Source: Candidatus Omnitrophota bacterium
GTDB lineage: Bacteria; Omnitrophota; Gorgyraeia; Gygaellales; Gygaellaceae
Reading direction: 5' to 3'
Length of the DNA: 48,763 nt
NCBI GenBank assembly: GCA_018400015.1
Contig: JAGYNB010000005.1
Span: 1 to 48,763 of the forward strand
Below, piece after piece: positions 1-48,763 of the stretch (its first letter is position 1; the number at the start of each line of letters is the position of its first letter). Below the pieces are notes generated by a model. That model made no database searches, was not told the origin of the DNA, and saw only the letters and a list, made by a program, of their open reading frames with translations. The position numbers and the translations under genes are program-made.

Positions 1-90
1 TTTTATAATTTTCCTTCAGGCCTGGTTCTTTACTGGTTATGCAATAGCGTATTTACTACAATCGCACAATGGAAAACCTTACAGAAATAG
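1..90 (+). CDS. yidC: YidC membrane insertase, C-terminal fragment
   Basis: The window opens inside a reading frame that ends at TAG 88-90. Its 29 visible residues include FPSGLVLYWLCNSVF, the strongly conserved last transmembrane segment of YidC/Oxa1 insertases, followed by a short polar tail ending WKTLQK. YidC inserts and folds inner-membrane proteins with or without the Sec translocon. The rest of the gene lies upstream of the window. The end of the gene overlaps the downstream jag-like start by 22 bases, consistent with translational coupling and with the common yidC-jag order near bacterial origins. Confidence 0.88.
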   Translation, partial: FYNFPSGLVLYWLCNSVFTTIAQWKTLQK

Positions 91-272
91 AATCAACTGG
101 AAAAACCACACAAGAAGCTATTCACAATGCGCTGCAAATTCTAAAACTTCCAAAATCTAAAGTCAAGATAAAGGTTTTATCCGAAGAAGAAAAAGGTCTG
201 TTTGGAATGCCAGGATCTAAATTAGCAAAGATTAGAGCAACAGTTATATCAAAAACACAAGAGAAAAAATAA
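69..272 (+). CDS. Jag N-terminal domain protein (stand-alone)
   Basis: This 67-residue protein matches the Jag_N domain, the N-terminal part of SpoIIIJ-associated protein Jag/KhpB. Visible hallmarks are an acidic TGKTTQEAIHNAL helix and the EEEKGLFGMPGSKLAKIRA strand region, where the family has a characteristic GLFG segment. Full-length Jag continues with a KH and an R3H RNA-binding domain of about 140 more residues. Here TAA follows at 270-272 and no KH or R3H frame is seen in the next 190 bases. It starts inside yidC. It may be a genuinely minimal Jag that binds a partner without binding RNA, or a remnant whose RNA-binding half has been lost or lies elsewhere. Confidence 0.8.
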   Translation: MENLTEIESTGKTTQEAIHNALQILKLPKSKVKIKVLSEEEKGLFGMPGSKLAKIRATVISKTQEKK

Positions 273-287
273 TTAATATAAGGCAAT

Positions 288-311
288 AAAATGTTTCACG
301 TGAAACATTTT
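288..311. promoter_or_regulatory. parS: parS centromere site 1
   Basis: TGTTTCACGTGAAACA at 292-307 is identical to the bacterial parS consensus bound by chromosomal ParB. The palindrome extends outward as AAAA/TTTT to a perfect 24-base inverted repeat over 288-311. It lies 15 bases after the jag-like stop and upstream of parA, as expected for an origin-proximal ParABS locus. Confidence 0.93.
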
Positions 312-391
312 CATAAGACCTTATATATCAAATAGTTATAAGCACAACAAAATTTTAACTGTTGGTTTTGGCTGTTTTTTTGACATTTTTC

Positions 392-421
392 TTGACATTT
401 ATTTGTATTTATAGGTATATT
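392..421 (+). promoter_or_regulatory. Predicted promoter of parAB
   Basis: TTGACA at 392-397 and TATATT at 416-421 are separated by 18 bases, a sigma-70-like arrangement. A second TTGACA occurs at 380-385. The predicted start near 428 would place the second parS inside the 5' leader, so ParB spreading from parS could repress its own operon. Start site and regulation are inferred. Confidence 0.55.
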
Positions 422-436
422 ATAAATAATAAACGA

Positions 437-452
437 TGTTTCACGTGAAACA
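437..452. promoter_or_regulatory. parS: parS centromere site 2
   Basis: A second exact copy of the 16-base parS consensus TGTTTCACGTGAAACA ends 13 bases before the parA start codon. The two sites are 145 bases apart (centre to centre), which gives ParB two nucleation points between the jag-like gene and parA. Confidence 0.93.
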
Positions 453-465
453 TATACTTTAAAAT

Positions 466-1299
466 ATGAAAAAAATAATTGCAATATGTAATCAAAAAGG
501 CGGAACAGGCAAGACCACGTCAGCAGTTAATATCAGTGCATTTTTAGCACTTGCCGGTAGAAAGGTCTTGCTTGTGGATTTAGACCCTCAAGCAAACGCT
601 ACTAGCGGGGTTGGCGTAGATAAGAAACAAGTGAAAAAAAGCATTTATCACGTTATGCTTGAAGGTATTGATTCAAAAGAGGTTATAGTCGAAACAGATG
701 TTAAAAATCTTTTTTTGATCCCAGCCAATGTAGATTTGACTGGTGCTGAAGTTGAGCTTGTGGCGCAAATGAGCAGGGAAAATAGGCTTAAAAAGGCGTT
801 TGAACAGACAAAAGACGAATTTGATTTTTTAATTATTGATTGTCCGCCATCTTTGGGGCTTTTGACTATTAATGCATTGACAGCTGCAGATTCGGTAATC
901 GTACCAGTGCAATGCGAGTACTATGCTTTAGAAGGCCTATCACAGCTTACCAGTACTATTGAACTGGTCAGAGATAATCTAAATTCAAGTCTTGAAGTAG
1001 AAGGCGTGCTGCTTACCATGGCAGATTTTAGAACTAATCTTACAAAAGAAGTTATTCAGGAAGCAAGAAATTTCTTTAAAGAAAAAGTATATAAAACTGT
1101 TATTCCAAGAAACATCCGTTTAAGCGAAGCACCAAGTTTTGGTAAGCCTATATTTTTATATGATAAAGATTCTATTGGCACAAAGAAATACTGGGAGCTC
1201 GCCTGTGAAATGTTACATAACTCTTTGTCTAACAATGAGTTACCCGAAATAGAGCTTAATGAAAGAAGTAAACCTTCAATAATCAAAGAGGGAGCGTAA
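466..1299 (+). CDS. parA: Chromosome-partitioning ATPase ParA (Soj)
   Basis: ParA is the ATP-dependent DNA-binding partner of ParB that moves duplicated origins apart. The 277-residue protein starts with a deviant Walker A box, KGGTGKTTSAVN (about residues 11-22), has DLDPQANAT as the A' box, and DFLIIDCPPSLG as Walker B. The length is normal for chromosomal Soj-type ParA, and there is no N-terminal HTH of the plasmid type. No clear ribosome site precedes the ATG, where the parS site occupies the leader. parB follows after one base, so the two are an operon. Confidence 0.95.
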   Translation: MKKIIAICNQKGGTGKTTSAVNISAFLALAGRKVLLVDLDPQANATSGVGVDKKQVKKSIYHVMLEGIDSKEVIVETDVKNLFLIPANVDLTGAEVELVAQMSRENRLKKAFEQTKDEFDFLIIDCPPSLGLLTINALTAADSVIVPVQCEYYALEGLSQLTSTIELVRDNLNSSLEVEGVLLTMADFRTNLTKEVIQEARNFFKEKVYKTVIPRNIRLSEAPSFGKPIFLYDKDSIGTKKYWELACEMLHNSLSNNELPEIELNERSKPSIIKEGA

Positions 1300-1300
1300 A

Positions 1301-2149
1301 ATGGAAAGAAAGGTTTTAGGTAAAGGTATTAATGCTTTGATTCCCGAAAGAAGCGTTAAAAAGGAAGATTCTGGCGCAGTAGTCTTGGATGTAAAGTCGA
1401 TTAAACCAAATGCAAATCAGCCAAGAACTGATTTTGACGAAGACAGTCTTACTGAACTTGTCGCATCGATTAAAGAAAAAGGTTTTATTCAGCCAGTAGT
1501 AGTACGTAAGTCTGCTGACGGGTATGAGTTGATTGCCGGAGAACGAAGGCTGCGGGCGGCAAAAAAATTAAACTTAGAGACAATACCCGCGGTTGTAAAA
1601 GATATAAGCGACAGAGCGTCTTTAGAGCTTGCATTAATTGAAAATATTCAAAGAGACGACCTTAATCCTTTAGAAGAGGCAGCTGCTTACCAAATGCTTG
1701 TTGATAAATTCCAGATCACCCAAGAAGAAATTAGTAAAACCGTTGGAAAATCCAGGCCATATATAAGCAACATGTTAAGGCTTTTAAAGTTGCCCAAACA
1801 AGTGCAGCGGGCAATAGGATCAGGCCAAATTACATACGGCCACGGAAAAGCTTTATTGGAAATTGAAAACATTGATGAGCAGATTAAATTATTGAAGCAG
1901 ATAATTTCTATGTCGTTATCCGTAAGAGAGCTCGAAGGCATAGTTTATCAAAAACGTAAACCCAAACAAATAAGCGCAAAGACAAAAAATATCCAAAATC
2001 CAGATGTTATACTTGTGCAGGAAAAGCTGCAGCGTTATTTAGGCACAAAAGTGAGAATATCTTCAGGCCGCAAAAGAGGCTCGATAAAAATCGATTTTTA
2101 TTCGTTCAGCGATCTAGAACGAATTGTAAATTTAATTAGTCACAGATAA
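1301..2149 (+). CDS. parB: Chromosome-partitioning protein ParB (Spo0J)
   Basis: ParB binds the parS sites upstream of this operon and spreads as a CTP-dependent clamp. The protein (282 residues) has the N-terminal ParB/Srx fold with PNANQPRTDFDE and the CTP-binding motif GERRLRAAK. A central HTH (SKTVGKSRPYISNMLRLL) and a C-terminal dimerisation region follow. The length is typical. The ATG is one base after the parA stop, with an AGAGGGAG ribosome site inside the end of parA. Confidence 0.95.
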   Translation: MERKVLGKGINALIPERSVKKEDSGAVVLDVKSIKPNANQPRTDFDEDSLTELVASIKEKGFIQPVVVRKSADGYELIAGERRLRAAKKLNLETIPAVVKDISDRASLELALIENIQRDDLNPLEEAAAYQMLVDKFQITQEEISKTVGKSRPYISNMLRLLKLPKQVQRAIGSGQITYGHGKALLEIENIDEQIKLLKQIISMSLSVRELEGIVYQKRKPKQISAKTKNIQNPDVILVQEKLQRYLGTKVRISSGRKRGSIKIDFYSFSDLERIVNLISHR

Positions 2150-2160
2150 AGGGAGGATCT

Positions 2161-2664
2161 ATGCAGGAGGCAACGTTAATTTTAATTAAACCGGACGGGC
2201 TTAAAAAATCTTTGACCGGTAATATTCTAACCCGTCTTTCGGAAACAAAACTAGAGATCGCCGCAGCTAAAATGGTTAGAGTGTCGGAACATTTAGCAAG
2301 AGAGCACTATAAACATTTAATGGATCAGCCTTTTTTCCCGGAGCTGATAAAATATTTGCAGGGAGATCTGCATGACCGTAAGAAAGTGATGGCGCTTGTT
2401 TATTGGGGTGAAGATTCCATAAAAAAATGCCGTCAGCTTGCCGGGGCAACTAATCCTGAAGAAGCCGAGTCGACTTCTATCAGGGGTGCATACGGCAGAA
2501 TTACTACCCAAGGCCTTTATGAAAACGTTATACATGTATCAAGCGATACTTCCGAAGCAGAACGGGAGATCAAGCTTTGGTTTTCACCGGAGGAAATAAT
2601 TTTCGACATGTATCCTTTTAAAGAAGCCTTAATAAGAGAAACCAAAAAATTGGTTTGGGTATGA
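2161..2664 (+). CDS. ndk: Nucleoside-diphosphate kinase
   Basis: Ndk transfers the gamma phosphate of ATP to other nucleoside diphosphates through a phosphohistidine. The N-terminal TLILIKPDGLKK and the late SIRGAYGRI and ENVIHVSSD segments are family hallmarks, and the His in NVIH is the catalytic residue. At 167 residues it exceeds the usual 135-150. The excess seems to be a longer central region (roughly residues 55-85) and an extended C-terminus. A GGGAGG ribosome site precedes the ATG, 11 bases after parB. Confidence 0.93.
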   Translation: MQEATLILIKPDGLKKSLTGNILTRLSETKLEIAAAKMVRVSEHLAREHYKHLMDQPFFPELIKYLQGDLHDRKKVMALVYWGEDSIKKCRQLAGATNPEEAESTSIRGAYGRITTQGLYENVIHVSSDTSEAEREIKLWFSPEEIIFDMYPFKEALIRETKKLVWV

Positions 2665-2677
2665 TAAGGAGCTAAAT

Positions 2678-3508
2678 ATGTTAAGAAGCATGACTGCTTA
2701 TGCCCACAAGGAACTTAAAACCGATTGGGGTAAAATTATCGTAGAAATAAAATCTTTAAATCACCGATTCTTAGATGTGGTATACCATTTGCCTCAAGGT
2801 TTTTTGTTTTTGGAGGAGGATGTGTCGCGGCAGATACGTTCAGAGATCTCTCGAGGAAGAGTTAATTATTACTTGTCTTTTTCGCCAGGACCAAAGGAAA
2901 ATGTGGTTATCCGTAAGGATTTAATTAAGAGTTATTTAAAACAAATGAAAGGATTATCAAGGTTAGGTTTAAAAAGTTTTTCTGACACACAGAGTATTTT
3001 GCATCTTCCGGGAGTGCTCGCTTTGGAAATCGACGATAAGTTTAAACAAAACATAAGAAGACAAGTAGAGCGTTTAACGCTCTCCGCGATAGAAGAACTT
3101 TTGCATAAAAAATCAAAAGAAGGCAAAAGTACTCGTCTCGATATTGAGCGTATGCTTTCAACTATGAATTCTCTTGTGCAAAAAATTATGAAAAACACAA
3201 AAGCAAATGTTAGAAAATATCGAGGTATTATTAGGGATGACGAACGTTTCAGCGAAAAATTGAACGCCATGGACGTTCATGAAGAAATTCAAAGACTGAG
3301 TTTTCACATTAAAAACACAAGACAGGCTTTAAAGAAAAATTCTTTTGAAAGCGGCACAGGGAAAGAGCTAAGTTTTGTCACTCAGGAGATGCAAAGAGAG
3401 ATAAATACACTTGGTGCTAAGAGCGCAGACAAACAGATATCCGTTGATGTAATAAAGATAAAAAGTCTTATTGAAAAAATTCGGGAGCAGCTTCAAAATG
3501 TCGAATAA
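2678..3508 (+). CDS. yicC: YicC-family endoribonuclease
   Basis: The 276-residue protein begins MLRSMTAYAHKE and contains EIKSLNHRFLDV, both typical of the YicC-like N-terminal domain. The C-terminal half (DVHEEIQRLSFHI, FVTQEMQREINTLGAKS) matches the DUF1732 domain. E. coli YicC is reported to be an RNA endonuclease that helps degrade the small RNA RyhB. Here the gene sits directly before gmk and rpoZ, a widely conserved order. AAGGAG lies upstream of the start. Confidence 0.9.
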   Translation: MLRSMTAYAHKELKTDWGKIIVEIKSLNHRFLDVVYHLPQGFLFLEEDVSRQIRSEISRGRVNYYLSFSPGPKENVVIRKDLIKSYLKQMKGLSRLGLKSFSDTQSILHLPGVLALEIDDKFKQNIRRQVERLTLSAIEELLHKKSKEGKSTRLDIERMLSTMNSLVQKIMKNTKANVRKYRGIIRDDERFSEKLNAMDVHEEIQRLSFHIKNTRQALKKNSFESGTGKELSFVTQEMQREINTLGAKSADKQISVDVIKIKSLIEKIREQLQNVE

Positions 3509-4091
3509 GAAAAAAAAAGGATTAATTTTTGTTGTTTCTGGGCCGTCGGGCTCAGGGAAAACTACGTTGATAAAAAAGTTAATAGAAAGCAAAGGCTTTA
3601 AAAAAATCAAGAAAACTGTTTCTTTTACGACTAGGCCCAAACGCGCAAGTGAAAGACAAGGGCAGGATTATGATTTTATCGATGAAAGTGAATTTAAGAA
3701 AAGATTAAAAAAAGGTGATATTGTTGAATATACCAAATATCTCGATTTTTATTACGGCACCAGCAAAGATAGGCTAAATGCGATTATCGAAAAAGGACAC
3801 AATGCAATTCTTTGTTTGGACACCCGCGGGGCGTTCAATTTAAAAAAGGTTTTTAAAAATAGATGTGTTTTAATTTTTATCTTGCCTCCGTCAAAAAATG
3901 CGCTAAAATTAAGATTAAATTTTCGCAAGCGAGACACAAAAAAAGAGCTTAAAAAAAGATTGGAGATAGCAAAGCATGAAATTGCTGTTTCCGATAGATT
4001 CGATCATACTGTAGTTAATGATAAGATAGACAAGGCGCTACAGGAAATGAAAATAGTTACGGGATATTATTTAAAAAGGAGAGAGTGTTAA
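3498..4091 (+). CDS. gmk: Guanylate kinase
   Basis: Gmk converts GMP to GDP using ATP. From the ATG at 3498 the protein is 197 residues and reads MSNKKKKGLIFVVSGPSGSG, the P-loop being GPSGSGKTT. SFTTRPKRASERQGQDYDFI is the GMP-binding segment. An upstream in-frame ATG at 3471 would add nine residues of unlikely sequence inside yicC. The chosen start overlaps yicC by 11 bases with GGGAG upstream, suggesting coupling. The C-terminal lid has many lysines, but all key motifs are intact. Confidence 0.93.
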   Translation: MSNKKKKGLIFVVSGPSGSGKTTLIKKLIESKGFKKIKKTVSFTTRPKRASERQGQDYDFIDESEFKKRLKKGDIVEYTKYLDFYYGTSKDRLNAIIEKGHNAILCLDTRGAFNLKKVFKNRCVLIFILPPSKNALKLRLNFRKRDTKKELKKRLEIAKHEIAVSDRFDHTVVNDKIDKALQEMKIVTGYYLKRREC

Positions 4092-4092
4092 T

Positions 4093-4308
4093 ATGCACAC
4101 AGCATTAGAAAATTTATTGGATAAGGCAAATGATTCCGTTTATAAGCTTGTGGTAATGACAGCTAAGCGGGCTTTGGAGATTGCCGAAGGGGCTGTTAAG
4201 CTGGTAGAGGTTAGCGCGGAAGAAAAGCCTGTAAGCGTTGCTTTGAAAGAAATCGCAGCAGGAAAAGTTTTTTGTTGCGCGCCCAAAAGCGGCAAAAAAA
4301 AATCCTAG
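4093..4308 (+). CDS. rpoZ: RNA polymerase omega subunit
   Basis: Omega promotes assembly of the RNA polymerase core. The 71-residue protein has the pattern NDSVYKLVVMTAKRALEIAEG, in which the family normally shows a YxLVxxxAKRAxxI helix. VALKEIAAGKV matches the second conserved helix. Placement directly behind gmk reproduces the gmk-rpoZ order seen in many phyla. The C-terminus is short and lysine rich. One base separates it from gmk, and a GGAGAG ribosome site lies in the end of gmk. Confidence 0.88.
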   Translation: MHTALENLLDKANDSVYKLVVMTAKRALEIAEGAVKLVEVSAEEKPVSVALKEIAAGKVFCCAPKSGKKKS

Positions 4309-4854
4309 ATGGAAAACAATAAAAAAACAGTTGTTCTTGGCATAACTGCAAGTATTGCTGCTTATAAAGGTTTGGATTTGGTTTCAAGACTTAAAAAAAG
4401 TGGTTATAATGTGGTCGTGGTTATGACTAAGAATAGCCTTAATTTTGTAGGAGTTTTGAGTTTTCAGGCTTTATCCGGCAATAAGGTGCATACGGATTTA
4501 TTTTGCACTCCCGAAGATTACAGGGCAGAACACATATCTTTAGCTGATCAGGCAGATTTAGTTTTGGTCGCTCCGGCAAGTTGCAATATTATTGCTAAGG
4601 TTGCAAATGGGCTGTGTGACGATTTATTAAGCAGTATTATTTGTGTGGCCAAGCTCCCTGTAGTGTTTGCTCCGGCAATGAATGACAGAATGTTTAATAA
4701 TAAAGTTACACAAGAAAACATAGCAAAACTAAAAAAATTAAACTACGGTTTTATCGGTCCGACTATCGGCAGGCTTGCTTGTAGCAAAGATGCTGTTGGG
4801 CGTTTGGAAAGCACAGATGTTATTGCGGCAGAGGTAAAAAAAATATTAGGTTAG
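4309..4854 (+). CDS. coaC: Phosphopantothenoylcysteine decarboxylase (CoaC flavoprotein), unfused
   Basis: This 181-residue HFCD-family flavoprotein removes the carboxyl group of phosphopantothenoylcysteine in coenzyme A synthesis. GITASIAAYKGLDLVSRL starts the Rossmann fold. AEHISLADQADLVLVAPAS carries the catalytic His. PAMNDRMF is the substrate-binding PxMNxxMW-like motif, and GRLACSKDAVGRL supplies the reactive Cys. In most bacteria this domain is the first half of a fused CoaBC of about 400 residues. Here the frame stops and tRNA genes follow, so the ligase half (CoaB) must be encoded elsewhere. The ATG directly abuts the rpoZ stop. Confidence 0.88.
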   Translation: MENNKKTVVLGITASIAAYKGLDLVSRLKKSGYNVVVVMTKNSLNFVGVLSFQALSGNKVHTDLFCTPEDYRAEHISLADQADLVLVAPASCNIIAKVANGLCDDLLSSIICVAKLPVVFAPAMNDRMFNNKVTQENIAKLKKLNYGFIGPTIGRLACSKDAVGRLESTDVIAAEVKKILG

Positions 4855-4858
4855 TTTT

Positions 4859-4930
4859 GGCGTGGTAGCCAAGTGGTAAGGCAGCGGTCTGCAAAATCGC
4901 TATTCACCGGTTCAAGTCCGGTCCACGCCT
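4859..4930 (+). tRNA. tRNA-Cys (GCA)
   Basis: The 72-base cloverleaf has a 7-bp acceptor stem GGCGTGG/CCACGCC, an anticodon stem GCGGT/ATCGC with loop CTGCAAA (anticodon GCA), T-arm ACCGG-TTCAAGT-CCGGT, and discriminator U73 as expected for Cys. CCA is not encoded. It begins four bases after the coaC stop codon. Confidence 0.95.
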
Positions 4931-4942
4931 TTTGATAGAAGC

Positions 4943-5025
4943 GGGCAAGTGGTGGAATGGCATACACGATGGACTTAAAATCCATTGGTCGCAAGATCGT
5001 GAGGGTTCGACTCCCTCCTTGCCCA
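4943..5025 (+). tRNA. tRNA-Leu (TAA)
   Basis: This class II tRNA has acceptor GGGCAAG/CTTGCCC, anticodon stem ATGGA/TCCAT with loop CTTAAAA (anticodon TAA), a long variable arm GGTC-GCAA-GATC, and T-arm GAGGG-TTCGACT-CCCTC. The discriminator is A73 and no CCA is encoded. Confidence 0.95.
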
Positions 5026-5034
5026 AAATTATGT

Positions 5035-5111
5035 GGGCTCATAGCTCAGTTGGTTAGAGCGTTTGCTTGACATGCAAAAGGTCAGAGGTTCAAGTCCTCT
5101 TGGGCCCACCA
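5035..5111 (+). tRNA. tRNA-Val (GAC)
   Basis: Acceptor GGGCTCA/TGGGCCC (one G-U pair), D-arm GCTC/GAGC, anticodon stem TTTGC/GCAAA with loop TTGACAT (anticodon GAC), T-arm AGAGG-TTCAAGT-CCTCT and A73. CCA is encoded at 5109-5111, unlike the two preceding tRNAs. It is the last of the cluster before thrS. Confidence 0.95.
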
Positions 5112-5123
5112 CTATAATTATTT

Positions 5124-6848
5124 ATGGAAACAAAATTGGAAACAATCAGGCATTCTTGTTCGCATATTATGGCAATGGCCGTAAAGCAATTATGGCCTGA
5201 TGCTAAACTCGGCATCGGTCCTGCTATCGAGAACGGATTTTATTATGATTTTGACAAGAAAGAACCTTTTACCGAAGACGACCTTGTTTTAATAGAAAAC
5301 AAGATGAAAGAAATCATTAAAAATGATTTTCCTTTTATGAGGCAAGAGCTTTCTAAAGATGAAGCGCTAAGGTTGTTGGGCGAGAAAAAAGAAGATTATA
5401 AACTGGAGCTGGTTAAGAAAATACCCGATGAAAAGGTTTCTTTTTACAGAACAGGAGATGATTTTGTCGATCTTTGCCGCGGACCGCATATAAATTCGAC
5501 CTCAGAAATTAGATTTTTTAAGCTTCTTTCTGTGGCCGGAGCGTATTGGCACGGGCTTGAGACAAATCCCATGCTGCAGAGAATTTACGGAACATGTTTT
5601 AATACAAAAAAAGAGCTTGATGATTATTTAAAAGGGATAGAAGAGGCAAAAAAAAGAGACCACAGAAAACTTGGACCCGCACTAGAGCTATTTGATATAT
5701 ATCATCAGGAGGCTGGTTCAGGGCTGGTGTTTTATTCTCCCAACGGAGCGATTCTACGCAGCATTATCGAGGATTATGAAAAAAAAGAGCATCTTAAAAG
5801 AGGCTATGAGCTGGTTATCACGCCCCATATTATGCAATCGGGTCTTTGGAAGAAAAGCGGCCACTACGATTATTACAAAGAAAACATGTACACATTTAAC
5901 GTCGAAGACAAGGAGTTTGTTTTAAAGCCGATGAATTGTCCTGGGCACATGTTGATTTACCAGTCAAAATTGAGAAGCTATAGAGAATTCCCTTTGAGGT
6001 TTTTTGAGTTGGGCACTGTTTACCGTCATGAAAAAGCCGGGGTTTTACACGGACTTCTTCGTGTAAGAGGTTTTACTCAAGACGATGCGCATATATTTTG
6101 TAAAAGAGAACAACTTAACGATGAAGTAGCCGCAGTTTTAGATTTTGTTGAAGACGTGCTATCGGATTTTGGGTTTAATGATTTTTACGCAGAGCTTAGC
6201 ACACGTCCGGAAAAGTATATTGGCGAAGATAGCGATTGGCAAATGGCAACAGAGATATTAAAGACAGCATTAGAAAAAAAGAAGTGGGGTTTTGATATTA
6301 ATGAGGGCGAAGGTGCTTTCTATGGGCCAAAAATAGATATAAAACTTAAAGATGCTCTTTCCAGGAGCTGGCAGTGTGCAACCATTCAGTGTGATTTTGC
6401 TCTTCCAAAGAGATTTAATCTTTGCTATACCGATACCGATGGTGCGCAAAAACAACCGATTATGATCCACAGGGTTATCTTAGGCAGTATCGAACGTTTT
6501 ATCGGCACGTTAGTCGAACATTATGCTGGTAATTTTCCTGTTTGGCTTGCTCCGGTTCAGGCGACGGTGATTCCTATAACCGATAAACAGGCTGATTATG
6601 CAAAAAAGATAGAAAAAACATTATTAGAGAAAGATATTCGTTGTGTGCTGGATAAAACTAACGAAACGTTAAACAAGAAAATCAGAAAAGCCGAACTTGA
6701 AAAAATCCCTTACTTGATTGTGTTGGGAGAAAGAGAAGTTGCCGGCAATATGGTTTCCATAAGGGCAAGGAAGTCGAAAACTGTCAGCTCCTTGAGCCTA
6801 GATGATTTTATAAAAAAGATAAAAGAAGAGATTAATAACAAACATTAA
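5124..6848 (+). CDS. thrS: Threonine-tRNA ligase lacking the TGS domain
   Basis: ThrS charges tRNA-Thr. The 574-residue protein starts directly in the second editing domain, whose metal site shows as HSCSH (residues 10-14). The class II catalytic core follows: motif 2 near TVYRHEKAGVLHGLLRVRGF with the zinc ligands Cys (MNCPGHM) and His. The C-terminal anticodon-binding domain starts around WLAPVQATVIPI. Typical enzymes have about 640 residues because of a 60-residue N-terminal TGS domain, which is absent here. No in-frame start is available upstream because tRNA-Val ends 12 bases before the ATG. It heads the classical thrS-infC-rpmI-rplT cluster. Confidence 0.94.
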   Translation: METKLETIRHSCSHIMAMAVKQLWPDAKLGIGPAIENGFYYDFDKKEPFTEDDLVLIENKMKEIIKNDFPFMRQELSKDEALRLLGEKKEDYKLELVKKIPDEKVSFYRTGDDFVDLCRGPHINSTSEIRFFKLLSVAGAYWHGLETNPMLQRIYGTCFNTKKELDDYLKGIEEAKKRDHRKLGPALELFDIYHQEAGSGLVFYSPNGAILRSIIEDYEKKEHLKRGYELVITPHIMQSGLWKKSGHYDYYKENMYTFNVEDKEFVLKPMNCPGHMLIYQSKLRSYREFPLRFFELGTVYRHEKAGVLHGLLRVRGFTQDDAHIFCKREQLNDEVAAVLDFVEDVLSDFGFNDFYAELSTRPEKYIGEDSDWQMATEILKTALEKKKWGFDINEGEGAFYGPKIDIKLKDALSRSWQCATIQCDFALPKRFNLCYTDTDGAQKQPIMIHRVILGSIERFIGTLVEHYAGNFPVWLAPVQATVIPITDKQADYAKKIEKTLLEKDIRCVLDKTNETLNKKIRKAELEKIPYLIVLGEREVAGNMVSIRARKSKTVSSLSLDDFIKKIKEEINNKH

Positions 6849-6865
6849 TTTAGGAGGTGGTTTCT

Positions 6866-7375
6866 ATAAAAAAGTTTATCAGAATAAACGAAAGAATAAG
6901 AGCGAAGGAGGTAAGACTTATTGACCACGAAGGAAAACAGCTGGGTGTTTTTCCGGTATTTAAGGCCAATGAGCTTGCCAAGACCAATGAGCTTGATTTG
7001 GTTGAGGTTGCTCCAGAGGCAAAGCCGCCTGTTTGCAAGATTATGGATTTTAGCAAATATAAATATGAAGAAGAAAAAAAAGAACGCCATGCGAAAAAAC
7101 ATCAGCATCAAACTCAGCTTAAGGAAATAAGACTTCGCCCTCATATAGAAGAACATGATTATCAGGTAAAACTCAAACAGTTGGATAATTTTTTAAAGCT
7201 TAAACATAAAATTAAAGTATCAATGCGCTTTCGAGGCAGAGAAATGGCGCATGTTGAGTTGGGTAAAGATATAATTGATAGGATGATTAAAGATATCGGA
7301 GATAAGGGCCTGATTGAAAAACCGCCTTCTTTCGAAGGACGTATTATTAATATGGTAGTCGGTCCTAGTAAATAA
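6866..7375 (+). CDS. infC: Translation initiation factor IF-3 with probable ATA start
   Basis: IF-3 checks initiator tRNA-start codon pairing and keeps ribosomal subunits apart. The conserved N-terminus KKFIRINERIRAKEVRLID and the C-terminal domain (KEIRLRPHIEEHDYQVKL) are clear, giving about 169 residues. The only nearby standard start, GTG at 6857, lies within the ribosome site AGGAGGT (6852-6858). ATA at 6866 has ideal seven-base spacing. infC genes commonly use AUU, AUC or AUA so that IF-3 can repress its own translation, so I choose ATA. thrS ends 17 bases upstream. Confidence 0.9.
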   Translation: MKKFIRINERIRAKEVRLIDHEGKQLGVFPVFKANELAKTNELDLVEVAPEAKPPVCKIMDFSKYKYEEEKKERHAKKHQHQTQLKEIRLRPHIEEHDYQVKLKQLDNFLKLKHKIKVSMRFRGREMAHVELGKDIIDRMIKDIGDKGLIEKPPSFEGRIINMVVGPSK

Positions 7376-7389
7376 ACAGGGAAGGGAAA

Positions 7390-7584
7390 ATGAACAAATT
7401 AAAAACAAAAAGGGCAGTTAAAAAGAGATTTAAGCTTACGAAGAAAAAAATAAAGCACCATCGTGCAGGGAAAGGACATATTCTTACTAAAAAGAAGAGT
7501 AAAAGAAAAAGAAACTTAAGAAGAACCGCTTCCTTAAGTGGAGATAATGCAAAAATGATAAGGAGGGTTTTACCATATGGCTAA
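7390..7584 (+). CDS. rpmI: Ribosomal protein L35 (bL35)
   Basis: This 64-residue, very basic protein of the large subunit begins MNKLKTKRAVKKRFKLT and has the HRAGKGHILTKKK segment characteristic of bL35. It lies between infC and rplT in the usual order. Its last codons overlap the start of rplT by eight bases. A GGGAAGGG ribosome site precedes the ATG. Confidence 0.95.
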   Translation: MNKLKTKRAVKKRFKLTKKKIKHHRAGKGHILTKKKSKRKRNLRRTASLSGDNAKMIRRVLPYG

Positions 7585-7924
7585 AGTTAATCATGCTAAA
7601 TCATCGCATAAAAGAAAAAAGAAGGTATTAAAAAAAGCAAAAGGTTACTGGTTGGATAGATCTAAACGGTTCCGTCATGCTAAAGAGGCTGTAATGAAGG
7701 CCTTGACTTATGCTTACCGTGACAGGAAAGTAAAAAAACGAGAAATACGAGCTCTTTGGATTGCAAGAATAAATGCAGCCTGCAAAGAAAACGGGCTCAC
7801 ATACAGTCAGTTTATCAAAGCTCTTAAAAGTTCCAAGATTGCTTTGGATAGAAAGATACTTGCAGATATTGCAATAAACGATCCCGGTGTATTTAGCGCT
7901 ATTGTTAAGCAAGTAAAAAAATAG
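7577..7924 (+). CDS. rplT: Ribosomal protein L20 (bL20)
   Basis: bL20 binds 23S rRNA early in assembly, and in many bacteria it represses the rpmI-rplT message. The 115-residue protein begins MAKVNHAKSSHKRKKKVLKK and contains YAYRDRKVKKREIRALWI and LKSSKIALDRKILADIA, all family-typical. AAGGAGG lies inside rpmI before the overlapping ATG. The length is normal. Confidence 0.96.
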   Translation: MAKVNHAKSSHKRKKKVLKKAKGYWLDRSKRFRHAKEAVMKALTYAYRDRKVKKREIRALWIARINAACKENGLTYSQFIKALKSSKIALDRKILADIAINDPGVFSAIVKQVKK

Positions 7925-7943
7925 CTAAAAGACGAGGGCTGAA

Positions 7944-8603
7944 ATGTATATTATAATCGTGGGTTGCGGTAGGGTAGGAAGTGAGCTGGCAAGGCTTTTA
8001 TCTTGCGAGGGGCACAATGTGGTTATGATTGATAAAAATCCTACGGCTTTTGAAAGATTGGGCGGGGGGTTTAACGGCCTAAGTCTTACGGGCAACGCTT
8101 TTGATATAGATCTGTTAAAAAGCGCAGGGATTGAAAAGGCAGATGTTTTATGTGCCCTTACCAATGGCGACAATACCAATCTTGTGATTGCCCAGATCGC
8201 TAAGAAAATCTTTAAGGTGACCAAAGTATTGACCAGGATTTACGATCCGTCTCGCGCGCATATCTATAAGAGCCTTGGTCTTGATGTTATAAGCGGGACG
8301 CTTCTTTTTGCCAGCATGTTAAGAGATAAGATTATCGAAAGTAAACTTTCCAGTTTTTTTGTCGAAAATCCGCAGATGGCCGTATTGGAAGTTTTGATTA
8401 AAGATAAACTAAACGGCAAAAACGTAAAAGAAATCAACACCCCCGGCAAAAGCCTGGTAACCGCTGTAATAAAAAATAACCCCGAGGCAAAGGAAAAAAT
8501 AGTTATACCCGATGATAATACCAGCGTGGAAAAAGGGGATATGGTATATTTGGCCGTTAAGATAAAGTTTATTTCTGAATTAAAATCTGCGCTGGATATT
8601 TAG
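7944..8603 (+). CDS. TrkA/KtrA-type potassium-channel regulator, copy 1
   Basis: This cytosolic RCK protein (219 residues) gates a Trk/Ktr potassium transporter in response to nucleotides. The N-terminal Rossmann domain begins MYIIIVGCGRVGSELARLL, whose GxGxxG loop and acidic MIDKN strand end suit NAD(H) or ATP/ADP binding. The C-terminal TrkA_C domain spans about residues 135-219. It is single-unit length, half of the duplicated E. coli TrkA, so two paralogues may assemble together. A paralogue and trkH follow. Its ribosome site region, ACGAGGGCTGAA, is nearly the same as that of the paralogue. Confidence 0.88.
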   Translation: MYIIIVGCGRVGSELARLLSCEGHNVVMIDKNPTAFERLGGGFNGLSLTGNAFDIDLLKSAGIEKADVLCALTNGDNTNLVIAQIAKKIFKVTKVLTRIYDPSRAHIYKSLGLDVISGTLLFASMLRDKIIESKLSSFFVENPQMAVLEVLIKDKLNGKNVKEINTPGKSLVTAVIKNNPEAKEKIVIPDDNTSVEKGDMVYLAVKIKFISELKSALDI

Positions 8604-8618
8604 AATGCGAGGGTTGAA

Positions 8619-9284
8619 ATGTATATTATAATCGTGGGAGCAGGTAAAATCGGTTATTTTCTTGCCAAAAGATTATTTGAGGACAAGCACACTGTTGTTT
8701 TGGTTGAGAAGAATAAGGCTGTCTGCGAAGAAATCGCCAAAGATATAAATATTCTTGTTGTGCACGGTGATGGGTGTGATATGAATGTATTAAATGATGC
8801 CGGAGCAGAGCGTTGTGACGTGGTAGCTGCGGTTACCGGAGAAGATGAGGATAATTTAATCGTTTCACAGCTTGCAAAAGAAAAATTTAATGTTTCTCGA
8901 ACCGTTGCCAGAGTTAATGATTCAAAAAACGAAAAGATATTTTCCGAGCTGGGCGTTGATGTTCCTGTCGATGCAACCAGCATAATCGCGCAAATCATCG
9001 AAGAAGAGGTATCTTTTTCTGATCTAGTTACCCTGATGAGTTTTAAAAGAGGAAAGCTTTCTATTGTCAGAGTAGATTTGCCGGAAGAATCACCAATTAT
9101 CAATAAAAAAATACAGGAAATAAACCTACCCGAAGATTCTGTTTTGGTTACTATAATAAGGGGTGACGAAGTCATCGTTCCAAAAGGAAACACGGTTTTA
9201 AAAGCCATGGACGATATTGTGGCGCTTACTCTTGTTGAGAACGAGAAAAAGCTTCTTAATATGCTGATCGGTAAAAAGGTATGA
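8619..9284 (+). CDS. TrkA/KtrA-type potassium-channel regulator, copy 2
   Basis: This second RCK protein (221 residues) begins MYIIIVGAGKIGYFLAKRLF, with GxGxxG and VLVEKNKAVCEEIA completing the nucleotide fold. VVHGDGCDMNVLNDAGAERCD is a typical TrkA_N segment, and a TrkA_C domain ends the protein. The two copies share their first seven residues and almost identical bases around the start, so they are an old tandem duplication that has since diverged. The stop overlaps the trkH start by four bases (ATGA), which supports joint production with the membrane subunit. Confidence 0.9.
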   Translation: MYIIIVGAGKIGYFLAKRLFEDKHTVVLVEKNKAVCEEIAKDINILVVHGDGCDMNVLNDAGAERCDVVAAVTGEDEDNLIVSQLAKEKFNVSRTVARVNDSKNEKIFSELGVDVPVDATSIIAQIIEEEVSFSDLVTLMSFKRGKLSIVRVDLPEESPIINKKIQEINLPEDSVLVTIIRGDEVIVPKGNTVLKAMDDIVALTLVENEKKLLNMLIGKKV

Positions 9285-10783
9285 TTTTAAGGCCGCAGGC
9301 AAAGAATTTTAAAACAATAGGTTATTATATAGGAAAGATATTAATCGGCATTGGTTTTGCCGAATTAATACCTTTTTTAGTTGCTATTTTCTTAGGCGAA
9401 TTTGAACCCGCTTTAGATTTTGCAATTGGAGCAAGCATAACGTTAATATTCGGTTTTATCTTCCAGATAGTTTTTTTCACCGATAGATCAATAGAAAAAA
9501 TTGAAGGTTTAACTATCACGGCCATATCTTGGTTGTTCGCGATGTTTTTAGCTGCAATACCGCTTTATCTAAGCGGGCATTGGGCAAGTTATTTAGATGC
9601 TTGTTTTGATTCCATGTCTGGATTAGCCACAACCGGTCTTGCGCTTGTGAATGATCTCGATCATCTTTCGATTTCACATAACATCTGGAGACATTTGCTT
9701 ATGTTTATCGGAGGGCAAGGCATAGTGATCGTAGCGCTTTCTTTTTTTACCAAAGGTTTAAGCGGAGCATTCAGCATGTATGTAGGCGAAGCCAGAGACG
9801 AAAAGATATTGCCTAATATTATCCATACTGCTCGTTTTATCTGGATTACCAGTTTGATATATTTTATTTTAGGTTCTTCGGTTCTTACGCTCGTAGGGTA
9901 TTTTAACGGACTTTCTTTTTTTTCAAGCATTTTTCACGGGGTATGTCTTTTTATGGCTGCTTTTGATACCGGTGGTTTTACTCCGCAGTCTCAGAGTATA
10001 ATTTTTTACCATAGTTGGGTTTTTGAGGTTGTGACAATTTTTATAATGATTTTAGGAGCGGTGAATTTTAACCTGCATTATTGTCTTTGGTATGGTAGGC
10101 GTAGGGAGATTTTCAAAGATGCAGAGACAAAAACATTCTTGGTTTCTTTAGGTGTATTGGGTCTTATTGTTGGTTTGGGTCTTTTTAGCGCCCACGTTTA
10201 TTCAGATAACCTCTCATTTTTAAGAAAAGGTTTTTACCAATTGATTTCCGCACACACTGGAACAGGTTATGCTACGCTTTACGCAAAGCAGTTTATCAGC
10301 GAGTGGGGAGACGTTGCTTTAATGGGGATGATCCTTGCTATGTCTATAGGCGGGGCTACGTGCTCAACAACTGGAGCAATAAAGCTATTAAGAATAAACG
10401 TACTGTTTAAGACATTGGTTAACGAGATTAAAAAAGCAATTTTGCCAGAACGGGCTGTTATCGTACAGAAAATCCACCATATTAAGGAGATTATATTAAA
10501 TGATAAGTTGGTTAAGGCCTCTCTTTTGGTAATACTGCTTTATGTTACGCTTTATGCAGTTGGAGCCTTGGCAGGCATGATATTGGGGTATCCATTTTTG
10601 AATTCACTTTTTGAGTCAACCTCCGCCGCAGCCAATGTCGGTTTATCCTGCGGCATAACAGACCCAAGCATGCCAAACGCTTTGAAGATTGTTTATATAA
10701 TTCAGATGTGGGTTGGAAGGCTTGAATTTGTCTCGATTTTTGCGATTTTAGGAGTTATTATTGCATCATTAAAAGGAAAATAA
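9281..10783 (+). CDS. trkH: TrkH-type potassium transporter, membrane subunit
   Basis: TrkH forms the potassium-conducting membrane subunit. The 500-residue protein has about ten to twelve hydrophobic segments arranged as four pore-loop repeats. Selectivity-filter-like stretches are visible at DSMSGLATTGLAL, AAFDTGGFTPQS, SAHTGTGYATL and STSAAANVGLSCGI. GGATCSTTGAIKLLRI is a strongly conserved TrkH segment. The length agrees with the family. It overlaps the upstream trkA by four bases and shares TAATG with the downstream gene. Confidence 0.93.
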   Translation: MILRPQAKNFKTIGYYIGKILIGIGFAELIPFLVAIFLGEFEPALDFAIGASITLIFGFIFQIVFFTDRSIEKIEGLTITAISWLFAMFLAAIPLYLSGHWASYLDACFDSMSGLATTGLALVNDLDHLSISHNIWRHLLMFIGGQGIVIVALSFFTKGLSGAFSMYVGEARDEKILPNIIHTARFIWITSLIYFILGSSVLTLVGYFNGLSFFSSIFHGVCLFMAAFDTGGFTPQSQSIIFYHSWVFEVVTIFIMILGAVNFNLHYCLWYGRRREIFKDAETKTFLVSLGVLGLIVGLGLFSAHVYSDNLSFLRKGFYQLISAHTGTGYATLYAKQFISEWGDVALMGMILAMSIGGATCSTTGAIKLLRINVLFKTLVNEIKKAILPERAVIVQKIHHIKEIILNDKLVKASLLVILLYVTLYAVGALAGMILGYPFLNSLFESTSAAANVGLSCGITDPSMPNALKIVYIIQMWVGRLEFVSIFAILGVIIASLKGK

Positions 10784-11283
10784 TGAAGAGCAAACTTGTT
10801 TTATTTTTATTTATATCTTTTTGTTTTGTTAGTCTGGGCTTTGCCCAAAGAGTAACTAGCAAGGAATTAATCGAAAACGCAGCAGGTTATGATTTAAAGG
10901 AGGTTGTTTACCAAGGAGAAGCAATAGGAGAGGCCTTAGAAAGAGCCGATCATTGTTGGGTAAATGTACACGATGGTAATGCCGCTGTTGGCTTATGGTT
11001 AAGTCAGGATGATTGCAGTAAAATAAACTTTTTTGGCGACTATAACACCACAGGAGATACAATAGAAATAAAAGGGGTTTTTCATAGGTCGTGTACACAG
11101 CATTCTGGAGAGTTGGATATACATGTTGCAGAATTAAGGGTTGTAGAGCAGGGGGCAAAACGCGAGCATATATTCAACAGAAAAAAAATGAATTTATTTT
11201 TAGTTTTATTTAGCGTATTATGTCTATTATGGATATTACAAATATTAAAATTATTGCAGAGAAAGAAATCGCTCAGGCGGTAA
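10783..11283 (+). CDS. Exported OB-fold-like protein with C-terminal membrane anchor (function unknown)
   Basis: I do not recognise a named family with certainty. The 166-residue protein has a Sec-type signal peptide ending near GFAQ (residues 1-22). An exported domain of about 110 residues follows, containing ADHCWVNVHDG, GDTIEIKGVFHRSC and ELDIHVAELRVVEQG, which read like beta strands of an OB-fold or nucleic-acid-binding-like barrel. Residues 133-155 form a transmembrane helix before a basic tail. It would sit outside the inner membrane, held by the tail. It overlaps trkH by one base and pheS by 64 bases. Confidence 0.7.
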   Translation: MKSKLVLFLFISFCFVSLGFAQRVTSKELIENAAGYDLKEVVYQGEAIGEALERADHCWVNVHDGNAAVGLWLSQDDCSKINFFGDYNTTGDTIEIKGVFHRSCTQHSGELDIHVAELRVVEQGAKREHIFNRKKMNLFLVLFSVLCLLWILQILKLLQRKKSLRR

Positions 11284-12242
11284 CGCTTGAGGAATTAGAG
11301 ACCTTGCGTATAAAATACCTCGGTAAAAAAAGCCAACTCAGCAAAGTGCTTTCCGGGCTGGGTAAGCTGTCTCAACAAGAGCGTCCTTTAGTAGGTAAAG
11401 CTGCTAACGAATGCAAGATTATTATTCAAAGCCTCCTGGAAGAAAAGGTCAGCGCTTTCAAAATTAATTCAGCAGAGTCCGGTGTTGATATTACTCTCCC
11501 GGGCATAAGAAAAGAATTAGGAAAAGAACATATTATCAGCACTGTTTTAAAAGATATATCCGATGTATTTGTTAAAATGGGCTTTTGTGTTGTGCAGGGT
11601 CCGGAAATCGAAACAGAGTTCAATAATTTTACCGGGCTTAATATTCCCCTGGATCATCCCTCGAGAGAGTCATTTGACACCTTTTACATAAAAACCGAAA
11701 AAAATCGAGAGCGGCTTCTTTTAAGAAGTCATACTTCTCCTGTGCAGATCCGCGTGATGCGAGAGAATAAGCCTCCTTTGGCTGTGGTTGTTCCAGGTAA
11801 AGTCTATCGGCCTGATGCCGTTGATGCGAGTCATTCGTTTATGTTCCATCAAGTAGAGGGTTTTTTGGTAGATAAGAATATAAAATTTTCTGATCTTAAA
11901 GGCATGCTGCAGAAGTTTGCAGTAGAGTTTTTCGGCTCCCAAATTAAGATGCGTTTCCGCCCGCATTTTTTCCCGTTTACCGAACCATCAGCCGAGGCAG
12001 ACATTTCCTGTATTATTTGTCAGGGTAGGGGTTGTTCAGTGTGCGGCAGAAAAGGATGGCTTGAAATATTAGGTGCAGGCATGATCCATCCTAACGTGTT
12101 TAAACATGTTGGTTACAAACAAGGAGCTTATAGTGGTTTTGCTTTTGGCATGGGAGTTGAGAGGATCGCAATGTTAAAATACGGCATAAATGACATTAGG
12201 TTATTTTTTGAAAATGATAAAAGATTTTTAAAACAATTTTGA
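11220..12242 (+). CDS. pheS: Phenylalanine-tRNA ligase alpha subunit
   Basis: PheS is the catalytic half of the alpha2-beta2 enzyme that charges tRNA-Phe. The 340-residue protein has an N-terminal coiled coil (LRIKYLGKKSQLSKVLSGL). Class II motif 2 appears around LRSHTSPVQIRVM and VYRPDAVDASHSFMFHQVEG, and motif 3 as FGMGVERIAMLKYGI. The start could be 11220 or the second ATG at 11229. Either overlaps the preceding membrane-protein gene by 55-64 bases in another frame, with no obvious ribosome site. Confidence 0.95.
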   Translation: MSIMDITNIKIIAEKEIAQAVTLEELETLRIKYLGKKSQLSKVLSGLGKLSQQERPLVGKAANECKIIIQSLLEEKVSAFKINSAESGVDITLPGIRKELGKEHIISTVLKDISDVFVKMGFCVVQGPEIETEFNNFTGLNIPLDHPSRESFDTFYIKTEKNRERLLLRSHTSPVQIRVMRENKPPLAVVVPGKVYRPDAVDASHSFMFHQVEGFLVDKNIKFSDLKGMLQKFAVEFFGSQIKMRFRPHFFPFTEPSAEADISCIICQGRGCSVCGRKGWLEILGAGMIHPNVFKHVGYKQGAYSGFAFGMGVERIAMLKYGINDIRLFFENDKRFLKQF

Positions 12243-12245
12243 TTT

Positions 12246-14279
12246 ATGAAATTTACCTATAACTGGCTCAAGGATTATGTAAGCATAAAAGTCGGCCCGG
12301 AAAAGTTGGCAGAGATTCTTACTATGTCTGGTCTGGAAGTTAAGGCGTTAACAAAAAAAGCAGATGATTATATTTTTGACTGCGAGGTAACGCCGAATAG
12401 GCCTGATTTGCTTTCTCTCGTCGGTATTGCCAGGGAAGTATGCGCATTGACCGGTGGGCACATCAAAACCTCGCTCAATAAAATAAAAAGCAATATTAAG
12501 GAAAAAAATGGTTTCCAGGTTTTGGTTAAAGATAAAACAGCTTGCCCGCGCTATATGGCAGTAGTAGTAAAAGATGTTTGCGTTGGCGGTTCTCCAGCAT
12601 GGCTTAAAAAGAGAATAGAGGCAATTGGCTTAAGGAGCGTTAATAATATTGTTGATATTACTAATTATTCTCTTTGGGAATTGGGCCAGCCCATACACGC
12701 TTTTGATTTGGATAAGCTGAACAAACAAATAATCGTGCGCTTTGCAAATCCGGGTGAAAAAATCACTATCATAGACGGTAAAACCATGGAACTTGATGCG
12801 CGAACGCTGCTTATTTGTGACAATGCCAATCCTGTAGCTATTGCTGGTATAATGGGTGGTAAAGAGACAGAAGTTAAAAAAGAGACAAAAAATCTTCTTT
12901 TGGAATTTGCCTGTTTTGATCCAAAAATTATCCGTAGAGCCACTCGCAATTTGGGTTTATCCAGCGATTCCAGCTATCGTTTTGAAAGAGGCGTGGATTT
13001 GGAGGTTTTACCTTTTGCTGCCAAAAGAACATTAGATTTGATTAAGAACGTATCAAAAGATTGTTGTGTAAAACAGGTAACAGACCTTGGCACAAAAACA
13101 GGATATAAAAAGACAATTATTCTAGAACCGGATAAGCTCAATAATGTTTTAGGTGTAAGTATTACGGATAGCAAAATTTCAAGGATATTAAAATCTTTGG
13201 GGTTAAAATTAGCTAAATTAGAAAATTCATTTTCTGTAAAGATTCCTTCATTTAGACCCGATCTGTCCATAGAAGAGGATCTATTTGAGGAAGTTGCTAG
13301 AATCCACGGCTACTCGAACATAAAAAATACTCAGCCCTATATAAAATTTAACAGCGTAAAAGATGATCCGGCAGAAAATATAAAGCGAATTGCAAAGCAA
13401 AGCCTTTTAAGAGAAGGGTTTTTTGAGGCTATAACCTATTCTCTTTTAAGCGCTGCTTTAGCAGAAGAGCTCGGTTTTGCCAATACGGAAAGCCTCGAGC
13501 TTTTAAACCCGTTAAGCCAGGAGGCATCGGTTTTAAGACCGAGCTTATTGCCCGGGTTGCTACAGGTTGTTAAAAACAATATTGCTCGTCAGAATAAGGA
13601 TTTGAAGATTTTTGAAATCGGCAATATCTTTAATAAGGATAAAGAAACCGCACGCTTGGCTTTTGTTGCTACAGGGATAGATTATTCTGCTGTTAATTCG
13701 CGAGTTAACGTATGTGTTGAAACAAGTACCCTGCATTTAAAAGGGGTGATGGAAAATATTTTTTCTTCATTAGGTATTGAAGACGTTGAGTTTTTGCCTT
13801 GCCATGAGAAATTGTTTCATAGAGGCGAGTCTTTTATTGCGAAAAATAAAAGTACGACTTTGGCGATAATAGGCAAGGTTGAAAAATGCGCGCTTGAATC
13901 CATGGAGATAAAATCTCAGGATGTTTTTGCTTGCGAAATCTATTTAGACAGCGTTAAGAAGATCGCAAAACTTTTATCTGGGTTCAAGCCTTACAGTCAG
14001 TATCCTTTTGTTGTCCGCGATATTAGTCTTCTTGTAGAAGACAAGGTTGTTTTTAAACAGATAATATCGACGATCAAAGACTTAAACATATTATCAATAG
14101 AAGAAATAAAGCTAGCCGACTACTATAAAGGCAAGCATATTCCAAAAGGTTTTAAGGGGCTAACCGTGTCTATTAAATACAGGTCTGATCAGCATACCCT
14201 TACAGATAGCGATATCAATTCAATGCACGATAACATAAAACAAGCTTTAAAAACTAAATTGGAGGCCACTTTTAGGTAG
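12246..14279 (+). CDS. pheT: Phenylalanine-tRNA ligase beta subunit, short form
   Basis: PheT carries the B3/B4 editing module and, at its end, the ferredoxin-fold anticodon-binding domain. The protein is 677 residues, while many bacterial PheT have about 790-810. MKFTYNWLKDYVSIKVGPEK runs almost directly into DDYIFDCEVTPNRPDLLSL, so the roughly 110-residue EMAP/tRNA-binding insertion near the N-terminus is missing. The B5 domain (residues ~280-350) and the C-terminal FDX-ACB domain (YSQYPFVVRDISLLVED) are present. Only three bases separate it from pheS. Confidence 0.95.
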   Translation: MKFTYNWLKDYVSIKVGPEKLAEILTMSGLEVKALTKKADDYIFDCEVTPNRPDLLSLVGIAREVCALTGGHIKTSLNKIKSNIKEKNGFQVLVKDKTACPRYMAVVVKDVCVGGSPAWLKKRIEAIGLRSVNNIVDITNYSLWELGQPIHAFDLDKLNKQIIVRFANPGEKITIIDGKTMELDARTLLICDNANPVAIAGIMGGKETEVKKETKNLLLEFACFDPKIIRRATRNLGLSSDSSYRFERGVDLEVLPFAAKRTLDLIKNVSKDCCVKQVTDLGTKTGYKKTIILEPDKLNNVLGVSITDSKISRILKSLGLKLAKLENSFSVKIPSFRPDLSIEEDLFEEVARIHGYSNIKNTQPYIKFNSVKDDPAENIKRIAKQSLLREGFFEAITYSLLSAALAEELGFANTESLELLNPLSQEASVLRPSLLPGLLQVVKNNIARQNKDLKIFEIGNIFNKDKETARLAFVATGIDYSAVNSRVNVCVETSTLHLKGVMENIFSSLGIEDVEFLPCHEKLFHRGESFIAKNKSTTLAIIGKVEKCALESMEIKSQDVFACEIYLDSVKKIAKLLSGFKPYSQYPFVVRDISLLVEDKVVFKQIISTIKDLNILSIEEIKLADYYKGKHIPKGFKGLTVSIKYRSDQHTLTDSDINSMHDNIKQALKTKLEATFR

Positions 14280-14287
14280 GGGTGGTC

Positions 14288-14316
14288 TTGATTTTAGATA
14301 GGCCGTATGCTATACT
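14288..14316 (+). promoter_or_regulatory. Promoter of the probable 6S RNA
   Basis: TTGATT (14288-14293) and TATACT (14311-14316) are separated by exactly 17 bases, a good sigma-70-like promoter just nine bases after the pheT stop. The predicted transcription start is near 14323, at the beginning of a structured non-coding stretch. Confidence 0.75.
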
Positions 14317-14322
14317 TTAAAC

Positions 14323-14495
14323 AAGAAGGTTAAATTTTATCCCTGCTGTGAGCGCCGGGTAACTTATTGTGTGTTGAACCAACAGCACAAGAAAGGGAAC
14401 CTAACTTCATCTTGCCTGCGGGTAATTTGAGAGGGTACCCACCTGATTAACAGGGTTCAAAGCAATTTATCTGACGCCACCCGCGGGGTTTTTTT
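14323..14495 (+). ncRNA. ssrS: Probable 6S RNA (ssrS)
   Basis: The stretch has no reading frame but has its own promoter and a T-run end, giving a transcript of about 173 bases, close to the 6S norm of 160-200. CCCTG at 14341-14345 can pair with CAGGG at 14451-14455, and AAATT/AATTT outside them, forming a long irregular closing helix. Inside are a GTGTTG/CAGCAC hairpin and a GGGTA/TACCC hairpin. The TTGAACC and GGGAACC elements recall 6S RNAs. The position after pheT and before 5-formyltetrahydrofolate cyclo-ligase, rny and ymdB matches ssrS neighbourhoods in Proteobacteria. The identity is not proven without a covariance search. Confidence 0.65.
14479..14495 (+). terminator. Terminator at the 3' end of the probable 6S RNA
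   Basis: ACCCGCGGGG followed by seven T (14489-14495). ACCCGCG can pair with TGCGGGT at 14417-14423, or a short CCC-GCG-GGG hairpin can form locally. The T-run ends eight bases before the rarA start codon, so rarA may depend on read-through. Confidence 0.5.
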
Positions 14496-14502
14496 ATGCC
14501 CT

Positions 14503-15819
14503 ATGGATACAGATCTTTTTCCAACCAACACAATTCAGGAATCAAAAGACCTGCCTTTAGCAGCGCGCATGAGGCCGCGCTGTTTTAATGACTATATAGG
14601 CCAAAAACATATTTTGGGCAAAGGTAAATTGCTGCGCAGAGCAATAGAAGCAGACAGATTAAGCTCTTTAATTCTATACGGCGCACCAGGTTGTGGAAAA
14701 ACCAGTCTTGCCTATATGATTAGTTATATTACAAAAGCAGATTTTATCGAGCTTAATGCTACCAATGTTGGTTCAGAGGTGCTTCGTAAAAAAATCGCTC
14801 AGGCAAAACAAGCCAAACGCGCAACAGGAAAAAAGACAATTATTTTTATAGATGAATTGCATCGATTTAACAAAGCCCAGCAGGATATACTTATGCCTGA
14901 TGTGGAAAACGCCAGTTTTATCTTAATCGGAGCAACGGTTTATAATCCTTTTTTCTCTATTGTTTCAGCGTTATTATCGCGTTCTCTTATTTTTGAGTTG
15001 AAGCCTTTAAGCGAAGAGGATATAAGGCTAGTTATTGATAAGGTGCTTACAGATGAAGAAAAAGGGCTTGGTAATTTTAAAATTAAGCTTGCTCCTCAAG
15101 CAAAAACTTTTTTAAGTAAGGCCTGCGATGGAGATGCAAGACGGGTATTAAATGCATTAGAAATAGCCTTTTTAACAACTTCCCCCGACGAAGAGGGTGT
15201 AGTAAAAATAGATTTAGATATTACTCAGGAATCCATTCAAAAAAAAGCCGTAGTTTATGACGATAATTCAGACGCCCATTACGACACAGCATCTGCATTT
15301 ATAAAATCTATGCGCGGGACCGACCCCGATGCAGCTATTTATTGGATGGCTAAGATGCTTTATGCCGGAGAAGACCCCAGATTCATTGCAAGGCGCATTT
15401 GTATATGTGCTTGTGAAGATGTTGGTAATGCCGATCCCTTAGCGTTAGTTTTGGCCAACAGTGCTTTTAATTTGGTGGAATCTATTGGAATGCCTGAAGC
15501 ACGCATTGCCTTAGCCCAAGCAGCTATTTATGTTGCCTGTGCGCCAAAGTCCAATGCTTCTTATATGGCTATAGAAAAAGCCCAAGAGGATATTAAGAAT
15601 AATAGAACTCAAAGTCCTCCTGATAGCGTAAAAGACGCGCATTATAAGGGAGCGCAAAAGCTTGGTCGGGGTACAAATTATAAGTATGCACATGATTATA
15701 AAGACCACTATGTTAAGCAAGAGTATATGAAAAACCTCAAGAAATACTATCAGCCTACGGATTTGGGCTTTGAGGCGAAGATAAAAGAACGTCTTAAAAG
15801 ACGAAAAAGGGCTATCTAG
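14503..15819 (+). CDS. rarA: Replication-associated recombination protein A (RarA/MgsA AAA+ ATPase)
   Basis: RarA is a clamp-loader-like AAA+ ATPase acting at stalled replication forks. The 438-residue protein has MRPRCFNDYIGQKHILG and Walker A YGAPGCGKTS. Walker B is FIDELHRFNKAQQD, where the family usually has DEIHRF, and GATVYNPFFSIVSALLSRS is the sensor segment. The C-terminal tetramerisation region (CICACEDVGNADPLA) is complete. No ribosome site is visible because the upstream RNA terminator ends eight bases before the ATG. Confidence 0.93.
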   Translation: MDTDLFPTNTIQESKDLPLAARMRPRCFNDYIGQKHILGKGKLLRRAIEADRLSSLILYGAPGCGKTSLAYMISYITKADFIELNATNVGSEVLRKKIAQAKQAKRATGKKTIIFIDELHRFNKAQQDILMPDVENASFILIGATVYNPFFSIVSALLSRSLIFELKPLSEEDIRLVIDKVLTDEEKGLGNFKIKLAPQAKTFLSKACDGDARRVLNALEIAFLTTSPDEEGVVKIDLDITQESIQKKAVVYDDNSDAHYDTASAFIKSMRGTDPDAAIYWMAKMLYAGEDPRFIARRICICACEDVGNADPLALVLANSAFNLVESIGMPEARIALAQAAIYVACAPKSNASYMAIEKAQEDIKNNRTQSPPDSVKDAHYKGAQKLGRGTNYKYAHDYKDHYVKQEYMKNLKKYYQPTDLGFEAKIKERLKRRKRAI

Positions 15820-15855
15820 CTGAAAATAGGCTTGTTTTGGTTCTAGTAAAAACTA

Positions 15856-15884
15856 TTTACTCAAGGTATTTTTTGTGATAAAAT
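15856..15884 (+). promoter_or_regulatory. Extended -10 promoter for the cyclo-ligase/rny operon
   Basis: TTTACT (15856-15861) and TAAAAT (15879-15884) have a 17-base spacer, and TG at 15876-15877 makes an extended -10. The predicted start near 15891 is only about four bases before the ATG at 15895, so this message may be leaderless. Confidence 0.6.
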
Positions 15885-15894
15885 TAGCCGATTG

Positions 15895-16446
15895 ATGGAT
15901 GACAAACAAAAGATAAGAAAAGAGATTCTTAAGAAAACAAAAGCATATAAGGAGGAGTTACGCTTAAGAAAAAGTTTATTGATTAAAAATAAGTTGTTTA
16001 AAACAAAAGAGTTTAAAGAAGCAGAAAATATTCTATTTTACTTGGCTTTTAAAGGAGAGGTTGAAACAAGAAAGATGATTGAAGATTCCCTCAAGATAGG
16101 CAAAACCGTATTAGTGCCTGTCTGTGATATGAAACGAAAGACTATAGTTCCTTCCAAAATAAGCAATTTATTCAAGGAGGAATTATGCATTGGATCCTAT
16201 GGCATAGAGCGTCCACGCAAAATAAGGAGCTTTTCAGCAAAAGACATTGATTTAGTTATTGTTCCTGCTGTTGCCTTTGATAAATACAATAATAGATTAG
16301 GACGCGGTAAAGGATACTATGATAGGTTCTTAAAAAAACTCAGTTCTAGAGTAAAAAAAATAGGTCTTGCCTTTAAGTTTCAAATCGTCGATCGCCTTCC
16401 TGTAAACCTCCTTGATCAGCCGGTGGATAGAGTGATAACTGCTTAA
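15895..16446 (+). CDS. 5-formyltetrahydrofolate cyclo-ligase
   Basis: The enzyme (fthC, also called ygfA or MTHFS) converts 5-formyl-THF to 5,10-methenyl-THF using ATP. The 183-residue protein has the basic N-terminus KIRKEILKKTKAYKEELR, a VLVPVCDM strand, LVIVPAVAFDKYNNRLGRGK, and GYYDRFL, the characteristic C-terminal phosphate-binding motif. TTG at 15892 is an alternative start. There is no ribosome site, and the predicted transcription start nearly coincides with the start codon. Its location beside the probable 6S RNA, with rarA between, parallels the ssrS-ygfA link. Confidence 0.9.
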   Translation: MDDKQKIRKEILKKTKAYKEELRLRKSLLIKNKLFKTKEFKEAENILFYLAFKGEVETRKMIEDSLKIGKTVLVPVCDMKRKTIVPSKISNLFKEELCIGSYGIERPRKIRSFSAKDIDLVIVPAVAFDKYNNRLGRGKGYYDRFLKKLSSRVKKIGLAFKFQIVDRLPVNLLDQPVDRVITA

Positions 16447-16487
16447 AATACTCTTAAAACCATAATTGTTAAGGAGGTGCATTGTTT

Positions 16488-18041
16488 ATGCTACATATTT
16501 TAATATACATTTTAATTGCTATTGTTTGCGCTTTTTTAGGCTATTTGTTTCAGGAAATGATGGCAAAGAAACATTCCGAATCTGCCAAAAATACTGCAAA
16601 GCAGATTATTGAATTAGCCAGAAAAGAAGCTGATACTAGGCGTAAAGAAATCGAAATAGAGGTAAAAGATAAACTTTATCAGATGCGCCAAGATTTTGAA
16701 GTTCAGACTAAGCAGCGTCGAGATGAACTTGGCAATCTGGAAAAGCGTCTTGTGACCCGCGAAGAGAATATAGACAAGCGCTTAGAGATGTTGGAGAAAA
16801 AAGAAAAAGATATCGATGTGCACTTACGTTCTGCTAAAGCGCAGGAAGAGAATTTAATAAAAAAAGATGCACACCTGCAGCAATTGATTACAGAAGAAAA
16901 GACAAGGCTTGAAAAAATATCTTCTCTTACTCAGGAAGAGGCGAAGCAGGTATTGCTTTTGCGTGTTCAGGAAGAACTTGATGAAGAAAAAGCAAAGCTG
17001 ATAAAAAAACAGGAAGAAGAGTTAAAATCAACCGCAGACAAGACCGCAAAAGAAATAATCAGTCTTGCGATTCAAAAGTGTGCTGCCGAGCATACAGTAG
17101 AAACTACTGTTAGTGTGGTTAGTCTTCCTAGTGACGAGATGAAAGGTCGTATCATTGGCAGAGAAGGGCGCAATATTCGCGCTTTGGAAATGGCCACAGG
17201 TGTTGATGTAATCATCGATGATACCCCTGAGGCGGTTACGATTTCAAGCTTTAACCCTGTAAGGCGCGAGGTGGCAAGACTTGCTTTAAGCAGACTTGTT
17301 TCTGACGGAAGGATTCATCCCGGGAGAATCGAAGAGGTAGTTGAAAAAGTAAAAGTTGAACTTGAGAATACCATTCGTGAAGAAGGAGAAAAGGCCGCGT
17401 TTGATGCCGGAGTACACGGTCTTAATCCCGAATTGGTCAAGGCCCTAGGCAGGTTAAAATATAGAACCAGCTATGGTCAGAACACCCTACAGCACTCTAA
17501 GGAGGTTGCTTATATTTTAGGCAATATGGCATCCGAGCTTGGTCTTGATGTGCGTTTAGCGCGCAGGGTTGGGTTATTGCACGATATTGGCAAGAGTCTT
17601 GATCAGCAGATTGAGGGCACGCATGCCCGCTTAGGTGCGGATATGGCCAGAAAATTCAATGAGTCCCAAACGGTAATAAATGCTATTGAGGCCCACCACG
17701 AAGAAACAGAAGCGAAGAATATTTATGCAGTGCTTGCTTTTGCAGCCGATGCAGTAAGTGCCGCTAGACCCGGAGCTCGAAGGGAGACGCTAGAAAGCTA
17801 TATAAAACGTTTGGAAAAGTTAGAATCTATTGCTAATATATTTAAAGGCGTGGAAAAGTCCTATGCTATACAGGCGGGTAGGGAAATCAGAGTTGCCGTT
17901 CAGCCCAATAAGATAAGCGACAGCGAAAGCATTAATTTAGCCAGAGATATTCGTAAAAAAATCGAAGAAGACATGGAATTTCCCGGGCAAATTAAGGTAA
18001 CTGTTATTAGAGAAACCCGTGCAATAGAATATGCAAAGTAA
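16488..18041 (+). CDS. rny: Ribonuclease Y
   Basis: RNase Y is a membrane-anchored endoribonuclease that starts mRNA decay. The 517-residue protein has an N-terminal transmembrane helix (about residues 2-22), a long charged coiled coil to about residue 190, and a KH domain with [19 protein letters not shown]. An HD domain with [10 protein letters not shown] follows, then a C-terminal region. The length agrees with the family (about 520). ATG at 16488 is ten bases from AGGAGG (16472-16477). TTG at 16482 is too close at four bases but cannot be excluded. Confidence 0.95.
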
Positions 18042-18826
18042 TGTTTAAAATACTTTTTATTGCTGATATAGTCGGTTCTCCGGGCAGAAATGCCGTAAGA
18101 GAAGTTTTGCCAAAGCTAAAGACTAGTCGCGGCATTAATTTTGTGATTGCCAATGCTGAAAATGCCGCAGCAGGAGCGGGGATCACCGCGCCTGTCAGTG
18201 AGGAGTTATTCAGCTACGGCATCGATGTTATTACAACAGGTGATCACGTTTGGGACAAAAAAGACGTTCAGAACGTAATTGATAATCCATATCTTTTGCG
18301 TCCGATAAATCTTTCTGTTCACTCGCGTGGCAAGGGTGTATGTATAAAAGAAGCCGGTGGTATTAAAATTGGCGTGGTAAATGTTTTGGGAAGAGTGTTT
18401 ATGAAAGTTTTGGCGGATTGTCCGTTTAATGCCGTTAAAAAAGAAATAGAACAGTTATATAAAGCTACAAATATTATTATTGTAGATTTTCATGCTGAGA
18501 CTACAAGCGAGAAAAAAGCTTTAGGTTGGATGCTTGACGGACAAGCAAGTGCAGTATTAGGAACACATACGCATGTGCAGACTGCAGACGAGACGATTTT
18601 GCCCAAAGGCACTGCTTATATTACCGATGGTGGTATGACTGGAGCGTGCGATTCAGTAATCGGTAGAAAAAAAGAAGCGGTTATTGAAGCTTTTTTAACC
18701 GGTATGCCTACCCGTTTTGAGCTGGCCAATTCCGACGTACAGCTTCAAGGAGTTATCGTAGAAATCGATGAAAATACGAAAAAGGCGGTTTCAATAGAGC
18801 GGGTCTGCGAAAGAATAGATAAATAA
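18041..18826 (+). CDS. ymdB: YmdB-type metallophosphoesterase
   Basis: YmdB is a calcineurin-like phosphoesterase found beside rny in many bacteria, and its Bacillus homologue hydrolyses 2',3'-cyclic nucleotides and cAMP. The 261-residue protein carries the metal-ligand motifs IADIVGSPGR, NAENAAAGAGI, TTGDHVWDKKD, VDFHAETTSEK and GTHTHVQTAD. The start overlaps the rny stop by one base (TAATG), so the two are translated together, consistent with a joint role in RNA turnover or signalling. Confidence 0.93.
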   Translation: MFKILFIADIVGSPGRNAVREVLPKLKTSRGINFVIANAENAAAGAGITAPVSEELFSYGIDVITTGDHVWDKKDVQNVIDNPYLLRPINLSVHSRGKGVCIKEAGGIKIGVVNVLGRVFMKVLADCPFNAVKKEIEQLYKATNIIIVDFHAETTSEKKALGWMLDGQASAVLGTHTHVQTADETILPKGTAYITDGGMTGACDSVIGRKKEAVIEAFLTGMPTRFELANSDVQLQGVIVEIDENTKKAVSIERVCERIDK

Positions 18827-18838
18827 AGGAGGCTGTTT

Positions 18839-19186
18839 ATGCATGCGTTCGAAGAAAAAAGACAGTTTGCCAGAGCCGATTATATCGCCCAGATAAAAAT
18901 AACCAAAAAAAGCACCAACGAAGATTATTTAAGCGCCACAAAAAATATTGGTTTGGGCGGTATTTGTGTAGCGCTTAATAAAGATATCGGTGTATTTAAC
19001 GAAGTTATATTAGAGGTTCATTTAAAAGACAGGCTTCATGATCCTTTTATTTGCGAAGGGCGAGTTGTTTGGGTTATCAAGAGGCCTGAGAAGGATCATT
19101 TAGGGCAAGATATTTTTGATACTGGAGTCGAATTTATAAATATGACCGATGATTGCAAAGAAAGAATAAACAGCATTGTTAAATAA
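18839..19186 (+). CDS. PilZ-domain protein
   Basis: The 115-residue single-domain protein has the PilZ layout. EEKRQFARADYIA supplies the RxxxR-like c-di-GMP contact region (R8, R12 by position), NIGLGGICVAL matches the (D/N)xSxxG region (with G in place of the usual S), and GRVVWVI is the next strand. PilZ proteins bind cyclic di-GMP and change partner activity. Because the second motif is imperfect, binding is likely but not certain. AAAGGAGG precedes the ATG, and the stop overlaps xseA (TAATG). Confidence 0.85.
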   Translation: MHAFEEKRQFARADYIAQIKITKKSTNEDYLSATKNIGLGGICVALNKDIGVFNEVILEVHLKDRLHDPFICEGRVVWVIKRPEKDHLGQDIFDTGVEFINMTDDCKERINSIVK

Positions 19187-20454
19187 TGGTTGATACAGAA
19201 AAGATTTTTAAAGTAAGTGAGATTACTCAGGATATAAAGCTGATACTGGAAAATACGTATTCTAGAATTAGCGTTGAAGGAGAAATCTCTAATTTAAGCA
19301 CCCCATTAAGCGGCCACAGTTATTTTACCTTAAAAGACGAAAACGCATCGATTAAATGCGTGATGTTTAAAGGCCATAATAGGGGTTTAAAATTCCGTCT
19401 TGAAAATGGTCAGCATGTAGTAGCCCAAGGTAAAATCAGCGTTTATGAAAAAGGCGGATCTTATCAGCTTTATGCTGCAGTTATAGAGCCAAAGGGCCTT
19501 GGTGCTTTGCAAATGGCTTTTGAACAATTAAAGGAACGCTTGGCTAAAGAAGGTTTGTTTCTTGACAAACACAAAAAAGAGCTCCCTTTCCTGCCGCAGA
19601 GAATCGGTATAGTCACATCCAAAACAGGCGCAGCGATTAAAGATATGGTGAATGTTCTAAAGCGGCGAGCTCCGTTTGTAAAGATTATCTTAAGGCCAGT
19701 GCGCGTTCAGGGTGATGGTTCTGCAGTTGAAATCGCCCAGGCAATAGAAGAGTTTAATGAATATAAAAAGGTGGATGTCTTGATTGTCGGCCGTGGCGGA
19801 GGCAGCTTAGAAGATTTATGGGCTTTTAACGAGGAGATAGTTGCCCGCAGTATTTTTAAATCAAAGCTTCCGGTTGTTTCAGCCGTAGGGCATGAACGTG
19901 ATTTTACGATAAGTGATTTTGTAGCTGACGTGCGAGCAGCCACGCCGTCAGAAGCAGCAGAGCTTGTAGTTAAAAAGAAAAACGATTTGTTGGTGCAGCT
20001 TGATAATTTGCTTGATCGCGCCCAGGATGCGCTTTTGGATTTGACAGATCAGAAAGCGCAGACAATAGATAATTTTTACCAGAATGCGAATTTACTAATA
20101 AGAAACTTACTGGATAAAGCAACAGCAGCTTTAAGAAGACATAAGGAAAAGCTCAATATTCTTTCTCCCCAGCAGCTATTGAACCGCAATGAAGAGAATT
20201 TTAATCAGTTGAATAAAAGAATGCATTTAAGATTGGAATATTTATTTACCGCTAGCAAGCAGGATTTCGCTATGTTCGTAGAAAAGTTAAATGCGTTAAG
20301 TCCTTTAAAAGTCCTTTCTCGCGGGTACAGTATTAGTTTTGTTATGCCTGCAAGAAAAGTATTAAGGGATACTTCACAGATTAAGGTGAATGACGAAATA
20401 AAAACTAAGCTTTCTAAAGGGGGCTTTGTAAGCGTTGTAAAGGAGGTAAATTGA
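19186..20454 (+). CDS. xseA: Exodeoxyribonuclease VII large subunit
   Basis: XseA with XseB degrades single-stranded DNA. The 422-residue protein has an N-terminal OB-fold (VEGEISNLSTPLSGHSYFTL). The catalytic domain contains GIVTSKTGAAIKDM, LIVGRGGGSLEDLWAFNEE and AVGHERDFTISDFVADVRAATPSEAAE, with a long coiled coil after it. It shares one base with the PilZ gene and is followed by xseB. Confidence 0.95.
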   Translation: MVDTEKIFKVSEITQDIKLILENTYSRISVEGEISNLSTPLSGHSYFTLKDENASIKCVMFKGHNRGLKFRLENGQHVVAQGKISVYEKGGSYQLYAAVIEPKGLGALQMAFEQLKERLAKEGLFLDKHKKELPFLPQRIGIVTSKTGAAIKDMVNVLKRRAPFVKIILRPVRVQGDGSAVEIAQAIEEFNEYKKVDVLIVGRGGGSLEDLWAFNEEIVARSIFKSKLPVVSAVGHERDFTISDFVADVRAATPSEAAELVVKKKNDLLVQLDNLLDRAQDALLDLTDQKAQTIDNFYQNANLLIRNLLDKATAALRRHKEKLNILSPQQLLNRNEENFNQLNKRMHLRLEYLFTASKQDFAMFVEKLNALSPLKVLSRGYSISFVMPARKVLRDTSQIKVNDEIKTKLSKGGFVSVVKEVN

Positions 20455-20456
20455 TT

Positions 20457-20678
20457 ATGGCTCAAGAAAAATTCGAAGATTCTTTGAAAAAGCTGGAGAA
20501 AATAGTTTCAGAATTAGAGTCAGGCAAGCTTTCACTGGATGATGCGCTGAAAAAATACGAAGAAGGCGTGAAGATTTCCCGAGACTGCTCCAAGTTGTTA
20601 GAGTCAGCACAGAAAAAAATCAGTATTCTTTCAAAAAGAGAACCAGCGGGTTTTGATACAGAGGATATAAAAGATTAA
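20457..20678 (+). CDS. xseB: Exodeoxyribonuclease VII small subunit
   Basis: The 73-residue protein matches XseB: FEDSLKKLEKIVSELESGKL, then LDDALKKYEEGVKISRDCSK, a two-helix hairpin that packs on XseA. ATG at 20457 is ten bases from AGGAGG (20441-20446), and an in-frame TTG at 20451 is four bases away. I take the ATG, the same geometry as rny. dxs follows after one base. Confidence 0.92.
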   Translation: MAQEKFEDSLKKLEKIVSELESGKLSLDDALKKYEEGVKISRDCSKLLESAQKKISILSKREPAGFDTEDIKD

Positions 20679-20679
20679 T

Positions 20680-22527
20680 ATGTTTTTAGAGCAGATTAAA
20701 AAAGCCGGAGATGTTAAAAAGTTTCCGTTAAATCAGCTTAAACAGTTAGCCGAAGAGATAAGAAATAGGATTATCGAGGTTGTTGCTGTCAACGGCGGGC
20801 ATCCTGCATCAAGCTTGGGGGCAGTGGAAATTATTATTGCTTTGCATTATTGTCTTGATCTGGAAAAAGATAAACTTATTTTTGATGTTGGCCACCAGGC
20901 CTATGCACATAAACTGCTTACGCCAAGAGATAAAGATTTTTCTACGATTAGAAAGTATGGTGGATTAAGCGGATTTCCCACAAAAGACGAATCAAAATAC
21001 GATATTTTTACCGTAGGACACAGTTCTAATGCCGTATCTTTGGCTTTAGGATTAGCCAGCAATGATTATAAAACCGTAGTTGTTATCGGAGATGGTTCCC
21101 TAAGCGGGGGTGCGTGTTTTGAAGGGTTAAATAATGCAGGCCATTTGAAAAAGAATTTACTGGTTGTGTTAAACACAAACGAGATGAGCATTTCTCCGGT
21201 TGTAGGCTCTTTGAGCACATATTTGAATAAGATTATTTCAACGCCGCTTTATAATAGGTTTAGACGCAGTTTGGATAATTTTATCAAAGAAAAAATCCCC
21301 AGAGTTGGTCCAAGAATGTTAAGCCTTAAGGAGCGTTTTGAGGAAAGTTTTAAGAGTTTACTGGTTCCGGGAGTATTTTTTGAAGAAATGGGATTTCGTT
21401 ATTTTGGTCCTTTGGACGGGCATAATATTGAGCTTTTGACCCGGACCTTAAAAAATATTATTCCTTTGGACGAACCGGTAATTTTGCACGTTGTAACGAA
21501 AAAAGGAAAAGGTTATATACCGGCCCAGATGCATCCTGAGAAGTTTCACAGCGCCTCTAATTTTGATATCGCAACAGGTAAGTCTTTATCGGGAAAAAAA
21601 GATTCGTACACAAAAGTATTTAGTAGAAAATTAATACAACTTGCTTCTGGCGATGATAAAATTGTAGCGATTACCGCAGCAATGCCTGAAGGCACGGGAT
21701 TGGATAAGTTTAAAGAGCGTTTTCCAGACAGGTTTTTTGATGTCGGTATTGCCGAGCAGCATGCGGTTTCTTTTGCCGCCGGTCTTGCCAAAAGAGGCCT
21801 AAAACCCGTGGTGGCGATATATTCTACTTTCCTGCAAAGGGCATATGATCAGCTTATGATCGATGCTGCTTTGCAACAGTTGCCGATTGTTTTTGCTATT
21901 GATAGAGCTGGTATTGTTGGTCAAGATGGGGTAACTCACCAGGGGATATTTGACATAGGTTATTTAAGACAAATTCCTAATATGGTATTGATGGCTCCCA
22001 AGGATGCTTATGAATTTGAGAAAATGCTTGAATTTGCTTTTTCGTTTGATCAAGGGCCAATCGCCATTCGTTATCCCAGGGACGAGGCTTTGTATACGCA
22101 TGCAGATAGCCAAGATATAGAATTGGGTAAACCTGAGACAATAAAAATCGGCAAAGAAATAGTAATATTCGCGCTCGGTACCATGGTTAATTGCGCGCTC
22201 AAAGTACACGGATTATTAAAAGAAAAAGGGATAGATTCGAGTGTGGTAAATGCTCGTTTTGCAAAACCTATTGATAAAAGTACGCTGTTAAATATTACAA
22301 AAAGCGCAAAGTATATTTTTACAATCGAAGAAGGGATTTTAGATGGTGGTTTTGGTAGTTATCTTCAGGAGCTTTTAAATAACAGTGTAACGCGTTTTGG
22401 TTTGCCTTGTGAGTTCATTACGCACGGGACAAGAAAAGAATTACTGGAAAAATATGGTTTGAATTCTGATATGATTGCTGTAAAAATCATAGAAAAGATT
22501 AGAAATGGCGCAGATAAAAATAAATAA
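20680..22527 (+). CDS. dxs: 1-deoxy-D-xylulose-5-phosphate synthase
   Basis: Dxs condenses pyruvate and glyceraldehyde 3-phosphate in the first step of the MEP isoprenoid pathway. The 615-residue protein has the thiamine-diphosphate motif GDGSLSGGACFEGLNNAG, the conserved GHPASSLGAVEI region with its catalytic His, and DVGIAEQHAVSFAAGLA in the pyrimidine domain. The length is normal. A cluster of xseA-xseB followed by dxs is widespread in bacteria (often with ispA between, absent here). The 3' end overlaps the ferredoxin-like gene by 23 bases. Confidence 0.96.
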   Translation: MFLEQIKKAGDVKKFPLNQLKQLAEEIRNRIIEVVAVNGGHPASSLGAVEIIIALHYCLDLEKDKLIFDVGHQAYAHKLLTPRDKDFSTIRKYGGLSGFPTKDESKYDIFTVGHSSNAVSLALGLASNDYKTVVVIGDGSLSGGACFEGLNNAGHLKKNLLVVLNTNEMSISPVVGSLSTYLNKIISTPLYNRFRRSLDNFIKEKIPRVGPRMLSLKERFEESFKSLLVPGVFFEEMGFRYFGPLDGHNIELLTRTLKNIIPLDEPVILHVVTKKGKGYIPAQMHPEKFHSASNFDIATGKSLSGKKDSYTKVFSRKLIQLASGDDKIVAITAAMPEGTGLDKFKERFPDRFFDVGIAEQHAVSFAAGLAKRGLKPVVAIYSTFLQRAYDQLMIDAALQQLPIVFAIDRAGIVGQDGVTHQGIFDIGYLRQIPNMVLMAPKDAYEFEKMLEFAFSFDQGPIAIRYPRDEALYTHADSQDIELGKPETIKIGKEIVIFALGTMVNCALKVHGLLKEKGIDSSVVNARFAKPIDKSTLLNITKSAKYIFTIEEGILDGGFGSYLQELLNNSVTRFGLPCEFITHGTRKELLEKYGLNSDMIAVKIIEKIRNGADKNK

Positions 22528-22717
22528 AGAGTTGTGTAAAGGCTGCGGTTTATGCGTGATGTATTGCCCAAAAGGGATTATCCGGCGCAGCAATAAGCTT
22601 AACAAAAAAGGTTATATGTATGTTGAGTTCAAAAAACAAAAAGGCATTGATTGTGTTGGTTGCACTTTTTGTGCGGTCATGTGTCCAGAATCAGCAATAG
22701 AGGTTTTTAAGCAATGA
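22505..22717 (+). CDS. 2-oxoacid:ferredoxin oxidoreductase, ferredoxin-like delta subunit
   Basis: The 70-residue protein contains two cysteine clusters, CKGCGLCVMYCP and CVGCTFCAVMCP, each able to bind a [4Fe-4S] centre. This is the small electron-transfer subunit (PorD/VorD/KorD) of a four-subunit oxidoreductase encoded by this and the next three genes. It starts inside dxs, with 23 bases of overlap and no clear ribosome site, and overlaps the alpha-subunit start by four bases. Confidence 0.9.
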   Translation: MAQIKINKELCKGCGLCVMYCPKGIIRRSNKLNKKGYMYVEFKKQKGIDCVGCTFCAVMCPESAIEVFKQ

Positions 22718-23766
22718 ACGAGAAGAAAAAACTTTCTTCAGGAAATGAAGCAATTGTTCATGCAGCTATTTATGCAGGGTGTAAATTTTACGCAGGGTAC
22801 CCGATAACCCCTCAGAATGAGATCCCTGCTTTAATGTCCAGGCATCTTGGTTCTATAGGTGGAGTTTTTATTCAGGCAGAATCGGAATTAGCGGCAATTA
22901 ATATGGTTTTTGGAGCGTCTGCTGCCGGAGCAAGAGCAATGACCACCTCATCAAGTCCGGGAATAAGCCTTAAACAAGAAGGGATATCCTATATTGCCGG
23001 AGCAGAGCTTCCGGCGGTAATTGTTAATATGGTAAGAGGCGGGCCGGGTTTGGGTAACATCGCGCCTTCACAATCTGATTATTTTCAGGCAACAAAAGGC
23101 GGTGGCCATGGAGATTATCGTTTGATCGTTTTATCCCCCGCAAGCGTTCAGGAGACGTTTGATTTGACAGTTAAGGCGTTTGATTTAGCAGATAAATATA
23201 GGAACCCTGTAATGATTTTAGGCGACGGTCTTTTGGCTCAGATGATAGAACAGTTTATTTTGCCAAAGCAAAATAGAAAAATAACCAACCAGAAAAAAAC
23301 TTGGGCCTTAACGGGTGCAAAAAACCGCAGCCCCAACATTATTAGGACATTATTTTTAAAAGAGGGCGCTCTAGAAGAGCATAATTTAATGTTACAAAAT
23401 AAGTACAGACTAATTGAAAAAAATGAAATTAGTTTCGAACAGTACCTGACCAAAGATGCTGATATATTGCTTGTTGCATACGGAACAATGGCAAGAATCG
23501 TAAAAGGCGCAGTGGATTCTTTAAGGTCGCAAGGCATAAAAGCAGGCCTATTCAGGCCGATTTCACTATGGCCTTTTCCTTCTCAGGCTTTAAAGGCTGC
23601 AGCAAACGACAAGCAAAAACTTTTGGTTGTGGAGATGTCTTATGGACAGATGCTTGAAGACGTAAAATTATCAGTTGCAGGAAATGTAAGTGTTGAGTTC
23701 TTAGGCCGTGCCGGCGGTGGAGTTCCCAGAGAAGAAGCAATTATTGAAAAAGTAAAAACTCTATGA
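22714..23766 (+). CDS. vorB: 2-oxoacid:ferredoxin oxidoreductase alpha subunit (VorB-like)
   Basis: This 350-residue subunit carries the pyrimidine-side thiamine domain. FYAGYPITPQNEIPALM is the GYPITP motif of the family, and FIQAESELAAINMVFGA, SSSPGISLKQEGISYIAGAE and ATKGGGHGDYRLIVL closely follow the VorB/KorA pattern. The complex oxidatively decarboxylates a branched 2-oxoacid or 2-oxoglutarate to the acyl-CoA and reduces ferredoxin, so it points to anaerobic or low-redox metabolism. The exact substrate cannot be told from sequence alone. Confidence 0.9.
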   Translation: MNEKKKLSSGNEAIVHAAIYAGCKFYAGYPITPQNEIPALMSRHLGSIGGVFIQAESELAAINMVFGASAAGARAMTTSSSPGISLKQEGISYIAGAELPAVIVNMVRGGPGLGNIAPSQSDYFQATKGGGHGDYRLIVLSPASVQETFDLTVKAFDLADKYRNPVMILGDGLLAQMIEQFILPKQNRKITNQKKTWALTGAKNRSPNIIRTLFLKEGALEEHNLMLQNKYRLIEKNEISFEQYLTKDADILLVAYGTMARIVKGAVDSLRSQGIKAGLFRPISLWPFPSQALKAAANDKQKLLVVEMSYGQMLEDVKLSVAGNVSVEFLGRAGGGVPREEAIIEKVKTL

Positions 23767-24494
23767 AAAAGATTTTTTCTTTTCCTAAATCATTAAAAAA
23801 AGTTCCTAATCATTATTGTCCGGGTTGTGGACACGGCATTGTGCACCGCTTGATAACCGAAGTTATTGATGAGCTTAATATAAGAGAAAAGATAATTGCA
23901 GTCGCACCTGTAGGGTGTGCAGTTATAGCGTATGATTATTGGGATTTTGATTGCAGCGAGGCCGCGCATGGCAGGGCCTTGGCAGTAGCAACTGGCATAA
24001 AACGCGTTCAGCCCGAGAAGATAGTTTTTACATACCAGGGCGACGGAGATTTAGCCGCTATTGGCATAGCGGAAACTCTCTATGCTGCCAATAGAGGTGA
24101 GAACCTCACTACCATTTTTATCAATAATGCCGTTTATGGCATGACCGGCGGACAGATGGCTCCTACGACTGTTCTCAAGCAAAAGACCACAACTACTCCT
24201 TTAGGCCGCGGTAGTAATAATGAAGGTCCGCCTTTGAAGGTGTCTGAGATTTTAGCAGGCCTTGACGGAGTGTGTTTTGTAGAACGCAATGCGGTTTGTT
24301 CTCCAGCGCAGGTTTTAAAAACCAAAAAAGCGATCAAGAAGGCTTTTGAAAATCAATTAGAAGGTAAAGGTTTTTCTCTGGTAGAGGTTTTGTCTATGTG
24401 CCCTACCTGCTGGGGTAAGAGCTCTGAAGAAGCTGTTAAGTGGGTGGAAGAGGAAATGGTAAAAAGTTTTCCCTTAGGCAGGATAAAAGGATGA
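23763..24494 (+). CDS. 2-oxoacid:ferredoxin oxidoreductase beta subunit (thiamine-diphosphate binding)
   Basis: The 243-residue subunit has PNHYCPGCGHGIVHRLI at the N-terminus. The thiamine-diphosphate/Mg motif begins YQGDGDLAAIG and continues to the NNAVYGMTGGQMAPTT metal-binding segment. CPTCWGKSS near the C-terminus is typical of VorA/KorB. It overlaps both neighbours by four bases, so the complex is translated as a set. Confidence 0.92.
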   Translation: MKKIFSFPKSLKKVPNHYCPGCGHGIVHRLITEVIDELNIREKIIAVAPVGCAVIAYDYWDFDCSEAAHGRALAVATGIKRVQPEKIVFTYQGDGDLAAIGIAETLYAANRGENLTTIFINNAVYGMTGGQMAPTTVLKQKTTTTPLGRGSNNEGPPLKVSEILAGLDGVCFVERNAVCSPAQVLKTKKAIKKAFENQLEGKGFSLVEVLSMCPTCWGKSSEEAVKWVEEEMVKSFPLGRIKG

Positions 24495-25027
24495 GTGTAA
24501 AAAGAATAATCATTGCCGGTTCTGGCGGACAGGGAATCATATTTGCCGGAAAAACGCTTAGTACGGCAGCGCTACTGGAAGGTAAGTATGTTTCCATGAT
24601 TCCTTGTTATGGGGCAGAGATGCGCGGCGGAACAGCGTATTGCATTGTGACTATCTCAGATAGCCAAATCAATTCGCCTTATGCAGATTATGCTGACTAT
24701 ATGATGATCATGAACGAACCGTCACTAGCCAGATTTATAAAAAGAGCTGCTAAAAATGCTGTGGTGGTAGCCAACAGTTCTTTAATCAAAAAAAGATTAA
24801 AAAGTAAAACCGCAAAGATTATTTATAAACCGTTTAGTGAGTTGGCTGCAAGTCAAGCTAAGGTAAAAGTGGCGAATATGTTTGCTTTGGGGGCATTAGT
24901 GAAACGCTGTGGTTTGGTAAAAATTAAAAACATAGTCATTGCTTTGGAGACTTTAAGTAAAAACGAAGAGATTTTTAATTTAAACAGACTTTCTTTAATT
25001 AAAGGGACAAAACTGATTAAGGCTTAA
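24491..25027 (+). CDS. 2-oxoacid:ferredoxin oxidoreductase gamma subunit
   Basis: The 178-residue protein MSVKRIIIAGSGGQGIIFAG belongs to the POR gamma family, which contributes to CoA binding in the complex. IPCYGAEMRGGTAYCIVTIS is the other hallmark. An ATG at 24440 in the same frame would add 17 residues inside the beta-subunit gene. The ATG at 24491 gives the standard N-terminus and an ATGA overlap, so it is preferred. The gene is the last of the dxs-linked set, and gltX follows after one base. Confidence 0.9.
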   Translation: MSVKRIIIAGSGGQGIIFAGKTLSTAALLEGKYVSMIPCYGAEMRGGTAYCIVTISDSQINSPYADYADYMMIMNEPSLARFIKRAAKNAVVVANSSLIKKRLKSKTAKIIYKPFSELAASQAKVKVANMFALGALVKRCGLVKIKNIVIALETLSKNEEIFNLNRLSLIKGTKLIKA

Positions 25028-25028
25028 T

Positions 25029-26324
25029 ATGACAAGAGTAAGATTTGCCCCCAGCCCTACTGGGAATTTACATATCGGCGGAGCGCGCACCGCTTTATTT
25101 AACTGGCTTTTTGCCCGCTCAAAAAAAGCCGAATTTATCCTGCGCATAGAAGATACGGATGTTAAGCGTTCGCAAAAGGAATATATCGACGAGATCTTAA
25201 ACAGCCTTAAATGGCTTGGTTTTGATTGGGATGCTATTTATTATCAGAGCAAAAATTTTGATAAATATCTTGAGTTTGCGCAAAGGCTAGTTAAAGAAGG
25301 CAAAGCCTATATAGAGGATAAGGCGGTGATTTTTAAAGTACCGCAAAAAAAGATTAAGATTAACGATTTAATACACGGGGAGATTGAGTTTGATACAGCT
25401 ACCTTAAAGCCCCAGGTATTGATTAAGTCTGATGAGAGCCCCACCTATAACTTTGCCTGTGTTGTGGATGATGCCACTCAAGAGATAACCCATATTATCA
25501 GAGGGGATGATCATATATCCAATACACCAAAGCAGATTTTATTTTATGAGGCGTTAGGATTTACAGTGCCTGTATTTGCGCATTTACCTTTGATTTTAGC
25601 CACCGCAGGCGGCAGGATGTCCAAAAGAAAAGGTGCGACTTCAATAAGCGAATACAGGGCTTTAGGGTATTTACCAGAGGCCTTGGTAAATTATTTGTTA
25701 TTGTTAGGTTGGTCACCAGGAGAAAATCAGGAGATAGTTACCGCCAAGGAAGCATTAAAAAAATTCAACATTGAAAAGGCAAATAAAACTGCCGCGGCTT
25801 TTGATATAAATAAACTTGATTGGATAAATGCGCACTATATAAAAAACACGCCGCTAGAAGATTTATTTGAGAAAATAAAACCTTTTTTAGAGCAAAAAGG
25901 ATACGACCTAAAAGATTTTGATAGACAATACCTGCTGAATTTAATAAAATTATATCAAGGCCGTATATCAAAATTGACTGATTTTGCGGATTGGGCGGAT
26001 TTTTTCTTTAAAGATGGCTTAGTTATTTCAGAAGAACTTAAAGAAAAGCACTTCAGCAAGGATTTAACAAAAGAGTTTTCTCTTCTTGCGCAAAGGATTG
26101 CTTCGCTAGATAGTTTTACTATTGAGGATATCGAAAGTTCTTTTAGGGATTTAGTAAAAGAACTAGGGATAAAAACAAAAGAATTGGTTCATCCGGTTAG
26201 AGTTGCTTTAACCGGAAAAGAAATCGGCCCAGGTCTTTTTGAGACGATGTTTTATTTAGGAAAAGAAAAGTTATTGAAAAGATTAAATTGTATCGCTCAA
26301 GCACAAAATAAGGAGGCTGCGTGA
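25029..26324 (+). CDS. gltX: Glutamate-tRNA ligase
   Basis: GluRS charges tRNA-Glu and, in bacteria lacking GlnRS, also tRNA-Gln. The 431-residue protein has the class I HIGH signature in RFAPSPTGNLHIGGARTALF, DDHISNTPKQILFYEALGF, and the KMSKS-like segment GGRMSKRKGATSI. It is some 30-50 residues shorter than typical enzymes (about 460-485), mainly in the C-terminal anticodon-binding helices. tRNA-Gln lies 154 bases downstream, which is suggestive of a non-discriminating enzyme but is not evidence of it. The stop overlaps a tiny lipoprotein gene. Confidence 0.94.
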   Translation: MTRVRFAPSPTGNLHIGGARTALFNWLFARSKKAEFILRIEDTDVKRSQKEYIDEILNSLKWLGFDWDAIYYQSKNFDKYLEFAQRLVKEGKAYIEDKAVIFKVPQKKIKINDLIHGEIEFDTATLKPQVLIKSDESPTYNFACVVDDATQEITHIIRGDDHISNTPKQILFYEALGFTVPVFAHLPLILATAGGRMSKRKGATSISEYRALGYLPEALVNYLLLLGWSPGENQEIVTAKEALKKFNIEKANKTAAAFDINKLDWINAHYIKNTPLEDLFEKIKPFLEQKGYDLKDFDRQYLLNLIKLYQGRISKLTDFADWADFFFKDGLVISEELKEKHFSKDLTKEFSLLAQRIASLDSFTIEDIESSFRDLVKELGIKTKELVHPVRVALTGKEIGPGLFETMFYLGKEKLLKRLNCIAQAQNKEAA

Positions 26325-26473
26325 GAACAAAGTTTATCCGTATTTTTATTTTCTCTTTATTTTTGGTAGGTTTTGCAAGTCTTTACGGCTGCGAAACATG
26401 GAAGGGCTTATGTCGCGATTGGCAAAACGCCCGAGAGTGGGACAGGAAAGTATTTCAGAAAAACTTCTGGTAA
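26321..26473 (+). CDS. Small lipoprotein of 50 residues, unknown function
   Basis: A GTG start overlaps the gltX stop by four bases and is preceded by AAGGAGG (26310-26316). The frame begins MRTKFIRIFIF, continues through a hydrophobic stretch and reaches LYGC, a plausible signal peptidase II lipobox with Cys at residue 24. The mature peptide has about 27 residues, is rich in charged and aromatic residues and has five Trp (ETWKGLCRDWQNAREWDRKV is its core). Short Trp-rich lipoproteins of this kind have no function I can name. Translational coupling and a lipobox make it likely real. Confidence 0.65.
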   Translation: MRTKFIRIFIFSLFLVGFASLYGCETWKGLCRDWQNAREWDRKVFQKNFW

Positions 26474-26477
26474 ATTT

Positions 26478-26552
26478 TGCCCTGTCGTCTAATTGGTAGG
26501 ACGCAAGATTCTGGATCTTGTTGTTCTGGTTCGAGTCCAGACGGGGCAGCCA
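26478..26552 (+). tRNA. tRNA-Gln (CTG)
   Basis: Acceptor TGCCCTG/CGGGGCA, anticodon stem CAAGA/TCTTG with loop TTCTGGA (anticodon CTG), T-arm TCTGG-TTCGAGT-CCAGA, discriminator G73 and encoded CCA at 26550-26552. It begins four bases after the stop of the small lipoprotein, so it probably shares the gltX transcript. Confidence 0.95.
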
Positions 26553-26600
26553 ACATTGACAACTGGTTGAAGTACCGCCAAGCGGTGCAGTGGACACAAG

Positions 26601-26630
26601 CGCCTTGCAGGCTTCTGTAAGGTGTTTTTT
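26601..26630 (+). terminator. Rho-independent terminator after tRNA-Gln
   Basis: CGCCTT-G-CAG-GCTT-CTG-T-AAGGTG forms a hairpin (six outer pairs with one G-U, one mismatch, three inner pairs, tetraloop) over 26601-26624, followed by six T at 26625-26630. It closes the gltX transcription unit. Confidence 0.8.
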
Positions 26631-26839
26631 ATTTATGGAGGGGATTGTCTTAAGGGGGTTCAAGTGGCTCATCGATGTATACATTTTAGACGTAAGAAAT
26701 ATGGGATAGCAGAAGATGAGTTAATTTTATTAAGCGATTCGGAGTTTGGATTCCGAACGTAACACAGATTGGCATATTGGTGGAAAACAAAAGTTTGTCG
26801 CGGAACCGGCGAATTTTTATTCTCAAAGCATAAAGTTTA
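26631..26839. other. Intergenic stretch before the two-component genes
   Basis: No gene is supported in the space between the terminator and the next promoter. It contains one short hairpin, TTCGGA/TCCGAA at 26738-26743 and 26752-26757. The boundary marks the change from conserved housekeeping genes to the accessory envelope island. Confidence 0.5.
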
Positions 26840-26868
26840 TTTACAAAGTTTCTTGCGTGTAATAAAAT
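26840..26868 (+). promoter_or_regulatory. Predicted promoter of the kinase/response-regulator pair
   Basis: TTTACA (26840-26845) and TAAAAT (26863-26868) are 17 bases apart. The expected start near 26875 is immediately before an ATG (26876) that opens a 16-codon frame ending at 26926, just ahead of the kinase. Confidence 0.6.
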
Positions 26869-26932
26869 ATACTTGATGATTTTTGATCCTAGAGAAGAAT
26901 TATTAACAGATGAAAAAGATCATTAAATATAA

Positions 26933-27838
26933 ATGAAAATGAGAAAGACAACGAAAAAGCACGTATCGAAAAATAAAATTCGAGATGGGGAACGAGATCG
27001 TCTCAAGAAAATAGTTCGGCGGCAGGCCAGCGAGCTCAAGACTAAAAATAAGCGGTTAAGGAATGGAGCAGATAAACAGAAGCAGTCAGAAGCGCAGATT
27101 CAGATCGATATTAAAGAGATTGCTGAACAGCGCGAGGAGCTTTTACACGTTACTAGGGTAGGAAAACTTGCGGAATTTGTTTCGTCTCTGGCTCATGAGA
27201 TCAGTCAGCCTCTTACAGCTATTCTTTCTTATGCTCAGGCAGGTCAACGTATGCTCGCAGGAAGGGAACCCAAGCTTCGGGAGATTCTTCAATACATCAT
27301 TAATGATGATCAGCGGGCGGCTGAGGTTATCCAGCGGTTACGAACACTTTTAAAGAAGAGTGTGCCTGAGATGAAATCGCTGGACATCAATACCCTTATT
27401 AATGAGACCGTTGTGCTTATTGCTACTGACGCCAGCGTAAGGAACGTTATTTTAAAAAGCGAGCTTGAGAATGATCTTCCTTTTATTCGTGGTGATCGAA
27501 TACAACTACAACAGGTTCTTCTGAATCTTATTAGTAACGGGTTTGATGCCTTGGAAAGTAGTAAGGAAAACCGTGAAATAGTGATCAGCACAAAGCGTTT
27601 AAATGCCGACACGATAAGCGTGGAAGTGAAAGATTCCGGGTGCGGAATTCCATCACGCAATATAGCTAAGCTTTTCACCCACTTTTTTACCAGTAAGCCT
27701 GATGGTTTAGGTATGGGATTGTCTATCAGTCGCTCCATTGTTGAGGCGCATGGCGGGCGATTGGATGTAAAAAATAATCCTGACCGCGGTTCGACTTTTT
27801 ATTTCACCATACCTGTTGATAAAAAGGATACCAAATGA
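26933..27838 (+). CDS. Soluble sensor histidine kinase (NtrB/FixL class)
   Basis: The 301-residue kinase has no transmembrane segment and no recognised sensor domain. Residues 1-75 are a highly charged helical or coiled-coil region. SSLAHEISQPLTAILSYAQA is the H-box (H88), QQVLLNLISNGFDAL the N-box, DSGCGIP and GLGMGLSISRS the G boxes. The HEISQPL form is typical of FixL/DctB-like kinases. It overlaps the FixJ-like partner gene by four bases, so the two are almost certainly a cognate pair. The signal must arrive through the coiled coil or a partner protein. ATG at 26939 is an alternative start. Confidence 0.9.
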   Translation: MKMRKTTKKHVSKNKIRDGERDRLKKIVRRQASELKTKNKRLRNGADKQKQSEAQIQIDIKEIAEQREELLHVTRVGKLAEFVSSLAHEISQPLTAILSYAQAGQRMLAGREPKLREILQYIINDDQRAAEVIQRLRTLLKKSVPEMKSLDINTLINETVVLIATDASVRNVILKSELENDLPFIRGDRIQLQQVLLNLISNGFDALESSKENREIVISTKRLNADTISVEVKDSGCGIPSRNIAKLFTHFFTSKPDGLGMGLSISRSIVEAHGGRLDVKNNPDRGSTFYFTIPVDKKDTK

Positions 27839-28461
27839 ACAATCGTAAGCCTGTTGTCTATGTTGTTGATGACGATGTTTCCGTGTGTAGGGCACTATCT
27901 TTATTGTTGAAATCACACGGGTTTAAGGTTCAAACGTTTACGCGCGCGATAGATTTTTTAACCTTTAAACATCCCCAGGTTCCTTCGTGCCTAGTTTTGG
28001 ATTTACGTCTGCCCAACATGAACGGACTTGCTCTACAGGAGACAATGGAATCACAAAGACAGACAATGCCGATTATTTTTATTTCAGGACATGGGGACAT
28101 TCCCAAAAGTGTGAAAGCGATGAAGGCAGGAGCTATTGATTTTCTTGCCAAGCCTTTTACTAAGAAGAAGCTACTTGATGCGATTATGCAAGCTATCTTA
28201 AAAAGTAAAGCTCAAATTAAAGAAAAAACCGAAATATCAAAAATTAAACGTCGCATTAAGACTTTGTCTCCGCGAGAACTAGAGGTTTTCAAGCTTGTAG
28301 TTAAAGGGATGATGAGTAAAAATATTGCTTTCAAGCGCGGAGTTTCTCTTCAGACGATCAAAATTCACCGTGGCCGGGTTATGCAGAAAATGCAGGCTAA
28401 AACCATGACCGAACTTATCAGTTTTGCCGAAAAGTGCGGTATTCCTTCCTCCCGGCGTTAA
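27835..28461 (+). CDS. FixJ-family response regulator (receiver + LuxR-type HTH)
   Basis: The 208-residue regulator has an acidic pocket VVDDD (12-14), phospho-acceptor D56 in LVLDLRLP, S84 and K106 in LAKPF, all present. The C-terminal LuxR/FixJ HTH is LSPRELEVFKLVVKGMMSKN to MTELISFAE (about 145-200). The FixJ group activates transcription after phosphorylation by its kinase, here the overlapping upstream gene. A nearby dyad element (28519-28544, repeated at 31858-31883) is the obvious candidate target. Confidence 0.93.
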   Translation: MNNRKPVVYVVDDDVSVCRALSLLLKSHGFKVQTFTRAIDFLTFKHPQVPSCLVLDLRLPNMNGLALQETMESQRQTMPIIFISGHGDIPKSVKAMKAGAIDFLAKPFTKKKLLDAIMQAILKSKAQIKEKTEISKIKRRIKTLSPRELEVFKLVVKGMMSKNIAFKRGVSLQTIKIHRGRVMQKMQAKTMTELISFAEKCGIPSSRR

Positions 28462-28518
28462 TTTCTCGTTAATTGTTTCAAATACAGTATTTCTAATTTT
28501 CTACACAGCAAAATCCGG

Positions 28519-28544
28519 TATTATACTAAGGTATAATTGATTTA
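28519..28544. promoter_or_regulatory. Dyad regulatory element, copy A
   Basis: TTATAC-TAAG-GTATAA is a perfect inverted repeat (28521-28536), followed by TTGATTTA. The whole 26 bases match copy B at 31858-31883 at 23 positions. TATAAT at 28532-28537 could serve as a -10, but no good -35 is visible, as expected for an activator-dependent promoter. The element ends 27 bases before the mlaE-like start. Confidence 0.65.
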
Positions 28545-28571
28545 ATGTCAGTGTTTTGCTAATAATAATCT

Positions 28572-29699
28572 ATGTTACCGGAAAATCTTATCTTTGATTA
28601 TTCAACACCAAAAATACTTCTTATTAAACTAAGCGGAGATTGGCAGATTTCCTCGGGTTTTATCTCAGTAAATGAGGTTATCTCACAACTCGTTAGTCAC
28701 CCGGATATCGTACAAATCAATTTTAGTGTTTCGCAAGATTTGAAGTGGGATAGCGGTTTGGTTGCTTTTTTACTTAAGCTCATCAGGGAGAGCGCTCAAA
28801 AGAATATTAATGTTTCTTCCGGAGGACTACCGCAGGGCGCGCAGAAATTGTTAACACTTGCCTTAAAGGTACATAAAAAAACTATTTCATCTCAAGATGT
28901 GCGCGATTCATTTCTTGAAAGATTCGGTGGGAAAGTTTTGCAAATTAGCGGAAGCTTGAGTTTAGGACTAAATTTTTTAGGGGATATTGTTGTTTCTTTT
29001 AGTCGCCTACTTAGAGGTAAATCATGTTTTCGCTGGGATGATTTTTATCTGCTGCTTAAGAGATGTGGAGTTGATACTTTCCTGCTCGTTTCTTTAATAA
29101 GTTTATTAGTAGGCATGATTCTTGCTTTTGTTGGTTCAATTCAGCTTAAAATGTTCGGGGCGCAAATTTTTATTTCTGATATAGTTGGAATCGCCATGGT
29201 GCGCGTATTGTCGGCAGTAATGACAGGTATTATTGTGTCCGGCCGTATTGGGGCGTCTTTTGCGGCGGAGCTGGGGATGATGCAGACAAACGAGGAGATT
29301 GACGCGCTTAAAACGTTAGGTATTTCTCCTGTTGAATTTTTGGTTATACCGCGTCTTCTGGCAGTAATAATTATGATGCCGGTTTTAACTATTTACGCGG
29401 ATTTTATGGGTATATTAGGCGGCTTTATTATCGGCGCGGGAATGCTTAATCTTAATCCGATAGAATATTTGCATCATACTCAAACAGCTGTGAAACTTAA
29501 TTATGTATGGATTGGGCTTATTCATAGTTTTGTTTTTGGCGTGATTATTGCAGTTGCCGGGTGTCTGCGTGGTATTAAGTGCGAACGAAATGCAGCCGGA
29601 GTGGGAGTTGCAACTACCTCGGCAGTGGTCACCGGGATAACCGGGATTGTAATTGCCACTGCGATTATAACATTAATCTGTCAGATTTTGGGAGTGTAG
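28572..29699 (+). CDS. STAS-MlaE fusion permease of a lipid-transport ABC system
   Basis: MlaE-type permeases form the membrane core of ABC systems that move phospholipids between inner and outer membranes. The 375-residue protein has an N-terminal STAS-like region (about residues 1-105, corresponding to MlaB), then the MlaE permease domain with five or six hydrophobic segments. GIIVSGRIGASFAAELGMMQ and EEIDALKTLGISPVEFLVIP are the family motifs, the latter the coupling helix. In E. coli MlaB and MlaE are separate. Fusion of the two domains at this length is common in other phyla. Confidence 0.9.
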   Translation: MLPENLIFDYSTPKILLIKLSGDWQISSGFISVNEVISQLVSHPDIVQINFSVSQDLKWDSGLVAFLLKLIRESAQKNINVSSGGLPQGAQKLLTLALKVHKKTISSQDVRDSFLERFGGKVLQISGSLSLGLNFLGDIVVSFSRLLRGKSCFRWDDFYLLLKRCGVDTFLLVSLISLLVGMILAFVGSIQLKMFGAQIFISDIVGIAMVRVLSAVMTGIIVSGRIGASFAAELGMMQTNEEIDALKTLGISPVEFLVIPRLLAVIIMMPVLTIYADFMGILGGFIIGAGMLNLNPIEYLHHTQTAVKLNYVWIGLIHSFVFGVIIAVAGCLRGIKCERNAAGVGVATTSAVVTGITGIVIATAIITLICQILGV

Positions 29700-29702
29700 C
29701 TT

Positions 29703-30461
29703 ATGGATTCAATAAATCAGCCGGTTCTCGAAGTGCAAAATCTTGATTTAAGGTATGATGATTATGTCGTGATGCGTGGTCTTAGTTTTAGCGTGAATAA
29801 AGGCGATATTTTTATTGTTATGGGAGTAAATGGATGCGGCAAGAGTACTTTACTTAAGAGTTTGATCGGCCTTATGGCGCCGACTAAGGGCAGGGTTTTA
29901 TATTATGGAAAGAGTTTTTGGGATGAAGATGAAATAGGTAAACATAATATTATGCGGTGTTTTGGGGTTCTTTATCAAAGCGGAGCGCTATGGAGCTCTT
30001 TGACAGTAGGGGAAAATATCGCACTTCCTTTACAGCTATATACAAAGTTGTCCTATCAACAGATACAGGAAATAGTAGCGCTAAAACTTTCATTAGTAGG
30101 ATTGGATGGATTTGGGGATTTTTTTCCTTCGGGAATAAGCGGGGGAATGCGTAAGCGTGCTAGTCTTGCGCGGGCAATTGCGCTCGACCCTGATATTATC
30201 TTTTTTGATGAACCTTCGGCTGGGCTTGACCCGATAAATGCGCGAAAGCTTGATGATTTGATTCTTGAGCTAAGAGATGGTTTGGGCGCTACGGTAGTTA
30301 TTATTACGCATGAACTCGCCAGTATTTTTGGCGTAGGGAATAATTCTGTGTTTCTTGATGCAGAAAGTAAAACCATGATTGCTACAGGCGACCCTAAGGT
30401 TTTGTTGGCTAATTCTAAAGATCTTAAGGTCAATCAGTTTTTAACGAGAGCCAGAACGTAA
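29703..30461 (+). CDS. mlaF: ABC transporter ATPase (MlaF type)
   Basis: The 252-residue ATPase has Walker A GVNGCGKST (41-49), a Q-loop in VLYQSGALWSSLTVGENIAL, signature SGISGGMRKRASLARAIALD, Walker B IIFFDEPSAGLDP and the switch His in ITHEL. The QSGALW form and the SGISGGM signature are typical of MlaF/Ttg2A rather than generic importers. It powers the STAS-MlaE permease encoded immediately upstream. Confidence 0.92.
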   Translation: MDSINQPVLEVQNLDLRYDDYVVMRGLSFSVNKGDIFIVMGVNGCGKSTLLKSLIGLMAPTKGRVLYYGKSFWDEDEIGKHNIMRCFGVLYQSGALWSSLTVGENIALPLQLYTKLSYQQIQEIVALKLSLVGLDGFGDFFPSGISGGMRKRASLARAIALDPDIIFFDEPSAGLDPINARKLDDLILELRDGLGATVVIITHELASIFGVGNNSVFLDAESKTMIATGDPKVLLANSKDLKVNQFLTRART

Positions 30462-30473
30462 GGAGTTTAAGCT

Positions 30474-31190
30474 ATGAGCAAAAAAGTAAATAAAACAGTG
30501 ATTGGTCTATTCGTGGTGGGGGCATTAGTGTTGCTGACAATAGGAATAGCGATTTTTGGTTCTGGGGTACTTTTTAAAAGGATAAATAAATTTGTTTTGT
30601 ACTTTGATGGTTCCGTGAAAGGTCTTTCCATAGGTGCCCCGGTTATGTTTAGGGGAGTGGGTATTGGAATTGTTAAAGATATCAGTCTTATCTATGATTC
30701 AAAAGCAGGATCTATTATGCTTCCCGTTATTGTCGAGATTGAAGAGGGCCGCATTAAGGGGACGCCTAGCTTTGGGGAATCAGATGGAACTAACAAGATG
30801 ATTGAGCTTGGCTTGCGGGGGAAGCTTGAAGTGCAGAGTTTTTTAACTGGTCAGCTTATGATCTCATTTGACTTTTATCCGGATAATCCGGTAGAACTTC
30901 GTGGCATCCTAAAACAATATCCAGAGTTGCCCACGTTGCCTATTTCTCCAGACATTTTTGAGCTTATGAATGAAATACCGATTAAAGAAATTTCGAAGAA
31001 TCTAGCTGCTACCGCCAAAGGGATTGATAGATTGGTAAATTCAAGCGATTTACAGAGAAGTCTTTACGGGTTGCGTAATACTCTTCAAGAGACGAAACAG
31101 ACGATGCGATCAATACGCTTACTTGTCGAATATCTTGAGCAGTATCCGGAAGCAATTTTAAAAGGGAAATCTGTTATTAAAGGAGAATAG
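30474..31190 (+). CDS. mlaD: MlaD-like MCE-domain protein
   Basis: The 238-residue protein has an N-terminal transmembrane anchor (about residues 9-30) and one MCE domain, seen as LYFDGSVKGLSIGAPVMFRG and IELGLRGKLEVQSFLTGQLM. A helical C-terminal region follows. MCE proteins form periplasmic hexameric rings carrying lipids between the membranes. There is only one MCE domain, so it is MlaD-like rather than PqiB/YebT-like. AAGGAG precedes the ATG. Confidence 0.9.
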   Translation: MSKKVNKTVIGLFVVGALVLLTIGIAIFGSGVLFKRINKFVLYFDGSVKGLSIGAPVMFRGVGIGIVKDISLIYDSKAGSIMLPVIVEIEEGRIKGTPSFGESDGTNKMIELGLRGKLEVQSFLTGQLMISFDFYPDNPVELRGILKQYPELPTLPISPDIFELMNEIPIKEISKNLAATAKGIDRLVNSSDLQRSLYGLRNTLQETKQTMRSIRLLVEYLEQYPEAILKGKSVIKGE

Positions 31191-31191
31191 G

Positions 31192-31833
31192 ATGAAAAAA
31201 ACCGGGATTAATTTTTTTGTTGTTATGAGCAGCGTGTGTTTTGTTTTGTTCTTAAGTGGTTGTATATCTATGTCAAGTAGTCCAACGCCGCGGTTTTATA
31301 TGCTTCATGTTGGGCATAAAAACCAGGCGAATAAAAAAATAAATATTGTTTCAAATCAGTTTATTGGCGTTGGGCCGGTTAAAATTCCGGAATATTTGAA
31401 TAGACCGCAAATTGTAACTCAAAGTAAAGAAAAAATGCTTAATTTTGCTCAATTCGATCGATGGGGGGAACCTCTTGATCTTGGGATGGTGCGTTTGATC
31501 GGAGAGGATCTATCAGTTATTTTCCCAGGAGCAAAATTTACTTTGCATCCTTGGAATTTGTCTATTCCGGTTAAATATCAGGTGGTTGTAGAAATTGTTC
31601 AATTGGATAGCGAGCTTGATAAGGATTTGTTTCTTGCCGCGCAATGGCTGGTTGTTGATGTGCAAAATATGAAAACTATGATTATAAAAAAATCAGAATT
31701 ACGGCAGCCGATCATTCCGCATACTTACTCTGGGTTAGTCAAAACGCTAAGTATGGCTTGCGCGTCATTAAGTAATGAGATCGCTGAAGCACTGGCAACG
31801 CTTGAAGCTCAGCCTACTAAAATAAAAGAGTAG
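31192..31833 (+). CDS. PqiC-like ABC-transport auxiliary lipoprotein
   Basis: The 213-residue protein starts with a lipoprotein signal peptide ending in LSGC (about C24). The mature part, with TPRFYMLHV, FIGVGPVKIPEYLNRPQIVT and FDRWGEPLDLGMVRLIGEDL, matches the PqiC/YmbA (DUF330-type) family. PqiC is an outer-membrane lipoprotein partner of the MCE protein PqiB. Here it takes the fourth position of an Mla-type operon in place of an MlaC periplasmic carrier. The operon is therefore a hybrid of Mla and Pqi parts. Confidence 0.87.
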   Translation: MKKTGINFFVVMSSVCFVLFLSGCISMSSSPTPRFYMLHVGHKNQANKKINIVSNQFIGVGPVKIPEYLNRPQIVTQSKEKMLNFAQFDRWGEPLDLGMVRLIGEDLSVIFPGAKFTLHPWNLSIPVKYQVVVEIVQLDSELDKDLFLAAQWLVVDVQNMKTMIIKKSELRQPIIPHTYSGLVKTLSMACASLSNEIAEALATLEAQPTKIKE

Positions 31834-31857
31834 GTAGCTTGTGATTTAATTACTATC

Positions 31858-31883
31858 TATTATACCTAGGTACAATTGATTTA
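31858..31883. promoter_or_regulatory. Dyad regulatory element, copy B
   Basis: TTATAC-CTAG-GTACAA followed by TTGATTTA, with the central TACCTAGGTA a perfect 10-base palindrome. It differs from copy A (28519-28544) at 3 of 26 positions. TACAAT at 31871-31876 occupies the place of TATAAT in copy A. It lies 65 bases upstream of the stand-alone receiver gene. Confidence 0.65.
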
Positions 31884-31948
31884 GTTTTTGACATTCCTAT
31901 AATAGTATTAGAAGGAAGAAAAAGCGCAATAGCAAGATAAAAAGAAAG

Positions 31949-32365
31949 ATGAAGATGTCGACAGAGAAGAAACAAATTTGCATTGTGGATGACGACGCAT
32001 CAGTATGCCGCGCGCTTAGTTTACTTTTAGATACTTACGGGTTTGCGGTGCAAACCTTTGCCTCGGCAGCTGAATTATTGAGCTTTGTTGTAGAGCACAC
32101 ACCGGAATGCCTTATTTTGGATGTACACTTAGCAGGAATGGATGGTTTTGCATTGCAGCAGAAACTTAATAGTAATGGTTTAAGAATTCCGATTATTTTT
32201 ATTTCTGCTGATAAAAATCTTAAATTTTCAAAGCGATATTTAAAAGCAGCGGGATCGGTAGGTTTCTTGCAAAAACCGTTTAATGATCAAACGTTGGTTA
32301 ATCTTATTAATATTGCGGTTGGAAAAAGCAGCCTGGATAAAACAAAGAAGGGAAAAAGTGTTTAA
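31949..32365 (+). CDS. Stand-alone response-regulator receiver domain
   Basis: The 138-residue protein is a receiver domain with no output domain: VDDDASVCRALSLLL with acidic pocket 14-16, D58 in LILDVHLAG, S86 and K109 in LQKPF. It shares with the FixJ-like regulator the VDDDxSVCRALSLLL and GFxVQTF stretches, so it is a close paralogue that has lost the HTH. It may compete for, buffer or relay phosphate from the same kinase. Start 31955 is also possible; the ribosome site is weak. Confidence 0.9.
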   Translation: MKMSTEKKQICIVDDDASVCRALSLLLDTYGFAVQTFASAAELLSFVVEHTPECLILDVHLAGMDGFALQQKLNSNGLRIPIIFISADKNLKFSKRYLKAAGSVGFLQKPFNDQTLVNLINIAVGKSSLDKTKKGKSV

Positions 32366-32471
32366 AGCGCAAAAATAAACATCTGGTTTTTCGGACAGAC
32401 AGCTATTTATTGTGTAAAGAGGTGTTATGGTGGATAGAAATAATGTAGTAAAGACTGAAAGGAGAAGGGCA

Positions 32472-33152
32472 ATGAAGGGATTTAAGTTGATTTTGATTGG
32501 AGTTTTTGGCGTTTTGTTCTTTGGTGGGTTATTGCGTGTTTATGCTTTCCCAGTGGAATCTAAAACAAAGATGCGCAGTGTTTCGGGAGAAATTGTAAGG
32601 ATTGATGTTAAGCTTGGTAAGCTGCAACTTAACAACGATGCAGATCAAGATACTAGAGGTATAACAGAGTACAGAATTAATCAGGATGAGACCCGCGTGA
32701 CTGATCCTTTGGATAAGAAGTTTCTTGTTATTAAGGATTTACGAATAGGTCAACATGTTATTGTTGAATTGATCGATAGCCATGGAGAAACGATGGTTCG
32801 AAAGATCATTGTTGACTCTATGCAGGAGCCTGTTTTGAAAGAAGTTTTTGGAGAGCTTGAGGCTATAGATGTTGTAACCGGAACGCTGGTTATCGAGCAG
32901 AAACCATTGCCTGGAGAAGAAGGGGAAGGAGATTTGTTCTATTTCGTTTTTGAGCCAAATAATATCGTTGTAATGAAAACTCCGAGTAAACAATCGGTAC
33001 GATTAGAATTAAATCCGGGTGATTTAGTGCAGGTTGAGTTCATGGTAAAAGATGGGAAGCGGCATGCACGCTCCATTATGCTGTTGAAAGCAGTCGCGGA
33101 AACTACGAGCACAACCACCACTACGACAACAAGTACAACAGTAACACGGTAA
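32472..33152 (+). CDS. Exported protein with duplicated beta domain and threonine-rich tail
   Basis: From ATG 32472 (AAAGGAGAAGGG upstream) the protein has 226 residues and starts with a signal peptide whose hydrophobic core ends near VYAFP. ATG 32427 would add 15 charged residues. Two similar halves follow: SVSGEIVRIDVKLGKLQL to MVRKIIV, and VFGELEAIDVVTGTLVI to HARSIML, each about 75-80 residues of alternating strands, reminiscent of DUF5666-like or OB-like domains. The C-terminus TTSTTTTTTTSTTVTR is low complexity, like a linker or glycosylation site. No function can be assigned. Confidence 0.72.
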   Translation: MKGFKLILIGVFGVLFFGGLLRVYAFPVESKTKMRSVSGEIVRIDVKLGKLQLNNDADQDTRGITEYRINQDETRVTDPLDKKFLVIKDLRIGQHVIVELIDSHGETMVRKIIVDSMQEPVLKEVFGELEAIDVVTGTLVIEQKPLPGEEGEGDLFYFVFEPNNIVVMKTPSKQSVRLELNPGDLVQVEFMVKDGKRHARSIMLLKAVAETTSTTTTTTTSTTVTR

Positions 33153-33179
33153 CGGGTAACAAAAAAGGAGGGTATAAGT

Positions 33180-33449
33180 ATGGAAAGTAATACTATAGGA
33201 TATCTGGTTTGGTTTCTTTTTATGGGCGGGGTGATTGGGTGGTTGGCGGGGTTGATCATTAGAGGTCGTGGTTTTGGGATTTTTGGAGATATTGTGATAG
33301 GAATTGTTGGGGCTATGCTTGGCGGGTGGATTGCCAGAGGGATGGGGTTATATACCAGTAGTTCGATAGGTGCATTCTTGGTGGCGCTTGCCGGAGCATT
33401 GGTTTTAGTGGGCCTAACGCGTTTAGTCGTAAGGCAAACGGCAGCATAG
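33180..33449 (+). CDS. GlsB/YeaQ/YmgE-family small membrane protein
   Basis: The 89-residue protein has three hydrophobic segments with glycine-rich turns: GGVIGWLAGLIIRGRGFGIF, GDIVIGIVGAMLGGWIARGM, and a C-terminal segment. This is the 'transglycosylase-associated' family, small inner-membrane proteins often induced by stress, without demonstrated enzymatic activity. An AAAGGAGG site precedes the ATG. It is the first of several short stress-type membrane genes in a row. Confidence 0.85.
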   Translation: MESNTIGYLVWFLFMGGVIGWLAGLIIRGRGFGIFGDIVIGIVGAMLGGWIARGMGLYTSSSIGAFLVALAGALVLVGLTRLVVRQTAA

Positions 33450-33524
33450 GCGGTGAGTTGTGTATAAAAGATGCGGATAGATTGTTTTTAATCGCAGAGT
33501 TACAAAAAATAGAGGAGAATTATT

Positions 33525-34106
33525 ATGGTTGATAAAACCAAAGAAGGGGTTGTCGAATCAGTAAAGAATAGTATCGTTAGTGTAATAACAGGTACAGGAG
33601 ATATCGTACAAGCAGTTGCTGATACCATATTCTCAACAGTAAGCAATCTGGTAAAAGACGCAGGGAAAACCGGAGCGGCATTAATCGAATCGGTACAGGA
33701 TATTATTAGCGCGGCTATCAGCGGGATCGTTGAAACCGGAAAGAATTTAGAGGAAGGAATAAAGGGTCTTGTCATAGGGGTGTTAAAGGGGTCAAAGTCA
33801 ATGGGGGAAGAGGCCTTGTCTTTCATTGGAGCTTTAGCCGGCAAGATTGTAAAAACTACTTTTAATGCGGGGGGTGATGTTGTAGCCGCAACTAAGGGTT
33901 TATTGAAAGGCGTTATCCATTCGGTAAAAAAGACAGGTGTTGATGCTGAAAAAGCAGTTTCTGAAGCTGCCGCCGGAGCTATTAAAGCGGCCTATGAAAT
34001 CAGTACAGAGGCAGGTGATAAAGTAAAGAATGCGGCAACAGGAACGATTGACGGGGTTAAGGTTGTTATTAAGGAGACTTTTCCAAAGAACAAAGAAAAG
34101 AAATAA
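33525..34106 (+). CDS. Amphipathic helical-repeat protein (LEA/phasin-like), unknown function
   Basis: The 193-residue protein has no signal peptide and no cysteine. It consists almost wholly of Ala, Gly, Val, Lys, Ile and Glu in helical repeats of variable length, such as VKDAGKTGAALIESVQDIIS, VETGKNLEEGIKGLVIGVL and VKKTGVDAEKAVSEAAAGAI. The pattern resembles LEA, apolipoprotein-like or phasin proteins that coat membranes or protect them under stress. AGAGGAG precedes the ATG. The family assignment rests on composition only. Confidence 0.65.
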   Translation: MVDKTKEGVVESVKNSIVSVITGTGDIVQAVADTIFSTVSNLVKDAGKTGAALIESVQDIISAAISGIVETGKNLEEGIKGLVIGVLKGSKSMGEEALSFIGALAGKIVKTTFNAGGDVVAATKGLLKGVIHSVKKTGVDAEKAVSEAAAGAIKAAYEISTEAGDKVKNAATGTIDGVKVVIKETFPKNKEKK

Positions 34107-34193
34107 TGAAACAGGGATCTTGGTCAAATAAATAGACACTGTAGAGATGTCGTTTTGGCGAAGGTTTCTAAATTTGTAATGTGGAGGTGGTGA

Positions 34194-34664
34194 ATGCAGA
34201 ATAGAAAAATAGCTATAATTGATAATGATAAAAATTTTCTTGTAGAGATTGAAGAAATTCTGACTATGTGTGGCTATGTTCCGGTTGCGATCAGCGATCC
34301 GCTTTTAGTTGAGGATATCCTTGTTCGGAGCAAACCGGATGTCGCCTTAATTGAATTAAGGATGTTAAAAGAAAACGGGTTTAAATTTACTGATATGGTT
34401 AACCGGATTTTTCAAGCGAGTAAAATGTCGATTATCGCGATGTCAGACTTTCTCAGCGATGAATTTCGTTTATTTTTGGATTTATATGCCAAAAAAAAGT
34501 GGCTTAGGAAATCATTCCAACCATTGGATGTGATTTGGGCTATTGAGAATGTAGCGGATGAGAACGGATGTTTATGGGAGAGAGAAGGGTGTTTAGCCGA
34601 AACAGGAATTATGACGCAGGCTGAAGGGGATAGGATCGTGTCGAGAAATGGTTACATAGTATGA
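34194..34664 (+). CDS. Pseudo-receiver protein with Glu at the phosphorylation site
   Basis: The 156-residue protein has the receiver fold. IIDNDKNFL replaces the usual acidic pair (D10, D12 with N11), LIELRM places E54 where the phospho-acceptor Asp should be, and LRKSFQP keeps the Lys (K106) of the KPF motif. Glu at this site cannot be phosphorylated normally and often mimics the active state. A 40-residue tail follows. GGAGGTGG precedes the ATG. It probably works as a constitutive or phosphate-independent protein-interaction module. Confidence 0.82.
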   Translation: MQNRKIAIIDNDKNFLVEIEEILTMCGYVPVAISDPLLVEDILVRSKPDVALIELRMLKENGFKFTDMVNRIFQASKMSIIAMSDFLSDEFRLFLDLYAKKKWLRKSFQPLDVIWAIENVADENGCLWEREGCLAETGIMTQAEGDRIVSRNGYIV

Positions 34665-34732
34665 AGATTTCCGGAAGATATGTGGGTTAAAAAAATAAAG
34701 GGAAAGGCAACAAATAGGTAAAGGAGGGGAAG

Positions 34733-35413
34733 ATGGAAAATTGGCGAGATGTTTTAGTTGAGCCTGCGAAAGCAATTTTTGCTCAAGCGGGACAGTTTGT
34801 CGTTGGCGTACTTTTAGTGATTTTAATTCTCATTATAGGTTGGATTGTTGCTAAAATTATTAAGATGCTTGTTACTAGATTACTAAAAGTCTTGAAGCTA
34901 GATGATCTTTCTAAAAAAATCGGATTAAGCAGGATTTTGGCAAAGGGAGGTATCGATTATTCGCTTTCGACGTTAGTGGGCGTCATTTCCTATTGGTTAA
35001 TTTTATTGGTTACTTTTGTTGTTGGGCTTAATGCCGTGGGATTGACAATTGCCGCTGAATTATTGCAGAGAATGGTTCTTTTTGTACCGAACATTATCGT
35101 AGCTATATTCATTTTGGTTATTGGAATGTTTGTGGCGGCCATAATGCAGAATATTGTAAAAACTACTGCCAGCAACGCGGGCATTTCTTACGCCAATCTC
35201 TTTGGTAAAATTACCCAAGTAGTGATAATGGTTTTTGCCGTTGGGATGGCCCTTTCACAACTGCAAATCGGTGCCAGGATCATTGAGCTGAGCATCACCA
35301 TTATTTTAGGGTCTTTGGGATTAGGGTTTTCATTGGCTTTGGGTTTGGGATGTAAAGATATTGTCGCCAAAGCAGCAACAGGATTTCTGGAAAAATTAGA
35401 AAATAAAACATGA
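34733..35413 (+). CDS. MscS-related membrane protein with conserved TM-helix repeats
   Basis: The 226-residue protein has four or five transmembrane segments, including VGVLLVILILIIGWIVAKII, and ends GFSLALGLGCKDIVAKAATG. This is the conserved TM-helix (PF05552-type) family related to small mechanosensitive channels. The cytosolic beta and alpha-beta vestibule domains of MscS are absent. It probably contributes to osmotic or membrane-tension sensing. A strong AAAGGAGGGG ribosome site precedes it. A broken second copy of the C-terminus lies at 35752-35838. Confidence 0.85.
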   Translation: MENWRDVLVEPAKAIFAQAGQFVVGVLLVILILIIGWIVAKIIKMLVTRLLKVLKLDDLSKKIGLSRILAKGGIDYSLSTLVGVISYWLILLVTFVVGLNAVGLTIAAELLQRMVLFVPNIIVAIFILVIGMFVAAIMQNIVKTTASNAGISYANLFGKITQVVIMVFAVGMALSQLQIGARIIELSITIILGSLGLGFSLALGLGCKDIVAKAATGFLEKLENKT

Positions 35414-35423
35414 TGAGGCCAAA

Positions 35424-35555
35424 ATGAAAAAATTTATTATATTGAATTTGTTGGTTTTGATTGTAATGGTTTCGCTTTTAGGATGTAATGCGGCTAGAGG
35501 TGTAGGAACAGACATAAAGGATGCAGGAGGGCATATTGAAAATATCGGTAAATAA
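35424..35555 (+). CDS. Entericidin-like small lipoprotein
   Basis: This 43-residue lipoprotein reads MKKFIILNLLVLIVMVSLLG before the lipidated Cys (C21). The mature peptide CNAARGVGTDIKDAGGHIEN follows the entericidin A/B pattern (CNTxxGxGxDI..G..IE). Entericidins are small membrane-associated toxin/antidote-like lipoproteins linked to stress and programmed lysis. The ATG lies 11 bases after the channel-like gene, and AGGCC is only a weak ribosome site. Its end overlaps a second lipoprotein gene by 20 bases. Confidence 0.82.
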   Translation: MKKFIILNLLVLIVMVSLLGCNAARGVGTDIKDAGGHIENIGK

Positions 35556-35700
35556 AAAATGTATTTGTATGGGCTTTGCGTTATTTCTTTTTGCTGTTAT
35601 CGGTGCGGGGTGTGCTGCTTCTACACCGCCACCGGAGCAGGAATCGCATATCAAAATTCAAAGTGGTCAAAGCAGTGCAGAAGTGTTTTGGCCTAAATAA
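35536..35700 (+). CDS. Small lipoprotein of 54 residues with TTG start
   Basis: TTG at 35536 is five bases after AGGAGG (35525-35530). The frame gives a basic n-region (KISVNKKCICM), a hydrophobic core and IGAGC, an ideal lipobox with Cys at residue 26. The mature part AASTPPPEQESHIKIQSGQS ends SAEVFWPK. No family is recognised. An ATG at 35569 is in frame but lacks a ribosome site. Overlap with the entericidin-like gene implies coupled translation. Confidence 0.65.
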   Translation: MKISVNKKCICMGFALFLFAVIGAGCAASTPPPEQESHIKIQSGQSSAEVFWPK

Positions 35701-35751
35701 AGTTTGTTTTCCGATTAGTGGTTTTGCCGCCATGCGAGCAGGTAAGAAGGC

Positions 35752-35838
35752 AATTATATTGTGTTGGCATTTGGTCTTGGTTGTAAAGATTTGGCGGCTA
35801 AATTTCTAACGGAGCTTTTTGATAGGTTAAAGAAGTAG
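35752..35838 (+). pseudogene. Remnant of a second TM-helix channel-like gene
   Basis: The frame ending at TAG 35836-35838 reads NYIVLAFGLGCKDLAAKFLT and then ELFDRLKK. It aligns with the C-terminus of the intact protein encoded at 34733-35413 (LALGLGCKDIVAKAATGFLE). No matching N-terminal membrane region is found upstream in any frame, so only the final 28 codons survive. It looks like a duplicated or recombined gene eroded to a stub. Confidence 0.6.
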
Positions 35839-35870
35839 CAATAGATCCAAAGAATAAAAATGGAGGAGCT

Positions 35871-36332
35871 ATGATTAAAAAGCTGGCGAAATCAATATAT
35901 GTTTTAGTTTGTGCTGTTTTAATTATTCAGTTGGCAGGGTGCGGGACTCTTATGTATCCTGAACGCAGAGGACAAAAAGGCGGAAGGATTGATGCAGGAG
36001 TTGCTGTTATGGATGGACTTTGTTTGTTGCTTTTTATAATTCCGGGAATTATTGCTTACGCGGTTGATTTTTCCAACGGGACGATTTACTTACCGGGTAC
36101 GTTTCGAAGCTCCTTAGAGACAAAAGATATCAAACAGGTAAAATTTGATCCTCAGAATTATACTAATGAAACTATTGAAAACATCATTAAAGAAGAAACC
36201 GGGTATACGGTAAAATTAAACCAAGATAACATGCAAATTTCTAGATTAAAGTCGATTGATGATATGATGATGCGTTTTGCCATGGCTTTACCTGGAATGA
36301 AAAACAATCGTATTACTTTAAGCATGAAATAA
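35871..36332 (+). CDS. Conserved lipoprotein of the YPERRGQ type, unknown function
   Basis: The 153-residue protein has a lipoprotein signal peptide ending LAGC (C24). A conserved GTLMYPERRGQKGGRIDAGV stretch, a transmembrane-like segment (CLLLFIIPGIIAYAVDF) and NGTIYLPG follow. The C-terminal 70 residues are soluble. Proteins with this YPER...GxID...PG..A..VDFxxGTIYLP pattern are common conserved lipoproteins in proteobacteria, with no established function. AATGGAGGAGCT precedes the ATG. Confidence 0.78.
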   Translation: MIKKLAKSIYVLVCAVLIIQLAGCGTLMYPERRGQKGGRIDAGVAVMDGLCLLLFIIPGIIAYAVDFSNGTIYLPGTFRSSLETKDIKQVKFDPQNYTNETIENIIKEETGYTVKLNQDNMQISRLKSIDDMMMRFAMALPGMKNNRITLSMK

Positions 36333-36456
36333 GGGGCGCAATGCCAAAAACAAGGAGATCTTGTTGTCGGTGTGACGCTTTTTTTGATTGTCAAAAAGTA
36401 ATAGTTTGCAAAAGTCATTTTTGCTTGGTGGGGATAAAGTAGAAAAAGGAGAAGAT

Positions 36457-36651
36457 ATGAATAAAGGCATATCGGTTGTGTTTATAGTTATAGGAGTTAT
36501 TTTGTTAGTTTTTGGGCTTAACGCCTACCACTCGGCTAGTTCCGATGTTTCCCGCTTTTTCACAGGCGCACCTACAGATAAGGCGCTTTGGCTTCTGATT
36601 GGTGGATCGACCGCTGGCATAGTCGGGTTTTTAGGTTTAGTTCGAAAGTAA
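36457..36651 (+). CDS. DUF3185-family small membrane protein
   Basis: From ATG 36457 (AAAGGAGA upstream) the protein has 64 residues and two transmembrane helices. ISVVFIVIGVILLVFGLNAY and SRFFTGAPTDKALWLLIGG are close to the DUF3185 pattern, with the conserved N-A-Y-H and FTGAPTD segments. Extending the frame to 36388 would add 23 unlikely residues. DUF3185 proteins often occur beside stress and envelope genes; the function is unknown. Confidence 0.82.
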   Translation: MNKGISVVFIVIGVILLVFGLNAYHSASSDVSRFFTGAPTDKALWLLIGGSTAGIVGFLGLVRK

Positions 36652-36662
36652 AGGAGGCGCTT

Positions 36663-37592
36663 ATGAAGAAATTGTTTATTGTTTTAGGAATAGTAGTTGT
36701 TTTTCTGTCAGGTATCGCACTTTTTAAAAATTTGATTATTAAATCCGTGGTAACAAGGGCGGTCTACGGTATCACAGGCGCACCGGTACATATAGACAGG
36801 TTTAAATTGAATATTTTAAGTTCAACTATAGATATATCCGGATTTAAAATGTACAACCCTAGCGGTTTTCCGGAAGGCACGCTGGTGTTTTGTCCTAAAA
36901 TAAAAATTATATATGATTGGGACAGCCTTTTTAAGCAGAAACGTCACTTTCTACTTGTGGAAATTGAATTAAAAGAGATGGGGCTTACTAAGAACAAAAA
37001 AGGGAATCTCAATGTGGATTCATTAAAAATAGTGGAAGAACCAAAGTCTTTTCCTCCTACCCCTATACAAATTGATCTTCTTACATTAAATATCGGCAAG
37101 ATTGTTTACAAAGATTATACGGTTGGCGCTAATCCCAGTGTTCGAGTCTACGATGTTAATAGACAAAAAAGCTATAAAGGTATTCCTACTACACAGCAGT
37201 TGGCTTTACTTGTGCTTGCAGAACCTATGAAGGCTGCCGCGATAAAAAACGCCAAGATTTATGGGGTCGCTATGTTGGCGGGTGTGGCGGTGTTGCCGGT
37301 TGCCGTAGTAGCAACATTTATAGGTAAAGACTATGTACAGCAAGTTATCGATGTCAGGTTTGAAAATTTATATGAAATAAGTCATGAGGTGATAAAGCAC
37401 ATGGGAACGATTACTAAAGATGATGCCATGGGCGGGGTGATTAAAGCTAATATTAACGGAACGATGGTAGCGCTTATACTTAGGAAAGACGCAGACAATA
37501 AGACTGAAATAACGATATCGGCGCGTAAATATATGTTTCCCAAGCTTGATATCGCCGGAGGGGTTTTGTATCAGATACTTGATAAGTTGTAA
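36663..37592 (+). CDS. AsmA-like / DUF3568 fusion membrane protein
   Basis: From ATG 36663, after AAAGGAGG, the protein has 309 residues. It has an N-terminal membrane anchor (LFIVLGIVVVFLSGIALF), then AsmA/DUF748-like strands with VYGITGAPVHIDRFKLNIL and SSTIDISGFKMYNPSGFPEG. A second membrane-like segment (MLAGVAVLPVAVVATFIG) and a C-terminal region VIDVRFENLYEISHEVIKHM resembling DUF3568 follow. AsmA-type proteins act in lipid transport and outer-membrane assembly, which fits the lipid-transport operon upstream. The domain calls are from pattern memory. Confidence 0.7.
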   Translation: MKKLFIVLGIVVVFLSGIALFKNLIIKSVVTRAVYGITGAPVHIDRFKLNILSSTIDISGFKMYNPSGFPEGTLVFCPKIKIIYDWDSLFKQKRHFLLVEIELKEMGLTKNKKGNLNVDSLKIVEEPKSFPPTPIQIDLLTLNIGKIVYKDYTVGANPSVRVYDVNRQKSYKGIPTTQQLALLVLAEPMKAAAIKNAKIYGVAMLAGVAVLPVAVVATFIGKDYVQQVIDVRFENLYEISHEVIKHMGTITKDDAMGGVIKANINGTMVALILRKDADNKTEITISARKYMFPKLDIAGGVLYQILDKL

Positions 37593-37625
37593 TAAAGCAA
37601 ATTTTGGAAAAGGGAGGATAAAAAC

Positions 37626-37763
37626 ATGGCAGATAAGAATAAATCATTGAAGTCAGGCATTGGATCTTTGAAGCTATTTATCATTGTGGTGGTAGTTATC
37701 CTTATCGCATGGGTAATAGGTAAAGGCTTTTTATCGGTTGTTGCTTCTGTAAAACAAATGTAA
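37626..37763 (+). CDS. 45-residue single-span membrane peptide
   Basis: GGGAGG precedes the ATG. The peptide is MADKNKSLKSGIGSLKLFII followed by a strongly hydrophobic VVVVILIAWV helix and a short basic tail ending VKQM. No family is recognised. Its ribosome site and position at the end of the co-directional run favour a real small protein. Confidence 0.6.
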   Translation: MADKNKSLKSGIGSLKLFIIVVVVILIAWVIGKGFLSVVASVKQM

Positions 37764-38118
37764 TAGTTTCGGATTTTATGTTGTGGAATAGAGCAGAAAA
37801 TACCGCTTCTGTGGTACCGAGAACATTATCAAAGAAATGAAATTAAGGAAAACAAAACAACTCTTTATTTACGAAGATAATTTCGCTGTTCATCCTAAGC
37901 GTACAAGGATTTTATTGGGCTTAATGTAATCCGGGGTATACTAAATTTTATTCTATCTACACGGCAATTTATTGATTTTTCAAGCTGCGCTTCAGAAATA
38001 CCATAATGCATTTATGACCATGCTATTGTTAAGAAATGGATAGGGTAAACGTTAATAAATATTGGTTGTTGTAAGTATCGCCATTTCGGAAAATAAATTG
38101 TTAATGAAGAGTGATACG
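37764..38118. other. Intergenic stretch before the LapA-like gene
   Basis: No coding region is supported here. TCCGG-GG-TATACTAA near 37930 resembles half of the 26-base dyad element, and TTGGGC (37915-37920) with TATACT (37937-37942), spaced 16 bases, is a weak promoter candidate for the next two genes. Confidence 0.4.
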
Positions 38119-38307
38119 ATGACCTGGAAATGGGTTGTTGTTGTAACAGTTTTGGTAATAGTAATTGTTTTCACAGCACAGAATTTTGAATTGGTACAGA
38201 TAAAATTCTTTGTCTGGTCATTTAAAATCAGCTCCGCTGTCACGATTTTTATAAGCTTGATAGTGGGTTTCTTAATTGGCTTACTGGTGAGTATACGTAA
38301 AAACTAA
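38119..38307 (+). CDS. LapA-domain (DUF1049) small membrane protein
   Basis: The 62-residue protein MTWKWVVVVTVLVIVIVFTA continues QNFELVQIKFFVWSFKISS, then a second transmembrane helix and RKN. The pattern TAQNxxxVxxxFxxWxFxxS is typical of LapA-like lipopolysaccharide assembly/regulation proteins. E. coli LapA works with LapB in control of LpxC. ATG 38119 is preceded by GAAGAG; ATG 38104 and the longer frame from 38062 lack clear sites. Confidence 0.78.
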   Translation: MTWKWVVVVTVLVIVIVFTAQNFELVQIKFFVWSFKISSAVTIFISLIVGFLIGLLVSIRKN

Positions 38308-38322
38308 GGAACATTTAGGGTT

Positions 38323-39360
38323 ATGAATGATTATATATTTTCAGCTATCTTGTTAGCTTCTAGTTTTGCTGTCGGCTGGATGCTTTATTTTTTTGTCGCG
38401 ATCTTGCTTAGGCGAAGGGGTAGTTTTTTCTCAAAAAGTATCAAAGTTGACTTGGCCCCTCTCAAAGTCTCATTTCGTTTTTTGATGCCAGTTTTGTGTA
38501 TTGCGGGGGTCATTCCTTTATTGAGGCTACCGACAAAAGCGAGTTTATTTATTGGTTATTTTACTCAAATCCTGCTTATTGCATTGTTTGGTTGGGTTGC
38601 TGTGAAGATTGTCTATATTATTCGTGATGCGCTTTTGAGTCATTACGATATTAATGCTAAGGATAATGTGCATGCCCGTAGTATACATACACAAATGCGT
38701 TTGATCGCAAACATTATAGGTGTGGGCATCGTTCTATTAACCGTTTCTTTTATTCTAATGAGTTTCTCAGAAGTTAGGCATATAGGGGTAAGCATATTGG
38801 CCTCGGCAGGAGTTATCGGGATAGTTATAGGTTTTGCTGCACAAAAAACATTGGGGAATCTTATTGCCGGTATTCAGATAGCCATTGCTCAGCCAATCAG
38901 GTTGGATGATGTGGTTATTATTAAAGATGAATGGGGGTGGATTGAAGAAATTACCCTTACTTTTGTGGTAGTGCGTATATGGGATCTAAGGCGCTTGGTA
39001 GTTCCGATATCATATTTTCTTGAAAAACCATTTCAGAATTGGACTCGGACTTCAGCAGATTTGCTGGGAACTGTTTTTATCTATACCGATTATACCGTAC
39101 CTGTGAAAGAAGTGCGTAATGAATTAACGCGCATTTTGGGAAACTGCTCAAAGTGGGATAAAAAGGTTAATGTGCTACAGGTTACTAATGCAACTGAGAA
39201 AACAATTGAACTACGGGCTATGATGAGCGCGGCAGATTCTCCTACTGTCTGGAATTTACGTTGTGAAGTCAGGGAAAAACTTTTGGAATTTTTGCAACAA
39301 CGCTTTCCAGAGTGTTTGCCGCGGATACGCATTGAAATGGGTAAAAGAAAGCAAATATAA
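38323..39360 (+). CDS. MscS-family mechanosensitive channel
   Basis: The 345-residue protein has several N-terminal membrane segments. The pore-lining TM3 region is SILASAGVIGIVIGFAAQKT with LGNLIAGIQIAIAQPIRLDD, and the beta domain has WGWIEEITLTFVVVRIWDLR and VVPISYFLEKPFQNWTR. A vestibule domain follows. These channels release solutes when membrane tension rises. It lies beyond the LapA-like gene and closes the run of envelope genes. Confidence 0.93.
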   Translation: MNDYIFSAILLASSFAVGWMLYFFVAILLRRRGSFFSKSIKVDLAPLKVSFRFLMPVLCIAGVIPLLRLPTKASLFIGYFTQILLIALFGWVAVKIVYIIRDALLSHYDINAKDNVHARSIHTQMRLIANIIGVGIVLLTVSFILMSFSEVRHIGVSILASAGVIGIVIGFAAQKTLGNLIAGIQIAIAQPIRLDDVVIIKDEWGWIEEITLTFVVVRIWDLRRLVVPISYFLEKPFQNWTRTSADLLGTVFIYTDYTVPVKEVRNELTRILGNCSKWDKKVNVLQVTNATEKTIELRAMMSAADSPTVWNLRCEVREKLLEFLQQRFPECLPRIRIEMGKRKQI

Positions 39361-39554
39361 AAGAAGGTTAAGATAAAAGATTAATGTATATTTAACTAAA
39401 TAATAATAAAAGATATAAATAACTTATGATTATTCCATGATGTATAATTCCTATTTTTTTATCATTTTCAATAGTTGCTTAATTTTAAACTAAAAAAGAC
39501 CGGACAAAATGGGTATTTTTGGCGTAACCGCAGCCTTTATCTCGGATTTTTTGC
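39361..39554. other. AT-rich intergenic stretch
   Basis: I see no gene, RNA or convincing terminator between the mscS stop and the promoter at 39555. The stretch is very AT-rich and includes runs such as AAATAATAATAAAAG. Confidence 0.45.
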
Positions 39555-39589
39555 TTGACAAACCTTTAAGAGGTTCATAAAATATGAAC
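39555..39589 (+). promoter_or_regulatory. Near-consensus promoter with operator-like palindrome
   Basis: TTGACA (39555-39560), a 17-base spacer and TAAAAT (39578-39583) form the strongest promoter seen in the window. GTTCAT-AAAAT-ATGAAC (39573-39589) is a perfect inverted repeat that straddles the -10, so a dimeric regulator bound here would block transcription. It points to the right, toward yggT and hflKC, across the orphan minus-strand frame. Confidence 0.65.
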
Positions 39590-39643
39590 TAATTGTACGC
39601 GTATCGTGAATACTTATCAGGAGACGGTAACAGAAAACATTTT

Positions 39644-39985
39644 TTATGCAAAAAAGCGATTAAAAATTCTAAAAGCCGTTTTCTTTAACAATAAACTATT
39701 AGTGCCAATGTTATTGCTATCAAGCTTAAGATTAGCAAGGATATAGTTTTTAAGTATTTTTAGTTTTTCGACGGAGCCTGCGGGTAATTGTTTGACGGTT
39801 TTAAACAGGCGTGCTAATTTGGACTCTGAGATTTGCAGCTCTTTGCGGGTCTGCGCCCAGGTTAACTTTGAGGGACCATCATAGATGATATTTTGGTATA
39901 TCCGCTTGGGTCGTTGGGGTTTCTCGGGGAAAGGGAGCTCGAACCTTATCGAATTGCCCTTATCCCTGCGGGTATAGATTTTCAC
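39644..39985 (-). CDS. Orphan hypothetical protein, minus strand
   Basis: A 113-residue basic frame starts at GTG 39985 with no ribosome site. IRFELPFPEKPQRPKRIYQN is followed by a helical region, SKLTWAQTRKELQISESKLA, that could be a helix-turn-helix-like fold. The protein is not recognised. It is the only minus-strand gene before 42422, and a strong plus-strand promoter reads across it, so it may be real, or an accident of a long leader. It could encode the regulator of the adjacent palindrome, but that is a guess. Confidence 0.4.
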   Translation of the reverse strand: MKIYTRRDKGNSIRFELPFPEKPQRPKRIYQNIIYDGPSKLTWAQTRKELQISESKLARLFKTVKQLPAGSVEKLKILKNYILANLKLDSNNIGTNSLLLKKTAFRIFNRFFA

Positions 39986-40052
39986 AATCGTATGAATTAC
40001 TTGAGGTTGGGTGGTTCGTCCAGCGTCAAGGTCGGGTAACCATATACAAATA

Positions 40053-40361
40053 ATGTTTATAATCGCAAATTTATTACATGCATTAGCTCAAGTGATGGAT
40101 ATTTTATTAAGTATCCTTTATTGGCTTATTCTTATAAGGGCTTTGATAAGCTGGGTTAATCCCGATCCGTATAATCCGGTGGTGCAGTTTTTGTATAAGA
40201 CCACAGAGCCGGTACTGGAGCCGATAAGGAGAAAGCTTCCGCTTAGCGTGAGATTCGGTTTTGACATTTCCCCGATCATTGCCTTTCTGGCAATTTTATT
40301 TTTGAAGTCGTTTTTAGTAAGGACGTTAGTTGATCTAAGTTTAAAAATCAAAGGTATATAG
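40053..40361 (+). CDS. yggT: YggT-family membrane protein
   Basis: The 102-residue protein has two hydrophobic hairpins. LIRALISWVNPDPYNPVVQF is the family signature, and LYKTTEPVLEPIRRKLP and the DISPIIAFLAILFLKSFL segment complete the match. YggT proteins are small integral membrane proteins linked to division-site positioning in plastids and to osmotic stress in bacteria. The in-frame start at 40011 adds 14 residues of atypical sequence, so ATG 40053 is chosen. Confidence 0.9.
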   Translation: MFIIANLLHALAQVMDILLSILYWLILIRALISWVNPDPYNPVVQFLYKTTEPVLEPIRRKLPLSVRFGFDISPIIAFLAILFLKSFLVRTLVDLSLKIKGI

Positions 40362-40376
40362 AAAGCGAGGGTTGAT

Positions 40377-41372
40377 ATGGAATGGAAAGATGTTCGTCCG
40401 GAAGATATTATTGACGTAGGCAAGAAAAAAGTTTCTGATTTAGGCAAGTTCATACCTTTGTTGGTTTTTGGTCTATTTGTTTTGATAGGGCTGACCAGCG
40501 TGGTTTACTCTATTGGTCCTGATGAAGTTGGGGTCATTCAAAGATTTGGTAAATATACAGGTTTAAGCTCGCCGGGGTTACATATTAAAATGCCTTTTGG
40601 GGTTGATAAAGTAACGCCGATTAAGGTAAAAAAGATTTTTAAGGAAGAATTTGGTACGCGAACTCTTCGCCCGGGCATAAAATCAAAATACAGCCCGCTT
40701 AGTTTTGCAGATGAATCTTTAATGCTTACAGGAGATCTAAATATACTTGATGTGCGTTGGATAGTCCAGTTTAGGATAAAAGACCCTGTGAACCTTTTGT
40801 TTAAAACACGTAGCCCGTTAAACAATCTTAGAGATATTTCAGAGTCAGTTATGAGGCGCTTTGTAGGAGATTATAGCGTGGATGAAGTGCTTACTACAAA
40901 AAGAGAGGAAATTGATCATATTGTCCAGGTAGAGCTGCAGAGAATATTAGATGTTTATGAAACAGGGATACATATTGTAACAGTAAAGCTGCTTGACGTT
41001 AATCCGCCTGAGAAGGTAAAACCTGCTTTTAATGAGGTTAACGAAGCCAAGCAGGAAAGAGAGAAAATGATAAATCAGGCCTGGGAGGCGTATAACAAGG
41101 TTATTCCCAAAGCAAGAGGAACAGCGGAAAAAACGATAAGAGAAGCAGAAGGTTTTGCTTTGGATAAAATAAATAGAGCAGAAGGTGAATCAGAGAGGTT
41201 TCTAAAAATGTTAACCGAATTTAAGAAGGCCCCGGAAGTTACAAAGACGCGGTTTTATTTGGATACATTAAGCGAGATTCTTCCTAATGCAAAGGATAAA
41301 TACATTATTGATCCCCGCCAGTCTTCTATTTTACCTTTATTGGAGCTTGGCAAGAATGCAGGAGGAAAATAA
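40377..41372 (+). CDS. hflK: HflK-type SPFH-domain protein
   Basis: HflK with HflC forms a large membrane-anchored periplasmic cage around the FtsH protease. The 331-residue protein has a single N-terminal transmembrane helix (PLLVFGLFVLIGLTSVVYSI) and the prohibitin/SPFH domain with VGVIQRFGKYTGLSSPGLHI and PVNLLFKTRSPLNNLRDISE. A long coiled coil rich in Glu, Ala and Lys follows (EAYNKVIPKARGTAEKTIRE). The start codon is preceded by GCGAGGGTTGAT, the same leader sequence as the trkA genes. Confidence 0.92.
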   Translation: MEWKDVRPEDIIDVGKKKVSDLGKFIPLLVFGLFVLIGLTSVVYSIGPDEVGVIQRFGKYTGLSSPGLHIKMPFGVDKVTPIKVKKIFKEEFGTRTLRPGIKSKYSPLSFADESLMLTGDLNILDVRWIVQFRIKDPVNLLFKTRSPLNNLRDISESVMRRFVGDYSVDEVLTTKREEIDHIVQVELQRILDVYETGIHIVTVKLLDVNPPEKVKPAFNEVNEAKQEREKMINQAWEAYNKVIPKARGTAEKTIREAEGFALDKINRAEGESERFLKMLTEFKKAPEVTKTRFYLDTLSEILPNAKDKYIIDPRQSSILPLLELGKNAGGK

Positions 41373-42328
41373 TGAAAGAAACTATTAATAAAATAATCGG
41401 TACAACAACTATTTTTGTTATTGTTATCATGGCAATATTTTTAAGCGGAGCTATCTTTATCGTCAGTGAGGCCCAGCAGGTTGTATTGACTCAGTTTGGC
41501 AAACCCGTGGGCAAGCCGATTGTAAACGCAGGCCTACATATGAAACTGCCTTTTATTCAGCAGGCACATTATTTTGACAAAAGGTTATTAGAGTGGGATG
41601 GAGACCCCAATCAGATTCCTACAAAGGACAAGAAATATATCTGGGTGGATACGACAGCGCGCTGGCGCATAACCGATTCGTTAAAATTCCTGCAGTCTGT
41701 GGGGAATGAACTTGGCGCCCATAGCAGCTTAGATGACATTATTAATTCCGCAACAAGAGATGCAATTACCGGGCATCTTTTAGTAGATGCGGTTAGGAAT
41801 TCAAACCGTATTTTGGATATTATCGAAGAAGGGAGCGATGTTATTTTAGCAGACGAAGCCTTGGAGAGCATAGAGGCCGGTAGAAGCGAAATTACTAGGA
41901 ATATCCTTGCTAAATCAAAAGTACTCGCGCCTCAATACGGAATTGATATTATAGATGTGCGCATTAAGCGCGTTAATTATGTAGAAGAGGTTCGTAATAA
42001 AGTTTATGACAGGATGATTTCTGAGAGAAAAAGGGCAGCGGAAAAATACCGCTCTGAAGGCGAAGGCAGGTCTGCGGAAATCGAAGGGCAGGTTATCAAG
42101 GAGTTAAAAGCCATTACATCGGAAGCGTATCGTAAGGCGCAGATAATCAAGGGCGAGGCCGAAGCCGAAACAACAAAAATATATGCTCAGGCTTATAATA
42201 AGGATCCGGATTTCTATTCTTTCTTAAGGACTTTAGAGACCTATAAAGATACGGTTGATGAGAATTCAACTATTATCCTTACAACAGACAGCGAGTATTA
42301 TAAATATCTTGAGAAGTTAGAAAATTAA
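41372..42328 (+). CDS. hflC: HflC-type SPFH-domain protein
   Basis: The 318-residue partner of HflK has an N-terminal transmembrane segment (TTIFVIVIMAIFLSGAIFIV). The SPFH domain carries VVLTQFGKPVGKPIVNAGLH, and the coiled coil contains RMISERKRAAEKYRSEGEGR and TSEAYRKAQIIKGEAEAETT, with the conserved DPDFYSFLRTLETYK near its end. It overlaps the hflK stop by one base (TAATG). Both ends are intact. Confidence 0.94.
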   Translation: MKETINKIIGTTTIFVIVIMAIFLSGAIFIVSEAQQVVLTQFGKPVGKPIVNAGLHMKLPFIQQAHYFDKRLLEWDGDPNQIPTKDKKYIWVDTTARWRITDSLKFLQSVGNELGAHSSLDDIINSATRDAITGHLLVDAVRNSNRILDIIEEGSDVILADEALESIEAGRSEITRNILAKSKVLAPQYGIDIIDVRIKRVNYVEEVRNKVYDRMISERKRAAEKYRSEGEGRSAEIEGQVIKELKAITSEAYRKAQIIKGEAEAETTKIYAQAYNKDPDFYSFLRTLETYKDTVDENSTIILTTDSEYYKYLEKLEN

Positions 42329-42332
42329 TTTT

Positions 42333-42417
42333 GCGCAGGTGGCGGAATTGGTATACGCGCACGTTTGAGGGGCGTGTGGGGTAACCCGTGTGGGTTCAAG
42401 TCCCACCCTGCGCACCA
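42333..42417 (+). tRNA. tRNA-Leu (GAG)
   Basis: Class II tRNA with acceptor GCGCAGG/CCTGCGC, anticodon stem CACGT/GCGTG with loop TTGAGGG (anticodon GAG), a long variable arm and T-arm GTGGG-TTCAAGT-CCCAC. A73 and encoded CCA (42415-42417) follow. It starts five bases after hflC and ends five bases before the convergent response-regulator gene. Confidence 0.94.
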
Positions 42418-42421
42418 AATA

Positions 42422-43351
42422 TCATTTAGCTCTTTTATCCACTACGTAGTTACTCTTGCCTATTTTTTTTGCCGCACTTTTTAATTCTGCGCCAATCTCA
42501 CCAACCTGAGCAACGTGGGTTATCTTGCGGGATTCGTTTGTGACAACGCCAATAGAAACGCTCATTAAAGGTACTTCTTGCGGATTGCCTTGGCGGTCTT
42601 TGGAAACAATAAAGCCTTTACAGCGGTCTTCTTGATTGTAGAATTTAGGAGCAGTTCCATCGAATTCTTTTATTATTTCAGTGCAAAGGTTATCCATTCT
42701 TTCAGGAGTTGTTATTACTACAAAATCATCTCCACCGATATGTCCGATAAAGTCATCTTGCGCGCCTGTTTGTGAAACGCTTGAGATAATTACCCGGGCA
42801 GTTTCTTTTATAACATCATCCCCGTGTTCAAAACCATATTTATCGTTATAACTTTTGAATTTATCAAGGTCAATGTAACAGACAGCAAATGGTTTTTCTG
42901 AAGTTATACGGTTTTGTAATTCAGACATGATTGAGATATTTCCAGGGAGTCTGCTTAAAGGATTTGCATCCAGATCGCGCTGCATGCGAGAGATAATCAT
43001 TTTTATCCTGGCGATTAGTTCTTTGGGTACAAAAGGTTTTGTGATGTAATCGTCCGCTCCGGCTTCCAAGCCCCGTACCTTGTCATCAATATCGCTTTTG
43101 CCAGTTAAAAGCACTACAGGCATATGCTGCATAAGTAAGTCTTTCTTGATTACCTGGCAAAGGTCTTTGCCGTTCATTTTCGGCATGGAGTAGTCTAGTA
43201 TTACCATGTCTGGGTTTTGTTTCTGGATTTCTCTTAAGGCTTCTTCTCCGTCACAGGTTTCAATTACCTGGTAGCCTTCTTTGGTGAGTACGATTTTTAT
43301 GATATCGCGGATATCCGGTTCGTCATCTGCTATAAGTATTCTTATGCTCAT
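42422..43351 (-). CDS. Response regulator with GGDEF-type output (receiver-GGDDF)
   Basis: The 309-residue protein has a receiver (DDEPDIRD, D53 in ILDYSMP, K in ITKPF at about residue 105). The GGDEF-type domain has YIDLDKFKSYNDKYGFEHGD and the active-site loop reads HIGGDDFVVI (residues 206-210), with Asp in place of the usual Glu. A diguanylate cyclase activity is therefore possible but uncertain. It overlaps the GAF kinase gene by four bases on the same strand, so the two are a pair. A PilZ protein, a potential c-di-GMP receptor, is encoded elsewhere in the window. Confidence 0.9.
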   Translation of the reverse strand: MSIRILIADDEPDIRDIIKIVLTKEGYQVIETCDGEEALREIQKQNPDMVILDYSMPKMNGKDLCQVIKKDLLMQHMPVVLLTGKSDIDDKVRGLEAGADDYITKPFVPKELIARIKMIISRMQRDLDANPLSRLPGNISIMSELQNRITSEKPFAVCYIDLDKFKSYNDKYGFEHGDDVIKETARVIISSVSQTGAQDDFIGHIGGDDFVVITTPERMDNLCTEIIKEFDGTAPKFYNQEDRCKGFIVSKDRQGNPQEVPLMSVSIGVVTNESRKITHVAQVGEIGAELKSAAKKIGKSNYVVDKRAK

Positions 43352-44838
43352 TTTGTTTTGGGGATAGTGAAACTAAAAGTAGTTCCTTGGTTTTCAATAG
43401 AGTTGAACCATATTCTTCCTTTATGGGCTTCAACGATTTGTTTTACAAGACAAAGACCGAGCCCGGTTCCTTTAATATTATTATCGATTGCGTTATTGGC
43501 GCGCTGGAACTCCTGGAAAATTAAATGAATGTGATCTTTGGGTATACCGATACCAGTATCGGTTACGCTTGCTTCCATAAAGTCGCCAGTATCTTTTACG
43601 GTTATTTTTACTTCGCCTTTTTCCGGGGTAAACTTGATCGCATTGGAAACCAGATTTATAAAAACCCTTTCAATCTGCATGGCATCAGCGGTGATTTTTA
43701 TTGGTTCTTTTGGCAAATCAATATTTAAGTTAAGATTATGTTCTTTAATCTGTATGGCAAACATCTCGGCAATTTTATCAATAACGGGTTTTATTTCCTG
43801 GTCTTGCACGTTCATTTTTATGCGTCCGGCTTCAATTCTAGAAATATCCAGAAGATTCTCAATTAAGTCTGTAAGTTTATCCGAATGCTCATTAATTTTA
43901 CTAAGGCGGGTTTGTATCTCTTCGGGTATGTCTCCCAGAGTGCCGGCTAGGATTAAAGAGGCATAGCCTTTTATTGATGTAAGAGGAGTCCTTAGCTCAT
44001 GGGATACTGCTAAAATAAAATCGGTTTTTCTTTTGTTTATCCTTTCGATATTTTCCAAGGCTTTGGTAAGCTCCATTGTGCGCTCTTTTACTTTTATCTC
44101 CAGGTCTTGTTGCGAACGCCAGGTCTGTTCGAAAAGCCTTGCATTTTCGATTGCCTGGGATATTTGCGTAGAAAGTATTGCTACGAGTTCTTCTTCGCCT
44201 TCGGTTATATTAAGCGCTTTAGATTCATTACCTAGAAAAAGTATGCCTTCAAGGCCTTGTTTTGTTAAAAGGCCGCTGATTATAAAAACTTCGGATTGTA
44301 ATTTCTTTAAAACAAATTCTTTAATCTCGGGATTTTCATCCGTTAGGCTGGAGATGGAATTTTTATCTGAAATTAGATTAATTAATTTCATATTTGAGAA
44401 TACGGCACTCTGGATATTGGTTATTTCTTCTGTCTTAAAACCGCCAATGATTCTACATATTGGCTCGCGTGCAGTATTTAAGACAAACAACAGGCACTTG
44501 TCAAAACCTAAGTCGTGCAAAAGGGGCGTACTTAAGCGGTTGAACATCTCGTCTTCTTCCAGGGTTGTAGACAGGGCGTGGGAGATTTTTTGCAATGCGA
44601 AAAGTCCGGATACTTTTTTATCCAGCTCTTCCTGGGTTTTATTAAGTTCAAGGTCGGTTTTTATGATCAGTTTGGCTTGTTCGTCAGCTTCCTGTAGGTT
44701 GCGGTTTAATTGGTAGTTCTGCGATTTTAATTCCCGCAGTACGCGGTTTTTGGAAACCACCATCATAATCAATAACAGTATGGTAACGTAAAATACAAAT
44801 TGTAAACTTATAAAATCCATTTTGTTTTTATGTTGCAA
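43348..44838 (-). CDS. Membrane-anchored GAF histidine kinase
   Basis: The 496-residue kinase has one N-terminal transmembrane helix (residues 11-28), a coiled coil to about 75, and a GAF-like domain (about 80-235). HisKA has H280 in AVSHELRTPLTSIKGYASLI, and the HATPase has N, G1 and G2 boxes including DTGIGIPKDH and GTGLGLCLVKQIVEAH. All catalytic residues are present. It overlaps the FIST gene by 11 bases upstream and the regulator by four downstream. The GAF domain could read a small molecule or take input from the FIST protein. Confidence 0.92.
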   Translation of the reverse strand: MQHKNKMDFISLQFVFYVTILLLIMMVVSKNRVLRELKSQNYQLNRNLQEADEQAKLIIKTDLELNKTQEELDKKVSGLFALQKISHALSTTLEEDEMFNRLSTPLLHDLGFDKCLLFVLNTAREPICRIIGGFKTEEITNIQSAVFSNMKLINLISDKNSISSLTDENPEIKEFVLKKLQSEVFIISGLLTKQGLEGILFLGNESKALNITEGEEELVAILSTQISQAIENARLFEQTWRSQQDLEIKVKERTMELTKALENIERINKRKTDFILAVSHELRTPLTSIKGYASLILAGTLGDIPEEIQTRLSKINEHSDKLTDLIENLLDISRIEAGRIKMNVQDQEIKPVIDKIAEMFAIQIKEHNLNLNIDLPKEPIKITADAMQIERVFINLVSNAIKFTPEKGEVKITVKDTGDFMEASVTDTGIGIPKDHIHLIFQEFQRANNAIDNNIKGTGLGLCLVKQIVEAHKGRIWFNSIENQGTTFSFTIPKTK

Positions 44839-46024
44839 AAGTTAATGCTAAAAAAGACTCATTATGTATATATGATTCTCCCATATAATCAAGCGCTTTT
44901 AAAGGAGAAATTTCAGCAAAGCTAAATATGCCCATAAAGGGTATGTTTTCAAACTGTTGTTTTATCGAGAGAAATTCATCATCTATGGTTCGGCCTAAAA
45001 GTTTAAGCCTGCTTAAGGAATTAAACATTAAAGCAAAGATAATCTTTTTTGTTCTTACCTGGTCGGCCGCTGACCAGATTGCCTGAGTAGAGGCGGCAAT
45101 GCATTTGTCTTTTGTGCCCATCATTAGTTTTATTTGGCTGTTTTGCGGTACGTCTGCTTGGCAAAAAAGAGAACCGTCGGCTTTTAAGCTTAACACGTTG
45201 CGCAATAAATATTCTTTTTCAGCTTCCAGATACATCCCTAATGGATAAAGAATAGCTATGTGGCTTAACACATTGTCTTGTAATTCTTTTTTCGCCTGGT
45301 CAAAATATTCTTCGTATACTTTAAAGGCAGGCTGGTTGTCGATTTTTTCAATGATATTGCCGGATGAGGAGGTTACTTCATGCATTCTGCCTAAAGGGAC
45401 CCAGCCGTGTTTAGAGTCTTTGCCAAAATGTAGCGTTCTGCTGCAGATGAGTAGTCCCACAGCAGCGTCAGCATAGACACTGTTATTATAAAATACAAGA
45501 CTGTTTTTGAAACAAAAGTTATCTGTTGCAAAAGAACCGAAAATGGGAAAGCTCCTGCCTAATTTGGCTTTTAGCCCAGAGAGGATATCTGTTGGGTTTG
45601 CAATACGTGCATCGGAAAACATGATGAACATATTCCTTTGCGCGGATTTTGCTCTTTCTAGGCAGTCGGTTGCGAGGTTTTGTCCTGCTTCGAACAAATC
45701 ATTTTGACTTAAAGGTTTTTGTAAAGAACTGATGAACTGAATTTCATCGGAAGAAATTAACATTACGGCAATGCCTCTGCGTTCTATGCCAAAATGAGTT
45801 ATTACGCCTGCACCGCTTGAGCCAATCAGGTTGCGGGCATTGATTACTGAGTTTATTCCTCTTATTGCCTTGGCATTGGAAAACTCAATAGAAGCAAAGA
45901 CAATTGCCAAGTCGACATCGTTGCTTTTTTGATTAAGGCGAGTAATTGCCGAAATGGTAGCTTCACGGGCTGCCTTAAACACATCATCGTTATTATTAAA
46001 ACCCACACCTATATGAGTAGCCAT
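44828..46024 (-). CDS. FIST-domain sensor protein
   Basis: The 398-residue protein has the two FIST halves. FIST_N includes AIVFASIEFSNAKAIRGINS and NLIGSSGAGVITHFGIERRG, and FIST_C includes MFNSLSRLKLLGRTIDDEFL and NIPFMGIFSFAEISPL. FIST domains are predicted to bind small ligands such as amino acids and are usually linked to signal transduction, here to the kinase and receiver-GGDEF protein that follow. The ATG has no ribosome site, and its promoter is so close that the message may be leaderless. Confidence 0.88.
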   Translation of the reverse strand: MATHIGVGFNNNDDVFKAAREATISAITRLNQKSNDVDLAIVFASIEFSNAKAIRGINSVINARNLIGSSGAGVITHFGIERRGIAVMLISSDEIQFISSLQKPLSQNDLFEAGQNLATDCLERAKSAQRNMFIMFSDARIANPTDILSGLKAKLGRSFPIFGSFATDNFCFKNSLVFYNNSVYADAAVGLLICSRTLHFGKDSKHGWVPLGRMHEVTSSSGNIIEKIDNQPAFKVYEEYFDQAKKELQDNVLSHIAILYPLGMYLEAEKEYLLRNVLSLKADGSLFCQADVPQNSQIKLMMGTKDKCIAASTQAIWSAADQVRTKKIIFALMFNSLSRLKLLGRTIDDEFLSIKQQFENIPFMGIFSFAEISPLKALDYMGESYIHNESFLALTFAT

Positions 46025-46033
46025 GTTAATATT

Positions 46034-46061
46034 ATTTTAAATGTTAAAATCATGCTGTCAA
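46034..46061 (-). promoter_or_regulatory. Promoter of the FIST-kinase-GGDEF operon
   Basis: On the minus strand, TTGACA (complement of 46056-46061) and TAAAAT (complement of 46034-46039) are 16 bases apart. The start would be near 46027, about three bases before the FIST ATG at 46024, which implies little or no 5' leader. Confidence 0.65.
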
Positions 46062-46076
46062 CTATTAATATAACTG

Positions 46077-46104
46077 TTGACTATATAGGAATTTTCAATA
46101 AAAT
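46077..46104 (+). promoter_or_regulatory. Probable promoter of tRNA-Glu
   Basis: TTGACT (46077-46082) and TAAAAT (46099-46104) have a 16-base spacer, pointing toward tRNA-Glu at 46117. It is arranged back to back with the FIST promoter. Confidence 0.45.
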
Positions 46105-46116
46105 ATATATAATCAC

Positions 46117-46194
46117 GGCCCCATCGTCTAGCCTGGTCCAGGACGGGTGGTTCTCAGCCATCAAACACCGGTTCAAATCCGGTTGGGGCTACCA
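46117..46194 (+). tRNA. tRNA-Glu (CTC)
   Basis: Acceptor GGCCCCA/TGGGGCT, whose first pair is G-U, D-arm region TCGTCTAGCCTGGTCCAGGA, anticodon stem GGTGG/CCATC with loop TTCTCAG (anticodon CTC), T-arm ACCGG-TTCAAAT-CCGGT. A73 and encoded CCA (46192-46194) follow. The D-arm sequence is typical of tRNA-Glu. Confidence 0.93.
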
Positions 46195-46211
46195 GATTTT
46201 TTAACTATCCT

Positions 46212-47555
46212 ATGCCCATAAAGAAAGAAATACTTTTCGTAAATCCTACAGTTTCTGATAGGTTTCTTAAGATAGCACTTTTGTATTTTAAAAAAAGGAT
46301 GTCCGTTGTTTTTTACATACTTTCTGCACTCACGCCAAAAGAGTATATAATCAAAATAAGCAATGTGAAGATTTTTTGGTCAAAGAAAGATTTCGCTCGA
46401 TACAAGGACTGTCTTGTCGGAATAACATCTACAACAATAAGTGCGAAAAACGCATATAGGTTGGCAGATCGTTTTAGGGCGTCAGGAGCATATGTGGTTA
46501 TGGGCGGGCCGCATGTAAGTGTTCTGCCGGAAGAGGCGCTGGAGCATTGTCATAGTGTTGTTATTGGCGAAGCCGAATCTGTATGGAAAGATGTAATTGC
46601 AGATTTTGAACAAGGCTCTTTAAAGAGTAAATATATAGGTGAACTGCTTGATGACTTTTTTTCTCCGGTGTACGAATATTTTTTAAAGCTTCCTCCAAAA
46701 ACACTTCGCAGAATAGGTATTTATACGCACAGGGGCTGTAAGTATAATTGCGAGTTTTGCGCAACTCCAAAAAAGAAGTTACGGTTTGTAAAAATCGAGC
46801 AGATAGTAGGTTTGTTGAGGAGAATGAAGCAAGGGATGTTTTTCCCTTCTGTTTTTAAACCTACGATAGATCTATTGGGAGATAATATCTATTCTGATCC
46901 TGATTTTGCCAAAAGGCTTTTCAAGGCGATTATTCCTTTAGGGATAAGTTATACAATTATTGCATCTATTGATATTGCATTTGACGAAGAGGCTCTTATG
47001 TTAGCTAAACAGAGCGGTTGCAGCTGCCTATTTATTGGTTTTGAGACTGTATTCCCCCAGACATTGCCCAAACTTTCGATTCCGTATATAAAAAGCCACA
47101 ATGATTATATAAAGGCAGTAAAAAATATCAAAAAATATAAGTTAAGAATAATCGGAGCTTTTATTATCGGGTTCGATAATTATAGCCATAAGGATTATTT
47201 AAGGCTTCTGTTTTTGATAATGCGTATGCGTTTGTTTCTTGTTTCGCTTACTACCTTAACACCTTTTCCCGGGTCGGCATTGTTTGAGCGATTAAAAAAA
47301 GAAAATAGAATTTTGAATTTTGATTGGGATAAATATAACGTTCTTGCCAGGCCAGTATTTAAGCCAAGGAAAATGGCGGTTTTAACAGTTAAATTATGGT
47401 TCGTATTTATTCGCATCGTATCGTTACTGTTTAGCAGCATGACAGCGGTTTTTTTTCTTTTACTTGTTTTGAGCATTATTCTTTCTGAATTAGACAAAAA
47501 AATTGCTTATCAAATGGCCATAGAAAGGCTTGGTCCGGTATTTATTGTTAAATAG
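46212..47555 (+). CDS. Radical SAM protein with B12-binding-type N-terminus
   Basis: The 447-residue protein has a cobalamin-binding-type region (about 60-140) with VGITSTTISAKNAYRLADRF and GAYVVMGGPHVSVLPEEALE, the B12-like GGPH segment. The radical SAM CxxxCxxC cluster is HRGCKYNCEFCATP (C176, C180, C183), and a C-terminal stretch is hydrophobic (SLLFSSMTAVFFLLLVLSII). Such enzymes methylate or rearrange substrates, often in lipid or natural-product pathways. The substrate cannot be told. The C-terminal membrane segment, if real, suggests a lipid target. No ribosome site is visible. Confidence 0.88.
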   Translation: MPIKKEILFVNPTVSDRFLKIALLYFKKRMSVVFYILSALTPKEYIIKISNVKIFWSKKDFARYKDCLVGITSTTISAKNAYRLADRFRASGAYVVMGGPHVSVLPEEALEHCHSVVIGEAESVWKDVIADFEQGSLKSKYIGELLDDFFSPVYEYFLKLPPKTLRRIGIYTHRGCKYNCEFCATPKKKLRFVKIEQIVGLLRRMKQGMFFPSVFKPTIDLLGDNIYSDPDFAKRLFKAIIPLGISYTIIASIDIAFDEEALMLAKQSGCSCLFIGFETVFPQTLPKLSIPYIKSHNDYIKAVKNIKKYKLRIIGAFIIGFDNYSHKDYLRLLFLIMRMRLFLVSLTTLTPFPGSALFERLKKENRILNFDWDKYNVLARPVFKPRKMAVLTVKLWFVFIRIVSLLFSSMTAVFFLLLVLSIILSELDKKIAYQMAIERLGPVFIVK

Positions 47556-47575
47556 TAAAGTAAAAAAATCTTTTT

Positions 47576-47603
47576 TTGCTTGCTTTTTGTAACTATATAT
47601 GAT
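47576..47603 (+). promoter_or_regulatory. Weak promoter candidate upstream of the parvulin gene
   Basis: TTGCTT (47576-47581) and TATGAT (47598-47603) with a 16-base spacer lie before the parvulin lipoprotein gene, whose ribosome site is AAGGAGG. Confidence 0.35.
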
Positions 47604-47645
47604 AAAAATAGTAAAGAATAAAATAATTAAAATCAAGGAGGCTTT

Positions 47646-48530
47646 ATGAAGGCAAGACTCTTTTGTTTTATTGGTATTTTGTTGATAATTTCAGGCTGTG
47701 ATCTTATAGACCAGCAGATATCAAAAGTTTACAATAAACCCACCGGTACTATCATAGCGGAAATCGGCAAAGACTATGTTACTCTTGAAGAGTTAAATTC
47801 AGAGATAGATACTTATAACTCCAGCCCCGTAGTATTAGAAAACCCCAACATGAAAATAGCAACAAAAGAACAAAAGACTGAGTATCTCGACGAGGTTGTT
47901 AATCGAAAACTGCTTTATCGCGAGGCAGTGGATAGAGGTCTTGATTTAGATAAAGACTATCGCCAGGCAGTGGACAATTTTAAGACCACGCTTTTGGTAA
48001 CGAGGCTTATTTCGGACGAGACAAAAAATATTAATGTAGATTCAGCTGAGATAGAAGCAACATATAATCAGATAAAAGATATGCTTAAAGAGCCGGACCA
48101 GCGCTGGGTAAGAGAGATAGCGGTTGCCACAAGAAGTAAGGCTAATGAAATACTTTCACAGCTTCTTACTGGCGCAAGCTTTGCCAGCATGGCTATACAA
48201 TATTCTACTGTCGATAGTGCATCAAAAGGCGGAGATCTAGGTTATATAACTATTGGTTCAAAAGGTAATGATTTTCCTGAGTTTGATAACATTGTTTTCT
48301 CGCCCAGCTTAGAAGTAGGGGCTTTATCAAGTGTTTTCAAAGGCCCTGACGGATATTATATTGTAAAACTTGAGGATAAAAAAGAAGGAAAGACCCCTGC
48401 ATTGACTGAAGTTTGGGACAGGTTAAAGTTAGCCTTACAGCAGGAAAAACAGCAGGAAGCCTTGAATAAGCTGCTTGAAGAAGTTAAATCATCAACTGAT
48501 GTAAAAACTTACAGGCACCTTATAAAATAA
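47646..48530 (+). CDS. Parvulin-type peptidyl-prolyl isomerase lipoprotein (PrsA/SurA-like)
   Basis: The 294-residue protein has a lipoprotein signal peptide ending ISGC (C18), a SurA_N-like helical region (EIDTYNSSPVVLENPNMKIA to KLLYREAVDRGL), and a parvulin domain around residues 150-250 with REIAVATRSKANEILSQLLT and YSTVDSASKGGDLGYITIGS. It would help exported proteins fold at the membrane. One base of overlap joins it to cpaB, suggesting it assists assembly of the Tad pilus. Confidence 0.88.
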   Translation: MKARLFCFIGILLIISGCDLIDQQISKVYNKPTGTIIAEIGKDYVTLEELNSEIDTYNSSPVVLENPNMKIATKEQKTEYLDEVVNRKLLYREAVDRGLDLDKDYRQAVDNFKTTLLVTRLISDETKNINVDSAEIEATYNQIKDMLKEPDQRWVREIAVATRSKANEILSQLLTGASFASMAIQYSTVDSASKGGDLGYITIGSKGNDFPEFDNIVFSPSLEVGALSSVFKGPDGYYIVKLEDKKEGKTPALTEVWDRLKLALQQEKQQEALNKLLEEVKSSTDVKTYRHLIK

Positions 48531-48763
48531 TGGATATAAAGAAAAAACTGCCGTTGATTATCGGGATAGTAAGTGGTTTTTTAGCTGTTATGCTTGCTGC
48601 CAATTATATTCAGAATAAAGAAAGAGAATACCGTAGTAAATATACTCCTCGCGAATACGCAGTAGCTGTTTACGCCGTAAGGGATATAAGGCAGGGCGAA
48701 ACAATAGACGAAAGGGCCCTTGCTTTAAAAAAAATAAATGCTGAGTACCTTCAGCCTCGGGCA
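48530..48763 (+). CDS. cpaB: Flp/Tad pilus assembly protein CpaB, N-terminal part
   Basis: The window cuts the frame after 78 codons. It opens MDIKKKLPLIIGIVSGFLAV, a membrane anchor, then a SAF-type beta region YAVAVYAVRDIRQGETIDER, the typical CpaB/RcpC N-terminus. CpaB works in export or stabilisation of the Flp pilus. The start overlaps the parvulin gene by one base (TAATG). More tad genes are expected downstream. Confidence 0.85.
   Translation, partial: MDIKKKLPLIIGIVSGFLAVMLAANYIQNKEREYRSKYTPREYAVAVYAVRDIRQGETIDERALALKKINAEYLQPRA

Follow-up and report, generated by a model that had tools for sequence, protein, structure and literature searches.

The window, the complete stretch of 48,763 nt that was analysed, comes from a Candidatus Omnitrophota bacterium of the order Gygaellales (below, the order). 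Between the phenylalanine-tRNA ligase genes pheS and pheT and the group rarA, fau and rny, it carries a 6S RNA gene. All these features lie on the forward strand; they are listed in Table 1, together with the parts that can be recognised or predicted within the 6S gene.

Table 1. The 6S RNA gene of the window, its parts and its neighbours (window positions)
Feature	Coordinates	Strand	Evidence or remark
pheS	11220-12242	+	
pheT, phenylalanine--tRNA ligase beta subunit	12246-14279	+	NCBIfam TIGR00472, 640 bits, above cut-off; upstream neighbour of 6S
Sigma-70-type 6S promoter	14288-14316	+	TTGATT 14288-14293, 17-nt spacer, TG 14308-14309, TATACT 14311-14316
Predicted primary 6S transcript, about 173 nt	14323-14495	+	Start placed by the -10 box, end by the T-run
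6S / SsrS RNA	14337-14493	+	RF00013, 56.4 bits; order-level model R1, 114.6 bits (the window's 6S sequence is itself one row of the R1 alignment)
Closing stem, 5′ strand CCCTGC	14341-14346	+	Pairs with 14483-14488
Central loop, 5′ side, GAACCAACA	14376-14384	+	Likely product-RNA template
Closing stem, 3′ strand GCGGGG	14483-14488	+	Pairs with 14341-14346
U-tract of the presumed terminator	14489-14495	+	Seven T right after the closing stem
rarA (mgsA), replication-fork repair AAA+ ATPase	14503-15819	+	Pfam MgsA_C 230 bits, AAA_assoc_2, AAA
fau (ygfA), 5-formyltetrahydrofolate cyclo-ligase	15895-16446	+	TIGR02727, 158.8 bits
rny, ribonuclease Y	16482-18041	+	TIGR03319, 731.7 bits; next gene downstream of fau

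6S RNA is a small RNA, common in bacteria, that restrains RNA polymerase. The match to the Rfam 6S family (RF00013) stands above the cut-off of 46.4 bits and spans the full model (positions 1 to 187), with an E-value of 1.2e-8 for the whole window and of 7.7e-11 for a stretch of 311 nt. No other Rfam family reached an E-value of 1 in the stretch that holds the element, and no second 6S copy was found in the genome (assembly of 1.41 Mb in 69 contigs). The first-pass annotation, made from the sequence alone, had called the element a probable 6S RNA with a pairable structure and had proposed a covariance-model search as the check. The identity is confirmed by that search, in which the element scores above the Rfam gathering score, and so is the structure: the single-strand fold, at -56.8 kcal/mol, beats those of shuffled sequences (-44.5 +/- 4.3; z = -2.86).

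The fold has the rod shape of RF00013, with a closing stem, a large central loop and an apical stem, and the predicted RNA falls within the usual 6S length of about 160-200 nt, with a housekeeping promoter of its own. In single folds of the 6S sequences from 91 loci of the order, at least six closing-stem pairs were present each time. An alignment of 58 of the order's sequences predicts 27 consensus pairs, and for nine of these at least one sequence has a compensatory change; the closing-stem pairs occur in 58/58 and are nearly invariant, and this stem therefore contributes little covariation. On the 5′ side of the central loop, GAnCCAAnA is likewise near-invariant among the 58 and is the likely template of the product RNA. 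It would specify GG at product positions 4/5 if, as we infer, the polymerase begins opposite C 14383; a published study reports that product RNAs conserve GG at 4/5 or 5/6 (PMC8414754). We are confident that the element is a genuine, canonical 6S RNA gene with the ordinary 6S function. It adds a member to a family that is already known.

With the Rfam model, 6S was found in 91 of the 117 genomes of the order, in 90 of them above the cut-off. The order-level model (R1), built from 58 of these 91 sequences, gives strong matches in 12 of the 20 genomes searched among the 26 of the order that had no Rfam match; the Rfam search of the order missed real 6S genes. One Omnitrophota genome (G165) has two full-length 6S matches, of 97.2 and 74.2 bits, on contigs C76 and C78, and it is possible that it carries a 6S pair.

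A scan for promoters yields two sites against 0.9 expected in shuffled sequences, which is weak evidence taken alone. Across the order, a promoter matching at least nine of 12 positions is present within 75 nt upstream of 6S at 78 of the 91 loci (the mean for mononucleotide shuffles is 17), and all but four of these promoters (74 of 78) include the extended TG. It is through this conservation, rather than through the scan, that the strong promoter of the first-pass annotation is substantiated. The transcript of about 173 bases that it also put forward has the same length as the one that we predict from a start near 14323 and a last T at 14495.

The U-tract is kept as well: at least six T occur among the 10 nt 3′ of the closing stem at 86 of the 91 order loci. 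A local fold of -6 kcal/mol or lower was obtained with ViennaRNA at 79 of the 91, by a criterion too loose to separate a local hairpin from the long-range closing stem. Fewer than six T follow the closing stem at five loci. At three of these (L006, L016 and L057), a further hairpin was seen by eye downstream, which suggests that termination is worth keeping there. At the other two (L073 and L083), the T-run is lost and rarA is located at 13 and 4 nt, respectively; 6S and rarA presumably form one transcript. At L073 (genome G074), the 6S model starts 2 nt after the pheT stop codon, with neither a recognisable promoter nor a T-run, and this 6S RNA could be a processing product of a pheT-6S-rarA transcript.

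The position of 6S between pheT and rarA is no peculiarity of the window. In the order, rarA lies downstream of 6S on the same strand at 75 of the 91 loci, and pheT adjoins 6S in most of the relatives too. Elsewhere in Omnitrophota, 60 of 69 6S loci have rarA, in 59 cases downstream and on the same strand; these 69 comprise 29 loci from the search and the 40 next in the score-ranked list, so that weak 6S matches are under-represented. When we searched from the side of rarA, 43 of 50 Omnitrophota loci proved to hold 6S, 42 of them upstream and on the same strand. A 6S match was absent from seven of the 50, including one (L155) in which rarA starts 51 bases away from the contig edge. The gene order pheT-6S-rarA is phylum-wide in Omnitrophota.

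Two loci depart from it in orientation. At L208 (genome G300), 6S keeps its place between pheT and rarA but is encoded on the opposite strand, and at L121 it lies immediately upstream of rarA, again on the opposite strand. In both, an inversion of the 6S gene seems to have occurred in place, and rarA at these loci cannot, therefore, be read from the 6S promoter.

Among rarA loci not titled Omnitrophota, 12 of 30 have a same-strand 6S upstream (8/20 and 4/10 in two samples); the loci were taken from Nitrospirota, Verrucomicrobiota, Planctomycetes, Elusimicrobiota, Endomicrobia, Auribacterota, a Firmicute and unplaced bacteria. The arrangement of 6S followed by rarA is widespread and not special to the window.

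Sixteen loci of the order carry 6S without an adjacent rarA. We searched 15 of the 16 genomes concerned (G108 was left out) and found a RarA match at E 1e-30 in none of them, the control genome (G006) being found; several of these genomes are incomplete, and single absences are no proof. A trace of the loss is seen in a genome of the same genus (G001; L078, positions 1670-1750), where a frame of 26 codons, MDLFPLKHSNYYNHNELCFEAKIKRA, directly follows an intact 6S. This frame is similar to the N terminus of RarA at one end and to the C terminus at the other, which implies that rarA was deleted internally while 6S was kept. Among eight tested order genomes without a full 6S match, three have a RarA match: the 3′ end of 6S is cut by the contig edge in one (G005), a run of N separates pheT from rarA in another (G088), and the third (G078) combines a partial rarA match with no full 6S match. 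In no assessable order genome examined was rarA located away from 6S. The tie between the two genes is one-sided, in that 6S persists without rarA.

These genomes also bear on the reading of the element as a leader or attenuator of rarA rather than as 6S RNA. Its location directly before rarA and its terminal U-tract are in favour of this reading, but we regard it as scarcely credible: the Rfam 6S match is above the cut-off over the full model, the element is retained in 15/15 tested genomes from which rarA is gone, and the congener with the rarA deletion scar has it intact. The link between a growth-phase RNA and fork repair that had been proposed for the locus is not an obligatory one, in view of the 15 genomes that have 6S without RarA and of the two inverted loci.

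In the window, the last T of the U-tract is at 14495 and the ATG of rarA begins at 14503. The first-pass annotation had seen this near-contact correctly, although we count seven bases between the two and not eight; it had also noted that no ribosome site is left, and indeed no Shine-Dalgarno-like word precedes this ATG. Near-contact recurs: the ATG of rarA is at most 15 nt from the end of the 6S model at 20 of the 75 order loci, which belong to 13 genera in three families. At L014, L029 and L030 it abuts the T-run with zero bases between, and in a locus from Kiritimatiellae (L144) the T-run likewise runs into the rarA ATG.

A Shine-Dalgarno word before rarA was found at none of the 20 short-gap loci and at six of the 55 order loci with longer gaps. 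The idea that the terminator squeezes out the ribosome site of rarA, which the first-pass annotation implied, is unsupported and was rejected, given that the other 49 of the 55 longer-gap loci are also without Shine-Dalgarno word; its absence is therefore a trait of rarA in the order and does not stem from the terminator. Elsewhere in the window, strong Shine-Dalgarno words precede many genes (e.g., those at 2161, 7577, 18839, 33180 and 47646), and others have none. Two ORFs without one, at 466 and 5124, carry TATACT or TATAAT at 5-7 nt from the ATG, as though their mRNAs lacked a leader. Several of the long 6S-rarA gaps (L021, L027, L056, L069 and others) hold palindromic insertions with recurring ends, GAGGCC...GGCC and ...ATCCCG, noticed by eye; they look like a small repeated element landing beside the 6S terminator.

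How, then, is rarA transcribed? Sigma-70-like sites between 6S and rarA were found at one of the 20 short-gap loci, against 1.3 in shuffles, and at three of 41 long-gap loci, against 3.8; the scan covered sigma-70-like sites only and 61 of the 75 loci, the 14 whose gaps measure 16-44 nt lying outside it. Internal promoters within 6S or the gap, being no more frequent than in shuffles, were rejected as a source. The sole conserved promoter seen upstream of rarA is that of 6S, and with no promoter above chance between the two genes, read-through from 6S would be the likeliest source of rarA mRNA. The near-contact of 6S and rarA is real and recurrent, and read-through is plausible; that rarA mRNA does arise by read-through from the 6S promoter we consider about evenly balanced.

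A 6S gene that stands alone and is efficiently terminated, with rarA expressed either from a promoter type of its own that the scan missed or from a leaderless mRNA starting at the ATG, would agree with the U-tract kept at 86 of the 91 order loci, and several other window ORFs without Shine-Dalgarno, such as those at 466 and 5124, do have, judged by eye, a -10-like hexamer just before the ATG. The motif TAnnnT, however, precedes the rarA ATG at two of the 20 short-gap loci compared with 3.1 in shuffles, which is no enrichment, and at 13 of the 55 long-gap loci compared with 8.6, a slight excess. In abutting loci such as L014, moreover, the bases before the ATG consist of the T-run and the 6S stem, which speaks against a promoter belonging to rarA. 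We think this explanation rather unlikely.

Transcription of rarA mainly from the promoter of the pheST operon, through the 6S gene, with the 6S promoter serving 6S alone, is a further alternative; pheST read-through could supply rarA just as well, yet as the main source we hold it unlikely. In its favour are the distance from the end of pheT to the start of the 6S model (median of 66 nt at the 72 loci measured) and L073, with its 6S model 2 nt after the pheT stop and no recognisable 6S promoter. In the window, however, a terminator-like hairpin (14262-14289; 0.6 such sites expected there by chance) overlaps the pheT stop codon, and the U-tract of 6S, which is in the sense direction, would also hinder a transcript from pheST.

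Read-through from the 6S promoter could be integrated with the ordinary work of 6S as follows. The 6S RNA, abundant and of about 170 nt, would fold into the usual rod and mimic an open promoter; it would occupy the housekeeping RNA polymerase holoenzyme under nucleotide scarcity and be released as the polymerase transcribes part of the central loop into a short product RNA. The majority of the transcripts would stop at the U-tract, and a minority would read through it to give the mRNA of rarA and perhaps of fau. There would then be a loose ssrS-rarA unit, resembling ssrS-fau in Escherichia coli, with the 6S gene as its promoter-proximal part, and rarA would be translated without a Shine-Dalgarno from an AUG just past the rod of 6S and some U-rich sequence. 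Tentatively, we propose that in Omnitrophota, and perhaps more widely, 6S may serve rarA as both its promoter and a structured leader, the closing stem and the U-tract forming a leaky terminator whose read-through share sets the level of RarA; the one-sided pattern would reflect a rarA that has no promoter of its own. We give this proposal a somewhat less than even chance.

The E. coli locus is of the same Rfam family, has fau downstream on the same strand and has a coding gene close behind 6S: in strain K-12, ssrS (3055983-3056165) is followed directly by fau from 3056241, whereas the window has rarA between 6S and fau. Upstream, zapA in E. coli contrasts with pheT in the window, and the E. 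coli sequence is without the T-run that follows the closing stem directly in the window. According to the study already cited, lactic acid bacteria have rarA upstream of 6S, and rarA beside 6S-1 of Bacillus subtilis runs in the opposite direction (PMC8414754). These loci share with the window a rarA gene next to 6S as well as a promoter and a downstream terminator, but in the window rarA follows 6S in the same direction, with the U-tract almost reaching the ATG. A same-strand 6S upstream of rarA is shared with Nitrospirota, Verrucomicrobiota, Kiritimatiellae, Elusimicrobiota and Planctomycetes, in which, unlike in the window, the gaps are mostly longer, up to about 2.2 kb (L136). In the literature searched, we found no paper on the arrangement of 6S followed by rarA, of which a survey of bacterial 6S from 2014 may hold an earlier mention, nor any on 6S in Omnitrophota or Omnitrophica.

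A canonical 6S RNA with conserved promoter and U-tract is now placed in Omnitrophota, and the neighbourhood of 6S and rarA, known from lactic acid bacteria, extends in the form 6S-then-rarA over several other phyla. Should rarA depend on read-through from 6S, there would be a testable reason for the company that the two genes keep; if the proposed leader role is true, RarA output would track the transcription of 6S and so link fork repair with the growth phase.
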